64,000 bases of DNA. It comes from Gemmatimonadota bacterium (GTDB lineage Bacteria > Gemmatimonadota > Gemmatimonadetes > Gemmatimonadales > Gemmatimonadaceae). Below are positions 1 through 64,000 of the stretch, piece by piece. Positions within the stretch are counted from its first letter, which is position 1. Every line of letters starts with the position of its first letter. The notes beneath the pieces were generated by a model. The model did not search any database and was not told the DNA's origin. It saw only the letters and a program-made list of their open reading frames with translations. The DNA lies in assembly GCA_016871895.1 (NCBI GenBank), contig VHBO01000008.1, positions 1-64,000 of the forward strand, written 5' to 3'. The position numbers and the translations under genes were made by a program.

Positions 1-406
1 CGGCGGGCTTCGCGGCGGGCTTCGCCGGCGCCTTCACGGGGGCGGCCGCCGCGGGCTTGGCCGGGAGCTTCCCCTTGTTCTTCTTGGCCCAGGCTTCCTC
101 CGCCTCGGCGATCAGCTTGTCGGCCTCGTCCTGCGCCATCTGGCTGCGGCGGACCATATACTGCACGAGGTCGCGGGCGCTTTCGATGGAGAAGGCCCGG
201 AGGCCGGCGGCTGCACCGATGACGTCCTTCATCGCCGCGGCCATCTTGCTTCCGGCCTCGAGGGAGATCTCGTGGGCCTTCGCGGCCATCTCCGCCATCG
301 TGTCGCGCACATCCTGGCCGCGGTGGCCGGGGCTGCGCTTCGGCGGCGTGGCGGGGGTGGTCTCAGGAGCCTTCGGCGTATCGGACATTATGGATGGGTC
401 GGACAT
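1..406 (-). CDS. Phasin-like coiled-coil protein with Ala/Lys/Pro tail (C-terminus cut by window edge)
   Basis: About 135 residues are visible, read leftwards from an ATG at 406; a second in-frame ATG at 388 is equally possible. A Pro/Thr-rich N-terminus is followed by a long amphipathic, Ala- and Glu-rich helical stretch (about residues 30-110) and then a repetitive AKPA-type tail that runs off the window. This layout resembles polyhydroxyalkanoate granule phasins of the PhaF/PhaI type and other DNA- or granule-binding proteins with low-complexity basic tails. No catalytic motif is seen. Neither start has a Shine-Dalgarno sequence. A convincing promoter lies upstream at 438-465. The granule-associated role is inference from composition only. 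Confidence 0.6.
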   Translation of the reverse strand, partial: MSDPSIMSDTPKAPETTPATPPKRSPGHRGQDVRDTMAEMAAKAHEISLEAGSKMAAAMKDVIGAAAGLRAFSIESARDLVQYMVRRSQMAQDEADKLIAEAEEAWAKKNKGKLPAKPAAAAPVKAPAKPAAKPA

Positions 407-437
407 AGGGTGGCCGCGCGCAGGCGCAGTGCGCGCA

Positions 438-465
438 AGTATATGATTTTTCAGCTCATACGCAA
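438..465 (-). promoter_or_regulatory. Sigma-70-type promoter for the phasin-like gene
   Basis: On the minus strand TTGCGT (465-460) is followed by a 16-base spacer and TATACT (443-438). It sits in an island of unusually AT-rich sequence. The predicted transcript would start about 25 bases before the ATG at 406. Confidence 0.55.
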
Positions 466-516
466 GTGGCGTGACGGGTGTTGAATCGGTGCGGAAAGTC
501 CGAAAAAAAGCGTTGA

Positions 517-531
517 TTGAAGTCACTTCAA
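517..531. promoter_or_regulatory. Perfect inverted repeat, possible operator
   Basis: TTGAAG and CTTCAA are separated by TCA, in the AT-rich gap between the phasin-like gene and the CoA-transferase gene, 24 bases before the latter's ATG. The position suits a repressor site for the CoA-transferase gene. The function is inferred. Confidence 0.35.
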
Positions 532-554
532 CAAGCCAGTATCAAGTCACATTT

Positions 555-1703
555 ATGACACTTCTGCTTTCTGGCGTCAAAATCCTGGATCTCTCCCGCG
601 TCCTCGCCGGACCGCTCGCCACAATGATTCTCGGCGACCTCGGCGCTGACGTCATCAAAGTCGAACGGCCAGGGCAGGGTGACGATACGCGAGGCTGGGG
701 GCCGCCGTTCGACGACCGCGGGGAGAGCGCGTACTACCTCTCCATCAATCGCAACAAGCTCAGCATCGCCGTCGACCTAGGGGCACCCGCCGATCGCGAC
801 CTCCTCCATCGGCTCCTCGCCGAAGCCGATGTCGTCGTCGAGAACTTCCGCCCAGGGACCCTCGAACGGCACGGAATGGGGTCGGCGGCGATGCTCGCGG
901 CCCATCCACGCCTTGTCTGGTGCACCATCACCGGGTTCGGCCTCGCGAGCCCGCGTCCCGGCTACGACTTCGTCGTCCAGGCCGAGAGCGGATGGATGGC
1001 GATCACCGGGGCGCCCGATGGGGCGCCGATGAAGGCCGGCGTCGCCATCGCCGACGTGCTCGCCGGGAAGGACGCGGCGATCGCGATCCTCGCCGCCCTC
1101 GCCGGCGGACGGCGTGGCGACCGTCACCTCTCGGTCTCCCTCCTGCAGAGCGCCACGACGGCGCTCGTCAACGTCGCGCAGAATACCCTCGTTAGCGGGG
1201 CGGAGGCCGGGCGCTGGGGGAACGCCCACGCGAACCTAGTCCCCTATGAGCTCTTCGACGCCGCGGACCGCGCCCTGGTGATCGCCGTTGGGAACGACGC
1301 GCAGTTCGCGGCCTGCGCTCGCGCCCTCGACCTCCACGCCCTCGCGTCCGACCCGGGGCTCGCCACGAACGCGGGTCGACTCGCCCGACGCGACGAGGTC
1401 GTCTCGGCGATCGCGGACCGCGTACGGACCGCACCGGCGTCCGACTGGATCGCGCGGCTCGACGCGGTCGGGGTGCCGTGCGGGGTGGTGAAGCCGGTGC
1501 GGGAGGCGCTTGAGGCGGTGGCGGCGTCTCCCCTCACCGGGGTCGCGCCGCAGGCGCCGGGGACGGTGCGGCATCCGCCGCCGCGGCTCGACGAGCACGG
1601 GACGGTCGTCCGACGCGACGGGTGGCGGGCGTTCCGTGACCTCCCGGTGAATCGCTCGTCTTCCCCCTGCGACTCTTCCGGCATCGGCGGGAGGGCCGGG
1701 TGA
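555..1703 (+). CDS. Family III CoA-transferase (CaiB/BaiF type)
   Basis: The product is 382 residues, a usual length for family III CoA-transferases, which move CoA between carboxylic acids through an aspartyl-CoA intermediate. The N-terminal half carries the family landmarks: an early L-x-G-P segment, G-D-L-G-A-D-V-I-K-V-E at about residues 27-37, and G-Y-D-x-x-x-Q-A at about 136-143. Asp138 in the last motif is the expected nucleophile. The ATG at 555 was chosen because the family fold starts almost at once after it; an upstream in-frame GTG would add residues without family similarity. The substrate cannot be told from sequence. No acyl-CoA ligase or dehydrogenase is adjacent. An inverted repeat at 517-531 may control it. 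Confidence 0.88.
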   Translation: MTLLLSGVKILDLSRVLAGPLATMILGDLGADVIKVERPGQGDDTRGWGPPFDDRGESAYYLSINRNKLSIAVDLGAPADRDLLHRLLAEADVVVENFRPGTLERHGMGSAAMLAAHPRLVWCTITGFGLASPRPGYDFVVQAESGWMAITGAPDGAPMKAGVAIADVLAGKDAAIAILAALAGGRRGDRHLSVSLLQSATTALVNVAQNTLVSGAEAGRWGNAHANLVPYELFDAADRALVIAVGNDAQFAACARALDLHALASDPGLATNAGRLARRDEVVSAIADRVRTAPASDWIARLDAVGVPCGVVKPVREALEAVAASPLTGVAPQAPGTVRHPPPRLDEHGTVVRRDGWRAFRDLPVNRSSSPCDSSGIGGRAG

Positions 1704-1739
1704 TGGTCGGGAGGGCTGTCGAGGGGTCGGCGCTTGGGT

Positions 1740-1745
1740 TAGTCT
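1740..1745 (+). promoter_or_regulatory. -10-like hexamer TAGTCT, predicted leaderless start
   Basis: The hexamer ends 6 bases before the GTG of the ECF sigma gene, so transcription should begin at or next to the start codon. No -35 element is obvious. Confidence 0.45.
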
Positions 1746-1751
1746 AGCGTT

Positions 1752-2327
1752 GTGCCCGTGGACTCGACCGCGTCTTCCCTCCCGCCCAGCGATTCCGCCG
1801 ATCTCGATCAGGCGGTCATCGACCGCGTGCTCGCCGGGGACCGCGATGCCTTCGGCATCCTGATCGAGCGCTACAGCGATCCGCTGTATCGCCACGCGCA
1901 CGGGATGACAGGGAGCGCGGACGTCGCGGAGGACATCCTGCAGGTCTCGTTCATCAAGGCGTTCCATCACCTGGGTGAGGTGCGAGGCCGGTTCGATGCG
2001 TGGGTGTTCCGGATCGTGGCGAATGGGTGCAAGGACTGGCTCAAGAACATCCGGCGCACGCACCTGAGCTACGAGGAGGACGACCAGCCCTCGGGGTACG
2101 AGACCCCGGACGAGGAGCTGGATCGTGGGGAGATCCGGCGCGACCTCGATCGTGCGCTGGCCGCCCTCCCCTCCTCGCTGCGGGAAGCCTTCGTCATGAA
2201 ACACGTCGAGGGTCGCTCGTATGAGGAGATGGCCGAGCTGCTCGACACGACAGTCGGTGCCCTGAAGATGCGAGTCCACCGCGCCCGCGAGGCGCTGCAG
2301 AAGCTCCTGGAGGATCGGTATTCATGA
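1752..2327 (+). CDS. ECF-type RNA polymerase sigma factor
   Basis: This 191-residue protein has sigma-70 region 2 (about residues 22-95, with the D-A-F-x-x-L-x-x-R-Y-x-x-x-L-Y and D-x-A-E-D-x-L-Q patterns) and region 4 (about 130-185, with a helix-turn-helix of the S-Y-E-E-M-A-x-L-L form). It lacks regions 1 and 3, as ECF factors do. The start is GTG, with a TAGTCT hexamer 6 bases upstream. The stop codon overlaps the ATG of the next gene, so the pair is translationally coupled as sigma/anti-sigma pairs often are, but the next protein lacks the usual zinc-binding anti-sigma motif. Target genes and signal are unknown. Confidence 0.93.
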   Translation: MPVDSTASSLPPSDSADLDQAVIDRVLAGDRDAFGILIERYSDPLYRHAHGMTGSADVAEDILQVSFIKAFHHLGEVRGRFDAWVFRIVANGCKDWLKNIRRTHLSYEEDDQPSGYETPDEELDRGEIRRDLDRALAALPSSLREAFVMKHVEGRSYEEMAELLDTTVGALKMRVHRAREALQKLLEDRYS

Positions 2328-2548
2328 TGATGCATTCGGAGTCCCTCGAGCCCCGTGATCCCGCTGTCGCGCCGGAGGCGGTCCGTCAGGCGCCGGCCGC
2401 CGAGGTCGACGACCGCGAGGTCGTCCCGCCCTTCGTCGAAAACGTCGCGCTCTGGTCGGCGATCGACGCGGAGACCGCACGGATGCGCGCGATGACCGCG
2501 CCCACCGGGTTCGCGGCGCGCGTCCTCGCGGGGCTCGACCGCCGCTGA
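2324..2548 (+). CDS. Small protein coupled to the ECF sigma factor
   Basis: The product is 74 residues, starting at an ATG that overlaps the sigma factor stop (ATGA). The N-terminal half is acidic and Pro/Ala-rich; the C-terminal half is predicted helical and ends in basic residues. Its position is where an anti-sigma factor is normally encoded, but there is no H-x-x-x-C-x-x-C zinc motif and no membrane segment. It could be a minimal or degenerate sigma regulator, or unrelated. The match to no known family is a visual judgement. Its stop codon overlaps the apparent CUG start of the DinB-family gene. Confidence 0.6.
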   Translation: MMMHSESLEPRDPAVAPEAVRQAPAAEVDDREVVPPFVENVALWSAIDAETARMRAMTAPTGFAARVLAGLDRR

Positions 2549-3078
2549 GCACCGCGCATCGGCAGGTCCGGCCGGCGGCCGGGGAGTTCAACCCCTACTA
2601 CGCCGGCTACATCGCCCACGTCCCCGAGGGGGACGTCCTCGATGCGCTGATCGGTGGGGCGGAGATCGCCACTGCGCTCCTGCACGACGTCGATGACGCG
2701 CAGGCGCGGAGCGCCTATGCGCCGGGCAAGTGGAGCGTGAAGGAGGTCGTGCAGCACTGCACCGACGCCGAGCGCATCTTCGCGTATCGCGCCCTCCGCA
2801 TCGCCCGCGGGGATGCCACGCCGCTGCCGGGATGGGATGAGCAGGCCTACGCGCCGATCAGCGCCGCGAACGATCGGCCCCTCGACCAGCTCCTCCGGGA
2901 GCTTGAGACGGTGCGCGAGGCGTCGGTGACGCTCTTCGAAGGCTTTCCCGTCGAGGCGTGGGCGCGCACGGGCACGGCGAATGGCGCACCGGCGAGCGTG
3001 CGTGCGCTCGCCTGGATCACCGCCGGGCACCTGCTCCACCATCTCGACATCCTGCAGGACCGCTACCTGAGTCCCTGA
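2545..3078 (+). CDS. DinB-family protein, apparent CUG start
   Basis: The fold is DinB/YfiT-like, a four-helix bundle with a metal-binding His triad. His71 and the H-x-x-x-H at 162/166 (numbered from the CTG) fit the triad. Family members begin with a short leader followed by an E-(F/Y)-x-P-Y-Y-x-x-Y-I motif. That motif is present at about residues 14-22, but the reading frame upstream of it has no ATG, GTG or TTG before the stop near 2356. The only candidate near the expected start is CTG at 2545, which overlaps the previous gene's stop as CTGA. A caller restricted to standard starts would begin near 2737 and lose about a third of the protein. Enzymatic role unknown; relatives include bacillithiol and mycothiol S-transferases. 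Confidence 0.82.
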   Translation: MSTAHRQVRPAAGEFNPYYAGYIAHVPEGDVLDALIGGAEIATALLHDVDDAQARSAYAPGKWSVKEVVQHCTDAERIFAYRALRIARGDATPLPGWDEQAYAPISAANDRPLDQLLRELETVREASVTLFEGFPVEAWARTGTANGAPASVRALAWITAGHLLHHLDILQDRYLSP

Positions 3079-3114
3079 GGGGCGAGCGCCGCGGAGGCAC
3101 GCGCCGCGTCAGGA

Positions 3115-4965
3115 TCAGCCGCGCGCGGCAACCGCGCGCCGCCAGTGCTCCCAGATGAGCACCATCGCCGCCGTGTCGAGCTTGCAGTACTCACGCAGCA
3201 ACGCGCCCCACGCCTCGCGCGCCGAGCCGTCCCGGAGCGCGGCGTCGAACTGGACCCGCTCGTAGGCCCGCATCGCGGCGGTGCCCTCGCGGATCGCCTC
3301 GATCGACCCGGATACCGGGGCGGGCGGGAGCGCGTCATACGGACTGCGATCGGCGGCGGCGTCGCGGCCCATCAGGTCGCGGTGCTGCGCCCGGAGCGTG
3401 GGGTCGGTGGACCAGAGCGCGGCGAGTACGGCCTTGATGCTGTTGCTCCCCTGCATCCCCGGGTGATAGAACGCGGCCTTCGTCAGCTTGCAGAGGTCGA
3501 GCATCCTGCCCTCGCGCCACGTCTCCGGGTCGTCGACCTCGAGCGGGCGGACGGCGGTGGCGAGCCACGCGGCGAGGTCGGCATCCCCTGCGTCGATCGT
3601 CGCGAGTTCGCGCGCGACATCCGTGAGGACCGACGCCTCGTGGTGCGCCCAGGTGAGGATCGTCCCGGCGTCACCGACGACCGCCCGGAGCGCGCGGGCG
3701 AAGTCGGCGTTCGGCCATCCTGCGTCGAGGAAGAGCCACTCGCGATGCTCGAACGCCCCGCCCGGCTCGCGCTGCGTATGGCAGCTCCACTGGAACGCCA
3801 CCTGACCGTAGGGCCGCATCCCGCGGTGCCACGGGATGGCGAGGCGCGCGGTCTCGAAGTCGATGAAATGCAGCGGGTACCGGACGCGCGCGAGCGCGAC
3901 GTCGAGTCGTTCGTCGTAGTGCGCGGTCCCTGCCGCCGTGTGCTGCCGCTGCAATCGTTGGCGTGTGGCGATCTTCCCGTCACCGAGCGCGGCGTCGGGC
4001 ATGTCGTGCAGCGAGGCGCGGCCGCTCGCGAGCATCCCCTCGACCAGCGGGCGCTTGTCGGCGTCCTCGAGTCGGCCGACCTGATAGAGCTCCAAGATCG
4101 ACGGCGTGACGTCGGCGAGGGGCCCCCAGCACTCGCGGAATCCGCTGCGCTCACCGTCCACGCGGTACTCACAGTCTCGGCATCGGTGCGTGAGTGTCGG
4201 TGCGGCGCGGCGCATCTCGGGCTCATAGAGCGCGAGCAGGGCCGCCGTCCGCTCGGCGACCTCAGCGCGCAACGCATCGACTTCCTCGCGCACAGAGACC
4301 TCGATGAGGAGGGCCTCCTGTGAGGCGACAGCGCGGTCACCGGTGAAGTCGACGGCGAGGAACCCCGTGGCCTCGTCCCGCCGGACAGTGAAGTGCGTGG
4401 GGAGCCCTTCGATCGTGCACCGCGCGGCGGGATCGAGCAGACAGAGCACCGGCTCCACGACGGCGCCGGGGCACAGCGCCTCGAGGATGAGCACCTGATA
4501 CGTCACGTCCTCGAGGTAGGGACGCCATTCGCTCCGCACCTCGCGTTCGCGGATCTGCCAGAACAGGCCGTTCCCGCCGTGCTTGGTCTCCTTCTCCGCT
4601 TGCGCGCGGTCGTAGACCTTCGCCTTCACTTCGATGAGGCGGAAGCGGTCGCCGTCGCGCTCGAGGATGTCGACGCGCGCCATCCGCCGGCCGTGCAAGA
4701 GCGTCGCCTCGTGGAGCGTGATCTGCGGTGCGGCGAGGGCGGCGGCGGTCTGCGCGGCCGCTGCGGTGACCGAGCCGGTGGTCGGCAGCTCGACCGCCGC
4801 GGGGTGCCGCAGCTTCGCGAGCTGCTCGACCATGAACCCGCCTTCGGCGAGGAGCGCGAGCATCTCGTCCTCGCCGAGGGTGCTCGGGTACCGCTCCTCT
4901 TTGTAGTAGAGCTTGGTCGCGCAGTCTGTGGCGACCTTGAAGTCGGACTTGGAGAGCGTGCGCAT
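3115..4965 (-). CDS. Cas4-like Fe-S nuclease fused to DUF2779 (DEDDy-like exonuclease) domain
   Basis: This 616-residue protein has two parts. Residues 1-280 look like a RecB/Cas4-type PD-(D/E)XK nuclease. Asp99 in R-V-D-I-L, and Glu112 and Lys114 in I-E-V-K-A-K, form the active site. Cys15 plus Cys262, Cys265 and Cys279 follow the one-plus-three cysteine pattern that holds a 4Fe-4S cluster in Cas4 and AddB. Residues 360-616 are DUF2779. They contain D-F-E at 369-371 and Y-x-x-x-D at 593-597, matching a DEDDy 3'-5' exonuclease layout. The family is known in bacteria without CRISPR, and none is visible here. A TAGGAT hexamer lies 9 bases before the ATG. It is convergent with the DinB gene. Role in DNA processing or repair is inferred. 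Confidence 0.85.
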   Translation of the reverse strand: MRTLSKSDFKVATDCATKLYYKEERYPSTLGEDEMLALLAEGGFMVEQLAKLRHPAAVELPTTGSVTAAAAQTAAALAAPQITLHEATLLHGRRMARVDILERDGDRFRLIEVKAKVYDRAQAEKETKHGGNGLFWQIREREVRSEWRPYLEDVTYQVLILEALCPGAVVEPVLCLLDPAARCTIEGLPTHFTVRRDEATGFLAVDFTGDRAVASQEALLIEVSVREEVDALRAEVAERTAALLALYEPEMRRAAPTLTHRCRDCEYRVDGERSGFRECWGPLADVTPSILELYQVGRLEDADKRPLVEGMLASGRASLHDMPDAALGDGKIATRQRLQRQHTAAGTAHYDERLDVALARVRYPLHFIDFETARLAIPWHRGMRPYGQVAFQWSCHTQREPGGAFEHREWLFLDAGWPNADFARALRAVVGDAGTILTWAHHEASVLTDVARELATIDAGDADLAAWLATAVRPLEVDDPETWREGRMLDLCKLTKAAFYHPGMQGSNSIKAVLAALWSTDPTLRAQHRDLMGRDAAADRSPYDALPPAPVSGSIEAIREGTAAMRAYERVQFDAALRDGSAREAWGALLREYCKLDTAAMVLIWEHWRRAVAARG

Positions 4966-5015
4966 GGCACCCCAATCCTACCGCGGGGGGCTGACGCCCG
5001 CCCGCGGACGCGCGC

Positions 5016-6422
5016 TCAAATGTGCAGCGCGCGCCCCAGCGCGCCGAGGGCGGCCTCCTTCACGGCCTCGCTCAGCGTCGGGTGCGAATGCACCGTGCCG
5101 CCGATATCGTCGGCGGTGCCGCGGTACTCCATCGCGAGCACGACCTCGCTCAGCAGGTCGCTCACGTTCGGGCCGATCATATGGCAGCCGAGGATCTCGT
5201 CCGTCGCCGCGTCGGTCACGAACTTCACGAAGCCTTCGGTGTTCCCCATCGTCCGGGCGCGCCCGTTCGCGGAGAACGGGTACTTCCCGACCTTGATCGC
5301 CCGGCCGGCCGCCTGCGCCTCGTCCTCGGTGAGGCCGCAGGTGGCGATCTCGGGCCAAGTGTAGACGACGCCCGGCATGTTGTGGTAGTGCATATGCACC
5401 GGCTTGCCGGCGATGACCTCCGCCGCGATCACCCCCTCCTCCTCGGCCTTGTGGGCGAGGAGCTTCCCGCCGACGGCGTCGCCGATGGCGAAGACGTTCG
5501 GGAGGTTGGTGCGCATCCGGTCATCGACGACGATCTCGCCGCGCCGGCCGAGCGCGAGGCCGAGCGCCGCGGCGTCGACGCCGGTGAGCGAGGGGCGCCG
5601 GCCGATGGAGACGAGCACGTAGTCCGCCTCGAAGCGCCGGGGGGTGCCGTTCGTTTCCGTCTCGACGATCACGCGGTCCCCGTCGCGGCGCCCGCCGGTG
5701 ACCTTGGTGCCGACGTGCAGCTCGAGCCCCTGCTTGGTGAAGATCTTCGACGCTTCCTTCGTGATGTCGGCGTCGTTGCCGGGGAGGATGGCCGGCGCGT
5801 ACTCGATGACCATGACCTTGGCGCCGAGTCGGCGCCAGACGGAGCCGAGCTCGAGCCCGATCACGCCGCCGCCGATCACGATGAGGCGCTTCGGCACCTC
5901 GGGGATCTTCAGCGCCCCGACGTTCGAGAGGACCCGCTCCTCGTCGAAGGGGAGGAAGGGGAGCGCGACCGGCACGGAGCCCGTCGCGAGGATCACGTGC
6001 CTCGGCCGATACGTCGTCGCGGTGCCGTCGGCGGCGCGGACCTCAACGACGTTCCCGGCCTGCAGCGTCCCGAGCCCCTTGGCCCAGGTGACCTTGTTCT
6101 TCTTGAACAGGAACTCGACGCCCTTGGTGTTCTGCGCGACGACAGCGTCCTTGCGCTTCATCATCGCCGGGAGGTCGAGCGTCACGCCCGCGATGCGGAT
6201 GCCGTGCTCGGCGGCGTGGTGCGCGGCGAACTCATAGTGCTCGGACGAGCCGAGCAGCGCCTTGGACGGGATGCACCCGACGTTCACGCAGGTGCCGCCG
6301 AGGGTCGTGTCCTTCTCGACGCAGACGACGGAGAGGCCGAGCTGCGCGGCGCGGAGGGCGGCGATGTAGCCACCGGGGCCGCCGCCGAGGACGAGGAGGT
6401 CGGGGGAGAGCGAGTCGGTCAC
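5016..6422 (-). CDS. lpdA: Dihydrolipoyl dehydrogenase (E3)
   Basis: The 468 residues match the normal length. The enzyme reoxidises dihydrolipoamide on 2-oxoacid dehydrogenase complexes and reduces NAD. The FAD-binding G-G-G-P-G-G-Y is at residues 13-19. The redox-active disulfide pair is Cys45 and Cys50 in G-G-T-C-V-N-V-G-C. The NAD-binding G-G-G-V-I-G-L-E is near residue 185. The C-terminal His447-Glu452 catalytic dyad is present. It lies 49 bases downstream of the E2 gene on the same strand, with a strong hairpin between them. This is consistent with an E2-E3 operon; no E1 gene is in the window. Confidence 0.96.
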   Translation of the reverse strand: MTDSLSPDLLVLGGGPGGYIAALRAAQLGLSVVCVEKDTTLGGTCVNVGCIPSKALLGSSEHYEFAAHHAAEHGIRIAGVTLDLPAMMKRKDAVVAQNTKGVEFLFKKNKVTWAKGLGTLQAGNVVEVRAADGTATTYRPRHVILATGSVPVALPFLPFDEERVLSNVGALKIPEVPKRLIVIGGGVIGLELGSVWRRLGAKVMVIEYAPAILPGNDADITKEASKIFTKQGLELHVGTKVTGGRRDGDRVIVETETNGTPRRFEADYVLVSIGRRPSLTGVDAAALGLALGRRGEIVVDDRMRTNLPNVFAIGDAVGGKLLAHKAEEEGVIAAEVIAGKPVHMHYHNMPGVVYTWPEIATCGLTEDEAQAAGRAIKVGKYPFSANGRARTMGNTEGFVKFVTDAATDEILGCHMIGPNVSDLLSEVVLAMEYRGTADDIGGTVHSHPTLSEAVKEAALGALGRALHI

Positions 6423-6437
6423 GGTCCGGGGGGTCGT

Positions 6438-6461
6438 CCCGGCGCGGAGGGCCGCGCCGGG
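6438..6461 (-). promoter_or_regulatory. Intercistronic hairpin between E2 and E3 genes
   Basis: A perfect 9-bp stem (CCCGGCGCG with CGCGCCGGG) encloses a 6-base loop in the 49-base gap. No U-tract follows, so it may be a processing or stability element, or a partial attenuator, rather than a full terminator. Confidence 0.55.
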
Positions 6462-6471
6462 CGGGTCAGGG

Positions 6472-7725
6472 TCAGTCGTCGAGGAGCATCGTGGCGGGGT
6501 CTTCTAGCAGCTCCTTGAGCCGGACGAGGAAGAGCACCGCCTGCTGCCCGTCGATGATGCGATGGTCGTAACTGAGCGCGACGTACATCATCGGGCGCAC
6601 CTCGACACGGCCGTCGACCGCGACCGGCCGGTCCTGCGTCTTGTGGAGCCCGAGGATCGCGACCTGCGGATAGTTGATGATCGGCGTCGAGATGAGCGAA
6701 CCGAAGACGCCGCCGTTCGTGATGGTGAACGAGCCGCCGGTGAGGTCGTCCATCGTCAGCTTGCCGTCGCGGGCGCGCTTGGCGACCGCCCCCATCGCCT
6801 GCTGGAAGGCGATGAGTCCCATCCGGTCGGCGTCCTTGATGTTCGGGACGACGAGGCCCGCGTCGCTTGCGACCGCGATGCCGAGGTTCACGTAGTGCTT
6901 GGTGATGACGTGGTCGCCGTCGATCTGCGCGTTGACGACCGGGAACGCCTTGAGCGCCTGGCAGGCGGCCTTCGCGAAGAAGGGCATGAAGCTGAGCTTG
7001 ACGCCGTGCGACTTCTCGACGCGCTCCTTCATCCGCTCGCGGAGCGCCGTCACAGCGCTCATGTCGATCTCGTTGAAGGTCGTCAGGTGCGCGGTGGCGT
7101 GCTGCGCCTGCAGGAGGTTGTCAGCGATGCGCTTGCGGCGCGTCGTCATCTTCTCGCGCGTCTCGCGGACTCCCTCGGGGGCGCGCGGGGCGGCCGGCCG
7201 GGCCGGCGCGCTCGGGGCCGGTGCTGCGGCAGGTGCGACGGCGGGTGCGACGGCGGGTGCAGCTGACGGTGCCGCGGTGCCAGCGGTGTGCGCGATGACG
7301 TCGGGCTTGCTCACCACGCCGCCACGACCGGTCCCCGGGATCCCGGCGAGCGAGATCCCCTGCTCGGCGGCGCGGCGCGCGGCGCTCGGTGCGGCGCGGA
7401 CCTCAGCGGCGGGCGCCGGAGCGGCGCTTGGTGCGGGGGCGGCGGGGGAAGCAGCCGGGGCGGCAACACTCGGGGCGGCCGCGGCCGTCGCCGTCTCATC
7501 GAGCTCGGCGAGCGTCTCTGCCAGCTGAACGACGTCGCCTTCCTGCTTGAGGCGCTTCACGAGGACGCCCGCATTGAGCGCGGGGACCTCGACGGTGATC
7601 TTGTCGGTCTCGAGTTCAACCAGGGTCTCGCCGATCGCGACGGGTTCGCCTTCCTGCTTGCGCCAGCGAGAGACGGTGGCTTCCGTGATGGATTCGCCGA
7701 GGGGGGGGACCTTGATGGGAATCAT
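6472..7725 (-). CDS. sucB: 2-oxoglutarate dehydrogenase E2, dihydrolipoamide succinyltransferase
   Basis: This 417-residue protein is the acyltransferase core of a 2-oxoacid dehydrogenase complex. It has one lipoyl domain (residues 1-77, lipoylated Lys42 in E-T-D-K-I-T-V-E), an Ala/Pro-rich linker, a peripheral subunit-binding domain (about 120-155), a second Ala/Pro linker, and the catalytic domain with H-R-x-x-D-G at His388-Asp392. A single lipoyl domain and the G-E-S-I-T-E-A-T motif favour the succinyltransferase over pyruvate E2. The ATG at 7725 was chosen because M-I-P-I-K opens the lipoyl domain; an upstream in-frame ATG at 7761 would overlap the divergent gene. A TATATT hexamer lies 6 bases before this ATG. 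lpdA follows. Confidence 0.92.
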
Positions 7726-7731
7726 AGGCGG

Positions 7732-7739
7732 AATATAGC
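7732..7739. promoter_or_regulatory. Overlapping divergent -10 elements (sucB and MDR dehydrogenase)
   Basis: Minus strand TATATT (7737-7732) ends 6 bases before the sucB ATG. Plus strand TATAGC (7734-7739) ends 12 bases before the ATG at 7752. The two share four bases within a 26-base intergenic gap. Confidence 0.5.
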
Positions 7740-7751
7740 CACGGAGCCGGG

Positions 7752-8795
7752 ATGCGAGCACTCACCATCGATGCGCACGGCGGACTCGACCAGCTGCGAT
7801 TCCGCGATGATCTCTCCACGCCGGCGCTCCCGGCCGCGGGTGGGGTCCGGGTGCGCCTGCGCGCCGCCGCGCTGAACCATCTCGACCTCTGGGTCGTCCG
7901 CGGCATCCCCGGTGTGGAGGTGCGGCCGGGGTGGATCCTCGGCGGGGATGGCACGGGCATCGTGGCGGAGGTGAGCCCCGACGTGACGGCCGTGGCCCCC
8001 GGGGACCGCGTGGTGATCAATCCCGGGCTCTCGTGCCGGCAGTGCGAGTTCTGCCGCGCGGGGGAGCACTCCCTCTGCGTCAGGTATCGTCTCCTCGGGG
8101 AGCATCTCCCCGGCACCTTCGCGGACGAGGTCGTGGTCCCCGCGTCGAACGTCCGGCGGATCCCCAACGGTGTGGACGATGCCGCCGCGGCCGCGTTCAC
8201 CCTCGCGACCCTCACGGCGTGGCGGATGTGCGTGACGCGGGCCCAGGTCCGCGAGGGGGACGAGGTACTCATCTGGGGGATCGGTGGGGGCGTCGCGCTC
8301 GCGGCGCTGCAGATCTGCAAGGCGCGCGGCGCGCGGGTGTGGGTGACCTCGTCGAGCGCGGAGAAGCTCGACCGGGCGCGGGCCCTCGGCGCAGATGAGT
8401 GCCTCGACCACTCGGCGGGCGACATCGGGAAGACGATCCGCGAGCGGACCGGGAAGCGTGGCGTGGACGTCGTCGTGGACTCGGTCGGGGAGCGGACGTG
8501 GGCGCAGTCGCTCGGGGCGCTCGCGCGCGGCGGGCGGCTCGTCACGTGCGGTGGCACCTCGGGGCCCGCGCTCGCGATGGATGTGCGGAAGCTCTTCTGG
8601 AACCAGTGGTCGATCCTCGGGTCGACGATGGGGAACGACGCCGAACTCGACGCGATCGTCGCAGCGTTCGTGGCCGGCCAGCTCGTGCCGCCGGTGGACG
8701 GCGTGTGGGACCTCGCGGACGGTCGGGCCGCATTCGAGCGGCTCGCGTCGGGGCGGCAGTTCGGCAAGGTCGTTCTGCGGATCGGCGATGGCTGA
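7752..8795 (+). CDS. Zinc-binding MDR dehydrogenase / quinone oxidoreductase-like
   Basis: This 347-residue member of the medium-chain dehydrogenase/reductase superfamily has an N-terminal GroES-like domain and a Rossmann domain with G-x-G-G-G-V-A near residue 177. The four structural-zinc cysteines are intact: Cys95, Cys98, Cys101 and Cys109. The catalytic-zinc cysteine of classical alcohol dehydrogenases is absent, as the segment reads N-H-L-D-L-W. The protein is therefore closer to the zinc-lobe-containing quinone oxidoreductase-like group than to a true alcohol dehydrogenase. It is divergent from sucB, and its end overlaps the next small gene. Substrate unknown. Confidence 0.88.
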
Positions 8796-9012
8796 CGCGG
8801 CCCAGTTCTCCCTGGCGGAGGAGCGCGCCGTCCGCGAGACGTACGCGCGCGATGGCCACGCGGACTGCCCGCGCTGTGCCGTGCGGATGCAGGCGAAGGC
8901 GCTGGGCGGCGGGAGCTTCGGGTTGGGCTACGCCAGGCGCCGCGAGTGGTTGCTCTGTCCCGGGTGCCATCGGAGCGTGCTCTTCGACCTCAAGCGCGGG
9001 ACGCGCAACTGA
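8788..9012 (+). CDS. Small zinc-ribbon protein
   Basis: The product is 74 residues, with Cys27-P-R-Cys30 and Cys57-P-G-Cys60 forming a zinc ribbon. The region between them is Gly-rich and basic. The ATG lies inside the last codons of the MDR dehydrogenase gene (8-base overlap), so it is probably co-translated. No enzymatic motif is present; it could bind nucleic acid or act as an accessory factor. Function unknown. Confidence 0.75.
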   Translation: MADAAQFSLAEERAVRETYARDGHADCPRCAVRMQAKALGGGSFGLGYARRREWLLCPGCHRSVLFDLKRGTRN

Positions 9013-9028
9013 GTCGAGGCGCGAACGC

Positions 9029-9034
9029 TAGATT
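9029..9034 (+). promoter_or_regulatory. -10-like hexamer TAGATT, predicted leaderless start
   Basis: The hexamer ends 7 bases before the ATG at 9042. It lies just after the stop of the zinc-ribbon gene. Confidence 0.5.
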
Positions 9035-9041
9035 ATCGCGG

Positions 9042-10121
9042 ATGAGACGCTCGTCCCTCCTCGGCCTCGTCGCCCTCTCGCTCGGGCTCTCCCTCCGCCT
9101 CGAGGCGCAGGAGCCCTCCGAGCTCCGGACACGCTTCGTGCGCGACCAGACCCTCCTCGGCCTGACCACGTACGGCCCCGCGCTCGCCGTCGCGACGGCC
9201 GACGATGCGGTGAGCTTCGTCGCTGCGTACCTCGTGATGTCGGGTGGGCTGTTCTTCGCCGCCGGTGAGGTGACGCGGCACGTGCCGATCACCGAGGGGC
9301 GTCAACTCCTGGCGACGGGCCTCTCCGTCCGCGGGGCAGGGCACGCCGTGGCGATCGCCTCGCAGTCCGGCGCCGGTGCGCGCGAGCGGGCGGCCGCGTT
9401 GCTCGTCGGCGGGATCGGTGGAACCGCGGCGGGGCTCGTGCTCGGCACCGGTGCGTCGGGGGGGCAGGCCGCGGCGACGCTCTTCGGGCACGATCTCGCC
9501 TTCGCGTCGGCGATGGCGCTCACCGTGACGACCGACCGCGACCTCTTCGACACCAAGGGTGGGGCGGAGGCGACGGCTGCCGCGGTTTGGGCGGCGTCCG
9601 GGTGGCTCGGCGCCGGACTCGGGCGCGCCTGGGCCGCGACGACGCCCGCGCGGGTCACCGTCGGGGACGTCCAGACCCTCTGGCTCGGTGCGACGATCGG
9701 CGCGACGGCGGGCGCGACCGCCGTCGCCAACGGGTCGCCGGAGCCGCAGACCGTGGCGCTCGCGATGCTCGGGGGCGCCCTCGCCGGCACCGTCGGGGCG
9801 AACTACGCGCTCGTCCGTCGGTACGACCATACGCGGGGCGAAGCGAACCTCGTCACCCTCGGCAGCGGCGCCGGTGCGCTGATGGGGCTGGGCGTCGGGC
9901 TCCTCGCGAAGGAGGAGGGCCAGCGGGACGGGGCGACGAGCCTCGCCGCCGCCACCGCCGGTGCGGCGGTGGGCGCCCTGCTGACCGCGCGCTTCGTCGA
10001 ACCCGTCCGCGATGCGGGGCGGGTCGGCGCGCTCGACCGACTCCTTCTCGACCCGTTGGCGGCCGTGGCCGCCGCGACCCGCCGCCCGGGACGTCACGCG
10101 TTCCTTTCGTACACCTTCTGA
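9042..10121 (+). CDS. Exported Gly/Ala-rich protein with glycine-zipper segments
   Basis: The 359 residues begin with a typical signal peptide ending near residue 22 (L-E-A-Q). The mature part alternates short polar segments with five or six stretches of about 18-22 small residues in which Gly recurs every third or fourth position, a glycine-zipper pattern typical of membrane-inserting or oligomerising envelope proteins. It ends in S-Y-T-F; a C-terminal aromatic is common in outer-membrane proteins. No family is recognised. The ATG was chosen because the signal peptide begins there and a TAGATT hexamer is 7 bases upstream. It is followed 7 bases later by a membrane channel-like gene. Confidence 0.75.
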   Translation: MRRSSLLGLVALSLGLSLRLEAQEPSELRTRFVRDQTLLGLTTYGPALAVATADDAVSFVAAYLVMSGGLFFAAGEVTRHVPITEGRQLLATGLSVRGAGHAVAIASQSGAGARERAAALLVGGIGGTAAGLVLGTGASGGQAAATLFGHDLAFASAMALTVTTDRDLFDTKGGAEATAAAVWAASGWLGAGLGRAWAATTPARVTVGDVQTLWLGATIGATAGATAVANGSPEPQTVALAMLGGALAGTVGANYALVRRYDHTRGEANLVTLGSGAGALMGLGVGLLAKEEGQRDGATSLAAATAGAAVGALLTARFVEPVRDAGRVGALDRLLLDPLAAVAAATRRPGRHAFLSYTF

Positions 10122-10128
10122 CCTCGTT

Positions 10129-10875
10129 ATGGACTCCTCGACCTTCCTAAGCCGACTCCTCGACAGTCTCCGCTGGCTCCTCGAGTACCTCCCCGCGATG
10201 TTCGGCGCGGCCGCGGTGATCACCATCGGCTACGCGCTCGCCAAGCTCGCGCAGCGCGCGGTGGGGCGCGTGCTGCGTCGGATGCACCTCAACGACGTGC
10301 TCAAGCGCGGTGGCATCCCCGCGCACGACCATACCGGCCAGCCGGTCAACCCGACCCGGGTGGTGGCGAACCTCATCTTCTGGCTGATCCTCTTCACGGC
10401 GATGCTCGTCGCCGCCGACGCACTCGGGATCGACTACCTCGGGCAGGTCTTCTCCGAGCTACTGAGCTACGTGCCAAGTGTGATTGCGGCGGTCGTGATC
10501 GTGATCCTCGGGATCGTGCTCGGGGATTTCGTCTCCGCGCTGATCACCGCCTCCACGCAGAACCTCGATGGCGGGCCGACCCTAGCGCGGGCGGGGAAGG
10601 GGGGCGTGATCCTGCTGGCGACTTTCATGGCACTGCAGGAGCTCGGGGTCGCGACCGACATCGTGACGACCGCTTTTGCGATCATCTTCGGGGCGCTGGC
10701 CCTCGCGCTCTCGCTCGCCTTCGGGCTGGGGAGCCGCGACCTCGCGGGCGAGGTGACGCGGCGGTGGTACGAGTCGTGGCGGACCGAGCGGGAGCGGATC
10801 GCGCGCGAGCTCGCGTCGGAGGAGCGGGCGGAGGAGGGGACGGCGCGTCCCCCGGCCGAGGGCGGCACCCCCTGA
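10129..10875 (+). CDS. Membrane protein with MscS-like conserved TM helices
   Basis: This 248-residue protein has about four hydrophobic segments (about residues 20-40, 75-95, 110-135 and 160-200) of the 'conserved TM helix' type found next to small mechanosensitive channels. Each repeats a pattern like P-(S/A)-V-I-A-A-V-x-I-x-I-x-G. It lacks the full beta domain of MscS and ends in an acidic/basic cytoplasmic tail. The ATG at 10129 was chosen because the first helix begins right after it. It follows the preceding envelope gene closely and may be co-transcribed. Channel activity is inferred only from helix similarity. Confidence 0.78.
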   Translation: MDSSTFLSRLLDSLRWLLEYLPAMFGAAAVITIGYALAKLAQRAVGRVLRRMHLNDVLKRGGIPAHDHTGQPVNPTRVVANLIFWLILFTAMLVAADALGIDYLGQVFSELLSYVPSVIAAVVIVILGIVLGDFVSALITASTQNLDGGPTLARAGKGGVILLATFMALQELGVATDIVTTAFAIIFGALALALSLAFGLGSRDLAGEVTRRWYESWRTERERIARELASEERAEEGTARPPAEGGTP

Positions 10876-10882
10876 TTTCCGA

Positions 10883-10911
10883 TTGAACCGGGGGTCCGGG
10901 GCGGGTAACTT
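10883..10911 (+). promoter_or_regulatory. gyrA promoter
   Basis: TTGAAC (10883-10888), a 17-base spacer and TAACTT (10906-10911) form a good sigma-70-type promoter about 48 bases before the gyrA ATG. Confidence 0.6.
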
Positions 10912-10942
10912 GAGGGGTCGCGTCCGAGGGGCGCGACCCCTC
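10912..10942 (+). terminator. Hairpin between the MscS-like gene and gyrA
   Basis: A perfect 11-bp stem (GAGGGGTCGCG with CGCGACCCCTC) encloses a 9-base loop and is followed by a short pyrimidine run. It directly abuts the -10 element of the gyrA promoter. It may end the upstream transcript and also fold in part at the start of the gyrA leader. Confidence 0.6.
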
Positions 10943-10959
10943 TTCTCTCCCCCGCCGCC

Positions 10960-13473
<2,514 letters not shown>

Positions 13474-13520
13474 AATGAGTGTGTGACGCCGGCGGCGCGC
13501 GAGCGCGTCGGCGCGACCCA

Positions 13521-13551
13521 CGGGGGCGGCACGGACGACGTGCCGCCCCCG
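13521..13551 (+). terminator. Terminator-like hairpin after gyrA
   Basis: A perfect 12-bp stem begins CGGGGGCGGCAC and has a 7-base loop. It lies 48 bases after the gyrA stop. No U-tract follows. Confidence 0.7.
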
Positions 13552-13559
13552 CGTCGTTG

Positions 13560-13565
13560 TAGCTT
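13560..13565 (+). promoter_or_regulatory. -10-like hexamer TAGCTT, predicted leaderless start
   Basis: The hexamer ends 6 bases before the ATG at 13572, immediately after the gyrA hairpin. Confidence 0.5.
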
Positions 13566-13571
13566 GCGAGG

Positions 13572-14510
13572 ATGCGATTCCTCCTCTGGCTCCCCTGCGC
13601 GGCAGCGCTCCTCACGGCCGGCTGTCGCGCCACCCCGCCCGGCGATCCCGACCTGACGCGCGTCGATTCCGCCGGCGTTCGGCTCCTCACTTCACGTCAC
13701 GCCGAGCGGTCGCTCGCCTGGCGGGTCGAGGAGATCGGGCTGCTCTCGGCGGCGGATGGGACTCCCTGGCGCTTTGACCGCGTGGCGCCGGACCTCGTGC
13801 AGGCGGATCGTGCTGGGCGGACGTATGTGCTCGTCGGGGATTCCGTGATCGTCCGCTTCGGGCGGGATGGCCGGTCCGACCGCGTCCTCGGGGCGCGCGG
13901 GCCTGGGGCCGGCGCCTTCCTCCGCCCCGCGAGCATCGGGACTCAGGGGGATTCGCTCGTCGTCCTCGATGCCGGGAAGGGCGCCCTCGTGCGCTTCGGG
14001 CCGTCGCTCGACCCGCTCCCGGATCGTCCGCTCGCGGGCGCGCTCCTGGGGGCCACCTGGCTCCGGTTCCGCGTCGGTGGGGTCTGGCGGTGGGCAGAGG
14101 GCGTCCTCGTCGGTGATACGATCTCCGGGGCGACGCTTGTCCCGGACGCCGCGACGCTCCGGCCCCACGCCGTCGGTCCGCGGCTCCTCGTCGCGGAGGC
14201 GACGGGCTATGTGGTACGGCTCTTCGAGGGGCCGCGACTCCTCGCGGTCCTCCGTCGCGACCCGGGGACGCCGCTCGGTCGGCTCGATGCGGTCGCGCTG
14301 CAGTCGGACGCGCATATGTACGTGCGCCGCGTCCCCGAGGGAGACACGGCCGCCGTCGTCGACGTCTTCGGTACTGACGGGGCGTACCGGGGCACCTGGG
14401 CGGACGGGGCGCTCCCCGTCGCGCTGCTCCCGAACGGCGAGCTGCTCCGTCCGCGGCCCGCGGATGACGGCGTCGGGGTGGTGATCGCGCGACTTCGGGT
14501 GGGCCGCTGA
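13572..14510 (+). CDS. Lipoprotein with beta-propeller-like repeats
   Basis: The product is 312 residues. The signal peptide ends in the lipobox L-T-A-G-C (Cys18), so the protein should be a lipid-anchored envelope protein. The mature part has repeated short strands with V-R-F-G-x-D-G-x and D-S-L-V-V-L-D patterns, like the '6-bladed beta-propeller' proteins common in Gemmatimonadota and Bacteroidota. No catalytic motif is seen. Its stop overlaps the ATG of the histidine phosphatase gene, so the two are coupled. Function unknown. Confidence 0.78.
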   Translation: MRFLLWLPCAAALLTAGCRATPPGDPDLTRVDSAGVRLLTSRHAERSLAWRVEEIGLLSAADGTPWRFDRVAPDLVQADRAGRTYVLVGDSVIVRFGRDGRSDRVLGARGPGAGAFLRPASIGTQGDSLVVLDAGKGALVRFGPSLDPLPDRPLAGALLGATWLRFRVGGVWRWAEGVLVGDTISGATLVPDAATLRPHAVGPRLLVAEATGYVVRLFEGPRLLAVLRRDPGTPLGRLDAVALQSDAHMYVRRVPEGDTAAVVDVFGTDGAYRGTWADGALPVALLPNGELLRPRPADDGVGVVIARLRVGR

Positions 14511-15064
14511 TGCGACGCCTCCTCATCCTGTTCGCGGCGGCCGTCGTTGCTGTGCCCCTCGCTGCGCAATCCTCGACCACCGTCATCGTGGTCCGGCACG
14601 CCGACAAGGCGACGCAGCCGGCTGCCGACCCGCCGCTCACCGAGGTGGGCACGGCGCGCGCGCTGGCCCTCGCCGCCGCCCTTGGCGACGCCCGCGTGAC
14701 GGTCGTCGCGCACACGCCGACCCTCCGCACCCGCGAGACCGCGCGCCCCGTCGCGGAGCGATTCGGCCTCGCCCCCACGGTGCTTCCGGCCGGCCCCGCC
14801 GCCGCACAGACCGAGGCGGTCGCCGCGCTCGTGCGCGCGCATCCGGGTGGGACGCTCGTCGTCGTCGGGCATTCGAACACCGTGCGGCGCTGGATCGCCG
14901 CCCTCGGCGGCCCGACGGCGCCCGATCTCTGCGATCACGAGTACGACGATCTCTTCACTCTGGTGATCGACGCTGCCGGGACCCGGCTGGTCCACGCGCG
15001 ATACGGCCCGCCCAACCCGGTCCCGACCACACCCTGTGAGACGATGCGGCCGGGCCGGCGATGA
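14510..15064 (+). CDS. Exported histidine phosphatase superfamily protein
   Basis: This 184-residue protein has a signal peptide (about residues 1-20, ending L-A-A-Q) and the histidine-phosphatase core. Arg29-His30 in V-V-R-H-A-D-K provides the phospho-accepting His, and a second catalytic His sits in V-V-G-H-S-N near residue 124. The usual R-H-G is R-H-A here, as in SixA-like and many exported members. It overlaps the preceding lipoprotein gene (TGATG). It is probably a periplasmic phosphomonoesterase or phosphohistidine phosphatase; the substrate is not deducible. Confidence 0.87.
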   Translation: MRRLLILFAAAVVAVPLAAQSSTTVIVVRHADKATQPAADPPLTEVGTARALALAAALGDARVTVVAHTPTLRTRETARPVAERFGLAPTVLPAGPAAAQTEAVAALVRAHPGGTLVVVGHSNTVRRWIAALGGPTAPDLCDHEYDDLFTLVIDAAGTRLVHARYGPPNPVPTTPCETMRPGRR

Positions 15065-15131
15065 TCCACGGCGGACGTCGGGCGCGCCGCTCCGCATTGC
15101 GAGGCCGTGGGCGTCGGGGGAGATTTCGCCG

Positions 15132-16127
15132 ATGCCCCTGACGACCGCGTCGAACGACCTCGTCACGTTGGATGCGCTCCGTGCGGCGGCGGCGATGCTC
15201 CACGGGGTCGCCGTGCGCACGCCGCTTCTCCCGGTCGAATCCCTCGGGGAGCGCGCCGGCGTCCCGGTGTACGTGAAGCCCGAGATGCTCCAGCGGGGCG
15301 GCGCCTTCAAGTTTCGCGGGGCGTACACCTTCATCGCCTCGCTCTCGCCGGAGGCGCGGGCCGCCGGCGTCATCACCGCGAGCTCGGGGAACCACGGCCA
15401 GGCCGTCGCGCTCGCCGCGAAGCTCTTCGGCGTCTCGGCGACGATCGTGATGCCGACCACGGTGCCGCGTGCCAAGCGTGACGGGGCGGTGCGGCTCGGT
15501 GCGCGCTGCTTCTACGCCGGCGTCACCACCCAGGAGCGCATGGAGCGCGCGCTCGAGATCCAGGCGGCGGAGGGGCTCACGATGGTGCCGCCCTACGACG
15601 ACCCGACGATCATCGCGGGGCAGGGGACGCTCGGCCTCGAGATCGCGGAGGATCTCCCGGAGGTCGGCACGGTGCTCGTCCCGATCGGCGGCGGTGGCCT
15701 GAGTTCGGGCGTCGCCGCCGCGGTGAAGTTCCTCGCGCCGCGGGCGCGGGTGATCGGTGTCGAGCCGGAGGGGGCGCCCAAGTATTCGCGCGCCCGGGCG
15801 GCCGGGGCGCCGGTGACGATCCCGGCGCACCCGGAAGGACTCGCCGACGGCCTCCTCGCGGTCCGGATCGGCGCGCGCAACTTCGACCACCTCGGCGCCT
15901 TCCTCGACGACGTGGTCACCGTCCCCGATGGTGCGCTCCCGTGCGCGGTGCAGCTCCTCCTCGACCGGATGAAGCTCGTCTGCGAGCCGAGCGGGGCGAT
16001 CACCGTCGCCGCGCTCCTCCTCGGCCTCGTGGTCGCCGAGGGGCCGACGGTCTGTGTCCTGAGCGGTGGCAACGTCGAGTGGGACGGGCTGCGCCGACTG
16101 ATCGGGGACGGGGGGATGCCGTCGTGA
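15132..16127 (+). CDS. Threonine/serine dehydratase (PLP fold type II)
   Basis: This 331-residue enzyme of the tryptophan synthase beta family deaminates Thr or Ser to 2-oxoacids, or racemises Ser. The PLP lysine is in the F-K-F-R-G-A motif near residue 59. The S-S-G-N-H-G-Q substrate loop is at about 80-86, and the phosphate-binding G-G-G-G is near 178-181. There is no C-terminal ACT domain, so it is the short, catabolic or racemase-like type. The ATG at 15132 opens directly into the family N-terminus. Its stop overlaps a GTG that starts the broken kinase gene. Confidence 0.9.
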   Translation: MPLTTASNDLVTLDALRAAAAMLHGVAVRTPLLPVESLGERAGVPVYVKPEMLQRGGAFKFRGAYTFIASLSPEARAAGVITASSGNHGQAVALAAKLFGVSATIVMPTTVPRAKRDGAVRLGARCFYAGVTTQERMERALEIQAAEGLTMVPPYDDPTIIAGQGTLGLEIAEDLPEVGTVLVPIGGGGLSSGVAAAVKFLAPRARVIGVEPEGAPKYSRARAAGAPVTIPAHPEGLADGLLAVRIGARNFDHLGAFLDDVVTVPDGALPCAVQLLLDRMKLVCEPSGAITVAALLLGLVVAEGPTVCVLSGGNVEWDGLRRLIGDGGMPS

Positions 16128-17084
16128 CGATGCGGTGTCCCTCCTGCGGCGGGGTCTATGGCGGTGACGCGCGCTTCTGCACTCAGGACGGGTCCCGGCT
16201 CGTGGCCGTCGCGATGACGGAGATCGATGCCGCGACGGCGTCCGCCGCCGACGCACCCGGCGCTCCGATCCCGACGCGCGTGATGCAGCCCGTGACCCCG
16301 GCGACCCCCGTCGGGCACGGCAACATGACGGGCCAAATCCTCGACGGCCGCTATCAGATCGTGAAGAAGGTCGGGGAGGGCGGGATGTCGTATGTCTATC
16401 TCGCCGTCGACGCGGTGACGCAGCAGCGGTTCGCAATCAAGATCCTCTCCCCGGGGCTGGCGGCCGACCCGAGTGCGATGGCGCGGCTCCGGCGCGAGGC
16501 GGAGCTCGGCGCCAAGCTCGCGCATCCGAACGTCTGCCACATCGATCGGCTCGGGGAGGCGGTGGGTGGCCTCGTGTACGTGGTGATGCCGTTCATCGAA
16601 GGGGAGATCCTCAGCGACCGGAACTACCGCGTCGGCCGGACGACGCTCGCCGACACCGTGAAGTTCATCGGGGAGATCGCGGACGGGCTGCACGTGGCGC
16701 ACGAGCTCTCGATCGTGCATCGCGACCTGAAGCCCGAGAACATCATGGTCTGCAAGGACGCCGCCGGGGATCATCCTCGGCACCCCGGAGTTCATGAGCC
16801 CCGAGCAGCTGCGCGGGAAGCCGCTCGACGCCCGCAGCGACATCTTCGCCCTCTCGCTGATGGCCTACGAGATGCTCACCGCGAAGCTCCCGTGGGAGGG
16901 GCGGAACGCGCAGGAGATGATGGTCGCGCGGCTCCGGCTGGAGCCAATCCCTGCGCGGACGCGTCGGCCCGAGCTGCCACATGGCGTGGACGCGGTGCTG
17001 CTCAAGGCGATCGCGCGGGCGCCCGAGGATCGCTACGCGACCGCGCCCGAGTTCGCGCGGGCGCTGCGGCAGGCCGCGGAGTGA
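16124..17084 (+). pseudogene. Ser/Thr protein kinase, broken by internal deletion and frameshift
   Basis: The N-terminal part reads from GTG 16124 (or ATG 16130). It has a zinc ribbon C-P-x-C ... F-C-T-x-D-G, then kinase lobe motifs G-E-G-G-M-S, the catalytic Lys in F-A-I-K-I-L, and the loop H-R-D-L-K-P-E-N. Near 16760-16770 the frame breaks. The continuation, G-T-P-E-F-M-S-P-E-Q to the end of the kinase domain, is in another frame and stops at 17084. The stretch that should link them, with the Mg-binding D-F-G and first half of the activation segment (roughly 25 residues), is absent. The missing length must be 3n+2 bases. The copy cannot make an active kinase, unless this is an assembly error. 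Downstream, the M1 peptidase GTG overlaps its stop. Confidence 0.88.
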
Positions 17085-18724
17085 TCCCGACGCGGCGCGT
17101 CGTCGCCGCGTGCGCCCTCCTCCTCGCGGTCGCGGGTGGTGGGGGGCTCCGCCCGCTCGCGGCGCAGGTGCCGGGCGTCGATGTCCTGCGGTATCGCTTC
17201 GCCATCGACCTGCCGCGGCGCGGCACCGAGATCGAGGTCCGGGCGACGCTCACCGTGGCACGGGCGCAGACGGTCCGGACGCTCCCGCTCGACCTGCTCG
17301 CCCCGATGCGGGTGACGGAGGCGGAGGTCGGGTGCGTGCGGCCGCGTCGCGTGGTCGCCGACCAAGACGAGCGCGTGGTGCGCATCCCGCTCCCGGCCGC
17401 GCGCGCTGCGCGCGACACACTCTGCGTCACGGTGCGCTATCGCGGCTCGCCCCGCGACGGACTGATCATCTCCACCGACAGCGCCGGGCGGTGGCAGGCA
17501 TTCGGTGACAACTGGCCCGACCGGGCGCGCCATTGGCTCGCGACCGTCGATCATCCGTCGGACAAGGCGCCGGTAGAGTTCGTCGTCGACGCGCCGGCGG
17601 GACGCCGAGTGGTCGCGAACGGCACGGAGCGTGGGCTCGCCTTCCTCCTCGGCGGACGGCAGCGGACCACGTGGGCGATCGACGAACCCATTCCGACGTA
17701 TCTGATGGTCATCGCCGCGGCGCCCCTCGTCGCGCATCCCCTCGGGGCGACCGCCTGTGGGGCGGGCGAAGGGGGGAGCTGTGTGCTGCAGAGCGTCTTC
17801 ACCGCGCCGGAGCAGGCGGCAGCGATGCCCGGTCGCTTCGCGGCGGCCGGGGACATCGTCCAGTACTTCGCCCGCACGGTGGGCGCGTTCCCGTATCCGC
17901 AGCTGAACCATCTGCAGAGCAGCACGCGCTTCGGTGGGATGGAGAACGCCGGGGCGATCTTCTACGCTGACCGCCTCTTCCGCTCGTCGGAAGGCGTGAG
18001 CGTCGGGCTCATCGCCCACGAGACGGCACACCAGTGGTTCGGTGATGCGGTGACCGAGCGCGAGTGGGGGCATCTCTGGCTCTCGGAGGGGTTCGCCACG
18101 TACTTCGCCGCGCTGTACACGGGCCACGCGTTCGGCGACAGCGCCTTCCAGGCCGATCGGGAGGCGATCCGTGACGCGGTGCGTCAGGGGGCGGTCACCG
18201 CGACGCGGCCCGTGCTCGACACGGCGCAGACGGAGTTGGTGCAGTTACTCAACACCAACAGCTATCAGAAGGGAGGTTTCGTCCTCCATATGCTCCGGCA
18301 AGAAGTCGGGGACCGCGCCTTCTTCGCCGCGGTACGTGCGTACCACGCCGCGCATCGGCACGGCACCGCGCTGACCGACGACCTCCGCACGGCGATGGAG
18401 CGCGAGTCGGGGCGGGACCTCCGCTGGTTCTTCGACCAGTGGCTCGCGCGTCCCGGACTCGTGGAGGGGCAGGTGACGTGGCGGCACGACGCCGAGGCGC
18501 AGACGCTCGTGGTGACCGTCGTGCAGGACGGGCGCTTCCCGCCGTATCGCTTCCCGCTGACAGTCGGCGTGACGCTCGCCGATGGGTCGCGGCGGCTCGT
18601 GACCGTTCGCGTCCCCGCGGCGCACGAGGCGAATGTCGTTGCGGACCTGCATCTCTCGCAGGCGCCGCGGGCGGTCGAGGTCGATCCGCGCGCCGACCTC
18701 CTCCACGCGCTGCGGACGTCGTGA
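17081..18724 (+). CDS. Exported M1-family metallopeptidase
   Basis: This 547-residue aminopeptidase N-like enzyme starts with a signal peptide (R-R-x-V-V-A-A-C... ending P-L-A-A-Q). It has an N-terminal beta domain, the substrate-anchoring G-G-M-E-N near residue 285, and the zinc site H-E-T-A-H (His313, Glu314, His317) followed after 18 residues by Glu336 in L-S-E-G-F. A catalytic-type tyrosine region follows. It lacks the large C-terminal domain of long M1 enzymes. The GTG start overlaps the kinase stop (GTGA). It probably removes N-terminal residues from peptides outside the cytoplasm. Confidence 0.92.
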   Translation: MIPTRRVVAACALLLAVAGGGGLRPLAAQVPGVDVLRYRFAIDLPRRGTEIEVRATLTVARAQTVRTLPLDLLAPMRVTEAEVGCVRPRRVVADQDERVVRIPLPAARAARDTLCVTVRYRGSPRDGLIISTDSAGRWQAFGDNWPDRARHWLATVDHPSDKAPVEFVVDAPAGRRVVANGTERGLAFLLGGRQRTTWAIDEPIPTYLMVIAAAPLVAHPLGATACGAGEGGSCVLQSVFTAPEQAAAMPGRFAAAGDIVQYFARTVGAFPYPQLNHLQSSTRFGGMENAGAIFYADRLFRSSEGVSVGLIAHETAHQWFGDAVTEREWGHLWLSEGFATYFAALYTGHAFGDSAFQADREAIRDAVRQGAVTATRPVLDTAQTELVQLLNTNSYQKGGFVLHMLRQEVGDRAFFAAVRAYHAAHRHGTALTDDLRTAMERESGRDLRWFFDQWLARPGLVEGQVTWRHDAEAQTLVVTVVQDGRFPPYRFPLTVGVTLADGSRRLVTVRVPAAHEANVVADLHLSQAPRAVEVDPRADLLHALRTS

Positions 18725-18748
18725 GGGTATAGCGTGCCGAGCCTGTCG

Positions 18749-19639
18749 ATGCGGCTGACGGCGTGGGGCGCGCGGCGGTGGGTGAAGTCCGCGCTCGAGG
18801 CGCCGACCTGCGATCTGATGGTGATTCGCCGGCGGATGGGGATCCGGCGCTGGTTGCCGAGCGTGTTGCCCGCGGGGCTCGAGGTGACGTCGACGACGAT
18901 GGGCGGGGTGCCGTGCGATTGGTTGACGCCGCGCGGTGCGCGGACCGACCGGGCGATCGTCTACTTCCACGGCGGCGGCTACATCGGCGGGTCGGCGCGC
19001 TCGATGCGGGCGCTCGCCGCCTGGGTGGCCGCCGCGGCGCGGACCCCCGTCTGCGCGGTGGAGTACCGGTTGGCGCCCGAGCACCCGTTCCCGGCGGCGT
19101 TCGACGATGCGATGGCGGTGTATGGCGCGGTGCTCGCGGACGGCATCGCCCCGGCGCGTCTCGGGTTGTTGGGCGATTCGGCGGGGGGCGGGCTCGCCGT
19201 CGCGGCAATGCTCGCGGCGCGGGACCGGGGGATCGCACTCCCCGCGGCCGCCGCGCTGATCAGTCCCTGGCTCGATCTCACGGCGGCGGGCGGATCGCGA
19301 GTGGCGAACGCCGCGAGCGACGACGTGCTCGCGCTACGGCACGGGGCGATCCTCGTGGCGGCGTACGCCGGCACGCACGACCCCGCGCATCCGTATCTCT
19401 CGCCCCTGCGCGGCGATCTGCGCGGTCTGCCACCGATGCTCGTCCAGGTGAGCACGAGTGAGATCCTGCTCGACGACGCGCTCGGCCTCGAGGTGCAGGG
19501 GCGCGCGGCCGGGGTCGAGGTGACCTGCGATCGGTGGGCGGGGCTCCCGCACGACTGGCAGGCGGCGGTGCCGTTCGCTCCCGAGGCGCGCACCGCGGTG
19601 CGCGCGCTCGGGGCCTTCCTCGACGCGCGGCTCGGCTAG
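18749..19639 (+). CDS. Alpha/beta hydrolase, HSL-type esterase
   Basis: The product is 296 residues. It has the H-G-G-G oxyanion-hole motif near residue 72, the nucleophile elbow G-D-S-A-G-G near 142-147, and a catalytic His in the C-terminal L-P-H-D-W segment. This is the hormone-sensitive-lipase family of esterases acting on short acyl esters. No signal peptide is present. A GTG at 18734 would add five residues, but a TATAGC hexamer touches it directly, so the ATG at 18749 is preferred. It is followed by a strong bidirectional hairpin. Confidence 0.9.
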   Translation: MRLTAWGARRWVKSALEAPTCDLMVIRRRMGIRRWLPSVLPAGLEVTSTTMGGVPCDWLTPRGARTDRAIVYFHGGGYIGGSARSMRALAAWVAAAARTPVCAVEYRLAPEHPFPAAFDDAMAVYGAVLADGIAPARLGLLGDSAGGGLAVAAMLAARDRGIALPAAAALISPWLDLTAAGGSRVANAASDDVLALRHGAILVAAYAGTHDPAHPYLSPLRGDLRGLPPMLVQVSTSEILLDDALGLEVQGRAAGVEVTCDRWAGLPHDWQAAVPFAPEARTAVRALGAFLDARLG

Positions 19640-19664
19640 CCGACGCGGGGGTCGCCGTGCGGGT

Positions 19665-19689
19665 CGACGCGCGGCGGAGCCGCGCGTCG
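19665..19689. terminator. Bidirectional terminator-like hairpin
   Basis: A perfect 11-bp stem (CGACGCGCGGC with GCCGCGCGTCG) with a GGA loop lies between the convergent esterase and isoaspartyl peptidase genes. It has no U-tract. Confidence 0.7.
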
Positions 19690-19718
19690 GTCAGCCGGCG
19701 ACGGTCAGCGCGTGATGC

Positions 19719-20771
19719 TCAGGGCCCGCGGCCGAAGAGATAGACGCACTTCTCAAGGCGCGCGCCGCGTGCGTCGCAGACCGCGAAGTCGGCGCCTTCG
19801 TAGAGCGACCCGCCCGCGTAGCGGCCGTCCTTCGTGACCGCGTAGAACTGGATGTCGAAGTTCGGCCGACCCCGGGCGTTCAGCAGGCGCGGCTCGGTCA
19901 TCGCGACGAGGCGCTCGAGGGTCTTGAGCACCGCGACCTCGGGCGCGAGCCCCTGTCGCAGGAATTCGACCGTGAGGAAGCCGCCGCAGATCTTGATGTT
20001 CGCCTCGCCGCGGCCGGTGGAGCCGGCGGCGCCGGCGGTGTTGTCGCAGTACTGCCCCGCGCCGACGATCGGGGAGTCGCCGATGCGCCCCGGGATCTTG
20101 TACGCCATCCCGCTCGTCGTGGTGACCGAGCTGATGTCCCCGGCGGCGTTGACGGCGTTCATGTTGATCGTGCCGTGTGTGGTGTTGATCCGCACATCGT
20201 CGTCGTGGTCGAGCCAGAAATCGTTCGGGTTGAGGCGCGCCTTCCAGCGGAGCCAATCCTGTCGTGACTTCTCGGTCAGGAGGTTCTGGGGGGTGAAGCC
20301 GAGGTCGAGCGCGAAGCGGCGGGCCCCTTCACCGACGAGGATCGTGTGGTCGGTGTAGTCCATCACTGCCTTGGCGACGAGGCTCGGCGTGGCGATGTCC
20401 TCGAGGCAGGCGACGGCGCCCGCCCGCTTGGTCGGGCCGTGCATACAGCTGGCGTCGAGTTGGACGACGCCGTCCGCGTTGGGGAGGCCACCGAGCCCGA
20501 CGGATTGGTCGTCTGGGTCCAGTTCCTGGATGTTCACCCCGGCGATGATCGCGTCGAGGGTGTCGGTCCCCGCGACGATCCGATCATAGGCGAGCTTCAC
20601 GCCGCGGAGGCCGTTGGCGGACGAGACGACCACGGGGCGGGTGGCGCCTGCGATGGGGGCAGGTCCCGCCGTGCCGATCGCGGTGAGGGCCGCATCGGCG
20701 TCGGCGGGGCGTGCGGCGATGGCGGCCGCGGCTGCGGCGGTGGAGGCGAGGAAGTCGCGACGGGAGGTCAT
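19719..20771 (-). CDS. Tat-exported isoaspartyl peptidase / L-asparaginase (Ntn hydrolase)
   Basis: The 350 residues begin with a twin-arginine signal (S-R-R-D-F-L-A plus an Ala-rich hydrophobic stretch). The family is glycosylasparaginase/isoaspartyl aminopeptidase, in which the precursor cuts itself to expose a Thr nucleophile. The conserved region H-G-T-I-x-M-N-A, T-T-T-S-G-M and G-R-I-G-D-S-P is intact. Thr in H-G-T is the expected cleavage-site nucleophile. The ATG at 20771 was chosen for the Tat signal; upstream codons are repeats. A heptamer array begins a few bases before the start codon and would form the whole leader. No ribosome binding site is evident. Confidence 0.92.
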   Translation of the reverse strand: MTSRRDFLASTAAAAAAIAARPADADAALTAIGTAGPAPIAGATRPVVVSSANGLRGVKLAYDRIVAGTDTLDAIIAGVNIQELDPDDQSVGLGGLPNADGVVQLDASCMHGPTKRAGAVACLEDIATPSLVAKAVMDYTDHTILVGEGARRFALDLGFTPQNLLTEKSRQDWLRWKARLNPNDFWLDHDDDVRINTTHGTINMNAVNAAGDISSVTTTSGMAYKIPGRIGDSPIVGAGQYCDNTAGAAGSTGRGEANIKICGGFLTVEFLRQGLAPEVAVLKTLERLVAMTEPRLLNARGRPNFDIQFYAVTKDGRYAGGSLYEGADFAVCDARGARLEKCVYLFGRGP

Positions 20772-20776
20772 GAGGA

Positions 20777-20839
20777 GGTGTGAGGGGTTAGGGAGCAGGG
20801 ACCAGGTGTCAGGGATCAGGGAGCAGGAGTCAGGGATCC
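20777..20839. repeat. Heptamer array 1 (nine units, NCAGGGA-like)
   Basis: Nine consecutive 7-base units lie in perfect phase with no interruption. Most match GGGANCA (rotated NCAGGGA). It starts 5 bases upstream of the isoaspartyl peptidase ATG, so it occupies that gene's 5' leader. Confidence 0.85.
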
Positions 20840-20877
20840 CGGGGCAGTGCAATCGGTGCGTGGGCGGAATCCGTCGG

Positions 20878-20910
20878 CCGGACCTGCCGTATTCTGGTGC
20901 GGCAGGCCGG
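20878..20910. terminator. Hairpin in the divergent gap
   Basis: The stem pairs CCGG plus CCTGCCG with CGGCAGG plus CCGG, with one bulged A and a 10-base loop. It sits between heptamer arrays 1 and 2. A terminator in a divergent gap is unexpected; it may be part of the repeat-rich insulator or regulatory region. Confidence 0.45.
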
Positions 20911-20929
20911 AACCTCGTAACCTCCCCCT

Positions 20930-20980
20930 TCAGGTGTCAGGTCACAGGTCACAGGTGTCTGAGACCTGACACCTGACCCC
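20930..20980. repeat. Heptamer array 2 (NCAGGTN-like, inverted)
   Basis: Four units of AGGTNNC are followed in the same 7-base phase by three units in reverse complement. The outer arms, TCAGGTGTCAGGTC at 20930-20943 and its exact complement at 20963-20976, form a 14-bp stem. It lies 27 bases before the ATG of the next plus-strand gene. Confidence 0.85.
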
Positions 20981-21007
20981 CGGCCCCTGCCCTTCCTCCC
21001 CTCCCCA

Positions 21008-21379
21008 ATGCCCCCCACGAAGCTCGACTCCGCCGGGATGATGAAGCTGAAGACGCTCGGCGAGGCGGCGTTGACGCTCCAGAAGATCCACGCCCTCGTC
21101 GAGCGGATGGCGGTCGAGGTGAAGGCGCAGCGGCCAGTGGGGGTGATGCCGCAGCAGATCAAGCGGGTGGCGACGCCGTTGCAGGGGCAGCTGAAGGGGC
21201 AGTTCAGTCTCATCGCGGACCAGGTGGCGCAGCTCATCCTCATCGCGGGGCGCGGGGGGAACGAGCAGGTGCGGCTGCGCTCGCTCCGGGAATTGACCGC
21301 GCAGCTCCGCACGATGGTGGAGCTCTCGGAGGCGAAGGTGCGCGATCAGCACACGGTCCCGATCGAACCCGCGGGGTAA
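21008..21379 (+). CDS. Small helical cytoplasmic protein of unknown function
   Basis: The product is 123 residues, with no signal peptide, cysteine or membrane segment. The sequence is amphipathic and predicted almost entirely helical, with heptad-like spacing of Leu/Val/Met from about residue 10 to 60 and again from 80 to 112. It ends in a short polar tail. It resembles small conserved hypothetical proteins rather than any named family. The codon use matches neighbouring genes, and the opposite strand offers only a weak alternative. It precedes the oxidase operon but has its own upstream region; the ctaC promoter lies after it. Confidence 0.65.
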   Translation: MPPTKLDSAGMMKLKTLGEAALTLQKIHALVERMAVEVKAQRPVGVMPQQIKRVATPLQGQLKGQFSLIADQVAQLILIAGRGGNEQVRLRSLRELTAQLRTMVELSEAKVRDQHTVPIEPAG

Positions 21380-21404
21380 CCGACGGTTCGGGGCCGCTGA
21401 TGCG

Positions 21405-21434
21405 TTGACCCCGACGGAACCACCGGGGTACCTT
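21405..21434 (+). promoter_or_regulatory. Promoter of the cytochrome oxidase operon
   Basis: TTGACC (21405-21410), an 18-base spacer and TACCTT (21429-21434) lie about 75 bases upstream of the ctaC ATG. Confidence 0.6.
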
Positions 21435-21509
21435 TCGGTATCTCCCGTCCGGGAGACGACAGAGGTTGCCGCGGCTCGGACGCGGCGTTCCCCCCAGCCT
21501 TCCCGATCG

Positions 21510-22772
21510 ATGCTGAAGCTGCGCCTCCGCCAGGCGGCTCCCGTCGCACTCGTGGCGATGCTCCTCCTCACGCTCTCCGCGTGCGGCCTCACGGAGTATC
21601 CCAACACCACCTTCCACCACAACACCGAGTTCAACAGCGCGGTCGACGCGCTGTTCGACCGCCTCGTCTTCTGGGGCACGATCGTCTTCGTGGTGGTCGA
21701 GGTGGCCCTCGTGGTCACCATCATCAAGTTCCGCAAGCGGCCGGGTGGTCCCGCGGCGAAGCCGATCCACGGCAACGCGGCGCTCGAAATCACGTGGACC
21801 GTCATCCCGGCGCTGATCCTCGTCCTGATCGCGATCCCGACGGTCAAGACGATTTTCGAGACGCAGGCCGAGGCCCCGGCGGGCGCCATCAAGGTCGAGG
21901 TGATCGGCCATCAGTGGTGGTGGGAGTTCCGCTATCCGGAGCTCGGGGTCGTCACGGCGAACGAGCTCTATCTCCCGGTGGGACGGACGGCGGCCTTCGA
22001 GCTCAAGACGAAGGATGTGCTGCACTCCTTCTGGATCCCGCAGATGGGTGGCAAGCGGGACCTGATCACGAACAAGACGAACCATCTCTGGTTCACGCCC
22101 TCGGCGGATCTGCCGTCGTCGGCCTGGAACGGCTTCTGCGCCGAGTACTGCGGCTCGAGCCACGCGAACATGAAGTTCCGGCTCTACACGGTGCAGCCCG
22201 ACGAGTTCGAATCGTGGGCGCGCCATCAAGCGTCGCCGGCCGTCTTCTCCGCGACGCCGGCGCCGGCGACCCCGGTCATCCCGGCCGCGCAGGTGACGGT
22301 CGCCGACAGCGCGGCGTCCGTCGCCGCGCCGACCGCCGGCTACGCCTTCCCGAAGGACCGGCTCGAGGCGGAGTTCCCGCACGTGATCCCGCAGACGCCG
22401 ATCCCGGCGGGGATCACCTTCGACGACGCCCTGTTGGCGGGCGGCGACCCGGTGAAGGGCGCGACCGAGGGGTTCCTGCTGGGGGGGTGCATCGGCTGTC
22501 ACGCGATCAGCGGCGTCCCCGGGGCGGTCTCGGAGATCGGCCCGAACCTGACGCATCTCGCCTCGCGGCACACGATCGCCGGCGGGCTCTACCGGAACGA
22601 CGCGCCGACGCTCGCGCGCTGGATCAAGAACGCGCGGCACCTGAAGCCCGGGTCGATCATGAACACGATCGGCAAGGGCGAGTACGACCCGATCCTCAAG
22701 ACCACCAACACGATGGGACTGGATGACCGGCAGATCGCCGACGTCGTCGCCTATCTGATGGCCCTCAAGTAA
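21510..22772 (+). CDS. ctaC: Cytochrome c oxidase subunit II fused to cytochrome c (caa3 type)
   Basis: This 420-residue lipoprotein (lipobox L-S-A-C, Cys25) has two membrane helices (about 50-72 and 92-112). A cupredoxin domain follows, carrying the binuclear CuA ligands Cys210, Cys214, His218 and Met221. After an Ala/Pro linker, a class I cytochrome c domain carries C-I-G-C-H (Cys327, Cys330, His331). The fused haem domain marks a caa3-type oxidase that takes electrons from soluble or membrane-bound cytochrome c. It is the first gene of the operon, 12 bases before ctaD. Confidence 0.95.
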   Translation: MLKLRLRQAAPVALVAMLLLTLSACGLTEYPNTTFHHNTEFNSAVDALFDRLVFWGTIVFVVVEVALVVTIIKFRKRPGGPAAKPIHGNAALEITWTVIPALILVLIAIPTVKTIFETQAEAPAGAIKVEVIGHQWWWEFRYPELGVVTANELYLPVGRTAAFELKTKDVLHSFWIPQMGGKRDLITNKTNHLWFTPSADLPSSAWNGFCAEYCGSSHANMKFRLYTVQPDEFESWARHQASPAVFSATPAPATPVIPAAQVTVADSAASVAAPTAGYAFPKDRLEAEFPHVIPQTPIPAGITFDDALLAGGDPVKGATEGFLLGGCIGCHAISGVPGAVSEIGPNLTHLASRHTIAGGLYRNDAPTLARWIKNARHLKPGSIMNTIGKGEYDPILKTTNTMGLDDRQIADVVAYLMALK

Positions 22773-22784
22773 GGGACGACCGCC

Positions 22785-24701
22785 ATGGCCACCCTCGCCA
22801 CCCCCACGCCGGCGGCTGTCGCCGGCTCCGATGCGAAGTCCGGGCTCTGGAGCTGGCTCGCGACCACCGACCACAAGCGGATCGGGACCCTCTACCTCTG
22901 GACGGCGCTCGCGTTCTTCCTGATCGGCGGGCTCGAGGCCGTGATGATCCGGACGCAGCTGGCGCGCCCGAACATGGGGTTCGTCTCCGCGGAGACGTAT
23001 AACCAGCTCTTCACGATGCACGGCACGACGATGGTGTTCCTCGCCGTGATGCCGCTCTCGGCCGCGTTCTTCAACTTCCTGATCCCGCTCCAGATCGGCG
23101 CGCGCGACGTCGCCTTCCCGCGGCTCAATGCGTTCTCGTACTGGGTGTACCTGTTCGGCGGCATCCTGATCACGCTGCCGATCCTCTTCCAGGCCGCGCC
23201 GGACGGCGGCTGGTTCGGGTATGCGCCGCTGAGCACGCCGGCGTACTCGGGTGTGGCACCGGGCTCGAGCGAGCTCAAGATGAACATGGACTTCTGGGTC
23301 GCCGGCCTGCAGGTGCTCGGCGTCTCCTCGCTCGCGGCCGCGTTCAACTTCATCACGACGATCATCAACATGCGCGCGCCGGGGATGACCCTGATGCGCA
23401 TGCCGATGTTCACCTGGATGTCGTTCGTCGTGCAGTTCCTGCTGATTCTGGCCTTCCCGCCGATCACGGTGGCGCTCGTCTTCCTGATGATGGACCGCGT
23501 CTTCGGGACGACCTTCTACCAGGTGGCGGCGGGCGCGGACCCGCTCCTCTGGCAGCACCTCTTCTGGGTGTTCGGCCATCCCGAGGTGTACATCCTGATC
23601 CTCCCCGCCTTCGGCCTCGTGTCGGAGGTGCTCCCGACCTTCTCGAAGAAGCCGCTCTTCGGCTACAACGTGATGGTCTACTCGGGGATCATGATTGGGT
23701 TCCTCGGCTTCGGCGTCTGGGCCCACCATATGTTCTCGGTGGGGATGGGCGCGGTGGCGGATTCGATCTTCTCGCTGATGACGATGCTCATCGCCATCCC
23801 GACGGGCGTGAAGATCTTCAATTGGATCGCGACGATGTGGAGCGGCGAGATCCGCTTCACGGTGCCGATGAAGTTCGCGATCGCGCTCATCGCGATGTTC
23901 ACCATCGGCGGCATCTCGGGCGTGATGCACTCGTCGCCGCCGGCCGACCTGCAGCAGACCGACACGTACTTCGTGGTGGCGCACTTCCACTACGTGCTCT
24001 TCGGCGGCTCCATCATGGGGATCTTCGCCGGGATCTACTTCTACTACCCGAAGATCACCGGGCGCTTCCTCGACGAGCGGCTCGGGAACGCGCACTTCTG
24101 GCTGAACTTCATCGGGATGAACCTGACCTTCTTCCCGATGCACTTCAGCGGCCTCCTCGGGATGCCGCGCCGCATCTACACGTATGACGCGGGCCAGGGC
24201 TGGGACCTCTTCAACCTGCTGGCGACGTACGGCACCTACCTGCTCGTCGTCGCGACCGCGGTCTTCGTCTGGAACTTCGTCCGCAGCCGCACGCGCGGTG
24301 CCGTCGCGGGCGGCGATCCGTGGCACGCGGCGACGCTCGAGTGGTCGATCCCCTCGCCGCCGCCGGAGTACAACTTCGCGAAGATCCCGACCATCGGCTC
24401 GCGCTATCCGCTCTGGGACCTGAAGGAGCCGACGTGGAACGCAGATCCGTCCGGTCACGCGGTCCCGAGCGATCCGTCCGACCTGCAGGAGGAGACGGCG
24501 AGCCATACGGCCAAGGCGCTCGGCATCCCGATGCCGTACCCCACCGCGAAGCCGCTCTTCACCGCGATCGGGCTGGTCGTGATGTTCGGCGGGCTGCTCC
24601 TCTTCCGTGACCATCACGCCGTCGGCCTCGCCATCCTGCTCACCGGCGCCGCCATGCTCATCGGCGGGCTCTACGCCTGGCTGACCTCCCCCCTCGAGTA
24701 A
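22785..24701 (+). CDS. ctaD: Cytochrome c oxidase subunit I
   Basis: The catalytic haem-copper subunit is 638 residues. Landmark segments are present: T-T-D-H-K-R-I-G-T-L-Y near the N-terminus, M-H-G-T-T-M-V-F with a haem a ligand, H-P-E-V-Y-I-L-I-L-P with the CuB His-Tyr region, and A-H-H-M-F. The H-x-H-Y-V-L segment with haem ligands also appears. It has the usual 12 helices plus a C-terminal extension of about 60 residues (from about residue 580) that adds two further hydrophobic segments after a cytoplasmic loop. It lies between ctaC and ctaE. Confidence 0.96.
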   Translation: MATLATPTPAAVAGSDAKSGLWSWLATTDHKRIGTLYLWTALAFFLIGGLEAVMIRTQLARPNMGFVSAETYNQLFTMHGTTMVFLAVMPLSAAFFNFLIPLQIGARDVAFPRLNAFSYWVYLFGGILITLPILFQAAPDGGWFGYAPLSTPAYSGVAPGSSELKMNMDFWVAGLQVLGVSSLAAAFNFITTIINMRAPGMTLMRMPMFTWMSFVVQFLLILAFPPITVALVFLMMDRVFGTTFYQVAAGADPLLWQHLFWVFGHPEVYILILPAFGLVSEVLPTFSKKPLFGYNVMVYSGIMIGFLGFGVWAHHMFSVGMGAVADSIFSLMTMLIAIPTGVKIFNWIATMWSGEIRFTVPMKFAIALIAMFTIGGISGVMHSSPPADLQQTDTYFVVAHFHYVLFGGSIMGIFAGIYFYYPKITGRFLDERLGNAHFWLNFIGMNLTFFPMHFSGLLGMPRRIYTYDAGQGWDLFNLLATYGTYLLVVATAVFVWNFVRSRTRGAVAGGDPWHAATLEWSIPSPPPEYNFAKIPTIGSRYPLWDLKEPTWNADPSGHAVPSDPSDLQEETASHTAKALGIPMPYPTAKPLFTAIGLVVMFGGLLLFRDHHAVGLAILLTGAAMLIGGLYAWLTSPLE

Positions 24702-24714
24702 TCGGAGACCGATC

Positions 24715-25422
24715 GTGGCTTCCCACGCTGCCGCCGCATCCCACGGGGCCGTCGCCGGGCACGACGACGGCCACGTGCATCACCATCACACGACCACGGG
24801 GCTCGACCACCGGAAGATCGCCATCTGGGCGTTCATCGGGTCGGAGTGCATGCTCTTCGCCTCCCTCATCTCGACCTACCTGATCTACAAGGGGAAGTCG
24901 CTCGTGGGGCCCTTCCCGCACACCGAGTACGTCGATGCCGCAGGGAAGGTGTTCAAGCCGATCCTCGACATCCCGGTGACCTCGGCCTCGACCTTCGTCC
25001 TGCTGATGTCGTCGCTCGCGATGGTGCTCGCCCTTCAGGCGGTGCAGCTCAAGGGGCAGCCGCTGCCGGCCGGTGCGGGGTGGTGGACCCGCGCCCAGCG
25101 CTCGTCTCAGCTCTGGCTGGGCGTCACGGCGCTCCTCGGCGCGATGTTCCTCGGCTTCCAGGCCTATGAGTTCACCTCGTTCGTGCGCGAGGGGCTCACC
25201 CTCAAGACGAACCTCTTTGGGTCCACCTTCTTCACGCTCACCGGCTTCCACGGTGCGCACGTGACGGTGGGCGTCCTCTGGCTGATGTCGCTGCTGTGGA
25301 TCGACCGCACTCGCGGCCTCACCCCGAAGGACGAGCTGGTCGTCGACATCTGCGCCCTCTACTGGCACTTCGTCGACGTGGTCTGGATCGCGATCTTCAC
25401 GCTCATCTACCTCATCCAGTAG
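24715..25422 (+). CDS. ctaE: Cytochrome c oxidase subunit III
   Basis: This 235-residue membrane subunit has about five hydrophobic helices, the shorter bacterial form. The conserved G-S-E-C-M-L-F-A, T-G-F-H-G-A-H-V and Y-W-H-F-V-D-V-V-W segments are all present. The N-terminal 35 residues are unusually His-rich, including a run of four His. The GTG start has GGAG 7 bases upstream, one of the clearer Shine-Dalgarno sites in the window. It is 13 bases after ctaD. Confidence 0.94.
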   Translation: MASHAAAASHGAVAGHDDGHVHHHHTTTGLDHRKIAIWAFIGSECMLFASLISTYLIYKGKSLVGPFPHTEYVDAAGKVFKPILDIPVTSASTFVLLMSSLAMVLALQAVQLKGQPLPAGAGWWTRAQRSSQLWLGVTALLGAMFLGFQAYEFTSFVREGLTLKTNLFGSTFFTLTGFHGAHVTVGVLWLMSLLWIDRTRGLTPKDELVVDICALYWHFVDVVWIAIFTLIYLIQ

Positions 25423-25435
25423 CGCGAGGCCCCCA

Positions 25436-25753
25436 ATGTCCCACGATTCCGAGCCCGCCGAGCACGCGCACGCGCACCCGACCGGCGCGACCTACTTGAA
25501 GGTGGCCGCGATCCTGACGCTCATCACCGTCATCGAGGTGTGGGCGTACTACATCCCGGCCCTCGTGAGCTCGCCGCTCTTCAATCCCTCGCTGCTGATC
25601 ATGAGCGCGGCGAAGTTCGCGATCGTCGTGCTCTTCTACATGCATCTCAAGTACGACCACAAGCTCTTCAAGGCGCTCTTCACGGGGCCGCTGATCGTCG
25701 CCACGGGGACGATCTTCGCGCTCCTCTTCCTCTTCGCGAAGATCAGCCTCTAG
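25436..25753 (+). CDS. ctaF: Cytochrome c oxidase subunit IV (bacterial small subunit)
   Basis: The 105 residues contain three predicted membrane helices (about 25-44, 52-70 and 78-98) and the pattern Y-M-H-L-K-Y-D-H near residue 72, typical of the prokaryotic COX4 family. The N-terminus again carries several His and Glu residues. It is the last gene of the oxidase operon and is followed by a 17-bp hairpin. Confidence 0.9.
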   Translation: MSHDSEPAEHAHAHPTGATYLKVAAILTLITVIEVWAYYIPALVSSPLFNPSLLIMSAAKFAIVVLFYMHLKYDHKLFKALFTGPLIVATGTIFALLFLFAKISL

Positions 25754-25782
25754 CGCGTCACACCGCCGATTCGCCGGCGGGA

Positions 25783-25819
25783 CGGTGGGGGGTTCGGCCG
25801 ACGGCCGGACCCCCCACCG
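25783..25819 (+). terminator. Terminator of the oxidase operon
   Basis: A 17-bp stem with a single G-U wobble and a 3-base loop (GAC). It is the strongest hairpin in the window. It ends 6 bases before the -10 element of ctaG and has no U-tract. Confidence 0.8.
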
Positions 25820-25825
25820 CGCATA

Positions 25826-25831
25826 TAGATT
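25826..25831 (+). promoter_or_regulatory. -10-like hexamer TAGATT, predicted leaderless ctaG start
   Basis: The hexamer ends 6 bases before the ATG at 25838. Confidence 0.5.
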
Positions 25832-25837
25832 GCGACC

Positions 25838-26671
25838 ATGCGCCTCGCGCTCTTCCTGCATCCCCGCGTCGACCTGGCCCAGGGGGGCTTCACCGTCCAC
25901 TGGAGCACCGTCATCGGGCTCCTCGCGTTGTGGGCGGTGTATCAGTGGCGGGTGGCGGTGCATCGCCGCCGCGATGGGCTGCGGCTCCCGGCGGGGCGGC
26001 AGGCGAGTCTCGCGGTGGGGCTGCTCGCGATGTTCCTGACCCTCAACGGGCCGATCCACGACATCAGCGACTATTATCTGTTCACCGGGCATATGGTGCA
26101 GCACCTCGTGCTGACCTTCGTGACACCCCCGCTCCTGCTGCTCGGGGTGCCCGGGTGGATGTTGCGGCCGGCGCTTGCGCATCCTGGCGTCGCGGCCGTC
26201 GCCCGTTGGGTGACGGTCCCACGGACTGCGTTCGCCCTGTTCAATCTCGTGCTCGCCGTCTGGCACCTCCCGCCGCTCTACAACAGCGCGATGTTCTATC
26301 ACCCGGTGCACATCACGCAGCATCTGATGTTCCTGGTGACGGCGGTGATCGTCTGGTGGCCGCTCTTGAGTCCGTTGCCAGAACTGCCGCGGTTGAGCTA
26401 TCCCGGGCAGATGCTCTACAGCTTTTTGATGACGCTCCCGATGACGATCGTTTCGATCTTCATCGTGTACGCTGACCACGTCCTCTACCCGGCCTACGCG
26501 AGCGCGCCGCGGCTCTGGGGGCTCTCGCCCCTCGCGGACCAGCGGCTCGGCGGGTTGATCATGTGGATCCCCGGGGGCCTCTTCTTCTACGGATTGGCGT
26601 CGGTCATCTTCTTCAGATGGTCCACCTCCCAGCGCGATGATCGGGCGGGCGCCCAAGTGCATGCGGGCTGA
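25838..26671 (+). CDS. ctaG: Cytochrome c oxidase assembly protein CtaG (caa3 type)
   Basis: This 277-residue integral membrane protein has about seven helices. It carries the family patterns L-N-G-P-I-H-D near residue 70, H-M-V-Q-H-L-V-L-T near 85, and I-T-Q-H-L-M-F. The His residues are thought to help deliver copper to the oxidase. It directly follows ctaCDEF but is separated by a strong hairpin and has its own -10 hexamer, so it is probably expressed independently. Confidence 0.92.
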   Translation: MRLALFLHPRVDLAQGGFTVHWSTVIGLLALWAVYQWRVAVHRRRDGLRLPAGRQASLAVGLLAMFLTLNGPIHDISDYYLFTGHMVQHLVLTFVTPPLLLLGVPGWMLRPALAHPGVAAVARWVTVPRTAFALFNLVLAVWHLPPLYNSAMFYHPVHITQHLMFLVTAVIVWWPLLSPLPELPRLSYPGQMLYSFLMTLPMTIVSIFIVYADHVLYPAYASAPRLWGLSPLADQRLGGLIMWIPGGLFFYGLASVIFFRWSTSQRDDRAGAQVHAG

Positions 26672-26735
26672 GGTGCGGCGGGCGCGCGGCGCACGCGGCG
26701 TGTCACGTCGCGCGGGTGTCGCTCGTCCCGGAGGT

Positions 26736-28304
26736 ATGCGTCTCGTCGTGCTGCTCCGTGCGATTGTGCTGCTGGCCCTCGGGGGTCTGGGCACGCCGAC
26801 CGAGCTCCCCGCGCAGACCGCGAAGAAGCCCGCCGCCGTCACGCGCCGCACGCCGGCGAGGTCCACGAGCCGGAGCGCGCGGAGCCGCCGTCGTCCCGCG
26901 CGTCCCACGATCCGGGCGGGGAAGCCGGTCGGGGTCGACTCGCTCGTCGCCCATCTCGGACGGGTGCTCCGAGCGGCGGCGAACGGCCGGTGGGGCGCGA
27001 TCGTCGTCTCGGCGGCGACGGGGGATACCCTCTTCGCGCGCGACGCCGACGGGAGCTTCCTCCCCGCCTCGACGATGAAGCTCTACACCGCCGCGGTCGC
27101 CCTCGACCGCTTCGGGCCGCTGCACCAGTTCCAGACCGAGGTGCTGCGTAACGGACCGATCCTCGTGGACGGCACGATCGACGGCGACCTGATCCTGCGG
27201 GGCGCGGGGGATCCGACGCTGGGGCGTGACGGGCCCGCGGCGAACGCCATCGACGCGCTCGCGGCGCAGGTCGCGGACGCCGGGATCCGCGTGGTGCGCG
27301 GGGACGTCCTCGGCGACGCCAGCGCCTTCGAGGCCCGAAGGGTCCCCGAAGGGTGGAAGCCGGCCAACCTGCGGACCCGATTCGCCCCACGCGTCTCCGC
27401 GCTCTCGCTCGCCAGCAACATGACCTCGGTCGTCGTGCGCCCGTCGGGGCGTCAGGCGGTGGTGAGCCTTGGCGGGCAGCAGGAGGGAGTGCCCATCCGG
27501 TCCTCCGTCAGCGTCCGGCAGGGGAGCCGGAGCGCCGCGATCCGGGTGCGGCACGATACGCTGACGGGGCGCGTGAACGTGTCCGGGTGGATCGGGAGCC
27601 GCAGTCGGGCCCGGAGCTACCGCCTGATGATCGAGACGCCGGAGACCTTCGCCGCGGCGGCGTTCCGTACCGCGCTCGAACGTCGGGGAGTCGAGGTGCT
27701 TGGCGAGAGCAAGGCGGGGGCCGCGCCTCTCACCGCGCAGCCGGTGACGGCGTGGGCCTCGCAGCCGCTCGAGCGCCTCGTCTCGCAGATGAATGAGGAT
27801 AGCGACAACCATTTCGCGGAGCTCATCTTCCGGAACGCGGCGCGTGACTGGGGGACGGTCGGGTCCGCCGCCCGGGCCGATGCGACGCTCCGTGAGTTCC
27901 TGTCGGCGCAGGTCGGTGTCCCTCGGGGCGCCGTCTCCGCGAGCGACGGCAGCGGCCTCTCGACGCTTGACCGCGTGACGCCACGGTCGATGGTGCAGCT
28001 CCTCGCCTACGCCCCCCGGACGCCGTGGGGGGAGAGCTTCCGGAACTCCCTGCCGATCGCGGGGCGGACGGGGACGCTGGCGAGTCGTATGCGTGGTACG
28101 GCGGCGCAGGACAACGTCCGCGCGAAGACCGGCACGACGGGATCGGTCATCTCGCTCGGCGGCTATGTCACGACGCGGGACCGCGAGGAGCTCGTCTTCT
28201 CCTTCATCTACAACGGGACGTCGCTGACGCGCGCCCGGGTGGCGATCGACGCGATGAGTGTCACCCTCGCCAACTTCTCCCGCGCGGGCGCCGACGGGAA
28301 CTGA
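26736..28304 (+). CDS. dacB: D-alanyl-D-alanine carboxypeptidase/endopeptidase (PBP4 type)
   Basis: This 522-residue S13-family peptidase acts on peptidoglycan cross-links in the periplasm. A signal peptide (about residues 1-27) precedes a basic Pro/Ser/Arg linker. The penicillin-binding motifs are Ser112-x-x-Lys115, S-D-N near 356-358 and K-T-G at 464-466, with the extra inserted domain between the first and second typical of PBP4. The ATG at 26736 was chosen because the signal peptide starts there; the longer frame overlaps ctaG. Confidence 0.93.
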   Translation: MRLVVLLRAIVLLALGGLGTPTELPAQTAKKPAAVTRRTPARSTSRSARSRRRPARPTIRAGKPVGVDSLVAHLGRVLRAAANGRWGAIVVSAATGDTLFARDADGSFLPASTMKLYTAAVALDRFGPLHQFQTEVLRNGPILVDGTIDGDLILRGAGDPTLGRDGPAANAIDALAAQVADAGIRVVRGDVLGDASAFEARRVPEGWKPANLRTRFAPRVSALSLASNMTSVVVRPSGRQAVVSLGGQQEGVPIRSSVSVRQGSRSAAIRVRHDTLTGRVNVSGWIGSRSRARSYRLMIETPETFAAAAFRTALERRGVEVLGESKAGAAPLTAQPVTAWASQPLERLVSQMNEDSDNHFAELIFRNAARDWGTVGSAARADATLREFLSAQVGVPRGAVSASDGSGLSTLDRVTPRSMVQLLAYAPRTPWGESFRNSLPIAGRTGTLASRMRGTAAQDNVRAKTGTTGSVISLGGYVTTRDREELVFSFIYNGTSLTRARVAIDAMSVTLANFSRAGADGN

Positions 28305-28331
28305 GTCCCGGCCCGCGCCCGCACGGCGCCG

Positions 28332-29483
28332 TCAGGTGGTCGACTGCCGGATGAGGATCCCGCGCTTCGCGAGCTCGGTCACGTAGTGCTCGCCGGGCAT
28401 GCACTCGTCGGAGGTGTGAACCCCCTTCGCGGTGACCGCCCCGTCGGCCTGGAGCTGGCCCGTGATGGAGAGCGAATAGCCCGTCGTGCGCATCATCGCG
28501 CTGATCCCGTGCTGCGCGTCGTAGCGGTCGACGAGCTCAAAGTGGTGGGTGACCGGCTTCCCGCCCTTCGTCCCGGTGACCGTCACGCGGAGCGCGACGA
28601 GGTCGGGGGAGTTCGTCTTGGTGAGGCGCGGCTGCATCTGGGTGATGGCCACGTCACGCGGGACGATCGTGGTCCCCTTCACGGTGACGGGCTCGAGCTC
28701 GAGGAGACCGAGTTCGCGGATGGCTTCCATGATCTTCGCGTGGCCAGGGTACCGGAGCGTCTTGTACTCCATCGTGGGGATCTTCCCCTCGTACCGGAAC
28801 GCCATCGTCGAGAGGCCGCCCGCGGTGTGGAACGCCTCGAGGGTGCCAACCGGGGCCTCGAAAGTCACCGGCTCCAGCTCCGAGAGCGCCTTCATCTGCG
28901 TGCGCTTCCCGTCCCGGATGACCCAGGAGAGGGTCGTGTAGTAGTCGAGCACACCCTCGATCGAGTAGACGATCTGGTACTGGAGCGGGCCTTCGGGCTG
29001 CTGTGGCAGGCCGCCGACATAGATACGCACGGCGTCCACGGTGTCGCAGCGGTCGATGCCGAGCTGGGCGAGGATGTTCACCATCCCGGGGGCGAGTCCG
29101 CAGTCGGGGATCACGGAGACCCCGGCCTTGGCGGCACGGTCCGTGAGGGTCTGCTGCTGCTGGACGATCTCGGTGTTGCCGCCGAGGTCGCAGAAGTGGG
29201 CGCCGGCCGCGATGGCGGCCTCGGTCATCGGGAGGTTCAGGTAATACGGGAGGGCGCACATCACCGAGGTGATGCCCTGCATCGCCGCGGCGACGGCGGC
29301 GCCGTCCTTCACGTCGAGCTGGATGGTCTTGAGCCGCTCCCCGCCGATGTACGGCTGGAGGAAGGCGGGGAGGCGGTCGACCCGCTGGTCGGCAAGACGG
29401 ACTTCGGTGACGGCGGGGTTCTGGAGGAGGTCGTAGGCACAGGCCGAGCCCTGCAGGCCGGCACCGAGGACGAGCATCTTCAT
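28332..29483 (-). CDS. Saccharopine dehydrogenase-family protein
   Basis: This 383-residue NAD(P)-dependent enzyme has a Rossmann G-A-G-L-Q-G near residue 8 and the D-L-G-G-N and D-C-G-L-A-P-G motifs (about 100 and 125) of the saccharopine/lysine dehydrogenase family. The length and C-terminal domain fit lysine 6-dehydrogenase or saccharopine reductase-like enzymes rather than the long bifunctional type. The exact substrate (lysine, carboxynorspermidine or related) cannot be assigned. It is convergent with dacB and divergent from the CoA-binding protein gene. Confidence 0.88.
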   Translation of the reverse strand: MKMLVLGAGLQGSACAYDLLQNPAVTEVRLADQRVDRLPAFLQPYIGGERLKTIQLDVKDGAAVAAAMQGITSVMCALPYYLNLPMTEAAIAAGAHFCDLGGNTEIVQQQQTLTDRAAKAGVSVIPDCGLAPGMVNILAQLGIDRCDTVDAVRIYVGGLPQQPEGPLQYQIVYSIEGVLDYYTTLSWVIRDGKRTQMKALSELEPVTFEAPVGTLEAFHTAGGLSTMAFRYEGKIPTMEYKTLRYPGHAKIMEAIRELGLLELEPVTVKGTTIVPRDVAITQMQPRLTKTNSPDLVALRVTVTGTKGGKPVTHHFELVDRYDAQHGISAMMRTTGYSLSITGQLQADGAVTAKGVHTSDECMPGEHYVTELAKRGILIRQSTT

Positions 29484-29558
29484 GGGGAGCTCCACGTCGG
29501 GAGGGGGAAGGCGGGCAACCCTTGAATTTACCTCCCCGGGGGCGTGATTTCCCACCTG

Positions 29559-29999
29559 ATGAGCGACTGGCGCACCCATATAGTGGAGTCGGAGGCCGGG
29601 ATTACGGCCCTCCTGGAGCGGACCCGGACGATCGCGGTTCTGGGGATCAAGGTCCCCGGAAAGCCCGCCCCGGCGTTCGACGTGCCGGCCTATGCCCAGC
29701 GGGCGGGATTCCGGGTGATTCCCGTCCCGGTCTACTACCCTGAGGTGACGGAGATCTTGGGGGAGCCGGTCGTCCGGACCGTGGCTGGGATCGGGGCGCC
29801 GGTGGACCTCGTGAACGTCTTCCGGCGTCCCTCCGACATCCCGGCGCACCTGGACGACCTCCTCGCCGCGCGCCCCCGTGCGGTCTGGTTCCAGCTGGGG
29901 ATTCGTCACGACGAGGTGGCGGAGACGCTGGCCCGGGCCGGCATCGACGTGGTCCAGGATCGGTGCCTGCTGGTGGAGCTGCGGGATCGCGGGCGCTGA
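29559..29999 (+). CDS. CoA-binding domain protein (YccU type)
   Basis: This 146-residue single-domain Rossmann protein is of the CoA_binding_2 family. It has the typical I-A-V-L-G-I ... P-A-F-D-V-P-x-Y start, the V-D-L-V-N-V-F-R-R-P signature near residue 80 and V-W-F-Q-L-G-I near 107. Members bind CoA in crystal structures but have no agreed function. It precedes leuS, which has its own TAGATT element. Confidence 0.9.
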   Translation: MSDWRTHIVESEAGITALLERTRTIAVLGIKVPGKPAPAFDVPAYAQRAGFRVIPVPVYYPEVTEILGEPVVRTVAGIGAPVDLVNVFRRPSDIPAHLDDLLAARPRAVWFQLGIRHDEVAETLARAGIDVVQDRCLLVELRDRGR

Positions 30000-30043
30000 G
30001 GGCGCCGAGGCCGTCCCGACCGCCGTGCGCGGCCGGGGCGGAA

Positions 30044-30049
30044 TAGATT
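30044..30049 (+). promoter_or_regulatory. -10-like hexamer TAGATT upstream of leuS
   Basis: The hexamer ends 25 bases before the leuS ATG, predicting a leader of about 18 bases. It is the same hexamer as before ctaG and the 9042 gene. Confidence 0.45.
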
Positions 30050-30074
30050 GCGGGTTCGACCGACGCCCCTCCCG

Positions 30075-32555
30075 ATGACCGAACCCACCGAACCGATCGC
30101 CTATGACCCCGCCGTGGTCGAGGCCCAGGCGCGCCAGCGCTGGGCCGATCGCGGCACCAACCGGGTCGACCTCGCCCAGGGAGCGTCGCCGTACTACGCC
30201 CTGATGATGTTCCCCTATCCGTCCGCCGAAGGGCTGCACGTGGGGAACCTCTTCGCCTTCACGGGGAGCGACATCCACGCCCGGTACCAGCGGCTGCGCG
30301 GGCACACCGTCTTCCAGCCGCTTGGCTACGACGCGTTCGGGATCCACAGCGAGAACTTCGCGCTGAAGGTCGGGAAGCACCCGATGGACCTGATCCCGAG
30401 CAACATCGCGAACTTCCGACGGCAGTTGGATCGGGCAGGGTTGATGGTCGACTGGGAGCGGTCGGTCGATACGACGGATCCCGCGTACTACAAATGGACG
30501 CAGTGGGTCTTCCTGCAGCTCTATCAGCGCGGGCTCGCCTACAAGAAGGCCGCCGCGGTCAACTGGTGCTCGTCGTGTAAGACCGTGCTCGCGAACGAGC
30601 AGGTCGAAGGGGGCGCATGCGAGCGATGCGGGACGGTGGTCGAACAGCGCTTCCTCGAGCAGTGGTTCTTCCGGATCTCCGAGTATGCGGGGCGTCTGCT
30701 GGGGAATCTCGAGACGCTCGACTGGTCGGCGACGACGAAGCAGGCGCAGCGGAACTGGATCGGGAAGTCCGAGGGCGCGCGGATCCGCTTTCGCGTGCTC
30801 GACCCGCTCGCCGCGGCGGGGAGCGCGGCGGTGGCGGTGACCACCGAGGTCGCGACCACGGTCACGGAGATCGAGGTCTTCACGACGCGACCCGATACGA
30901 TCTACGGCGCGACGTACCTGGTGCTCGCGCCGGAGCATCCGCTCGTGGAGGGGATCACGACGCCGGACCAGCGCGGGACCGTCGAGGCGTATCAGTCCCG
31001 GGCGGCGCGTCAGGACCTCGTGACCCGGAAGTCGACGAAGGAGAAGACGGGGGCCTTCACCGGGGCGTATGCCACGAACCCCGCCACCGGGGCGCCCGTC
31101 CCGATCTGGGTCGCCGATTACGTGCTGATGGAATACGGCACCGGGGCGATCATGGCGGTGCCGGGGCACGACGAGCGGGACTTCGAGTTCGCTCAGGTCT
31201 TCGGCCTGCCGGTCGTGCGGGTCGTGGCGGGCGAGGGGCAGGACGCGTCGACGCCACTCGACGGCGCAGCGTACGTGGGTGACGGGCGGCTCGTGCACTC
31301 CGGTGCGTTCGATGGGCTCGACGTCGGCGCGGCCAAGCGGGATGTCACCGCGTGGCTCGCAGCCCACGGGCACGCGGAGCCGGTGACCAACTATCGCCTG
31401 CACGACTGGTGCATCTCGCGGCAGCGGTACTGGGGCCCGCCGATCCCGATCGTCTATTGCGACGCCTGCGGGACGGTGCCGGTCCCCGAGGACCAGCTCC
31501 CGGTGGTGTTGCCGCACGTCGCCGACTTCAAGCCCGACGACTCCGGCGTCTCCCCGCTCGCCCGGCACGAGGCGTGGTACCGGACGCCTTGTCCGACCTG
31601 CGGCGCGTCCGCGCGGCGCGAGACCGACGTGAGCGACACCTTCCTCGACAGCGCCTGGTACTTCCTGCGCTATCCGAGCGTGCCGCGCACCGACGTGGCG
31701 TTCGATGCGGCGACCACGCGGCGTTGGCTCCCCGTCACGACGTACATCGGCGGGAACGAGCACGCGGTGTTGCACCTGCTCTACTCACGGTTCATCACGA
31801 TGGTGCTGCACGACGTGGGCCTGCTCGACTTCGAGGAGCCGTTCACGCGGTTCCGCGCGCACGGATTGATCATCCGTGAGGGCGCCAAGATGTCGAAGTC
31901 GAAGGGGAACGTCGTGAACCCCGACGAGTACCTCGAGCAGTGGGGCGCCGACGCCTTCCGCACCTACCTGATGTTCCTCGGCCCCTTCGAGGAGGGCGGC
32001 GACTTCCGCGACGCCGGGATCAGCGGCGTGCGGCGCTTCCTTGACCGCCTCTGGGCCTCGGTGCGCGACGCGACGACCGCCGGCGCACCGGACGACGAGG
32101 TGCTCCGCAAGCTGCACGCGACGATCAAAAAGGTCGGTGAGGACATCCCCGCGCTGAGCTACAACACCGCGATCGCGGCGATGATGGAGTACATGAACGT
32201 CCTCCGGAAGGGTGAGCGGCAGTGCCATCGCGATGAGGTGGCGCCAATCGTCTCGCTGGTGGCGCCGTTCGCGCCGCACATCGCCGAGGTGCTCTGGGAT
32301 ATGCTCGGCCGATCGGGGAGCGTCTTCGATGGCGGGTGGCCCACCTTCGACGCGGCGCGGCTCGTGAGCGACACCGTGGCGCTCGTGGTGCAGGTGGGCG
32401 GGAAGACCCGCGGCACGATCCAGGTGGCGCCGAACGTGACGCAGGAGGCGGCGCTCGCCGCGGCGCTCGCGGAGCCCGGAATCGCGAAGTTCATCACCGG
32501 GGCGCCGAAGAAGGTGATCCTCGTGCCGGGCCGTCTCCTCAACGTGGTGGTGTGA
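30075..32555 (+). CDS. leuS: Leucyl-tRNA synthetase
   Basis: This 826-residue class I synthetase attaches Leu to tRNA-Leu. The HIGH-like motif is in P-Y-P-S-A-E-G-L-H-V-G-N (about 47-58). A zinc-type C-x-x-C ... C-x-x-C pair is near residue 160-185. The CP1 editing domain contains T-x-R-P-D-T-I-Y-G. The K-M-S-K-S motif is at 605-609. The start is the ATG at 30075; an upstream TTG lies inside the -10 hexamer. It is convergent with the DUF2256 gene. Confidence 0.97.
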   Translation: MTEPTEPIAYDPAVVEAQARQRWADRGTNRVDLAQGASPYYALMMFPYPSAEGLHVGNLFAFTGSDIHARYQRLRGHTVFQPLGYDAFGIHSENFALKVGKHPMDLIPSNIANFRRQLDRAGLMVDWERSVDTTDPAYYKWTQWVFLQLYQRGLAYKKAAAVNWCSSCKTVLANEQVEGGACERCGTVVEQRFLEQWFFRISEYAGRLLGNLETLDWSATTKQAQRNWIGKSEGARIRFRVLDPLAAAGSAAVAVTTEVATTVTEIEVFTTRPDTIYGATYLVLAPEHPLVEGITTPDQRGTVEAYQSRAARQDLVTRKSTKEKTGAFTGAYATNPATGAPVPIWVADYVLMEYGTGAIMAVPGHDERDFEFAQVFGLPVVRVVAGEGQDASTPLDGAAYVGDGRLVHSGAFDGLDVGAAKRDVTAWLAAHGHAEPVTNYRLHDWCISRQRYWGPPIPIVYCDACGTVPVPEDQLPVVLPHVADFKPDDSGVSPLARHEAWYRTPCPTCGASARRETDVSDTFLDSAWYFLRYPSVPRTDVAFDAATTRRWLPVTTYIGGNEHAVLHLLYSRFITMVLHDVGLLDFEEPFTRFRAHGLIIREGAKMSKSKGNVVNPDEYLEQWGADAFRTYLMFLGPFEEGGDFRDAGISGVRRFLDRLWASVRDATTAGAPDDEVLRKLHATIKKVGEDIPALSYNTAIAAMMEYMNVLRKGERQCHRDEVAPIVSLVAPFAPHIAEVLWDMLGRSGSVFDGGWPTFDAARLVSDTVALVVQVGGKTRGTIQVAPNVTQEAALAAALAEPGIAKFITGAPKKVILVPGRLLNVVV

Positions 32556-32604
32556 TCACGGGCATCCTGGGGCACCTCCGCTCTGGCGAAGGCCCCGGGA
32601 CGGC

Positions 32605-32775
32605 CTACGAACGAGCAGACCGTCGGTCTGTCGATGCGCCCCGTCGCCGGCAGGCATCGGAGCAGTAGCGCACCTGGTCCCAGTCGCGCTCCCACTTCTT
32701 CCGCCAAGTGAACGGGCGCCCGCAGGCCTCGCAGGTCTTGGCCGGCAGCTCGGACTTCTTCCGCATCTTCGGCAT
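32605..32775 (-). CDS. DUF2256 small zinc-binding protein
   Basis: The 56 residues are recognisable as DUF2256: C15-x-x-C18-G-R-P-F-x-W-R-K-K-W-x-x-x-W-D and then Y-C38-S-x-x-C42. It is basic at both ends. The ATG shares one base with the stop of the Fe-S photolyase gene (TGATG), so the pair should be co-translated. The family has no proven function; the cysteine pattern suggests a treble-clef or ribbon that binds zinc. It is convergent with leuS. Confidence 0.9.
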
Positions 32776-34328
32776 CAGCCCGCGCTCCGAGGCGGCGCCC
32801 CGCCGTGGGCGCGGATCGCGTCAGCCCGCGCGGCGATCGCCGCGCGCTGGTTCGCATCGAGCCGACGCAGGTTCTTGACCTGCAGCGCCATCCGTTGGTT
32901 GGCGGCGAGTCGGACCTCGTGGCGTGCGAGGAAGTCCCAGTAGAGCGTGGTGAAGGGGCAGGCGTCGTCCCCGACCGCGACGGCGGGATCGAAGCGGCAG
33001 CCACGGCAATGATCGCTCATCCGGTCGATGTACTTCCCCGTCGCGGCGTACGGCTTGGAGGCCATGATGCCGCCATCGGCGTGCAACGCCATACCGATCG
33101 TGTTGGGGAGTTCGACCCACTCGACCGCGTCGACATACACGGCGAGATACCACTCGTGTACCGCCCGCGGTTCGACGCCCAAGAGGAGCGCGTAGAGCCC
33201 CGTCACCATCAGTCGCTGGATATGATGCGCATACCCGTGCTCCAGCGTCTGGCGGACGGCATCGCGGAGGCACGCCATCTCGACCTCACCCGTCCAGTAG
33301 AACGGGGGGAGCGGCTCGTGCGCACCGAGCGCGTTGTGGTCAGCATAGCCGGGCATCAGGAGCCAGTAGAGCCCGCGTACGTACTCGCGCCATCCGAGGA
33401 TCTGTCGGATAAGCCCCTCGGCGCTCGCGAGCGGGACGCGGCCGGCGCGGTATGCCGACTCGGCTGCCGCGATCACGTCACGTGGGTCGAGGAGCTTGAG
33501 GTTCATCGCGGCGGCGAGGCGGGAGTGGTAGAGCCAGGGCTCGCGCGTCCACATCGCATCCTGGTACGTGCCGAATTCGGCGAGCCGGTGTGCCACGAAG
33601 TCATTGAGTGCGGCGCGGGCCTCTTCAGGCGTCACGGGCCAGTCGAAGGCGTCGAGCCGGCCGGGATGGTCGGCGAAGCGTCGGCCGACGAGCTCGATGA
33701 CCTCCTGGGTGATTGCGTCGGGCGGGAAGGCGACGGGCGCCGGAAGAAGCCCCGGACCCTTCCGGCCGAAGCTGCCACGGTTCTCGGCGTCGTAGTTCCA
33801 GTCACCCCCCTCCGGTCCACCGTCGGCATCGAGGAGGACGCGATGCTTCCGTCGGAGTTCGCGGTACCAGAACTCGAGTCGGAGCTGCTTGCGTCCCTTC
33901 GCGTGCGCGGCGAACTCCTCGACCGTGGAGACGAAGTGCCGATCGATGCGGATGTCGAGAGGGATCGCCAGCTCGCGGGCCACGGTCGTGAGCGCCTCGC
34001 GCACGCGCCAATCCCCGGGCTCCGTCATCAGCAGGCGGTCTGGGCGATGTGTCGCGATCACGCGTCGCAGCTCGCCCGCGAGCGTGCCGGTGTTCGCCGC
34101 GTCGTCGAGCGCCGTGTAGTGGACGGTGCGGCCGGCGTCGCGCTGCGCGGCGGCGAAGTGCCGCATCGCGCTGAGGAAGAGCGCCGTCCGGGGCTTCGAC
34201 GACCAGACGTGCGTCGACTCCTCAGCGACCTCCGCCATCCAGATCGCGTCGTGTTCGGTGTCGAACCTATCGAGCGCGCTCGAGGTGGGGTCGAGCTGAT
34301 CGCCGAGGATGAGGACGAGATGTCGCAT
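32775..34328 (-). CDS. phrB: Iron-sulfur bacterial cryptochrome/(6-4) photolyase (FeS-BCP)
   Basis: This 517-residue protein of the cryptochrome/photolyase superfamily uses light and FAD to repair pyrimidine (6-4) photoproducts. The N-terminal antenna domain starts L-I-L-G-D-Q-L. The four cysteines Cys353, Cys441, Cys444 and Cys457 match, with a constant shift of three, the 4Fe-4S ligands known in Agrobacterium PhrB (350, 438, 441 and 454). The segment N-T-x-G-M-A-L-x-A-D-G-G near residue 409-420 is the usual FeS-BCP signature. Family members use a dimethyl-ribityllumazine antenna. It is coupled to the downstream DUF2256 gene. Confidence 0.94.
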
Positions 34329-34425
34329 CAGGAGGGGCGGGCGGTGTTCGGAGCGCGCGGGATGAGAACCCGCCGACTGGGGCGGTGGCCTCTGGCGCGT
34401 GCGTGACGTGTCGGAGGCGGACCTG

Positions 34426-35805
34426 TCAGGCGGGAGCGGGCGTCGCCGGCGCGGTCCCGTCGAGCAGATGCAGCTCGCTCCGTCGCCGCGCCTCGCGGAG
34501 CAACATCGCCACCGCTACGATCGCGTGCATCGTCGTCGCGAAGACCGAGATGTACCAGAGTCGCTGGAGCGTGAATCCGGGGCGGTGCGAGGCCCAGAGG
34601 GCCGGCGGGACGAAGCAGAGGAGACGGACACCGCTCGCCACGACGGTCGGGAGCGTGTTGCCGAGGGCCTGGAACATCCCCGAGCAGGTGAAGACGATCC
34701 CCGAGGCGACGTAGTTCATCGAGATCGTCGCGAGGAAGGTCGCGGCGACCGCGAGAACCTCCGGCTCATCGGAGAACCAGTGCACCAGCCACTCGGGCCG
34801 GAAATGGCAGAGGATGCTCAGCGCGAGCATCACGGCCGATCCTAAGGCGATGGACGCCACGAAGGTCTGTCTCGCGCGATCGGGCCGGTTGGCGCCGATG
34901 CTCTGGCCGGCGACCGGCGCCGCCGCGAAGGCGATCGCCATCCCGGGGAGGAGCACCCCCTGCAGCACGCGCGAGCCGATCCCGTAGCCGGCCTGCGCGG
35001 CGGGCCCGAAGTCGCGGATGATCCAGTAGACGATGGCCATCGAGACGAACATCAATCCGAACTCGAGCCCGGAGGGAATCCCGATCCCGAGGAGGCGCTT
35101 CCACGTCGCGAGATGCGGCCGGAGCAGTGAGGCGTCGAAACGGACGAAGTGCTCGAGCCGCTTGAAGTAGTAGAGCGCGAGCCCGATCGCGACCAGGAGG
35201 GCGATGTCGCTCGCCATGGCGGCGCCCGCCACACCGAGCGGACGGCCGGTGCCCCATCCGGCGATGAGGACCGGGGCGAGGATCGCGTTTAGCACGACGG
35301 TCGCGACCTGGATGACCATCGTCGGCTGCGCGATGCCGGTGGCGCGCAGGGTGGACATCATTGCCCCGAGCGGGAACTGGAGCGCGAGGGCCGGCAGGAA
35401 CCAGGCGAGATAGTCGACGCCGAGCTCCGCGGTGCGAGCATCGGCGGCGATGCCGCGGACCCAGGCGAAGCCCGCCGTGTAGCCGAGGAGGAGCGTCAGC
35501 ACGCCGGCGATGGCGGAGAGGACAAGCGACTGGTTGTACGTCAGTGTCCCCGCTGCGCCGTCCTTGCGGCCTGCGGCGTGGGAGATCAGGACCATCGTGC
35601 CGACGGAGAGCACCTGGCTCACCGCCATCACCATGAACTGGAGGTTGCCCGCCGTGCCGACACCGGCGATGGCGGCGTCGCCGAGCCGACCGACGAAGTA
35701 GAGGTCGACGAAGAAGTAGGCCGTCTGGAAGAGCATCCCGATCGCCATCGGGGCGGCAATCCGGATGATGTGACGGGGGATTGGGCCCTGTGTGAGGTCG
35801 CGCAT
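34426..35805 (-). CDS. MATE-family efflux transporter
   Basis: This 459-residue membrane protein has twelve hydrophobic segments in two similar halves, as in multidrug and toxin extrusion (MATE) antiporters. The first half begins I-A-A-P-M-A-I-G-M-L-F and has Y-F-V-D-L-Y-F-V-G-R-L-G near residue 30. The repeat segments of the second half contain G-Q-S-I-G-A-N. It probably exports cationic compounds using Na+ or H+. It stands alone on the minus strand between the photolyase gene and a cytochrome c gene, with a strong hairpin upstream. Confidence 0.92.
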   Translation of the reverse strand: MRDLTQGPIPRHIIRIAAPMAIGMLFQTAYFFVDLYFVGRLGDAAIAGVGTAGNLQFMVMAVSQVLSVGTMVLISHAAGRKDGAAGTLTYNQSLVLSAIAGVLTLLLGYTAGFAWVRGIAADARTAELGVDYLAWFLPALALQFPLGAMMSTLRATGIAQPTMVIQVATVVLNAILAPVLIAGWGTGRPLGVAGAAMASDIALLVAIGLALYYFKRLEHFVRFDASLLRPHLATWKRLLGIGIPSGLEFGLMFVSMAIVYWIIRDFGPAAQAGYGIGSRVLQGVLLPGMAIAFAAAPVAGQSIGANRPDRARQTFVASIALGSAVMLALSILCHFRPEWLVHWFSDEPEVLAVAATFLATISMNYVASGIVFTCSGMFQALGNTLPTVVASGVRLLCFVPPALWASHRPGFTLQRLWYISVFATTMHAIVAVAMLLREARRRSELHLLDGTAPATPAPA

Positions 35806-35820
35806 CTGAAGTCAGCGTGA

Positions 35821-35847
35821 GAGGGGCGGGAATGGTTCCCGCCCCTC
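35821..35847 (-). terminator. Terminator after the cytochrome c gene
   Basis: A perfect 12-bp stem (GAGGGGCGGGAA with TTCCCGCCCCTC) with a 3-base loop lies 15 bases before the MATE ATG. It has no U-tract. Confidence 0.7.
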
Positions 35848-35920
35848 CTCAACGCAGCGGGCGATCAGGGCGCTGGGCAGGTCGTGCCGTCCGCCCGGGT
35901 GCGACGCCTCTCTGACGTCG

Positions 35921-36331
35921 TCAGGGCGCGGCCGGCGGCGTCTTCGCGCGCGAGATCGACCACACATAGGCCGCCACCGCCCGGACCTGCGCGTCGTCGA
36001 GGTTCATCGGGCCGCCGCGCGGACCCATCGGGAACCGGCGTGCGGTGTCCTTCACCTTCTCGCGTGGGACACCGGTGGTGATGGTCGCGACCAGCTCGTC
36101 GAAGCTACCGGCCTGCTGCACCCACGCACCGCTCACGAGGCTCGGGCCGTTGTTCGCGCCCACCCCCTTCTGGCCGTGGCAGCGCTGGCAGCCACCGCTG
36201 TGATAGATCGAGTCGCCGATCGCGATGGCGGCATCGGTCACGCCGGCGGGTCGGGTGGGGGCGGCGCCCTGTGCCTGGGCGGCGAGCGGGAGGGCGAGTG
36301 CGAGGACGACGAGGAGCGGGCGCATCGGCAT
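35921..36331 (-). CDS. Periplasmic cytochrome c, class I
   Basis: The product is 136 residues. The signal peptide (about residues 1-22, ending A-Q-A-Q) directs export. One haem site, C-Q-R-C-H (Cys48, Cys51, His52), is present. The likely axial Met is in F-P-M-G-P or G-P-M-N-L near residues 100-112. It may carry electrons to a terminal oxidase such as the caa3 enzyme encoded about 10 kb away. A second in-frame ATG two codons later is possible. The 180-base gap to the next plus-strand gene has no other feature beyond a TAGCTT at 36428. Confidence 0.9.
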   Translation of the reverse strand: MPMRPLLVVLALALPLAAQAQGAAPTRPAGVTDAAIAIGDSIYHSGGCQRCHGQKGVGANNGPSLVSGAWVQQAGSFDELVATITTGVPREKVKDTARRFPMGPRGGPMNLDDAQVRAVAAYVWSISRAKTPPAAP

Positions 36332-36511
36332 CGGAGCTGGAGGTGGGAAGGGCGACCCCTAGGAAGATGACGCGGACGCGTCGGGCCGGCGAGTCGGCAC
36401 GAGCGCGTGGGAGGGGCTGCGATCGGCTAGCTTGGGTCGTCGGCTGGTCGGCTCCGGGCCGTCGGTTCCCGTTCGTCTCGTGCATTGCCTTCGCTAGGAG
36501 TGCGCCTCTGT

Positions 36512-37420
36512 ATGTCGTCCCGAGATCTCACGATCGATTTGCTGCATCTGGGCCGACCGCGGTCCGTCGCCTGTCGCGTGCTCTACACCGCAGCCGGTCC
36601 GGTGCTCATCGATCCCGGGCCGGGCTCGACGCTCGCGACGCTGACCGCCGGCCTCGCCGCCGAGGGGATCGCCCTCACTGACCTGCACGCGGTCTTCCTG
36701 ACACATATCCACTTCGACCACGCCGGTGTCACCGGGTCGCTCGTCGCGGCGCACCCGGGCCTCACGGTCTACGTCCACGAGGTCGGGGCGCGGCATCTCG
36801 CCGATCCCTCGCGCTTGATCGCGAGTGCCACGCGCATCTATGGCGACCGGATGGATGCGCTCTGGGGGCCACTCCTCCCTGTATCGGTTGACCGATTGTA
36901 CGTGCTGCGCGGCGGGGAGTCGCTGCGGATCGGCGACCGCCCCTTCGCCGTGCGGTACACCCCGGGTCACGCGGTGCATCACGTGACGTACCTCGACGAG
37001 ACCGATGGCACAGCCTACGTCGGAGACACGGCCGGGATCCGCCTGCCGCCGGTGTATATCGTCCTGCCGGTGACGCCGCCACCAGATGTCGATCTCTTGG
37101 CGTGGCGTGCGAGTCTCGAGACGCTCGAGGCGCTCGCCCCCGCACAACTCTTCCTGACGCATTACGGGCCGTCGGAGGATCCGTCGGCGCATCTCGACGC
37201 GCTCCGCGCTAGGCTCGACGCGTGGGCGGAACGGGCGGAGGCGCTCCTGATGGACGAGGGGAGCGATGCGGAACGGGCCGATCGATTCCACGCCTGGGTT
37301 TTGGCGTCGATAGCGGATCGGCTCACGTCGGAGCAACGGCAGGCGGTGGCGGCCTTCTCCGATTTCCGCGCGAGCTTCCACGGACTCGCCCGCTACCTTC
37401 GGACGCGATCCGACGGGTGA
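36512..37420 (+). CDS. MBL-fold metallohydrolase
   Basis: This 302-residue metallo-beta-lactamase-fold hydrolase has the metal motif H-I-H-F-D-H (His65, His67, Asp69, His70). Further metal-ligand regions include Y-T-P-G-H-A-V-H-H near 157 and Y-V-G-D-T-A-G near 180. The C-terminal third is helical. The fold covers glyoxalase II-like, quorum-quenching and nuclease-type hydrolases; the substrate is not deducible. Its stop TGA overlaps a GTG in frame with apt, so the two may be coupled. Confidence 0.88.
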   Translation: MSSRDLTIDLLHLGRPRSVACRVLYTAAGPVLIDPGPGSTLATLTAGLAAEGIALTDLHAVFLTHIHFDHAGVTGSLVAAHPGLTVYVHEVGARHLADPSRLIASATRIYGDRMDALWGPLLPVSVDRLYVLRGGESLRIGDRPFAVRYTPGHAVHHVTYLDETDGTAYVGDTAGIRLPPVYIVLPVTPPPDVDLLAWRASLETLEALAPAQLFLTHYGPSEDPSAHLDALRARLDAWAERAEALLMDEGSDAERADRFHAWVLASIADRLTSEQRQAVAAFSDFRASFHGLARYLRTRSDG

Positions 37421-37461
37421 CCGCCCTTGCCGCGTCGCCGCGGGGCGACGAGCGTTCGCCG

Positions 37462-38022
37462 ATGCCGTCGCCCGCACCGTCCGCTCTGTCGTCTGACCCG
37501 ACGCTCGCCGCAGATCTCGCGGCGGCGATCCAGACCGTCCCCGACTTCCCGTCACCCGGGATCGCCTTCAAGGACATCACCCCGGTGCTCGCCGATCCCG
37601 CGCTCTTCCGGCGCACCACGGCGGCACTCGCCGCCCCGTGGCAGCGGGCCGGCATCACGCACGTGCTGGCGATCGAGAGTCGCGGATTCCTCTTCGGCGC
37701 CCCGGTCGCGCAGCAGTTGGGCGTCCCCCTCGTGCCGGTGCGGAAGCCGGGCAAACTACCCCGCGCACGCGTGCGCGAGACCTATGCGCTCGAGTACGGC
37801 TCCGATGCGCTGGAGTTGCACGCGGACGCGATCGGCCCGGGCGCATCCGTGCTCATCGTCGATGATGTGCTCGCGACGGGCGGTACCGCCCGTGCGGTGG
37901 TCCGGCTTACCGAGCGGTGTGGCGCGAGTGTCGGCGGGCTCGCGGCGGTGATCGATCTCTCGTTCCTGCCCTGGCGTACGGCACTGACCGGCGTCCGGGC
38001 GGAGACGCTCGTGCGCTACTGA
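37462..38022 (+). CDS. apt: Adenine phosphoribosyltransferase
   Basis: This 186-residue enzyme makes AMP from adenine and PRPP. The PRPP-binding motif V-L-I-V-D-D-V-L-A-T-G-G-T-A is at about 130-143. The I-P-D-F-P-like opening (T-V-P-D-F-P-S-P-G-I-x-F-K-D-I-T) and E-S-R-G-F-L-F-G-A (72-80) are diagnostic for APRT. An alternative GTG at 37417 would overlap the MBL stop. It is convergent with a purine permease gene and fits a purine salvage cluster. Confidence 0.95.
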   Translation: MPSPAPSALSSDPTLAADLAAAIQTVPDFPSPGIAFKDITPVLADPALFRRTTAALAAPWQRAGITHVLAIESRGFLFGAPVAQQLGVPLVPVRKPGKLPRARVRETYALEYGSDALELHADAIGPGASVLIVDDVLATGGTARAVVRLTERCGASVGGLAAVIDLSFLPWRTALTGVRAETLVRY

Positions 38023-38027
38023 TCGTC

Positions 38028-38051
38028 GCGCCCGCCCAACGCGGCGGGCGC
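38028..38051. terminator. Bidirectional terminator between apt and the NCS2 permease gene
   Basis: A perfect 9-bp stem (GCGCCCGCC with GGCGGGCGC) with a 6-base loop lies between convergent stop codons. Confidence 0.7.
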
Positions 38052-38057
38052 CGGACG

Positions 38058-39365
38058 TCAGCGGTACGGATAGACCAGATAGAAGAGCAGCGAGAGGACG
38101 GCGAGCACCCAAAGGGCGGCTGGCACCTGGCGTCCGCGACCCGTCGCCACCTTGAGCAGCGGATGAAGCAGGAGCCCTGCCGTCATCCCGACGCCGATGT
38201 TGTAGGTGAAGCTCATCAGCACGATGGTGAAGAGGGCGGGGATCCACTCGGTGGCGTCCGCCGTGTCGAGCGCGGCGAGCGGCTTGAGCATCAGCACGCC
38301 GATGGCCACGAGGGCGACGCCCGAGGCGTGCAGCGGGACTGCGGTCAGGATGGGAGCGGCCCAGAGCGCCAGCAGGAAGAGGAGGGCGACCACCACCGCG
38401 GTGAGGCCCGTCCGCCCGCCCTCCTCGATTCCCACGGCGGACTCGATGTACGCCCCCGTCGTGGTGGTGCCGACGATCGGTGCGAAGAGGTTCGAGAGCG
38501 CATCGGCGAGCATCGGCCGCTCCACATCGGGGAGATTGCCGTCGGCGTCGAGGAGTCCCGCGTGCGCGGAGAGGCCGAAGAGGGTCCCGATGGTGTCGAC
38601 GAACGCCATCACGAAGACGATCACGACCACGGGGAGCGCCTCGAGGGTGAGTGCGCCGGCGATGTCGAGCTGTCCAAGGGTGGGTGCGAGGCTGGGGGGC
38701 GCGCTCAGCAGCGCCGTCGGCGTCGGCGTGATGCCGGCGAGCATCGAGCCGGCGAACGCGAGGAGGATGCCGATGGTGAGGGCGCCGGTGACGCGGCGCG
38801 CCATCAGGACCAGGGTCACGCCCAGGGCGCCGAGGGCGATGAGCGTCGGGGGGGCACGGAGCGCGCCGAGGGCGACCGGGGCTCCCGGTGCACCGAGCGC
38901 CACCACGCCGATGTCGTTGAGCCCGATGAAGGTAACGAAGAGCCCGATGCCGACGGCGAAGGCGTGCTTGAGCGAGCGCGGGAGCGCCGCGGCGAGCCAG
39001 CCGCGGATGCGGAACACCGTGAGCAGCGTGAACGCGATGCCGGCGAGGAAGATCGCGCCGAGGGCGGTCTGCCACGGGAACCCCATCCCCTTCACGACGG
39101 TGAAGGCGATGAAGGCGTTCTCGCCCATATACGGCGCGATGGCGAAGGGGCGGTTGGCGTACACGCCCATCAGGAGCGTTCCGAAGGCGGCCGAGAGGAT
39201 CGTCGCCGTGACGGACGCCTCACGCGGGATCCCCGCCGCCTCGAGGATGGCAGGGTTCACGACGACGATGTAGGCCATCGTGATGAACGTCGCGACGCCG
39301 GCCCGTACTTCGGTGGCGAGCGTCGTCTCGCCCGCGGCGAGGGCACGCCGGAGCGCCCCGATCAT
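38058..39365 (-). CDS. NCS2-family purine permease (AzgA type)
   Basis: This 435-residue transporter has 12-14 membrane segments. The conserved T-F-I-T-M-A-Y-I-V-V-V-N-P start, the G-E-N-A-F-I-A-F segment near 85 and the T-T-T-G-A-Y-I-E-S-A-V-G-I-x-x-G-G-R-T-G motif near 310-330 are those of AzgA-type adenine/guanine/hypoxanthine:H+ symporters. The ATG at 39365 overlaps the stop of the nucleosidase gene (ATGA), so import and extracellular nucleoside cleavage appear coupled. apt lies just beyond the shared terminator. Confidence 0.93.
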   Translation of the reverse strand: MIGALRRALAAGETTLATEVRAGVATFITMAYIVVVNPAILEAAGIPREASVTATILSAAFGTLLMGVYANRPFAIAPYMGENAFIAFTVVKGMGFPWQTALGAIFLAGIAFTLLTVFRIRGWLAAALPRSLKHAFAVGIGLFVTFIGLNDIGVVALGAPGAPVALGALRAPPTLIALGALGVTLVLMARRVTGALTIGILLAFAGSMLAGITPTPTALLSAPPSLAPTLGQLDIAGALTLEALPVVVIVFVMAFVDTIGTLFGLSAHAGLLDADGNLPDVERPMLADALSNLFAPIVGTTTTGAYIESAVGIEEGGRTGLTAVVVALLFLLALWAAPILTAVPLHASGVALVAIGVLMLKPLAALDTADATEWIPALFTIVLMSFTYNIGVGMTAGLLLHPLLKVATGRGRQVPAALWVLAVLSLLFYLVYPYR

Positions 39366-40321
39366 CGCGGGGCCCCCGTCGCCGCATCGGCGCGCGGGTA
39401 GGCGCGCAGGAACTCGATCACGACCGCGGCGGAGTTCGCGGCCGCAAGACGACCGAAGGTGCGGGCGACGTTCGGGCCCGCCTCCCCGCCGGCGAGGTCG
39501 GAGAGGGAGCGGAACGCGACGTACGGGACGTGATTCTCGTGCGCGACCACCGCGACGGCGGCGGTTTCCATATCGAGCGCATCCGCCTGGAAGGTCCGCC
39601 AGCTCCACTCCCGATAGGCGGCGTTGTCGACGAAGGTCGGACCGCTCACACCGTTGCCACCGACCACCACACGAGGCTGGTGCGGCAGGCAGCTCCCGTC
39701 CGTCGTGCAGCGGGCGAGCGGGACGCGCGCCGCGACCGCACGGGCGACCCGGAGCGCGAGCGTGTCGACGGGGAACCAGAAGCGGCGCGCCAGCGAGTCG
39801 GCCGGGGCCCCGGGCACGGTGACCGACGTCCCCTGTGTGAACATCATCCCGAAGCCGGCGAAGTCGGTCGTCACGCGCGAGGGGACGAATCCATTCGGCG
39901 TCTCGCGGGCGAAGACGTTCTCCTGATAGTTACCCCACTGCGCGGGGACGGTGACGTCGCCGACGTCGAGCCCCGGGTTCACGCCGCCGGCGATGCCGGA
40001 GAAGACGATCGCGCGGATGGGGATCCGATCGAGCAGCGCCTGCGTGGTCATCGCGGCGTTCACCATGCTGAAGCCGCTCAGGAGCAGCACGACGTCGTGC
40101 CCGCCGAGGGTGCCGAGGAACCAGGTGCGCCCGTTCACCACGCGCGTCTCGGTGATCGTGGCGGCGGCGCGGAGGGCGACGAGTTCGGTGTCGAACGCGG
40201 ACATCACGGCGATGCGCGGCCGGGCATCGGCGGGGGCCTGCGCCGCGAGGGACGGCGGGAGGGCCGACGTCAGGATGACCGCCAGGAGGGTCGCGCGGAG
40301 GAGGGCGAGCGAGGGTGGCAT
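39362..40321 (-). CDS. Exported 5'-methylthioadenosine/S-adenosylhomocysteine nucleosidase-like protein
   Basis: The product is 319 residues. The first 28 form a clear signal peptide (L-L-A-V-I-L-T-S-A-L-P-P-S-L-A-A-Q), so it acts in the periplasm or outside. The rest is a PNP/UDP-phosphorylase-family nucleosidase with G-I-A-G-G-V-N-P near 100, V-G-G-N-G-V-S-G-P-T-F-V-D-N near 220 and D-M-E-T-A-A-V-A near 255. It also has S-L-S-D-L-A-G-G, whose Asp is catalytic. It should release a free purine base from nucleosides. It is co-translated with the purine permease gene. A TATCTT hexamer lies 7 bases upstream of the ATG. Confidence 0.9.
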   Translation of the reverse strand: MPPSLALLRATLLAVILTSALPPSLAAQAPADARPRIAVMSAFDTELVALRAAATITETRVVNGRTWFLGTLGGHDVVLLLSGFSMVNAAMTTQALLDRIPIRAIVFSGIAGGVNPGLDVGDVTVPAQWGNYQENVFARETPNGFVPSRVTTDFAGFGMMFTQGTSVTVPGAPADSLARRFWFPVDTLALRVARAVAARVPLARCTTDGSCLPHQPRVVVGGNGVSGPTFVDNAAYREWSWRTFQADALDMETAAVAVVAHENHVPYVAFRSLSDLAGGEAGPNVARTFGRLAAANSAAVVIEFLRAYPRADAATGAPR

Positions 40322-40328
40322 GCCGCTG

Positions 40329-40334
40329 AAGATA
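40329..40334 (-). promoter_or_regulatory. -10-like hexamer TATCTT, predicted leaderless nucleosidase start
   Basis: On the minus strand the hexamer ends 7 bases before the ATG at 40321. Confidence 0.5.
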
Positions 40335-40382
40335 CCCTGTAGCCCCTTGCCCGCATCCGGCACGGACGCGAACGTCTCGCGT

Positions 40383-42359
40383 ATGGCCATCGAACAACTC
40401 ACCGACGAGCAGATCGCCACCTGGTCGCGCCGGCAGAAGGACCAGTGGTGGCTCACCCGCGTCTATCGCGGCGATATGGCGCAGTTGACCCTCCGCGCCG
40501 CGATCACCGGATTCCTCCTCGGCGGGGTCCTCTCCGCGACCGCGCTCTACATCGCGGGAAAGACGGGAATCACCATCGGCGTCGGCGTCACCTCGGTGAT
40601 CCTCGCCTTCGCGATGTTCCGAGGGTTGGCGGCGGCAGGGCTCGCGCCCGACTACACCATCCTCGAGAACAACGCAACGCAGTCGATTGCCACGGCCGCC
40701 GGGTATATGGTGACGCCGCTCGTCTCCGGGCTCGCCGCGTATATGCTCGTGACCGGGCGGGTCGTGCCGTGGTGGCAGATGATGGCGTGGAACACCTTCA
40801 TCTCGATCCTCGGTGTGCTCCTCGCCTTCCCGATGAAGCGTCGCTTCATCAATGAAGATCAACTGCCGTTCCCCGAGGGGCGGGCGGCGGGGGTGGTGCT
40901 CGACGCCCTGTACACCGGGCAGGAGGCGGCCGGGCTCTTCAAGGCGCGGCTCCTCGCCGCCGCGGCGGCGATCTCCGGCGGCTGGCAGCTGCTCGTCAGC
41001 GACGGCTGGATGCGGCTCCTTCAGTTCAAGCTCTTGCGGATGGATCGCTGGACGCGCCTGACGGAGCCGTTCCACCTGCAAGAGCGGCTCGACACGTACT
41101 TCTACGACCTCGCCGCTCGCTATCACCTCTGGACACCGAAGATCCTCGGTACCGACATCCGGCAACTCGGCCTGCGCCTGACGCTCGATATGGCGATGCT
41201 CGGCGTCGGTGGGCTGATGGGGATCCGCGTCGCGACGAGTGTGCTCCTCGGGGCGGTCGTGAACTTCGCCGTCCTCGCGCCGATCATGATCCAGCGTGGC
41301 GACATCGCGCCGTATACGGCGCCGGACGGGAGTGTCGTCGCCATCTCGCGCGGTGAGATCGTGAACCAGTGGGCACTCTGGTGGGGCGTCACGATGATGG
41401 TCGTCGGCTCGCTCGTCAGTCTCGTCGCGAAGCCGGAGCTCCTCACCGGACTCTTCCGTGCGAAGGCGGCCTCGGCCGACGCGGGGGAGGACCCACTGCG
41501 AGACATCGAGGTGCCGCTCTGGGTCTCCTATGTCGGGGTGCCGATCTTCAGCCTCCTCGGCGGGTGGCTGACGCACGAGTTCTTCGGCGTCCCCTGGCTG
41601 CTCGCCTTCGTCTCGCTCCCGCTGATCTTCGTGCTGACCGTCATCTGCACGAACTCGATGGCGCTCACATCGTGGACGCCGACAGGCGCGCTCTCGAAGA
41701 TCACGCAGTTCACGATGGGGGCGATCGATCGCGTGAATCCCGCGAGCAACCTCCTTCCCGCGACGATGACGGCGGAGATCTCCTCGAACGCCGCGAACCT
41801 CCTCAGCGACATCAAGCCCGGCTATATGCTCGGCGCGAAGCCGCGGCAGCAGGCGATCGGGCACGTCATCGGTATCCTCGCGGGGGCGGCGGCCTCCACA
41901 CCGCTCTTCTTTCTCCTCTTCCTCCCGAAGGGCGCCGACGGCACACGCTCACCCGCCACATTGGTCAGCGAGCAGTTCGCGATGCCGTCAGCACTGCAGT
42001 GGAAGGGGGTCGCGGATCTCATCACGAACGGTATCAGCCGGCTGCCGACCTCGGCGATCTACGCGATGCTCGTCGCCGCCGTGCTCGCGGTGGTCTTCGA
42101 GACGTTGCGCATCCGGACCAAGGGACGCTTCCCGCTCAGCGCTGTCTCCATCGGGCTCGGCGTGGTGTTGCCGCCGGAGTCGTGTTTCGCGATGTGGGCG
42201 GGCGCGATGCTCTTCTGGTGGCAGGGGTCGCGGAATCCGGCGGCCGGCTCGCGTGCGCACGCCATCTGGGTGGAGGGCGCCGAGTCCGTCTGCGCGGGGT
42301 TGATCTCCGGCGCGGCGTTGGTGGGGATCGGCAACGCGATCCTCAACGCGCTGATGTGA
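40383..42359 (+). CDS. OPT-family oligopeptide transporter
   Basis: This 658-residue membrane protein has about 14-16 hydrophobic segments. The first carries A-I-x-T-G-F-L-L-G-G, and Y-T-I-L-E-N-N-A-T-Q-S-I-A-T-A-A-G-Y near residue 95 is the signature of bacterial OPT proteins. The C-x-N-S-M-A-L-T-S-W-T-P-T-G-x-L-S-K segment sits near 425. OPT transporters take up small peptides or metal chelates. The ATG at 40383 is the first that opens directly into family sequence. It is divergent from the nucleosidase gene with a 61-base gap. Confidence 0.92.
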   Translation: MAIEQLTDEQIATWSRRQKDQWWLTRVYRGDMAQLTLRAAITGFLLGGVLSATALYIAGKTGITIGVGVTSVILAFAMFRGLAAAGLAPDYTILENNATQSIATAAGYMVTPLVSGLAAYMLVTGRVVPWWQMMAWNTFISILGVLLAFPMKRRFINEDQLPFPEGRAAGVVLDALYTGQEAAGLFKARLLAAAAAISGGWQLLVSDGWMRLLQFKLLRMDRWTRLTEPFHLQERLDTYFYDLAARYHLWTPKILGTDIRQLGLRLTLDMAMLGVGGLMGIRVATSVLLGAVVNFAVLAPIMIQRGDIAPYTAPDGSVVAISRGEIVNQWALWWGVTMMVVGSLVSLVAKPELLTGLFRAKAASADAGEDPLRDIEVPLWVSYVGVPIFSLLGGWLTHEFFGVPWLLAFVSLPLIFVLTVICTNSMALTSWTPTGALSKITQFTMGAIDRVNPASNLLPATMTAEISSNAANLLSDIKPGYMLGAKPRQQAIGHVIGILAGAAASTPLFFLLFLPKGADGTRSPATLVSEQFAMPSALQWKGVADLITNGISRLPTSAIYAMLVAAVLAVVFETLRIRTKGRFPLSAVSIGLGVVLPPESCFAMWAGAMLFWWQGSRNPAAGSRAHAIWVEGAESVCAGLISGAALVGIGNAILNALM

Positions 42360-42412
42360 CATCGCGTCCCGTGCTACTGGAGCGCGTCGTACGTCTGGGT
42401 CGTCGCGCGGGG

Positions 42413-42958
42413 TCAGCCGGGGAGGCGCAGTCGCTCGAGTGACCCGGTGAGCGTCTCACCGGCGACATCGACGAAGAGCTGATCGTCGGTGCGGGTGAGC
42501 GACCAGCGGACGCGGCGGTCGAGATGGGTGACCAAGGCCTCAAGGAGCGCGCGGTCCATCGCGATGACCTCGATCTGCGCCGCCCGGTGGATGGTCTGGC
42601 CCTCGTAGCCACGGAAGAGGATGCGTGGCTCCTTGTGCGTGTAGAGCGCGACGCGCGGGCTCGCCTTACTGGCCTTGTGCAGACGCGCTGCATCCGGCGC
42701 GCCGACCTCGATCCAGCTGCACCAGGCACCGGTCAGGTCCTTCACGAGCAGCGGCGGGTCCTCCGGGTCGGAGATGCCTCCCTTGGAGAAGGTGATCCCC
42801 TCGGTGTACTCGAGGCAGTACGCCAGCACGCGGGTGAGGAGGTAGTCCTCGCTTTCGGACGGATGGCGCGCGGCCTTGATTGCAAGCGTCTCGTAGACGC
42901 CGCGGTCGATGTCGTTGACGGCGACGTCGAAGGTGTAGACGGTGGCGGTGAGGGCCAT
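42413..42958 (-). CDS. yaeQ: YaeQ-family protein
   Basis: The 181 residues match YaeQ length. It starts with the typical M-A-L-x-A-T-V-Y-x-F-x-V-x-V-x-D-x-D-R-x-V-Y pattern and continues with R-V-L-A-Y-C-L near 45 and D-L-T-G-A-W-x-x-W-I-E-V-G near 75. The fold resembles PD-(D/E)XK nucleases, but function is unproven. A TACCTT hexamer on the minus strand ends 6 bases before the ATG. Confidence 0.93.
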   Translation of the reverse strand: MALTATVYTFDVAVNDIDRGVYETLAIKAARHPSESEDYLLTRVLAYCLEYTEGITFSKGGISDPEDPPLLVKDLTGAWCSWIEVGAPDAARLHKASKASPRVALYTHKEPRILFRGYEGQTIHRAAQIEVIAMDRALLEALVTHLDRRVRWSLTRTDDQLFVDVAGETLTGSLERLRLPG

Positions 42959-42964
42959 CGATGG

Positions 42965-42970
42965 AAGGTA
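42965..42970 (-). promoter_or_regulatory. -10-like hexamer TACCTT, predicted leaderless yaeQ start
   Basis: On the minus strand the hexamer ends 6 bases before the ATG at 42958. It is the same hexamer as in the ctaC promoter. Confidence 0.5.
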
Positions 42971-43079
42971 TCGACCGATCAGGGGTGGTGGGGGGATGGT
43001 CGCGCACTCACGATGGCGGCCGTTGCTGTACCGCGACCGCGGCGCGGCTCGTCCGCTGGCCGGACGAGAGACGCCGCCG

Positions 43080-43085
43080 TACGAT
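43080..43085 (+). promoter_or_regulatory. -10-like hexamer TACGAT, predicted leaderless amidase start
   Basis: The hexamer ends 6 bases before the ATG at 43092. Confidence 0.45.
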
Positions 43086-43091
43086 TCCGCG

Positions 43092-44705
43092 ATGCGACGC
43101 TTCCGATTCCTCCTCGTGCTCTGCCTCGCCGTGCCGACCCTCGGTGCACAGCAGGCCGACCTCCTCGAGCTGACCATCCCCGAGGCGCGTGCGGCGATGG
43201 AGTCGGGCCGGCTCTCCTGCCGCCAGCTCGTGCAGGGGTACCTCGACCGCATCGCGGCGTACGACAGCGCAGGCCCCGGGCTGAACGCGATCCAGACCGT
43301 GAACCCCCGTGCGTTGTTGGAGGCCGATTCGCTCGATGCGGTCCGACGCGCCCGCGGGTCGATGGGTTCGCTGCACTGTGTCCCGGTGCTGCTGAAGGAC
43401 CAGGTCGAGACGCGCGATATGCCGACCACCTATGGCTCCGCGCTCTTCAAGGACTTTGTGCCGCGCCGCGATGCGACGGTCGTGCAGAAGCTCGAAGCGG
43501 CGGGCGCGATCATCCTCGCCAAGACCACGATGGGCGAGTTCGCTTCGCGCTACTTGAGCTCAGCCGCGGGGATCATCCGCAACGCGTACGATCCGACGCG
43601 CAACCCGAGTGGCTCGTCCGGCGGCACCGGGTCCGGTGTGGCCGCCAACTTCGGTCTCGTCGGGATCGGCGAGGACACCAGCGGGTCGATTCGCGGGCCC
43701 GCAGCCGTCAGCAGCCTGGTCGGGCTCCGGCCCACCGTGCCACTCGTGAGCCGTTTCGGGATGCTCCCCGCGAACCCGACGCAGGACACGATGGGTCCGA
43801 TGACGCGCACCGTCGCCGACGCCGCGCGCGTGCTCGACGTGATCGCCGGCTATGACCCGAACGATCCGGTCACCGCGGCCACGGTCGGTCACATGCCCGC
43901 CAGCTACGCCGCCGGTCTCGCGCCCACGGCGCTGCGCGGGGCGCGCATCGGTGTGCTGCGGATGCGCCGCGATTCGAGCGTGGCGCCACGTCCCGTGGCC
44001 GCCGGCACGGCCACCGACACCGCCGCCGCGCGTCGGGAGGCGGAGGCGCGCCTCACCGAGGCGGAGTTCGCCAAGGTCCGGCCACTCTTCGCACGCGCGA
44101 TCGCCGACCTCCGCGCCCAGGGCGCGGTCGTCATCGACTCGGTGGCGATGCCGACCGTGCCGGGCCGCCGCGTGGGGAACGACTTCGAGACCGAGGAGGC
44201 GACCAATCGCTACTTGGCCGAGCATCCGAACGCGCCCTACCGGACGCTCCAGGAGATCCTGCTGGCCGGCGGCGTGACGCCATCGCGGGCCCGCGCCCTG
44301 ATGACCTACGTCGGGCGCAGCACCTCGGACGCCGACTACGGCGCCGTGCTCCAGTACCGCGAGGCGCAACGCGTCGCGCTCCTCAAGGTGATGGCGGACC
44401 TGCAGCTCGACGCGCTGATCTACGCCACCTACGATGCGCCGCCGGCGGTCATCCCCGCGGATGCGCTCACGAACCCGCGAGCCGCCGACGGCTACGGCCG
44501 CGGCGACAACCGCGGGCTGAGTCCCTCACTCGGCTGGCCGGCGCTCACGGTGCCGATGGGCTTCTCGCCGGAGGGGCTCCCAGCGGGGCTGGAGTTCCTC
44601 GGGCGGCCGTGGAGCGAGGGGAAGCTCCTCGGCTTCGCGTACGCCTACGAGCAGGCGACGCACCACCGCCGGCCCCCGACGACCGTCCCCGCACTCAGCC
44701 GCTGA
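43092..44705 (+). CDS. Exported amidase (amidase signature family)
   Basis: The product is 537 residues with a signal peptide (about 1-19, ending T-L-G-A-Q). The Ser-cisSer-Lys triad of amidase signature enzymes is visible: Lys102 in L-L-K-D-Q, a Ser in G-S-S-G-G-T-G (174-180), and the nucleophile Ser199 in D-T-S-G-S-I-R-G-P-A. It should hydrolyse amide bonds in the periplasm or outside; the substrate is unknown. The longer upstream frame was rejected because the signal peptide and a -10 hexamer mark this ATG. Its last 11 bases overlap the end of rsmD on the other strand. Confidence 0.92.
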   Translation: MRRFRFLLVLCLAVPTLGAQQADLLELTIPEARAAMESGRLSCRQLVQGYLDRIAAYDSAGPGLNAIQTVNPRALLEADSLDAVRRARGSMGSLHCVPVLLKDQVETRDMPTTYGSALFKDFVPRRDATVVQKLEAAGAIILAKTTMGEFASRYLSSAAGIIRNAYDPTRNPSGSSGGTGSGVAANFGLVGIGEDTSGSIRGPAAVSSLVGLRPTVPLVSRFGMLPANPTQDTMGPMTRTVADAARVLDVIAGYDPNDPVTAATVGHMPASYAAGLAPTALRGARIGVLRMRRDSSVAPRPVAAGTATDTAAARREAEARLTEAEFAKVRPLFARAIADLRAQGAVVIDSVAMPTVPGRRVGNDFETEEATNRYLAEHPNAPYRTLQEILLAGGVTPSRARALMTYVGRSTSDADYGAVLQYREAQRVALLKVMADLQLDALIYATYDAPPAVIPADALTNPRAADGYGRGDNRGLSPSLGWPALTVPMGFSPEGLPAGLEFLGRPWSEGKLLGFAYAYEQATHHRRPPTTVPALSR

Positions 44706-45237
44706 CGGGGCTCTCGGCGCGCGGCGCGCGGTAGATCGTCACCGCCGTGTCGCCGAAGACGCGTGTCACCGCGCCGGGCGGGAGCGCGTGGGCGCGTGCG
44801 TGCTCCACCGCGAGCACGGGGGCGAATGCCGTCGCCCGCCAGTGGTCGATCACGCGGTCCAGCATCCGCGATTCGTAGGGCGGGTCGGCGAAGGCGAGAT
44901 CGTAGGCGCCCATCCCCAGAGCGGCGGCGAAGGGGAGCGCGTCGCGCTTGAAGGTCCGGGAGCGGTCCTTGAGTCGGAACCGGGTGACATTCGACTTGAG
45001 GGCGGCGAGGCTCGCGGGACGAGTCTCGACGAAGTCACAGCGCCGTGCGCCGCGGGAGATCGCTTCGATGCCGAGCGCCCCCGTCCCCGCGAACAGGTCG
45101 AGGACGCTCGCGCCCGGGAGGTCCGCTTCGAGGAGATCGAGCAGCGCCGCGCGGACGGGTTCCGCCGTCGGGCGGACCCGGAAATCGTTCGGGGACGCGA
45201 GCGTCCGCCCGGCGAAGGCGCCGGCCACGACCCTCAT
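44695..45237 (-). CDS. rsmD: 16S rRNA (guanine966-N2)-methyltransferase
   Basis: This 180-residue SAM-dependent methyltransferase modifies G966 of 16S rRNA. It has the R-V-V-A-G-x-x-x-G-R-x-L opening, V-R-P-T-A-E-P-V-R-A-A-L near residue 25, the SAM loop D-L-F-A-G-T-G-A-L-G-I-E-A near 45-57, and the catalytic F-A-D-P-P-Y near 115. Length is normal. It overlaps the convergent amidase gene by 11 bases. Confidence 0.94.
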   Translation of the reverse strand: MRVVAGAFAGRTLASPNDFRVRPTAEPVRAALLDLLEADLPGASVLDLFAGTGALGIEAISRGARRCDFVETRPASLAALKSNVTRFRLKDRSRTFKRDALPFAAALGMGAYDLAFADPPYESRMLDRVIDHWRATAFAPVLAVEHARAHALPPGAVTRVFGDTAVTIYRAPRAESPVSG

Positions 45238-45288
45238 CGGTGCCTCACCGCACCCTCAGGGTGCCATCGTCGGGACCGGGGCGCAGAC

Positions 45289-46995
45289 TCACGGGCGGTA
45301 GCCGGGGCCGCGCACCACCTGACCCGGCTTCGCCCCGGTGTGCGCGCCATCGCGGAGCACCGCGACGCCGTTCACGAACATCTCGCGCACGCCGGTGGAG
45401 AGCTGGTGCGGGCGCTCGAAGGTCGCGTGGTCGGTGATCGTCGCGGGATCGAAGACGATCACGTCGGCCTTGAGCCCCACCTTGAGCACGCCGCGGTCGG
45501 TGAGCGAGAGGCGCGTGGCCACCGCGGAGGACGCCTTCCGTACCGCGTCCTCGAGTGTGAGCACCTGCTGCTCGCGCACGTAGCGGGCGAAGATCCGCGG
45601 GAAGTTCCCGTAGGCGCGCGGGTGGGTCATCCCGCGTGCGGTCGACGGGTCCTGCGAGCCAGCATCCGTCCCGAACTTCATCCACGGCTGCCGGAGCTGC
45701 AGCCGCATATTCTCCTCGCTCATCAGGAAGAGGATCTCGCCGAGCCCGAGCTCCTCCTCGACGTTGAGATCGATGATCGTCTCCGCCCAGTCCTTGCCGA
45801 GGGCGGCGCTGATCTCGGCGAGGCGCTTCCCCTCGAAGCGGAGGAGGTGTGGCTTCGTGAAGCCGGTCACCATCACGTTCGCCGGCGTGGCGATCTCGCA
45901 CAGGTTCTCGTAGCCCGCGTCCATCGCGTGCATCTCCGCGACCATCGTCGCGCGCAGCGCCGGGTTCCGCAGGTTCTCGAGGAGGCGTCCGCCGGCGGCG
46001 TACTTGGGCGGGATGCAGCTCGCGAAGGAGTTCCCGCCCGCCGGATAGAGGTACATGTTCGCCTGCACGTCCTGCCCCGCCGCGCGCGCGGAATCGATCT
46101 TCGCGATGGCCAGCGGCATCTTGGGCCAGTTGCGCGGGCCGCTCGCCTTCAGGTGGAAGATCTCGACCGGGACGCCTCCCTCGCGTCCAATCCGCAGTGC
46201 CTCGTCGATCGCCTCGAGGAACTTGTCGCCCTCGCTCCGTATGTGCGTGATGTAGACGCCGCCGTAGGGTGCCATCGCGCGGGCCGCGTCGGCGAGTTCC
46301 TCGGTCGTGGCATAGGTGTTCGGCGGATAGATCAGCGCGCTCGCGAGGCCGAAGGCGCCATCCTCCATCGCGCGGGCCATCGCGGCGCGGGCGGTGTCGC
46401 GCTCGGCGGGGGAGAGCGGGCCGGCCTCCTCCCCCTTGGCGTAGACGCGGAGCGTCCCGTCGCCGACGAACGACCCGACGTTCTGCGCCGCGCCGCGTCC
46501 GACCATATACTCAAGCCAGGCGCTGAAGCCGTGCGGGCCGCGGAAGCGCTCGAGGATGCGCCGTGTCGCCGTATCGGTCTCGGCGGCGAGGATGTGCTCG
46601 TTGACGGGGCCGAGCGAGCTGCCTTCGCCGTGGATCGCGGTCGTGATCCCCTGCGTCACCATTGAGAGGGCGCGACCATCGCCGCCCATATAGTGCGCGA
46701 TGCTGTGCGCCTGGATGTCGATGAATCCCGGGGCGACCACGAGGCCGGCGGCGTCGACGCGCTGGCGGACGGTCGCGGTGCGGAACGCGCCGCGCGGGCC
46801 GATCGCCGCGATGCGGTCTCCGCGGATGGCGAGGTCGCCGTGATACCACGCGGCGCCGGTGCCGTCGACGATGCGGCCGTTCTCGATCACGACGTCGTAC
46901 GGGGCGTCGGCGGTCGGGGCGGGGGCGACGCGTGCGCCGGGGGCGCAGGCGGCGGTGACGAGCAGCGAGAGCGCGGCGAGGTGGCGAGTTCGCAT
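45289..46995 (-). CDS. N-acyl-D-amino acid deacylase-family lipoprotein
   Basis: This 568-residue amidohydrolase-superfamily protein has a lipoprotein signal (T-A-A-C, Cys17). The TIM-barrel family resemblance to D-aminoacylases is clear from V-V-I-E-N-G-R-I-V-D-G-T-G, A-P-G-F-I-D-I-Q-A-H-S, T-H-I-R-S-E-G near 240 and H-P-R-A-Y-G-N-F-P near 475. The usual metal H-x-H is Q95-A-H97, so one ligand is changed. It probably hydrolyses N-acyl amino acids or related amides in the envelope. A TATGTT hexamer precedes it on the minus strand by about 35 bases. Confidence 0.9.
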   Translation of the reverse strand: MRTRHLAALSLLVTAACAPGARVAPAPTADAPYDVVIENGRIVDGTGAAWYHGDLAIRGDRIAAIGPRGAFRTATVRQRVDAAGLVVAPGFIDIQAHSIAHYMGGDGRALSMVTQGITTAIHGEGSSLGPVNEHILAAETDTATRRILERFRGPHGFSAWLEYMVGRGAAQNVGSFVGDGTLRVYAKGEEAGPLSPAERDTARAAMARAMEDGAFGLASALIYPPNTYATTEELADAARAMAPYGGVYITHIRSEGDKFLEAIDEALRIGREGGVPVEIFHLKASGPRNWPKMPLAIAKIDSARAAGQDVQANMYLYPAGGNSFASCIPPKYAAGGRLLENLRNPALRATMVAEMHAMDAGYENLCEIATPANVMVTGFTKPHLLRFEGKRLAEISAALGKDWAETIIDLNVEEELGLGEILFLMSEENMRLQLRQPWMKFGTDAGSQDPSTARGMTHPRAYGNFPRIFARYVREQQVLTLEDAVRKASSAVATRLSLTDRGVLKVGLKADVIVFDPATITDHATFERPHQLSTGVREMFVNGVAVLRDGAHTGAKPGQVVRGPGYRP

Positions 46996-47128
46996 CGGAG
47001 GATCCGTGTCGAGGTGAGCGAGCGGGTCAGGCAGAACATATCGCGCCGGCGCTGCCGCGGCGCGGTGGGTGGATCGACGTCACCGACGGGCGGCTCAACG
47101 TCGGGGGATGGTGGGGCGTAGGCGCCGT

Positions 47129-47134
47129 TAGATT
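47129..47134 (+). promoter_or_regulatory. -10-like hexamer TAGATT upstream of the TonB receptor gene
   Basis: The hexamer ends 10 bases before the ATG at 47145 and 4 bases before an in-frame GTG at 47139. Confidence 0.45.
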
Positions 47135-47144
47135 CCCCGTGCGC

Positions 47145-49280
47145 ATGCCCTCCCCCCTTCGCTCATCCGTCCGCGGCCTCGCGGTCGCGCTGATCCTCGT
47201 CCCGGCCCTCGCGGTCGGCGCTCAAACGGCCGCCCCCGATACCTCCCGTCGGCTCGAGACGGTGGTGGTGACCGCCTCGCGCGAGCCGCAGAGCCTGACC
47301 CGCGTGCCATTCGCTGTCAGCGTGGTGAGCGTCGACCGATGGGCGGGCCGCTCCGGGTTCGGCCTCGATCAGGCGCTCGCCAACGTGCCCGGTGTCGTGG
47401 CGCTCAGCCGGTATGGGACGCACGACATCCGCCTCACCATCCGGGGGTTCGGGGCCCGCGGCGCGGGGGACCGCTCGAATGCCGGCACGTCACGCGGCAT
47501 CCGCGTCCTCCTCGACGGCATTCCCGAGACCGAACCCGACGGACGGACGGCCTTCGACCAGATCGACCTCGCCACGATCGAGCGGATCGAGGTGCTCCGC
47601 TCCAACGGGAGCGCGGCGTACGGGAACGCCGCCGGAGGCATCGTCAGCTTGAGTTCGATGCCGACCTTCGATCGTCGGTTCAGCGAGGTCACGATGCAGC
47701 GTGGTGGCTTCGGGCTGCAGCGGGCGGTCGTCCGCGGGGGCCTCGCGCTCGGTGACGGCAAGGTGTGGGGCGCGCTCACCCGGACGACCTTCGCGGGATG
47801 GCGCGAGCACTCGGATGCGTCGCGGACGCAGATGGTCGGTGGCGCGATGGCGCCGCTCCCGCGCGGGGGACGGCTCGGGGTGCAGGTGGCGGCGGCGGGC
47901 AATCTGTTCCGGATCCCCGGACCGCTCACGCCAGCGCAGACCGAGGTGGATCCCGCGCAGGCGAACGCGACCTACGCCGCGCGCGACGAGCGTCGGTACA
48001 ACCGGCTGATGCGCCTCGGCCTGACGCTCGACCAGCCGATCGGTACGACGCAGGATGTGAGCGCGATGTTGTTCGTCAATCCGAAGGTGCTCCAGCGGTC
48101 GGAGCGGAATACGTTCCGCGACTTCACCCGGGTGCACACCGGCGGCAGCCTCTCGTGGGGCGGCCGTGTCGAGCGCGGTGGGGTGACGCACCGCCTCCGC
48201 GTCGGCGGGGACTTCGCCTACCAGGACGGCGCGATCCAGTTCTACACGCTCGGTCCCGGCGCGACGCGCGGCACCACCCTCACCACCAACAAGGGGGAGG
48301 GCGCACAGAACGCCGGACTCTTCGTGCAGGACGAGGTCGGGCTCGGGGAGCACGTCACGCTGCTGCTCGGCGCCCGGTACGACGACATCGGGTATTTCTA
48401 CCGGGATTTCATCGCGCCCACGCTCGACGATCGCCGCCGCTTCACGCAGGTGACGCCGCGGGCGGGACTCTCCTGGCGCGTCGGGGGCGGCACCGTCTAC
48501 GCGAGCTACGGGCGTGGCATCGAGGCGCCGGCGGGGAACGAGACCGATCCCCCCGGCGTCGGGCTCCCGACGCCCGTCACGGCATTGAACCCCCTGCTCG
48601 ATCCGATCCTCTCGCGCACGGTCGAGGCAGGGATGCGGCGGTATGTCGCGGTGGGTGACGGGCCGTTGCGCGGGCTCAGCCTCGATGCGGCGCTGTACCA
48701 CACACAGGTCCGCGGTGAGCCGGTGCCGTACAATGGCGGACGCTTCTATCTCACCGCCGGGCAGGTCACGCGTCGTGGGGTCGAGCTCGCGATCGACGCC
48801 GATCTCGCTGCGGGGATCTCGGCCCGATTCTCCGGCACCTTCTCGCGCAACGTCTACGATCGCTATCGCGTGGACTCGACCTACCTCGGCGCGCCCGGCG
48901 GGCGCGTGGTCCTCGATGGGAATGCGGTGGCGGGGCTACCCGGGCGCGTCGTCAATGCCGCGATCGTCTGGCGACCGCCCGCACTCCCCTGGCTCGGCGT
49001 CGAGATGGGCGCGCAGCATCTGGGTGATCACGTCGCTGACGATCGGAATCTCGTGCCGGTCGCCGGGTTCACGGTCTATCGTGCCGCCCTCGCGGGTGAG
49101 CGCGTCCTCGCCGGCGGGATCAGTGCGCGCGCGACCCTCGCCGTCGAGAACCTCACCGATCGCCGCTTCATCGGCAGCGCCTTCATCAATCCGGACTATG
49201 CCGCCGGCGCGCCGCTCGCCTACGAGCCCGGGCTGCCGCGGCAGGTGGTCCTCGGCCTGACGTTCCGCCGGGCGCGCTGA
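47145..49280 (+). CDS. TonB-dependent outer-membrane receptor
   Basis: The product is about 711 residues. A signal peptide (ending A-V-G-A-Q) is followed by the TonB-box-like V-V-V-T-A-S-R, the plug domain (about residues 45-160, with I-T-I-R-G-F-G-type R-L-T-I-R-G-F-G and I-E-R-I-E-V-L-R-S-N-G-S-A-A-Y-G-N-A-A-G-G) and a 22-strand-type barrel ending L-G-L-T-F-R-R-A-R. The plug and barrel patterns resemble FecA/PupA-like siderophore receptors, but the ligand cannot be named. A GTG two codons earlier is an alternative start. Confidence 0.93.
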   Translation: MPSPLRSSVRGLAVALILVPALAVGAQTAAPDTSRRLETVVVTASREPQSLTRVPFAVSVVSVDRWAGRSGFGLDQALANVPGVVALSRYGTHDIRLTIRGFGARGAGDRSNAGTSRGIRVLLDGIPETEPDGRTAFDQIDLATIERIEVLRSNGSAAYGNAAGGIVSLSSMPTFDRRFSEVTMQRGGFGLQRAVVRGGLALGDGKVWGALTRTTFAGWREHSDASRTQMVGGAMAPLPRGGRLGVQVAAAGNLFRIPGPLTPAQTEVDPAQANATYAARDERRYNRLMRLGLTLDQPIGTTQDVSAMLFVNPKVLQRSERNTFRDFTRVHTGGSLSWGGRVERGGVTHRLRVGGDFAYQDGAIQFYTLGPGATRGTTLTTNKGEGAQNAGLFVQDEVGLGEHVTLLLGARYDDIGYFYRDFIAPTLDDRRRFTQVTPRAGLSWRVGGGTVYASYGRGIEAPAGNETDPPGVGLPTPVTALNPLLDPILSRTVEAGMRRYVAVGDGPLRGLSLDAALYHTQVRGEPVPYNGGRFYLTAGQVTRRGVELAIDADLAAGISARFSGTFSRNVYDRYRVDSTYLGAPGGRVVLDGNAVAGLPGRVVNAAIVWRPPALPWLGVEMGAQHLGDHVADDRNLVPVAGFTVYRAALAGERVLAGGISARATLAVENLTDRRFIGSAFINPDYAAGAPLAYEPGLPRQVVLGLTFRRAR

Positions 49281-49321
49281 GCGAGCGTCCGGCGGCGGCT
49301 GGCGGACCACGCCGGCGCCGG

Positions 49322-49327
49322 TAGCTT
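49322..49327 (+). promoter_or_regulatory. -10-like hexamer TAGCTT before the PycTM-like operon
   Basis: The hexamer ends 8 bases before the ATG at 49336, giving the three-gene operon its own promoter. Confidence 0.5.
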
Positions 49328-49335
49328 TCCCGGCA

Positions 49336-49992
49336 ATGGACCCCGTGACGCCGCCCGTCCCGACGGACGATGCCGAAGAGCTGAAGCGCCGCGAGAAGGA
49401 CCGCCGGCGGCTGGAGGCGGAGCGTGGGCTGCTCGAGCCGTCCCAGCGCTATCGCGTGATGAACGATTCCATCCGGCAGGCGCAGGATCTCATCGAGCTC
49501 GCCGACAAGAAGGTACGGTTCGCGCTCGTGATCATCAGCGTCCTGAACGGGGTCCTGCTCTTCGTCGCGGTGCAGGCCGGCCCAGGCGTCCTGCCACGCT
49601 CCGGCCTTTGGGGTCGCCTCGTGCAGGCGGAGCTCACCGCGTATGTGGTCCTGACGTTCTACCATCTCTGGCATGCCATCTCGGTGCTGCGTCCGCGGCT
49701 CGCGCCGCCGCCTGCGCCAGAGAGCCTGCCGACCACGGTGGCACCGGGTGCCTCGGCGCGTGTCCTCTTCTACGGCGACGTCGCTCCGCGTGAGGGGGCG
49801 ACCCTTCGGCGCCTTTGGGATGAGATGCGGCAGGACAGCATCAACGCCGAGCTCGCGGACCAGCTCCTCATCCTCGGCCGCATCAATCAAGCGAAGTTCG
49901 CCGATGTCGCGAAGCTCTATGCGGGCATCCGCCTCCTCGTGATCATCCTGGGCGTGCTCCTGCTGACGGTGGTGGCCGCCGCGCTCCTATGA
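49336..49992 (+). CDS. PycTM (Pycsar effector)-like membrane protein
   Basis: The 218 residues comprise a charged N-terminal helix (1-40) and a conserved-looking A-D-K-K at 56-59. A hydrophobic segment at 62-80, another at 98-117, L-R-P-R at 118-121 and F-Y-G-D-V-A at 145-150 follow. A helix with L-A-D-Q-L-L-I-L-G-R-I-N-x-A-K-F (173-188) precedes a C-terminal membrane helix (198-217). The order A-D-x-K, TM, TM, L-R-P-R, F-(F/Y)-x-D-(I/V)-A, and L-x-x-x-I-x-x-x-K-(F/Y) matches the PycTM/DUF5706 effectors of Pycsar antiphage systems as I remember the family. No pyrimidine cyclase gene is adjacent. It overlaps the next gene by ATGA. Family assignment is by pattern only. Confidence 0.6.
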   Translation: MDPVTPPVPTDDAEELKRREKDRRRLEAERGLLEPSQRYRVMNDSIRQAQDLIELADKKVRFALVIISVLNGVLLFVAVQAGPGVLPRSGLWGRLVQAELTAYVVLTFYHLWHAISVLRPRLAPPPAPESLPTTVAPGASARVLFYGDVAPREGATLRRLWDEMRQDSINAELADQLLILGRINQAKFADVAKLYAGIRLLVIILGVLLLTVVAAALL

Positions 49993-50708
49993 CCGCGGCG
50001 GTGCCCCGCTGGGCTGCGACGCTGCAGCGCGTCACCCGGTACTGCTCCGAGGATCTCGGTGGCGGTCCCCGCCCGTGGCGGCTCTCGACGGTCATCAATC
50101 TCCAGAAGGGAGGGACGCTGCCCGTCCTCGCCCTGCTGATGTGGCACTATGGCGCGCCGACACCGGCGGCCTGGACCTATCTGGCCCTGCACGGCGGCTA
50201 TGGGCTCGTCTGGCTGCTCAAGGACTTCGCCTTCCCCGACCCGCGCTGGCGCGTCCCCGTCACGATCGGCGGCGGGCTCGCGGCCTTCGCCCTCGTCCTC
50301 GGCCCCTACTGGCTTGCGGGGTGGCTCCTGATCTCGCATCGCGTGGTCCCGCGCTATCCCTTCCCCGCAAGTGCGTGGCTCGCGGGATGCGTGCTGCTCT
50401 GTCTCCTCGGGAGCGTGCTGATGGTGGTCGCGGACGCCCAGAAGTTCTTCACGCTGCGGCTCCGCTCGGGACTCATCACGGATGGTGTCTACCGATACAT
50501 CCGGCACCCGAACTACCTTGGCGAGATGATGATCTACGGCAGTTTCGCGCTCGTCGCGTGGCACTGGATCCCCGCGCTCGTCCTGCTCTGGGTCTGGGGC
50601 GGGGTCTTCGCGGTGAATATGGTGATGAAGGAGGCGTCGCTCGCCCGGCACGCCGGATGGGCCGAGTATCGCGCCCGCACCTGGTGGCTCATCCCGGGGG
50701 TGTTCTGA
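49989..50708 (+). CDS. ICMT/PEMT-like integral membrane methyltransferase
   Basis: This 239-residue protein has five or six membrane helices. The C-terminal third has the isoprenylcysteine methyltransferase-like signature: G-V-Y-R-Y-I-R-H-P-N-Y-L-G-E near residues 164-177, and later E-A-S-L-A-R-H-x-G-W-x-E-Y-R-A-R-T near the end. Such enzymes use SAM to methylate carboxyl, amine or other groups on lipid-like substrates. Its ATG overlaps the PycTM-like stop, and its own stop overlaps the ATG of the arylsulfotransferase gene (TGATG). Confidence 0.85.
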   Translation: MTAAVPRWAATLQRVTRYCSEDLGGGPRPWRLSTVINLQKGGTLPVLALLMWHYGAPTPAAWTYLALHGGYGLVWLLKDFAFPDPRWRVPVTIGGGLAAFALVLGPYWLAGWLLISHRVVPRYPFPASAWLAGCVLLCLLGSVLMVVADAQKFFTLRLRSGLITDGVYRYIRHPNYLGEMMIYGSFALVAWHWIPALVLLWVWGGVFAVNMVMKEASLARHAGWAEYRARTWWLIPGVF

Positions 50709-52111
50709 TGCGGCAATGGTGGCTTTGCGCGCTCACGCTTCTCCTCGCCGCCTGTGACGCGCTGACTTCGCCAGCCTCGGATGCGCCGACGGTCGAGGCC
50801 ATCCGGATCGATACCACCGTCGCGAACGCGCTCGCGCGCGTCGTGACGGTGCGGCTCTCCCGCCCGGCGCCGGCGCGCGTCACCTGGGGCGCTGAGGGGA
50901 CCAAGGTGCTGACGCTCGTGAGCGACAGCGTGCTCGCCGAGCATCGGTTTCTCGTCCCGCGGCTGCGGCAGCGTCGGACGTACACGCTGGAGGCGGTCGC
51001 CGAGGGGAGTGCGTCGGCGCCCGTGCGGCGGACGACCTTCACGATGCCGGCGATGCCGTCGGCGCTCTTCGCCGCGACCTTCACCGCGACCGGGACGCCG
51101 AGCCACCCGGTGCAGCTCATTGAGATCGTCGGCGCGAGCGGGGGGCTTGGTGGACTCCTGATGGTTGAGGACGGGGAGATCGTCGGGCATCTGCCCGTGG
51201 TCGGCTCGCTCTTCGGCGCGACACGACGGGCGTCGGGCACGTACGTCCTGCTCGACCCGCTGAAGGGACTGGTGGAGATGCGGATCGACGGCAGCACGGT
51301 GCGGACGCTCCCGCATCCCGCGACCGGCGCGCCGACGGCGTACGGTCGCATCCATCACGACGTGATCGCGACCCCGCAGCAGACCCTGCTCTTCATCGCG
51401 AACGAGACGCGATTGGTCGGCGCGGATTCGATCGTCGGCGAAGCGCTCTGGGAGTGGGTCCCGGAGACCGGCGCCGTGACGAAGCGTTGGAGCGCGTTCA
51501 CGGAGCTCGACTGGAACACCTTGCGCGGCTCGCGCTCGGTGCCGGGCAACTGGCTGCACGGCAATGCGATCAGCTATGGCCCGCGAGGCAACGTGCTGAT
51601 GTCGTTGCGGAATGCGGACCACGTGATCTCGATTGCCCCCGACTTCTCGCGGATCGAGTGGCGCCTCGGCGGACCCACGGGGACGCTCGCCATCGATTCG
51701 GCGGATGTCTTCCTCGGGCAGCACTACGTGACGGAGCCGACACCCGGTCGGGTCCTGATCTTCGACAACGGGTGGGAGCGGCCGGGCGTGCCGTACTCGA
51801 GGGCGATCGAATTCGGGATCGATACCATCGCCCGCCGAGCGACGCGGGTCTGGCAGCACCGACCCGCGCCCGACATCTATGCCGCCCTCGTCGGCTCGGC
51901 GCGCCGCACCGACGAAGGGCGGACCCTGATGCTCTTCGGGATGCTGCAGGGTCAGAACGGGTCGACGGGACCGATCACGGCGATCGAAGTCTCATCGACC
52001 GGCGCGGAACGCTGGCGGCTGACCGCCGGCGGCACCCTCACCCGCCTCTACCGGATCACGCCGGTCGATGCGGTGGCGGGGGAGGTGGAGGGGGCGTTCA
52101 AAGGGCGCTGA
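50708..52111 (+). CDS. Arylsulfotransferase (ASST)-family lipoprotein
   Basis: The product is 467 residues, with a lipobox L-L-A-A-C (Cys16). An Ig-like N-terminal segment (about 25-120) is followed by the six-bladed propeller typical of bacterial PAPS-independent arylsulfate sulfotransferases. The conserved H-H-D near 220, W-L-H-G-N-A-I near 280, S-L-R-N-A-D-H-V-I-S-I near 298 and Q-H-Y-V-T-E-P-x-P-G-R-V-L-I-F-D-N-G near 340 align with ASST active-site blades. Family members move sulfate between phenolic compounds in the periplasm; ASST homologues of unknown activity also exist. It is the last gene of a coupled operon and its stop lies within the first heptamer of array 3. Confidence 0.82.
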   Translation: MRQWWLCALTLLLAACDALTSPASDAPTVEAIRIDTTVANALARVVTVRLSRPAPARVTWGAEGTKVLTLVSDSVLAEHRFLVPRLRQRRTYTLEAVAEGSASAPVRRTTFTMPAMPSALFAATFTATGTPSHPVQLIEIVGASGGLGGLLMVEDGEIVGHLPVVGSLFGATRRASGTYVLLDPLKGLVEMRIDGSTVRTLPHPATGAPTAYGRIHHDVIATPQQTLLFIANETRLVGADSIVGEALWEWVPETGAVTKRWSAFTELDWNTLRGSRSVPGNWLHGNAISYGPRGNVLMSLRNADHVISIAPDFSRIEWRLGGPTGTLAIDSADVFLGQHYVTEPTPGRVLIFDNGWERPGVPYSRAIEFGIDTIARRATRVWQHRPAPDIYAALVGSARRTDEGRTLMLFGMLQGQNGSTGPITAIEVSSTGAERWRLTAGGTLTRLYRITPVDAVAGEVEGAFKGR

Positions 52112-52206
52112 AGGCTGAAGACTGAAGGCTGAAAGCTCAAAGCTGAAAGCTGAGTGCTGAAAGCAGCTTCCAGCCTTCAGCCTTCAGCCTCCAGCTTTCA
52201 GCATTC
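52109..52206. repeat. Heptamer array 3 (8 direct plus 6 inverted units) spanning a convergent gap
   Basis: Fourteen 7-base units run without a single phase slip. Eight match TGAARGC with at most two changes. The next six are the reverse complement (AGCYTTC). The array begins on the TGA stop of the sulfotransferase gene and ends at the TGA stop of the convergent BNR protein gene, so it is the whole intergenic sequence. It can fold into an arm of about 42 bp with mismatches. Confidence 0.92.
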
Positions 52207-55200
52207 ATGCAATCGGCTTCGGCGCCGGCACGTGCACCGCCGGCAGCCCGCGCTCCCGGAGTTGGCCGTTCAGCCGCTCGAGGCCCTCTCCCTCCACCTG
52301 TCGTAGCCGCTCGAGTTGGCGCTCGAACTGCCCGTTGAGCGTGTCGTAGATCTCGCCGTGCTGTCGCGTCGGGGCGTACGCCCCCGACTGCACCTGCATG
52401 TTCAGCGTGATGAGCTTGTTGTAGAGCTTCGTCGGCATATCGAGGGTGCACTGGTCGACGTGGCATCCCACCTCGTATAGCTCCTCGCGCACCGACTCGA
52501 GGCGCGCCCGCACCGCCTTGGCCGAATCGACCGCCGGTCCGCCGTCGAGGCGTCCGATCCGGTCGTCCATCTGCCGCTGCAGGTCCTCCACGCGCTTCAC
52601 GGCATCGACCACATCGTTCACGCGGTCCACGGCGCGTCGTGCGGCCTGATACTGCGCGACGAGATCGGCGGTGCTTGAGGTGACCCGCGGATCCGCGACC
52701 ACCTGGACGGTCCGGGCGAGCGTGTCGCGGCCGACGGTGAGTCGCACGGTGTAGGTGCCCGGCGGGACGACGGGGCCACGCGTCGTCCCGTAATCGATCA
52801 CCGTGTTCGGCAGCTTCCGGATCCCCGGGAGGCGGAGGTTCCAGACGAAGCGATTGCTCCCGCGGCGCGTCGGCACGATTGAATCCGCCGGCGCGAAGGC
52901 GAGCGCGTCGTCGACCTCCGCGGAGTCGGCGGAGGTGAAGCGGCGGAGCCGCTCCCCCTGCGCGTCAAAGATCTCGAGTGTGACCGGGCTGGTCGGGACC
53001 TCGCGGAGCCAGAAATCGATGAGCGCGCCCGAGGGTGGGTTCTCTCCCGTGCCATCCCCACCGCGTGCGCCCTCCCAGAGAATCGCGCGCGCCGGCTGGA
53101 AGAGGTGCGCCGCGCGGCGCGTCACACTGTCGGCGAGCTGCCGGAGCGGCGAGAGGTCGTCGAGGACCCAGAAGGCGCGGCCGTGCGTCGCGGCGATGAG
53201 ATCGTTCCCGTGGACCTTGAGGTCGCGGACGCTCACCCGCGGGAGGTTGAGCTGCAACGGCTGCCACGCGGCGCCGTCATCGAACGACACCCAGACGCCG
53301 AGCTCCGTGCCCGCGTACAGCAGCCCGCGACGCATCGGGTCCTCCCGCACCACGCGCGTATACGCCGTGCGCGGGATGCCGTTCACGATCCGGGTCCAGG
53401 TGCGGCCGTAGTCGCTGCTCTTCCAGAGATACGGGGCGAAGTCGTCCTGCTGGTAGCGATTCGCAGCCACATAGACGGTCGCCGGATCGAAGGGCGACGG
53501 GTCGATGTGCGCGGTGCGTGTGAAGGCCCCGTACGCGGGGGGCGTGACATCCTGCCACGTCGTCCCGCCATCGCGCGAGACGTGGATCCGCCCGTCGTCC
53601 GATCCAGCCCAGAGCACCTGCGGCGTCCGCGGCGACTCGGCGAAGGCGTAGATCGTCGCATACCACTCGGCGCCGGTCATCTCCCCGTGGATCGGCCCCC
53701 CGGTGCGCTCGAGCGTCATCGGGTCCGCCTTCGTCAGGTCGGGGCTGATCCGCTCCCAGCTTGCCCCCTCGGTGCGGGAGCGCCAGACGTGCTGCGAGGT
53801 CACGTAGAGGGTGCGCGGGTCGTGCCGCGAGACGAGCACGGGGAAGGTCCACTGGAACCGCTCGCGCACGTCCTTGGCCGCCCAGCCGTCCCAGTTGATC
53901 TCGGTGACGGAGATGTCGCGCTCCTGTCGGCTGCGCCGGTCGTAGCGTGAGAGCTGGCCGAGGTAGCATCCGCCATAGGTGACGTTCGGGTCGCGCGGAT
54001 CGAAGGCGATCGTCGCGTTCTCACACCCGGCGACGGAGAAGTAGTCGCGGAGGCCGATCCCGCCCTCTTCACCGCGCGAGGCGACGGAGATCGCCGAGTT
54101 GTCCTGCTGCGCGCCGTAGATGCGGTACGGGAACTGGTCGTCCGCGTTCACGTGGTAGAACTGTGCCGTCGGCTGCGTGTGCTGGCTCGACCAGGTGACG
54201 CCGCGGTCGAAGGAGATCGTCGCGCCGCCGTCGTTCCCGAGGATCATCCGCGACGGGTCCGCCGGGTCGATCCAGAGGAGATGCTGGTCGCCGTGGGGCG
54301 CATCGAGTTCGGTGAAGGTCTTCCCGCCATCGATCGACTTTAGGACGCTCAGGTTCATCACGTAGACGGTGTTCTCGTCCGCGGGATCGGCGGTGACGGC
54401 GGAGTAGTACCAGCTCCGCACCCACATCCGCGGGTCGTCATTCATCCGCGTCCAGGTGGTACCGGCGTCATCGGAGCGGAAGAAGCCGCCCGAGGAGTCG
54501 GGCGCCTCGATGTTCGCGTAGAGGCGATTCGGGTTCGCGCGCGACACGTCGAGGCCGATCTTGCCGAGCGGGCGCTTCGGGATGCCCGGCATCCGGGTGA
54601 GCTCGGTCCAGGTGTCGCCGCCGTCGGTGGTCTTCCAGATCCCGCTGCGGCCGCCGCCAGCGAGCATCGACCATGGGGTCCGCTGGAACTTGTAGGTGGA
54701 GGCGTAAAGGACGCGCGGGTTCGACGGGTCGATGGTGAGGTCGTTCACCCCGGTGGAGTCATCGATGAAGAGCACCTTCTTCCAGCTCTTCCCGCCGTCG
54801 AGCGTGCGGAAGATGCCGCGCTCGGGATTCGGCCCGAAGGCGTGACCGATAGCAGAGACGTAGACGCGGTCCGCATCGCGTGGATCGACGATGATGTCGG
54901 TGATCTGGTGCGTCTCGGCGAGCCCGAGCGACGCCCAGGTCGCCCCGGCGTCGGTGGAGCGGTACATCCCGGTGCCGAAGGTGAGGTCTTCGCGGAGCTG
55001 CGACTCGCCACTGCCGACGTAGAGGACGTTCGGGTCGCTCGGGGCCACGGTGATCGCGCCGACCGACGACAGATCGGACTTCCCGTCGGTGAGGTTCTCC
55101 CACGTGATGCCGCCGTTCTGGGTGCGCCAGACGCCGCCGTTCACCGCGCCCATGTAGAAGAGGAAGGGCTTCCGCAGGTCGCCGACCACCGCATCGACGC

Positions 55201-55414
55201 GGCCGCCGCGATACGGGCCGACGCTCCGCCACCGGAGGGCCTTCAGCGCGCGGTCGGTCGCCGTCGGGGAGGTGTAGATCGTGGGGTCGTACGCCGGCAG
55301 GGCGGGCGCGGCGGCGGGGGTTGGCCGGGTGCGCTGCGCACCGGCGAGGGCGGGCAGGAGGACGGCGATGAGGGCGGGGGCGACGCGGCGCGTCAGCGAG
55401 CGGAGGTTCGGCAT
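52205..55414 (-). CDS. Secreted BNR/VPS10-like multi-propeller protein
   Basis: This 1069-residue protein starts with a signal peptide (about 1-26, ending A-L-A-G-A-Q). It then has W-R-S-V-G-P-Y-R-G-G-R, the typical start of this large secreted family in Gemmatimonadota and Bacteroidota, often annotated as glycosyl hydrolase or sialidase-like. The first 700 residues hold repeated Asp-box motifs S-x-D-x-G-x-T-W (for example at about 135, 205, 260 and 380). The C-terminal 350 residues hold a beta domain and a helical region. No glycosidase catalytic set is recognised, so enzymatic activity is unproven. Its ATG is 17 bases from a divergent gene. Confidence 0.88.
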   Translation of the reverse strand: MPNLRSLTRRVAPALIAVLLPALAGAQRTRPTPAAAPALPAYDPTIYTSPTATDRALKALRWRSVGPYRGGRVDAVVGDLRKPFLFYMGAVNGGVWRTQNGGITWENLTDGKSDLSSVGAITVAPSDPNVLYVGSGESQLREDLTFGTGMYRSTDAGATWASLGLAETHQITDIIVDPRDADRVYVSAIGHAFGPNPERGIFRTLDGGKSWKKVLFIDDSTGVNDLTIDPSNPRVLYASTYKFQRTPWSMLAGGGRSGIWKTTDGGDTWTELTRMPGIPKRPLGKIGLDVSRANPNRLYANIEAPDSSGGFFRSDDAGTTWTRMNDDPRMWVRSWYYSAVTADPADENTVYVMNLSVLKSIDGGKTFTELDAPHGDQHLLWIDPADPSRMILGNDGGATISFDRGVTWSSQHTQPTAQFYHVNADDQFPYRIYGAQQDNSAISVASRGEEGGIGLRDYFSVAGCENATIAFDPRDPNVTYGGCYLGQLSRYDRRSRQERDISVTEINWDGWAAKDVRERFQWTFPVLVSRHDPRTLYVTSQHVWRSRTEGASWERISPDLTKADPMTLERTGGPIHGEMTGAEWYATIYAFAESPRTPQVLWAGSDDGRIHVSRDGGTTWQDVTPPAYGAFTRTAHIDPSPFDPATVYVAANRYQQDDFAPYLWKSSDYGRTWTRIVNGIPRTAYTRVVREDPMRRGLLYAGTELGVWVSFDDGAAWQPLQLNLPRVSVRDLKVHGNDLIAATHGRAFWVLDDLSPLRQLADSVTRRAAHLFQPARAILWEGARGGDGTGENPPSGALIDFWLREVPTSPVTLEIFDAQGERLRRFTSADSAEVDDALAFAPADSIVPTRRGSNRFVWNLRLPGIRKLPNTVIDYGTTRGPVVPPGTYTVRLTVGRDTLARTVQVVADPRVTSSTADLVAQYQAARRAVDRVNDVVDAVKRVEDLQRQMDDRIGRLDGGPAVDSAKAVRARLESVREELYEVGCHVDQCTLDMPTKLYNKLITLNMQVQSGAYAPTRQHGEIYDTLNGQFERQLERLRQVEGEGLERLNGQLRERGLPAVHVPAPKPIA

Positions 55415-55419
55415 ACCGA

Positions 55420-55426
55420 TAACTTA
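55420..55426. promoter_or_regulatory. Shared symmetric -10 element TAACTTA, two divergent leaderless starts
   Basis: Plus strand TAACTT (55420-55425) ends 6 bases before the GTG at 55432. Minus strand TAAGTT (55426-55421) ends 6 bases before the ATG at 55414. The whole intergenic gap is 17 bases, so the two -10 elements overlap by five bases and both -35 regions must lie in the opposite gene. Confidence 0.65.
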
Positions 55427-55431
55427 CGAGC

Positions 55432-56163
55432 GTGAACACGCTCTCGGGGACCGTCGGGTTGGCACGTGCGCTCTCGAAGCTCGGTCGCTGTTCGCGCGCC
55501 GAGGGGGAGCGGTTGATCCGTGCAGGGCGCGTCCGGGTCGGGGGGCAGGTGGTGACCGACCCGCTCCGCCGCGTCCATCCCGAGACCGCTGCGATCTCCG
55601 TCGATGGCGTCACGGTCGACCGGGCCGCCAGCGTGTATCTCGTGCTGAACAAACCGCGAGGTCTCGTCACCACGCGGGACGATCCGCAGGCCCGCGTGAC
55701 GGTCTACGATTGTGTCGACGACCCGACGCTGCCGTTCGTGGCCCCGGTGGGGCGCCTCGACAAGGCGAGCGAAGGGCTTCTCCTCCTCACCAACGACACC
55801 CGCTGGGCGGCACGGCTCACCGACCCGGCCGCACACGTCGATAAGACGTATCACGTGCAGGTCGCGGGGCTCCCGGACGACGCGGTGCTCGCGCGCCTGC
55901 GCGCCGGGGTCGATGAGCTCGCGACGGGGGAGCGGCTCACCGCTAAGCGGATCGACCTCCTCCGGACCGGGTCACGCAGCAGCCACTGGCTCGAGCTCGT
56001 GCTCGATGAGGGGCGGAACCGGCAGATCCGGCGGTTGTTGGCGGTCGAAGGGCTCGAGGTGAAGCGGTTGATTCGCGTCGCCGTCGGCGCGTTGGCGCTC
56101 GGCGACCTCCCCAAGGGGGCGTGGCGACACCTGACGCCGAGTGAGGTCCGCGCCCTCGGGTGA
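55432..56163 (+). CDS. 23S/16S rRNA pseudouridine synthase (RsuA/RluB family)
   Basis: This 243-residue enzyme has an S4 RNA-binding domain (about 8-65, S-R-A-E-G-E-R-L-I-R-A-G-R-V-x-V-G-G) and a catalytic domain with G-R-L-D-K-A-S-E-G-L-L-L-L-T-N-D near 102-117, whose Asp is catalytic. The K-x-Y-x-V and L-x-E-G-R-N-R-Q-I-R-R motifs are present. It converts a uridine in rRNA to pseudouridine; the target site is not certain (RluB, RluE, RluF and RsuA are similar). The GTG start was chosen from the TAACTT hexamer and the S4 domain start. Confidence 0.93.
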   Translation: MNTLSGTVGLARALSKLGRCSRAEGERLIRAGRVRVGGQVVTDPLRRVHPETAAISVDGVTVDRAASVYLVLNKPRGLVTTRDDPQARVTVYDCVDDPTLPFVAPVGRLDKASEGLLLLTNDTRWAARLTDPAAHVDKTYHVQVAGLPDDAVLARLRAGVDELATGERLTAKRIDLLRTGSRSSHWLELVLDEGRNRQIRRLLAVEGLEVKRLIRVAVGALALGDLPKGAWRHLTPSEVRALG

Positions 56164-56210
56164 GGCGCTGACCGAGTTCGCGTCGGAGGTCGTGGCGCGG
56201 GGGGCGTCGG

Positions 56211-58013
56211 TCAGGGGACCGGACGAGGACGCGCCGGCTTCGTCCCGTTGAGCCGCGGCCGCGGCCCGTTCCCCACATCCACCGTCAGGTCCTTCAGCAT
56301 CGACGTGATCCGCGCATAGTGCGGATAGTCGATGAACTCCGGCTCGTCACTGCGCTGATGGTAGTCGCCGTGCAGCCCGGTGAAGAAGAAGGCGATCGGC
56401 ACGCCCTGGCGCGCGTAATTGAAGTGGTCGCTGCGCCCGTAGAGGTTGTTGTACCCGGCCCAGCTGATCGGATCGTCGAACTTGTAGTCGAGCGCGAGCG
56501 GGCGCGCCTGCTTCGCATTCGTCGTCCGCACCTGCTCCCCGAGGTCGCGGGAGTCGAAGAAGGAGCCGATCACCCCGACGAAGTCGTCGCCGCCGCCCGG
56601 CAGGTCTTCGGCGCGCCCGCGCCCGATCATATCGATGTTGATCTGCGCGACGACGGAGTCGAGCGGAACGGTCGGGTTGCGCGTGAAGAACGCCGAGCCG
56701 ACGAGCCCGCCCTCCTCGCCAGTATGCCAGATGAAGAGGGTCGAGCGCTTCGGCTTCACCGGCATCGCGGCGATCGCCTCCGCGATCTCGAGGACCGCCA
56801 TCGACCCAGAGCCGTCATCGTCGGCGCCGTTGTTGATCGAGTCGAGCCGCGGGGTGGGGACGCGACGCCGGATGCTGTCCATATTCACGCGGAACTGCGC
56901 GAGCACCTCGATCGTGGGCTGCTTCATCCCGTTCTCGAGCATCCACCGCATCCGCAGGTCGTTGAAGGCCTTGAGCGAGTCCTTGTCGACGGGCGTGGTG
57001 AAGCCGACGTGGTCGTTATGTGCGCCGATGGCGACGTACTGCGTCGCGAGGGCGGGGTCGCTGCCGGGGATGATCCCCACGACGTTGCGGCCATAGGCGG
57101 AGGGGAGCTCGACGAAGTCGAGCGAGGCGTTCACCGTGCCCCCCGTGGTGCCGGGCGCCACCCCTTCGAAACTCGTCCGTGAGAAGAGCGCGGCAGCCGC
57201 AGCGCGGGTGACCCGGAGCTGCGCCTGCGGCTGGAGCTGGCTGAGTTGCTGCTTGAGCAGGGCGAGGGAATCAACCGACGCACCGGCCGCCACCGGCGCG
57301 GTGCGCGGCGCCGGGGTGATCGTCGCGACGGTCGGCTCGTTGAGTGCGACGCGCTGCGCGGGCGAGAGGTCGTCGAGGTCGATGACGGCGAGCGCGGCCG
57401 CGGCGTCGAAGCGGCTCGGCGCGGCCGGACCTGCGCGCCCACCGAAGGCGAGGCCGGCGGCGCCGGTCCGGCGCCCCGGCGCGGGGAGGAGCACCACGAA
57501 CTTCCCGGCCGCGGCGGCGGCGGGGATCTGCGTAGTGGTGTCCCCCTGCGTGCCGCCGAAGATGACGGTGGCGTCGGCGATCGGCCGCGGTGCGCGCGCG
57601 CCCGGGACCGCGACGACCTCCGTGTTCCACGCCAACGGCGTGCCGTTCACGGTGACGCGCGAACTCGGCGTGAAGCGGCGCAGATGGTACGGCAGCACCT
57701 GGAAGTAGGTGCCGTCATCCCCCGCGGGGATGACACCGAAGCGCCGGAGCTCCGCGGCGATATAGTCGGTCCCCTTCTTGTTGCCGACGCGGCCGACCTG
57801 CCGCCCCTGCATCGAGTCGTCGGCGAACTGATAGAGCCGGATCTGCAGGTCGCGGACCGAGATCCCCGACGCGGTCGGCGCCGGACGCACCCGCGCCGGG
57901 TTGCCGTATCGGTTCGTCCCCTGCGCGGAGATGAGCCCAGGCTGCACGGCGAGGAGGACGAGGCCGATGGCGGCGAGGACGGCGCGACGGGCGTGGCGGG
58001 CGGAACGGGACAT
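56211..58013 (-). CDS. Exported M28-family metallopeptidase
   Basis: This 600-residue zinc aminopeptidase-like protein has a signal peptide (about 1-31). The two-zinc site is visible in order: H in G-A-H-N-D-H, Asp in N-N-G-A-D-D-D-G-S-G, Glu-Glu in H-T-G-E-E-G-G, Asp in N-I-D-M-I-G-R, and His in G-R-S-D-H-F-N-Y. A PA-like insert with Ala-rich sequence lies at about 150-320. GGAG lies 6 bases before the ATG, a good ribosome binding site. It likely trims peptides outside the cytoplasm. A weak promoter candidate (TTGAAC at 58075-58070, TACATC at 58050-58045, 19-base spacing) precedes it. Confidence 0.92.
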   Translation of the reverse strand: MSRSARHARRAVLAAIGLVLLAVQPGLISAQGTNRYGNPARVRPAPTASGISVRDLQIRLYQFADDSMQGRQVGRVGNKKGTDYIAAELRRFGVIPAGDDGTYFQVLPYHLRRFTPSSRVTVNGTPLAWNTEVVAVPGARAPRPIADATVIFGGTQGDTTTQIPAAAAAGKFVVLLPAPGRRTGAAGLAFGGRAGPAAPSRFDAAAALAVIDLDDLSPAQRVALNEPTVATITPAPRTAPVAAGASVDSLALLKQQLSQLQPQAQLRVTRAAAAALFSRTSFEGVAPGTTGGTVNASLDFVELPSAYGRNVVGIIPGSDPALATQYVAIGAHNDHVGFTTPVDKDSLKAFNDLRMRWMLENGMKQPTIEVLAQFRVNMDSIRRRVPTPRLDSINNGADDDGSGSMAVLEIAEAIAAMPVKPKRSTLFIWHTGEEGGLVGSAFFTRNPTVPLDSVVAQINIDMIGRGRAEDLPGGGDDFVGVIGSFFDSRDLGEQVRTTNAKQARPLALDYKFDDPISWAGYNNLYGRSDHFNYARQGVPIAFFFTGLHGDYHQRSDEPEFIDYPHYARITSMLKDLTVDVGNGPRPRLNGTKPARPRPVP

Positions 58014-58144
58014 CAACGACTCCAGGCAGGAAGAGGTGACGCGAGATGTACGGCGATGCCGATCGGGACGTTCAAGTAGAGACGTGACGGAGGGCGGGAG
58101 GTGACGACGGAGCGAGCGCGGGTCGGCCTCGCCATCGCGGGTGA

Positions 58145-59608
58145 TCAGGCGTCGAACGCGTACTCCTCCGGGCGGACCCGTCCGAGCAGTCGGCGATACC
58201 GACCCACCCCGTAGGGCCACAGGGTGCTGTTCCGCCCCGTCCGGTCGAGGTACCAGCTCGCACAGCCGCCAGACTGCCAGACGGTGGTACGGTGCGCCGC
58301 GTCGAGCCACCGCACATAGCGCGCCTGCGCGGCCTCGGTCGGCGCGACACTCCGGGCGCCGCGCGCCCGACGCACGGCGAGGACGCCGAGGATCTGTGCG
58401 AACTGGGCTTCGAACATCAGGAGCACCGACGAATGGCCGAGTCCCGTGTTGGGGCCGTTGAGCAGGAAGAGATTCGGGAAGCCGGCGACCGAGCAGCCGA
58501 GATGGGCTCGAGGACTCCCGGCCCAGACCTCAGCGAGCGAACGCCCCGCGGCACCGACCACCGCCGGTGCTAGCGGGGGATCCGTCGGACGGAATCCCGT
58601 CGCGAGGAGCAGGACGTCGAGTCGGTGGTGCGTCCCCTCCACGGTCTCGATGCCATCCGGAACAATCCGACGGATGGCCGTCGTCTCGAGCGTGACGTTC
58701 GACCGCGTCATCGCGGGGTAGAAGTCATCGGAGAGCAAGAGGCGCTTGCACCCGATGCCATACCGGGGTCGGAGGCGCGCGCGGAGCGCCGGATCGCGCA
58801 CCTGCGACCGTAAATGCAGACCGATCACCGCCTCCGCGACCCGTCGCAACGCGGCGTGGCGGAACGGCAGGAAGAGCACCTCGTGACGGAGGTACTGCGC
58901 GAGGCGCGCGAGTCGTTGCGTCCACGGCCTCACCGCGTAGCGCTGGCGCGTTCGCTCGGGGATCGCCCGGTCCCTCCGCGGCATCACCCACGGGGGCGTC
59001 CGCTGCGCCACCACCAGCTGCGCCACCCGTGGCTGGATCGCGGGGATCACCTGGATGGCGGAGGCGCCGGTGCCGATGATGCCCACGCGGCGTCCGTCGA
59101 GCGGCACGGTGGCATCCCACTCGGCGGTGTGAAACATCGGACCACCGAACGACTCGAGGCCGGGAATGTCGGGACGGATCGGATCGCTCAATGCCCCCGT
59201 CGCGAGGATGAGCGTGTCGGCGGTCCAGGTGCAGACGCCGGTCGCGGTCGAGGTCACCACCTCCCACCGGGCGTGCACTGCGTCCCACCGGGCGGAGCGG
59301 ACCTCCTCGCCGAAGCGGATCCGCTCCGTGATTCCGTGCGCGTCGGCGAGCGAGCGCAGATGCGCCTCGACCTCCGGTTGCGTCGCGAAGGTGCGGGTCC
59401 ATCCCGGGTTCGGCGCGAAGGAGAACGAGTACAGCACCGACTCCACGTCGCAGGCACAGCCCGGATAGCGGTTCGCCTGCCAGGTGCCACCGAGGGTGGC
59501 GGCGCGCTCGAGGAGCACGACGTCCTCGGTGCCGGTCTCACGGAGGCGGATCGCCATCCCGATGCCGGCGAATCCGCTACCGACGATGAGGACCTGGTGG
59601 TGGCTCAC
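58145..59608 (-). CDS. Flavin-containing (Baeyer-Villiger-type) monooxygenase
   Basis: This 487-residue FAD/NADPH enzyme has the FAD-binding G-S-G-F-A-G-I-G near residue 9 and G-G-T-W-x-x-N-R-Y-P-G near 42-52. The BVMO fingerprint F-G-G-P-M-F-H-T-A-E-W-D lies near 155-166, and the NADP-binding G-T-G-A-S-A-I-Q near 177-184. Such enzymes insert oxygen next to carbonyls or oxidise N/S atoms of small molecules; the substrate is unknown. The GTG at 59608 opens the FAD domain; the longer frame overlaps the permease gene. The gene lies 37 bases after the APC permease stop. Confidence 0.9.
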   Translation of the reverse strand: MSHHQVLIVGSGFAGIGMAIRLRETGTEDVVLLERAATLGGTWQANRYPGCACDVESVLYSFSFAPNPGWTRTFATQPEVEAHLRSLADAHGITERIRFGEEVRSARWDAVHARWEVVTSTATGVCTWTADTLILATGALSDPIRPDIPGLESFGGPMFHTAEWDATVPLDGRRVGIIGTGASAIQVIPAIQPRVAQLVVAQRTPPWVMPRRDRAIPERTRQRYAVRPWTQRLARLAQYLRHEVLFLPFRHAALRRVAEAVIGLHLRSQVRDPALRARLRPRYGIGCKRLLLSDDFYPAMTRSNVTLETTAIRRIVPDGIETVEGTHHRLDVLLLATGFRPTDPPLAPAVVGAAGRSLAEVWAGSPRAHLGCSVAGFPNLFLLNGPNTGLGHSSVLLMFEAQFAQILGVLAVRRARGARSVAPTEAAQARYVRWLDAAHRTTVWQSGGCASWYLDRTGRNSTLWPYGVGRYRRLLGRVRPEEYAFDA

Positions 59609-59645
59609 GGCGTGGTCGATTGGAAAACGTGGCGCGGGTGACGCA

Positions 59646-60941
59646 TCAGTTCGCGCGGGCCGGGTGCGCGGCACGCCGTGCGACGAGCCCAAGCGGGATC
59701 CCGGCGGCGACGAGCGCCGCCCCCCAGACCAACGCCTCGGCCCCGGCGCCGAGCAGCGCGAAGAGCGCGAACACCATCCCGCCGACGCAGGCCGCACCCA
59801 GACCGATCGTGCGCGGGAGACGCCCATCGAGGAGGAACCGCGCGGCGGTGGCGAGGGCGAGCAGGTACAGCACGAGGTTCGTCGCGGTGGTGACGAGCGC
59901 GGCGAACCGGAAGGCCGAGGTCGCGGTGTATGCCGCGAGGATCAGGAGCGTGGTGACACCAGCCCCGAGCCAGAGCGGGACCGGGGCGACGCCGACGTCG
60001 TTGCGTCGACCGAGACTGGTGGGGAGGTCGCCGTCGTCGGCCATCGCGGCGGTGAGCTCCGCACCGACCAGCAGATAGCCGTTCAGGCAACCGAAGCAGC
60101 TCACGATCGCGCAGAGCGCGACGGCGAGGCCCGCGACGGGGACCGACTGCCAAGCGACAAAGTCGGCGAGCGGGGCATCGGAGGTGGCGGCGCCCGGCAG
60201 CAGCAGCGTCACGCCGCAGGTGACGAGGAGTCCGATGACGCCACTGAGCGCGGTGCCGAGCATCGTGGCGCGCGGGACGACGCGCGGGGCGTCCTCGACG
60301 AGGTCCGCCGGAATCGCCGCGCTCTCGATGCCGAGCATCGCGTAAAGCGTGAGACTCATCGCCGGAAGGAGTGCGGCGGTCGTGAACGGGGCGGGGGCGG
60401 TCGCCGTCAGCGCCGCGGCGCCCTCGCGACCGAGTAGTCGCGCGGCGAGGAGGAGCACCGCGACGAGGGGGAGGAGCTTCACCACGGTCGACACGAGCTG
60501 CACGTCGCCACCCCGTCCGCGGAGGTTCGCGAGGAGCAGCGCGCCGAGCGCACCGAGCGCGAGGCTCGGTCGGAGCCACGGCATCGCGACGGGGAGCGGC
60601 ACGACGCGCGCGAGGTACTCGACGCCCGAGATCGCGAGGGTGGCGTTCGCGGCCCAGACGGAGACGAGATACCCCCAGCTGCCGACGAACGCCGCTCGCG
60701 GGCCGACGCCGAGCGTGAGGATCCCGTGCACCCCGCCGGCGGTGGGGAAGGCAGCGAAGAGGCGGGCGAAGACCCACGCCACGCCGAGCGCACCGACCAC
60801 GGCGAGGAGCCAGGCGCCGCCGGCGGTCCAGCCGGCGGGCGCGAGGTCGCGCGGGAGCATGAAGATGCCGGCCCCGATGATGTTCCCGACGACGAGGGCG
60901 GTGGCCTTCCAGACGCCGAAACGGCGGGGCGCGATAGGCAT
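59646..60941 (-). CDS. APC-family amino acid permease
   Basis: This 431-residue membrane protein has 12 predicted helices. The first has V-V-G-N-I-I-G-A-G-I-F-M-L-P, the unwound-helix substrate motif of APC transporters. The sixth region contains L-Y-A-M-L-G-I-E-S-A-A-I-P. It probably imports or exchanges an amino acid. It is divergent, with a 32-base gap, from a DDAH-like hydrolase gene, so its substrate could be arginine- or citrulline-related; that link is inference. A CATATT hexamer lies 9 bases before its ATG. Confidence 0.88.
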   Translation of the reverse strand: MPIAPRRFGVWKATALVVGNIIGAGIFMLPRDLAPAGWTAGGAWLLAVVGALGVAWVFARLFAAFPTAGGVHGILTLGVGPRAAFVGSWGYLVSVWAANATLAISGVEYLARVVPLPVAMPWLRPSLALGALGALLLANLRGRGGDVQLVSTVVKLLPLVAVLLLAARLLGREGAAALTATAPAPFTTAALLPAMSLTLYAMLGIESAAIPADLVEDAPRVVPRATMLGTALSGVIGLLVTCGVTLLLPGAATSDAPLADFVAWQSVPVAGLAVALCAIVSCFGCLNGYLLVGAELTAAMADDGDLPTSLGRRNDVGVAPVPLWLGAGVTTLLILAAYTATSAFRFAALVTTATNLVLYLLALATAARFLLDGRLPRTIGLGAACVGGMVFALFALLGAGAEALVWGAALVAAGIPLGLVARRAAHPARAN

Positions 60942-60960
60942 CGTCTCGGGAATATGCGGT

Positions 60961-60966
60961 TAGAAT
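60961..60966 (+). promoter_or_regulatory. -10-like hexamer TAGAAT, predicted leaderless start
   Basis: The hexamer ends 7 bases before the ATG at 60974. An earlier in-frame ATG at 60965 lies inside this hexamer and is less likely. Confidence 0.45.
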
Positions 60967-60973
60967 GGAGCGG

Positions 60974-61753
60974 ATGCCCACCCCGTTCCTCGCCCTCACG
61001 CGTGACGTCGCCCCGTCGATGGTGGACTGCGAGCTCACGCATCTCGCGCGGACGCCGATCGACGTGGCGCGCGCACGCATCCAGCACGCCGGCTACGAGC
61101 GGCTCCTCGCCGCCCTCGGATGCACGGTGCGGCGCGTCGACTCGGCGCCGAGCTACCCTGACTCGGTCTTCATCGAGGATACGGCCGTGGTCTTCGATGA
61201 GATTGCCATCCTCACGCGTCCGGGGGCCGCCTCACGGCGTGGGGAGGTGCCGGCGGTCGAGGCGGCGCTCGCCGGGCTCCGGCCGATCGCGCGCATCAGC
61301 GACCCCGCGACCCTCGATGGCGGGGATGTGTTCGTAGTCGGCCGGCGTGTGTTCGTGGGCCGCACCGGGCGGACGAACGCCGAGGGGATCGCGCAGCTGG
61401 AGGAGCTCCTCGCGCCGTACGGATATCTGGTGGAGGGTGTGACGGTCACCGGCTGCCTGCATCTCAAGTCGGCGGCCACCGCCCTCGACGAGGCGACGGT
61501 GCTGTGTAATCCGGCGTGGGTCGACCCAGCAGCGTTCGCGCCGCTGCGCACGATCGCGGTCCACCCCGATGAGCCGATGGGGGCGAACATCCTGCGGATC
61601 GGGACCGGACTCCTGTACGACGAGGCGTATCCGCGGACGCGGTCCCGTCTCGAGGACCACGGCTATGCGATGCAGCTCGTCGATGCGAGCGAACTAGCCA
61701 AGGCGGAGGGCGCGGTCACCTGCTGCTCACTGATCCTGCGGACGCTCGCGTGA
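60974..61753 (+). CDS. Dimethylarginine dimethylaminohydrolase (DDAH)-like hydrolase
   Basis: This 259-residue guanidino-group-modifying enzyme belongs to the arginine deiminase fold. The family patterns S-Y-P-D-S-V-F-I-E-D-T-A-V-V near residue 62, L-D-G-G-D-V near 115, the catalytic His in T-G-C-L-H-L-K-S near 160, and the nucleophile Cys in V-T-C-C-S-L-I-L near the C-terminus are all present. It would hydrolyse methylated arginines or a related substrate to citrulline. Its stop overlaps the GTG of the DUF5916 gene (GTGA). Confidence 0.9.
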   Translation: MPTPFLALTRDVAPSMVDCELTHLARTPIDVARARIQHAGYERLLAALGCTVRRVDSAPSYPDSVFIEDTAVVFDEIAILTRPGAASRRGEVPAVEAALAGLRPIARISDPATLDGGDVFVVGRRVFVGRTGRTNAEGIAQLEELLAPYGYLVEGVTVTGCLHLKSAATALDEATVLCNPAWVDPAAFAPLRTIAVHPDEPMGANILRIGTGLLYDEAYPRTRSRLEDHGYAMQLVDASELAKAEGAVTCCSLILRTLA

Positions 61754-63990
61754 GGGCATCACGGGTGTCGTCAGGAATCCGTAGGCGCGGCGCGTCCTCG
61801 ACCGGTCTGATCGCCTCCGTCCTCGTCGGCGCGCTCGCGCTCGGCGCGCCGACGCTGGCCGCGCAGACGGGGGCGCCCGCCGCGCTCGCGGCGCAGCGTC
61901 TCGGGCTTGCCACGCCCGCACCACGGCTCGACGGCCGGCTCGACGATGCGGCCTGGCAGGGCGCGGTGCCGATGGACGACCTCCGGCAGCGGGAACCCCT
62001 CGAGGGCGTCCCCGCCACCGAGCGGACCATCGTGCGGGTCGTGTACGATGCGACGACGCTCTACGTGGCGGTCGAGGCGCACGACACCGACCCTGCCTCG
62101 GTCGTGGCGCGCATCCGCGAGCGGGATCGCGTACTCGAGACGAATTTCGACGGCAGCCCCGTCTTCGGCGGCGACGATGGCGTGGCGCTGTTGATCGACG
62201 GGATGCACGACCATCGCAACGCGATGGTCTTCGCGACGAATCCCAACGGCGCGGAGTTCGACGCGCTCATCACGGACGAGGGACGGGAATTCAACGTCGA
62301 TTGGCGCGGGATCTGGCGCGTCGTCGCGTCGCGCACCCCTGAGGGATGGGCGGCCGAGTTCGCGATCCCCTTCCGCTCGCTCCGGTATCGCGGCGATGTG
62401 GACACCTGGGGCTTCAACATCTATCGGATGGTCCGACGGAAGAACGAGGAAGCACTCTGGCAGGGATGGACGCGGAGCGGGGGCGGGTTCGCGCGTGTGA
62501 GCCTCGCCGGCCATCTGACCGGATTGGCGGACCTCCCGCGGCCGCGCCGGAACGTCGAGGTGCGTCCCTACCTGCTCGCCGGCGGGGATGAGACGCGCGG
62601 CGCGGGCGGGTGGGACCGCACGCCGCGGCAGGGGCTCGGGGGCGAGCTGAAAGCGCAGGTGGGCGATGGGCTCGTCCTCGACGCCACCGTGAACACCGAC
62701 TTCGCGCAGGTCGAGGCCGACAACGTGCAGGTGAACCTTGGCCGCTTCTCGCTCTTCTTCCCTGAGAAGCGGGAGTTCTTCCTCGAGAACGCGGGCGTCT
62801 TCGAGTTCGGCGCGCGCGAGCTCTTCGGGCCGCCGCCGTTCCTCCTCTTCTTCTCGCGGCGTATCGGCATCGCGGAGGACGGCCCCGTCCCGGTGCGGGG
62901 TGGGGCACGCCTCACCGGTCGCGTCGGCGGGCAGACCGTCGGCCTGCTCTCGATGGTCACCGACGCCACCACGGCGGTGCCGGAGGAGCGCTTCACCATC
63001 GCACGCGCCAAACGCGACATCGGTGGGAATAACTATGTGGGGGCGATGGTCACCGATCGCCGTCGCGAAGGCGCCGCCAACAGCGCCGGAGGCATCGACT
63101 TCAGCCTCTGGCCGACACAGGTGGTGAACGTGCAGGGGTTCGTGGCGCGGACCGCGACCGCGGGGCCGGGTGGTGAGGGGGGTGCCCAGCGCATCGCGCT
63201 GAACGCACAGACCGGGGTCTACGGCGTCTCCCTGCAGCATCTGCGAATCGGCGAGGAGACTGACGCGCAACTCGGCTTCATCACGCGTCGGAACATCCAG
63301 CAGACGGGAGGCACGACCCGCCTCACCTGGCGCCCCGGCGTGCTCGGGCTGCGCACGCTGAACTGGTTAACCTTCAGCGACTACATCGCGCGGATCGACG
63401 GGGGGCTGCAGGACTGGCGAGTCGCGAACGCCATCGACCTCACCTTCAACTCCGGGGCGAGCGTGACCGCGTACCGGCGCCTCGGCGCGACGCGGCTCGA
63501 CGACGGCTTTGACATCGCGGACCGGCTCGCCGTCCCCGCCGGCGCCTTCGACGATCACGTGACGGGGGCGTTCCTCTCGACGAACCCCGCGCGGGCCGTT
63601 CGGCTCGGCATCAACGGCGAGCGGAACACCGTGTACGGCGGGACCCTCACCACCGCGAGCGTCGACCTCGGTGCCCGCGTGGGGGTCAACCTCGGCCTCT
63701 CGCTCAACGCACAGCGGTCGTGGGTGCACGTGCCGAGTGGGGCGCTCCGGTCGGACATCGTCTCGCTGCGCGCCGGGTGGGCCTTCAGCACGCAGATGTT
63801 CCTCAATGCGCTGGTGCAGTACAACGGGCTCGACCGGGCGTTCTCCTCGAACCTCCGCTTCCAGTACATCTTCCGCCCCGGGAGCGACCTCTTTCTCGTC
63901 TTCAACGAGACGCGCGGTACGCCGCTCGACCCGTGGGCGGCGCAGGATCGCGGGGTGCGGGTGAAGCTGGCGTACCTCCGCCGGCTCTGA
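61750..63990 (+). CDS. DUF5916 outer-membrane protein with CBM9-like N-terminal domain
   Basis: This 746-residue exported protein has an extended signal peptide (about 1-40, ending L-A-A-Q). A CBM9-like beta domain (about 50-230) contains P-x-L-D-G-x-L-D-D-A-A-W and L-Y-V-A-V-E-A-x-D-T-D. DUF5916 follows, with the N-T-D-F-A-Q-V-E-A-D-x-x-Q-V-N-L-x-R-F-S-L-F-F-P-E-K-R-E-F-F motif near residue 315-345, and then many amphipathic strands that suggest a barrel. The family is large in Gemmatimonadota and unassigned in function. It is translationally coupled to the DDAH-like gene through GTGA. Confidence 0.88.
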   Translation: MRASRVSSGIRRRGASSTGLIASVLVGALALGAPTLAAQTGAPAALAAQRLGLATPAPRLDGRLDDAAWQGAVPMDDLRQREPLEGVPATERTIVRVVYDATTLYVAVEAHDTDPASVVARIRERDRVLETNFDGSPVFGGDDGVALLIDGMHDHRNAMVFATNPNGAEFDALITDEGREFNVDWRGIWRVVASRTPEGWAAEFAIPFRSLRYRGDVDTWGFNIYRMVRRKNEEALWQGWTRSGGGFARVSLAGHLTGLADLPRPRRNVEVRPYLLAGGDETRGAGGWDRTPRQGLGGELKAQVGDGLVLDATVNTDFAQVEADNVQVNLGRFSLFFPEKREFFLENAGVFEFGARELFGPPPFLLFFSRRIGIAEDGPVPVRGGARLTGRVGGQTVGLLSMVTDATTAVPEERFTIARAKRDIGGNNYVGAMVTDRRREGAANSAGGIDFSLWPTQVVNVQGFVARTATAGPGGEGGAQRIALNAQTGVYGVSLQHLRIGEETDAQLGFITRRNIQQTGGTTRLTWRPGVLGLRTLNWLTFSDYIARIDGGLQDWRVANAIDLTFNSGASVTAYRRLGATRLDDGFDIADRLAVPAGAFDDHVTGAFLSTNPARAVRLGINGERNTVYGGTLTTASVDLGARVGVNLGLSLNAQRSWVHVPSGALRSDIVSLRAGWAFSTQMFLNALVQYNGLDRAFSSNLRFQYIFRPGSDLFLVFNETRGTPLDPWAAQDRGVRVKLAYLRRL

Positions 63991-64000
63991 GGGCGGGGCC

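Follow-up and report, generated by a model that had tools for sequence, protein, structure and literature searches.

Between an asparaginase-type gene and the gene that diverges from it, the stretch of Gemmatimonadota DNA analysed here (the window; 64,000 nucleotides) contains two tandem arrays with a step of seven bases, and a third array lies between two convergent genes further along. Do such arrays reflect one process acting on different seeds, as an initial annotation proposed, or the dispersal of a single repeat?

Heptamer arrays in the window

The presence of heptamer arrays was confirmed, and their coordinates are collected in Table 1. Array 1 consists, as first described, of nine in-phase units; it starts 3 bases away from the asparaginase start codon, which begins at 20771, and in the sense of the asparaginase mRNA it forms a CCCTGA-type leader. 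The best lag-7 segment in the divergent gap (20772-21007) scores 21.5, whereas 3000 dinucleotide shuffles average 4.4 and peak at 11.0, none reaching it, and in a scan of lags 3-30 only 7, 14, 21 and 28 stand out. The four direct units reported for array 2 are present, and its inverted part, given as three units, comprises two clear and two degenerate ones. Arrays 1 and 2 had been said to differ in unit sequence; both are in fact CAGG followed by three variable bases (CAGG+NNN), and CAGGTGT occurs inside array 1. Because the two belong to one family, exchange or dispersal of units between gaps is needed too. Array 3 (52107-52207), whose two mirrored arms occupy the gap of a convergent gene pair, does differ in its unit and belongs to a second family, GCTGAAR/YTTCAGC; its lag-7 score of 48.0 is reached by none of 3000 dinucleotide shuffles.

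Within the spacer of the divergent gap, at approximately 20878-20910, an inverted repeat with perfect arms (CCGGaCCTGCCG ... CGGCAGGcCGG) flanks the sequence TATTCT, which could be a -10 element. The 123-aa gene beyond array 2 has no Pfam match.

Table 1 Arrays and neighboring genes in the window.
Feature	Coordinates	Strand	Description
Asparaginase_2 family gene	19719..20771	-	350 aa; SRRDFL twin-arginine-like N-terminus, read by eye
Array 1	20775..20837	+	nine in-phase CAGG-type heptamers, purine-rich strand outward from asparaginase start codon; units in order GAGGTGT GAGGGGT TAGGGAG CAGGGAC CAGGTGT CAGGGAT CAGGGAG CAGGAGT CAGGGAT
Spacer between arrays 1 and 2	20838..20929	.	divergent promoters presumably inside
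Array 2, direct part	20930..20957	+	TCAGGTG TCAGGTC ACAGGTC ACAGGTG
Array 2, inverted part	20965..20992	+	CCTGACA CCTGACC clear, CCCGGCC CCTGCCC degenerate; heads towards ATG at 21008
123-aa gene	21008..21379	+	precedes cytochrome c oxidase subunit II gene
Array 3, left arm	52107..52163	+	GCTGAAR units; begins within stop codon of + gene 50708-52111
Array 3, right arm	52164..52207	+	YTTCAGC units; ends at stop codon of - gene 52205-55414

A seven-base period between genes of the genome and the phylum

Genes were called with a home-made codon-based gene caller in stretches of the genome from which the window derives (G000; 2.28 Mb, 129 contigs). The pattern CAG(N4CAG)x3 has 64+53 matches in this genome and its backward (GAC) counterpart 2+4; the backward pattern is an unclean control in the phylum survey, where GAC-type heptamers form real arrays in other genomes. 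The comparison of intergenic lag-7 signal with shuffled sequence, proposed along with the initial annotation, came out in favor of a period of seven. Across 432 kb of this genome, most of it in stretches picked for holding CAG arrays, we counted 36 intergenic lag-7 segments versus 0.0 per shuffle and 0 in coding DNA, with 2 segments at lag 6 and 0 at lag 8; since the first set of stretches was chosen around known matches and the second away from them, array density for this genome is biased. The 80 loci of relatives, fetched by asparaginase homology and not for arrays, gave 31 lag-7 segments versus 0.3 in shuffles, and 0, 1, 3, 3 and 4 segments at lags 5, 6, 8, 10 and 11, respectively. When 40 genomes of the phylum were each sampled with a single stretch of at most 20 kb, 14 segments appeared at lag 7 and 2, 0, 6 and 1 at lags 6, 8, 9 and 10. 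In the gap set of another genome, G044, a run of N adds a count of 1 at every lag and in the shuffles. Tandem period 7 is over-represented between genes here, as in the intergenic heptamers of the Rehm and STRR type.

At least one CAG-type match was found in 83 of 150 genomes of the phylum, and by hand count 31 of the 150 have at least 20 matches to the CAG or GAC pattern, a number reached by none of the 53 'same class' genomes outside the order to which G000 belongs. These counts are lower bounds, the two patterns covering just a portion of the units that could occur. Of the 415 gaps sampled, some of them in DNA selected for its arrays, 40 are array-bearing (9/68 convergent, 21/254 tandem and 10/93 divergent).

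An assembly artefact was rejected as the source of the phenomenon: GAC-type arrays sit inside a 5.3-Mb contig of G080, and G073, with a first contig of 3.14 Mb, is rich in GAC-pattern matches. Contig C2 of G080 contains very uniform GACTCGG arrays, which among the places listed are on one strand only, unlike elsewhere.

Two unit families with a fixed core

The 65 non-coding chains of this genome fall into two families, 43 CAGG and 22 CAGC, which have only a tetramer in common, in opposite strand sense. Positions 1-4 of the units are nearly fixed, including position 4, which was not used in detection and is 89% G in the CAGG family and 95% C in the CAGC family. Positions 5-7 vary within arrays, with the exception of position 6 of the CAGC family (88% T). 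At positions 5-7, agreement between neighboring units is 51% and 62% in the two families, versus 38% and 51% between arrays; this agreement reflects local duplication, plus something that holds the core.

The commonest CAGG-family unit is CAGGGGT (41 of 250 units), CAGGT units with GG runs only make up ~42% of that family, and GGG is absent from the GCTGAAR/CAGCYTY family. The units of this genome are CAGG+NNN and GCTGAAR, not a GGGNATC unit with four G-tracts; GGGAATC itself is present in the relatives L034 and L063. Exact TAACTGA is absent from the unit tables of this genome. Two relatives, L034 and L097, carry mostly different units across four and five gaps, respectively.

Mixed arrays, in which GCTGAAR is joined to a CCTGANN family, occur in this genome at L119:209-261 and L130:10077-10174, and in the former the seven-base register is preserved across the junction. 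A proximal-to-distal age gradient was considered and rejected: gene-side units beyond the exact chain are 2.00/4 core-like (n=16) versus 1.22/4 for the second unit (n=49), figures on which we do not rely because purine bias confounds them.

Arms lie close to codons and point outward

The median distance of an arm in this genome to a start or stop codon is 2 bp, and 34 of 53 arms are no more than 5 bp away versus 16% expected under uniform placement. The purine-rich strand leads outward from the gene edge in 48 of the 53 (24 purine-rich at a left edge and 24 pyrimidine-rich at a right edge; the remainder are 4 exceptions and 1 neutral arm); with respect to the G-rich strand, these 48 conform within 50 bp and 44 of 53 within 20 bp. 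The rule is followed at start edges (22/23, 1 breaking it), at stop edges (26/30, 3 breaking it and 1 neutral), in single-arm gaps (26/27) and by all 13 arms in convergent gaps; array-free convergent edges are near skewless (+0.03/-0.03). It is followed by 30 of 36 arms in G044 and 13 of 18 in G080, and is weak in mixed relatives (22 arms in line with it, 14 contrary and 13 neutral). By eye, the stop codon is in phase with GCTGAAR-family units in 8 of 12 cases, one of the eight being a TAA (binomial 5e-5).

Arms of one gap usually share a unit

The reverse complement of an array's unit recurs elsewhere in the same gap for 20/38 arrays in this genome, 18/30 in G044, 7/10 in G080 and 31/55 in others, versus 55/1520, 91/1200, 9/400 and 19/2200, respectively, in other gaps, which are mostly array-free. 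Same-strand recurrence within the gap is seen for 3/38, 1/30, 0/10 and 11/55. Compared array with array, units are at least 6/7 identical in 61% of 41 same-gap pairs and in 20-32% of different-gap pairs of one genome; between genomes the figure is 3%, versus a shuffled-unit baseline of 2%. Divergent gaps are mirrored as well (5/11 in this genome, 0/3 in G044, 3/3 in G080 and 4/10 in others). Base-level copying between the two arms of a gap was rejected for this genome, where positions 5-7 agree at 0.354 within a gap and 0.372 across gaps (14 pairs).

The same gaps in a sister genome

In G028, a genome of the same genus, the orthologous divergent gene pair is 45 bp apart and array-free; the distance here is 235 bp. 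Three orthologous gaps carry different unit families in the two genomes: L118:6154-6403 (in both arms), L125:16445-16520, whose switch relative to L280 falls outside the 95 compared gaps, and L184:8364-8433, where the array of this genome is below threshold and was seen by eye. In three others (L111, L121 and L123) the family is unchanged. Among the 95 orthologous gaps, 4 have arrays in both genomes, 3 in this genome only, 2 in G028 only and 86 in neither (Fisher 1.6e-4, part of the G028 DNA having been chosen for holding arrays); the unbiased G028 stretches (L291-L310) alone give one both-array gap above threshold, plus L184:8364 by eye.

Several further observations were made in the relatives. 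Near position 1500 of L263 and L271 in G028, arrays run over the ends of genes and seem to provide the stop codon; L283 and L289 each contain an array inside a region aligned to coding sequence. L292 of G028, the orthologue of L111:13653-13731, has ~11-12-base repeats (GCTGAGCGATC-like) where this genome has GCTGAAA heptamers. L042, from a contig titled Candidatus Kuenenia stuttgartiensis, encodes an asparaginase 72% identical to a Gemmatimonadaceae one; the record is probably mis-binned or mislabelled.

Family searches for candidate enzymes

Y1_Tnp (PF01797), RVT_1 (PF00078) and Ku had no match in any of the seven genomes of the genus that were examined, G000 included, and RVT_1 was present in only 24 of 150 genomes. 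On these searches, production of the arrays by a Y1/RAYT transposase, a reverse transcriptase or Ku was rejected for this genus; a recognisable dedicated enzyme (RAYT, RNA-templated addition or Ku end joining) is accordingly not needed.

Discussion

The proposal of one process acting on different seeds, with no single repeat dispersed, is partly supported. It fits the phylum, where L034 and L097 have mixed units, unit identity between genomes is near baseline and orthologous gaps carry different families; within this genome it falls short, the arrays there being two shared degenerate families.

Our leading reading, held tentatively and with close to an even chance of being correct, is that the arrays are intergenic heptamer satellites produced by copying at the DNA level with a seven-base step, rather than one dispersing repeat; a gene-regulatory role would be secondary and is unproven. 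The observed step of seven would arise by polymerase slippage during replication, a short purine-rich seed next to a start or stop codon being repeated away from the gene. Fold-back or template switching across the gap may then supply the inverted arm, giving the two arms the unit that they are seen to share, and template switching at short homologies could account for the pattern of units swapped between gaps of one genome, the annealing four-base core staying fixed while the other three bases are shuffled. Selection would purge arrays that enter genes, so that arms end at codons, and may favor the orientation observed in this genome, which gives pyrimidine-rich RNA on reading into a gene.

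DNA-level copying is supported by period 7 alone standing out in intergenic DNA, both here and in relatives' DNA not chosen for arrays, and by the unit shared between arms of the same gap, including divergent gaps, where one transcript is not expected to span both. It is also supported by the three gaps that keep an array in G028 while its unit family changes, by the array-free counterpart of the window gap in that genome, by the proximity of arms to codons and by the likeness of neighboring units at positions 5-7. Four observations count against it. Simple slippage followed by neutral decay would not keep positions 1-4 near fixed while 5-7 vary; arms of one gap in this genome are not base-level copies at positions 5-7; the outward rule is weak in mixed relatives; and slippage does not predict that rule at stop codons, as in the convergent arms, the cause of which our preferred reading leaves unexplained.

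The chief rival, which we regard as rather unlikely, is a selected binding or insulating element, in which a DNA- or RNA-binding protein recognises the TCAG/CTGA-containing core, or genes are insulated by the arrays through C-rich RNA entering the gene (Rho-utilisation-like). Selection would maintain core, orientation and edge position, and the fixed core beside variable positions 5-7, the orientation kept at both start and stop edges in this genome and the retention of array position between species despite unit change all agree with this. Such an element does not predict period 7, however, and it fits poorly with units that differ between gaps in some genomes and are near baseline identity between genomes, with two families in one genome that have a single tetramer in common on opposite strands, and with most gaps being array-free even in a sample partly chosen for arrays.

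Dispersal of one mobile repeat family, whether REP/RAYT-like, MITE-like or by gene conversion of a founder array, is improbable. The recurrence of two families over 65 chains and the 28% of different-gap array pairs that reach 6/7 identity would suit it, but Y1_Tnp is unmatched in all seven genomes of the genus examined, the units vary from genome to genome and, in L034 and L097, from gap to gap, and arms are unlike at their variable positions.

A further reading, which we consider a long shot, starts from the geometry: the purine-rich strand leaves the gene edge 3'-wards whatever the direction of the gene, with the same unit on both sides of the gap, as in 3'-end extension at a break of the kind seen at telomeres. 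Gaps would then be recurrently broken, capped and rejoined with no recognisable reverse transcriptase or Ku involved, an ordinary polymerase re-priming on the four-base core and copying seven, and the unit word would be swapped whole.

It is very doubtful that the two arms serve as an RNA stem-loop, either a bidirectional terminator or a structured UTR. Array 3, between convergent genes, folds better than 200 of 200 shuffles (z -3.65, DNA parameters), although no T-run is visible by eye after the hairpin, and the array-bearing share of convergent gaps (9/68) exceeds that of tandem (21/254) and divergent (10/93) ones. Against this reading, the fold of the window's divergent gap is only moderately better than that of its shuffles (z -2.21; 6 of 200 do as well), variable positions of arms are unmatched, and 27 of 40 array gaps have one arm only at the threshold used. 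Divergent gaps are mirrored too, which makes a single RNA hairpin inadequate if, as we presume, promoters lie between the arms.

A G-quadruplex element of the kind that Rehm 2015 (PMC4692102) put forward for the GGGAATC-type repeats of Xanthomonas and Nostoc is highly improbable here: CAGGGGT is the commonest CAGG-family unit and the placement rule matches the one in that paper, but many CAGG-family units have only GG runs, and the GCTGAAR/CAGCYTY family obeys the same edge and outward rule with no GGG run, so that G-quadruplexes are unnecessary for the rule. Least probable of all is an enzyme dedicated to terminal addition, whether RNA-templated (telomerase- or retron-like) or working through Ku-dependent end joining, which would give the outward geometry as 3'-end extension from both sides of a break but for which RVT_1 and Ku were unmatched in the genus and RVT_1 is scarce among the 150 genomes.

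Relation to known heptamer repeats

The arrays resemble the cyanobacterial STRR heptamers (Calothrix), of which several different tandem kinds occur per genome. According to Rehm 2015 (PMC4692102), heptamers are over-represented among the repeats of many bacterial genomes; GGGAATC and GGGGA(C/T)T heptamers of two Xanthomonas genomes and one Nostoc genome are placed outward, and the cause of the step of seven is only hypothesised, with a polymerase footprint suggestion cited. Those repeats have in common with ours the heptamer step, the intergenic and genome-wide distribution and the same outward rule, and many of their array positions are common to two species, with sequence variation. In contrast to the repeats described there, our units combine a fixed 4-base core with three bases that vary, G-runs are missing from a second family, the arms of a gap are often mirrored and divergent gaps are undepleted relative to tandem ones.

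The TAACTGA repeats of Beggiatoaceae, some Cyanobacteria and Bacteroidetes, as portrayed in MacGregor 2015 (PMC4679880), likewise lie a few bases upstream of start codons, and their reverse complement, TCAGTTA, includes TCAG as do units here; they differ in having one exact unit, mostly in 2-6 copies on one side of the gene in the main genome. In Geobacter metallireducens, Aklujkar 2009 (PMC2700814) describes heptanucleotide elements that are also tandem, one class having the consensus MTYCTGA and one being paired on opposite strands; they differ from ours in their few copies and in being described as putative regulator-binding sites.

The literature searched, from which subscription journals were mostly absent, yielded no description of heptamer arrays in Gemmatimonadota. 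New here are the phenomenon in this phylum, units that are degenerate around a fixed core, mirrored arms whose unit is specific to the gap, the swap of units while the site is kept, and an outward rule that extends to a family lacking G-runs. The Gemmatimonadota form a natural series, in which the same gap and geometry occur with a different word, alongside array-free orthologs. Because period and placement are kept and sequence is not, models based on slippage, template switching and binding sites become testable.

Follow-up and report, generated by a model that had tools for sequence, protein, structure and literature searches.

The window, which is the whole 64,000-nucleotide stretch of DNA analysed here and comes from a Gemmatimonadota bacterium, contains two divergently oriented genes that are separated by only 17 bp (55415-55431). 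On the minus strand, the ORF at 52205..55414 starts with ATG 55414 and codes for a VPS10/sortilin-like secreted BNR-repeat protein of 1069 amino acids (Pfam Sortilin-Vps10, E 2e-32, and BNR). Its N-terminus resembles a signal peptide, and the ATG matches the ATG starts of several of its orthologues, which were detected in 8 further genomes of this genus (75-95% identity). VPS10/sortilin-like BNR proteins are an expanded family in this genome (G000), where about 13 matches were obtained in 2.3 Mb, on contigs C1, C2, C5, C8, C17, C39, C42 and C47. On the plus strand, the region 55432..56163 codes for an RsuA/RluB-type rRNA pseudouridine synthase of 243 amino acids (TIGR00093, PseudoU_synth_2 and S4 domains), referred to here as rluB. 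Its start at GTG 55432 is supported by the N-termini of relatives (MREASAGQVGLARA, MPRGTVSIARA and similar). Homologues start a few residues ahead of the conserved LARALSKLG motif, which is consistent with the same start codon (MNTLSGTVGLARALSKLG). An rluB-type gene in a genome of another family (L006, G096:C4:56892-57605) is 69% identical and thus closer than most copies from the same family; horizontal transfer of this gene is possible.

Direct reading of the sequence gives CAT at 55412-55414, then ACCGATAACTTACGAGC at 55415-55431, a gap to which no strand is assigned, and then GTG at 55432-55434. The distance between the two start codons (55414 and 55432) is 18 bp. The initial annotation had described the motif TAACTTA in this gap as one symmetric -10 element shared by both genes, and the sequence is exactly as described, with TANNNT on each strand. 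The claim that each hexamer ends 6 bases short of its own start codon was also borne out. On the plus strand, TAACTT (55420-55425) is followed by the six bases ACGAGC and GTG 55432, and on the minus strand TAAGTT (55421-55426, read from 55426 to 55421) is followed by ATCGGT and ATG 55414. The putative -10 elements of rluB and VPS10 both span -12 to -7 if +1 is set at 55432 and 55414, respectively. Positions 55421 and 55425 then correspond to -11 and -7 on one strand and to -7 and -11 on the other, with -7T and -11A reciprocally paired. A T is present at -18 for rluB (T55414). The VPS10 side has a C at this position (opposite G55432) because the start codon of rluB is GTG, and this C would predict a bias towards rluB. 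No Shine-Dalgarno-like run was found in the 17-bp gap when AGGAG and GGAGG cores were looked for in either orientation.

The distance between TANNNT and the start codon was analysed in 844 kb of the same genome. The 667 gene starts of this sample were called with a home-made simple gene caller based on codon usage, and some of them will be wrong. TANNNT ends exactly 6 bases before the start in 38 of the 667 genes and 7 bases before it in 14, and at most other distances in 0-5 genes, typically about one. The hexamers found at 6 bases, which span -12 to -7 when the first base of the start codon is taken as +1, display the profile TA-N-N-T-T, and no -35 sequence is visible in the profile of these starts. 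A peak of the same kind was obtained in one genome of the same genus and in one from another genus of the family. This sharp peak at 6 bases is the signature of leaderless genes. Both hexamers of the 17-bp gap match the leaderless -10 of the genome (TANNTT at a distance of 6). Since this distance is that of the TANNNT peak, VPS10 and rluB both carry what is predicted to be the optimal leaderless promoter of the genome. Elsewhere in the window (6472-8795), a 26-bp divergent gap displays TATATT 6 bases before the minus-strand ATG and an SD-like GGAG before the plus-strand ATG, possibly a shared promoter of mixed leaderless and leadered type.

The probability of a centred TANNNTA arising by chance is 0.003 when the 17-mer is shuffled, and about 6e-4 at the mean intergenic composition. 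In addition, the divergent gaps of 12 bp or more in the 844-kb sample, 79 in all, were compared with expectations derived from shuffles. Symmetric TANNNTA lies 6 or 7 bases from both starts in three of them (0.02 expected), and TANNNT lies 5-8 bases from both starts in seven (0.09 expected). Among the ten gaps of 12-30 bp, TANNNT precedes both starts in five, against 0.05 expected. It is very unlikely that the symmetry of TAACTTA at 55415-55431 is due to chance, and the promoter is one of several of its kind in the lineage, a recurrence that the initial annotation had missed. The second symmetric gap (G000 C11:8949-8967, 19 bp, CGCTCATAAGTTACACCCC, with TAAGTTA; loci L132 and L040) separates an outer-membrane-like (omp) gene from murQ, and the third one, also of 19 bp (CGGCCGTAGTTTAACCCTC), a PAP2-like phosphatase gene from a GNAT-like gene. 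These four gene names were given by sequence reading, and a Pfam scan supports SIS domains in the MurQ protein. Two further divergent gaps of G000, C2:64645-64667 (23 bp; AATCTACATT, with TA overlap) and C2:58295-58322 (28 bp), contain two opposed TANNNT hexamers that overlap by TA or abut, with both hexamers near the leaderless distance.

It may be argued that only one of the two hexamers is in use, either TAAGTT as a leaderless -10 for VPS10 or TAACTT for rluB, the symmetry being incidental and the other gene being read from elsewhere. Most leaderless -10s in G000 are indeed without symmetry. The symmetric form, however, is concentrated in short divergent gaps, where the hexamer is followed by A in 7 of 14 cases vs 5 of 47 elsewhere (Fisher P = 0.003, an optimistic value because the hexamer cases come in pairs and are not fully independent). 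Moreover, in VPS10 orthologues located away from rluB the sequences 6-9 bases before the ATG are CANNTT-like and asymmetric, and the symmetric form is absent. The gene order in relatives bears on the same question. In three of them (G003, G012 and G013), an arylsulfotransferase gene immediately precedes rluB, which apparently has no -10 of its own and can thus be an operon member. VPS10 is missing between the two genes, and a simple reading of this arrangement is that VPS10 may have been lost in this group. In the window, the arylsulfotransferase gene is on the other side of VPS10 and faces it, and in other members of the genus the gene opposite VPS10 is the arylsulfotransferase or a different member of the cluster, with rluB not nearby. 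The gene upstream of rluB is here VPS10 on the opposite strand, and since a co-directional neighbour is absent, rluB needs a promoter in this genome. Use of the element in one direction only is for these reasons regarded as unlikely.

Among the relatives searched, only G008 keeps VPS10 beside rluB. The initial annotation had suggested conservation of the core in relatives with the gene pair as a check, and this sole relative does retain TAACTTA and both 6-base spacings in a gap of equal length (CCCGATAACTTATGGGC). Fourteen of the 17 bases are identical, and the three changed ones are flanking. Between G008 and the window, identity at fourfold-degenerate sites is 64% for one gene and 79% for the other, from which the neutral chance of the 7-bp core staying intact is about 0.76^7 = 14%. 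Taken alone, conservation of the core is therefore weak evidence, because just two genomes carry the VPS10-rluB pair. In G008, the core contains an in-frame ATG located 6 bases ahead of the GTG, which counts against the proposed arrangement.

The murQ locus is a stronger case of conservation than the VPS10-rluB gap. Of 30 genomes of the family, which belong to many genera, 28 retain TAANTTA upstream of murQ, vs 0.46 expected. The centre of the motif is A, C or G, mostly C or G, and the flanks differ between genomes. In members of the same genus with a recognisable omp gene, the motif mostly lies about 7 bases from the CAY start on the omp side, and on the other side between 5 and more than 100 bases separate it from murQ. 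At this locus, one of the two sides has a leader of some 40-110 nt in many relatives, so that a leaderless start on both sides is not general. At the PAP2/GNAT locus, TAGTTTA or TAATTTA is kept in 15 of 17 genomes of the same genus. The conservation of both loci indicates that symmetric cores are retained even where one of the genes is not leaderless. With regard to pattern searches, the narrower TAANTTA pattern is enriched within the genus (13 sites vs 2 control sites, orthologues included), and outside the genus a family-wide search gave no excess over the reversed-pattern control. Ten TAANTTA sites were viewed together with gene calls, and only some of them lie between divergent starts on both sides. 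A loose pattern, CAYN5TANNNTAN5RTG, was also searched in the whole family; it was not above the reversed-pattern control and was dropped as too unspecific.

The variable leaders at murQ raise the question of whether the -10 at 55415-55431 is shared while one or both transcripts start elsewhere, for instance slightly displaced, or from a promoter within the opposite gene that would add a leader. The symmetric core 40-110 nt upstream of murQ in many relatives would fit such a situation. A perfect 7-bp inverted repeat, GAGCGTG-AA-CACGCTC (55428-55443), spans the GTG of rluB and may be an operator or a hairpin. Its counterpart in G008 is GGGCGT-GAAG-ACGCCC, where the innermost pair is lost and both arms carry a change that seems to be compensatory. 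The repeat at 55428-55443 counts against the preferred reading in that a leaderless rluB transcript does not explain it: an RNA hairpin would require a transcript that starts upstream of 55428. On the other hand, the distance of 6 bases is the optimum of the genome itself, and a sigma-70 consensus scan of 55000-56300, which does not cover -10-only promoters, found no promoter. Displaced transcription starts are accordingly considered improbable. A still more remote idea is that TAACTTA is not a -10 at all, and serves as the palindromic operator of a dimeric regulator. A palindrome around a free centre, conserved over many genera at murQ, would fit an operator, but TAACTTA stands exactly in the -10 register of both start codons and matches the leaderless -10 found genome-wide, and the symmetric cores differ by locus (TAASTTA, TAGTTTA and TAATTTA).

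Considering the signature at 6 bases, the 18-bp geometry, the conservation in G008 and the recurrence, the reading put forward in the initial annotation, in which two leaderless starts share one symmetric -10, is the best supported. As read from the sequence, the 17 bp quite probably represent a complete bidirectional promoter, in which the symmetric -10 type is fused with leaderless initiation on both sides. RNA polymerase would recognise the near-palindromic core TAACTTA in either orientation and, in each case, melt the same few base pairs. RNA would begin about 7 bases downstream on either side, with the G of GTG 55432 for rluB and the A of ATG 55414 for VPS10, giving two leaderless mRNAs for which a Shine-Dalgarno sequence would be unnecessary. 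The promoter is thereby predicted to be active both ways, including in the rluB direction. Both polymerases would occupy the same DNA, so that each binding event should serve one gene only and the two directions would compete.

Work by Warman and Grainger has reportedly described bacterial bidirectional promoters with symmetric -10 elements, the primary paper dating from 2021. The divergent starts of such promoters are most often 18 bp apart, since this spacing lets -7T on each strand pair with -11A on the other. Where a -18T assists one strand, it is complementary to the A with which the opposite strand initiates; T at -18 is frequent and not obligatory (PMC10268837, PMC12825309). The gap described here is similar in its near-symmetric -10, its predicted starts 18 bp apart, its reciprocal -7T/-11A and a -18T on the rluB strand, to which the A of the VPS10 start codon is complementary. 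It differs from the promoters of these two papers, in which the term leaderless is absent, in that both coding mRNAs would be leaderless and the promoter fills the gap. Unlike the full symmetric pattern, -18T is present here on one side only, with C on the VPS10 side. In Mycobacterium, leaderless genes are said to have a TANNNT -10 adjoining the ORF, and VPS10 and rluB resemble them in that TANNNT precedes the start at a fixed, short distance, an SD is absent and the mRNAs are predicted to lack a leader. The same likeness holds for leaderless genes of Deinococcus-Thermus, in which the TANNNT -10 also adjoins the ORF; divergent, bidirectional or symmetric use is not mentioned in that study (PMC12340547). 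No matching case of a leaderless bidirectional promoter was found in the open-access literature.

The two-sided leaderless symmetric promoter is best read as a variant of the known bidirectional type that is recurrent in the lineage and not a one-off. Leaderless initiation removes the 5' UTR and the symmetric -10 removes the second promoter. In combination, 17 bp is the smallest spacing of divergent genes possible under the common 18-bp geometry. Since every base has an assigned role, the gap is a clean natural system for testing how polymerases compete at bidirectional promoters. The murQ locus adds a set of conserved cases from different genera, with constant symmetry and variable leader length. 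More tentatively, and with the balance somewhat against it, minimal divergent gene pairs may form an established class in this genus. A single symmetric -10 of about 7 bp would then make up all of the regulatory DNA between two genes with leaderless mRNAs; it would have been maintained over long evolutionary times, as at murQ, and would act as a mutually exclusive switch between the two.
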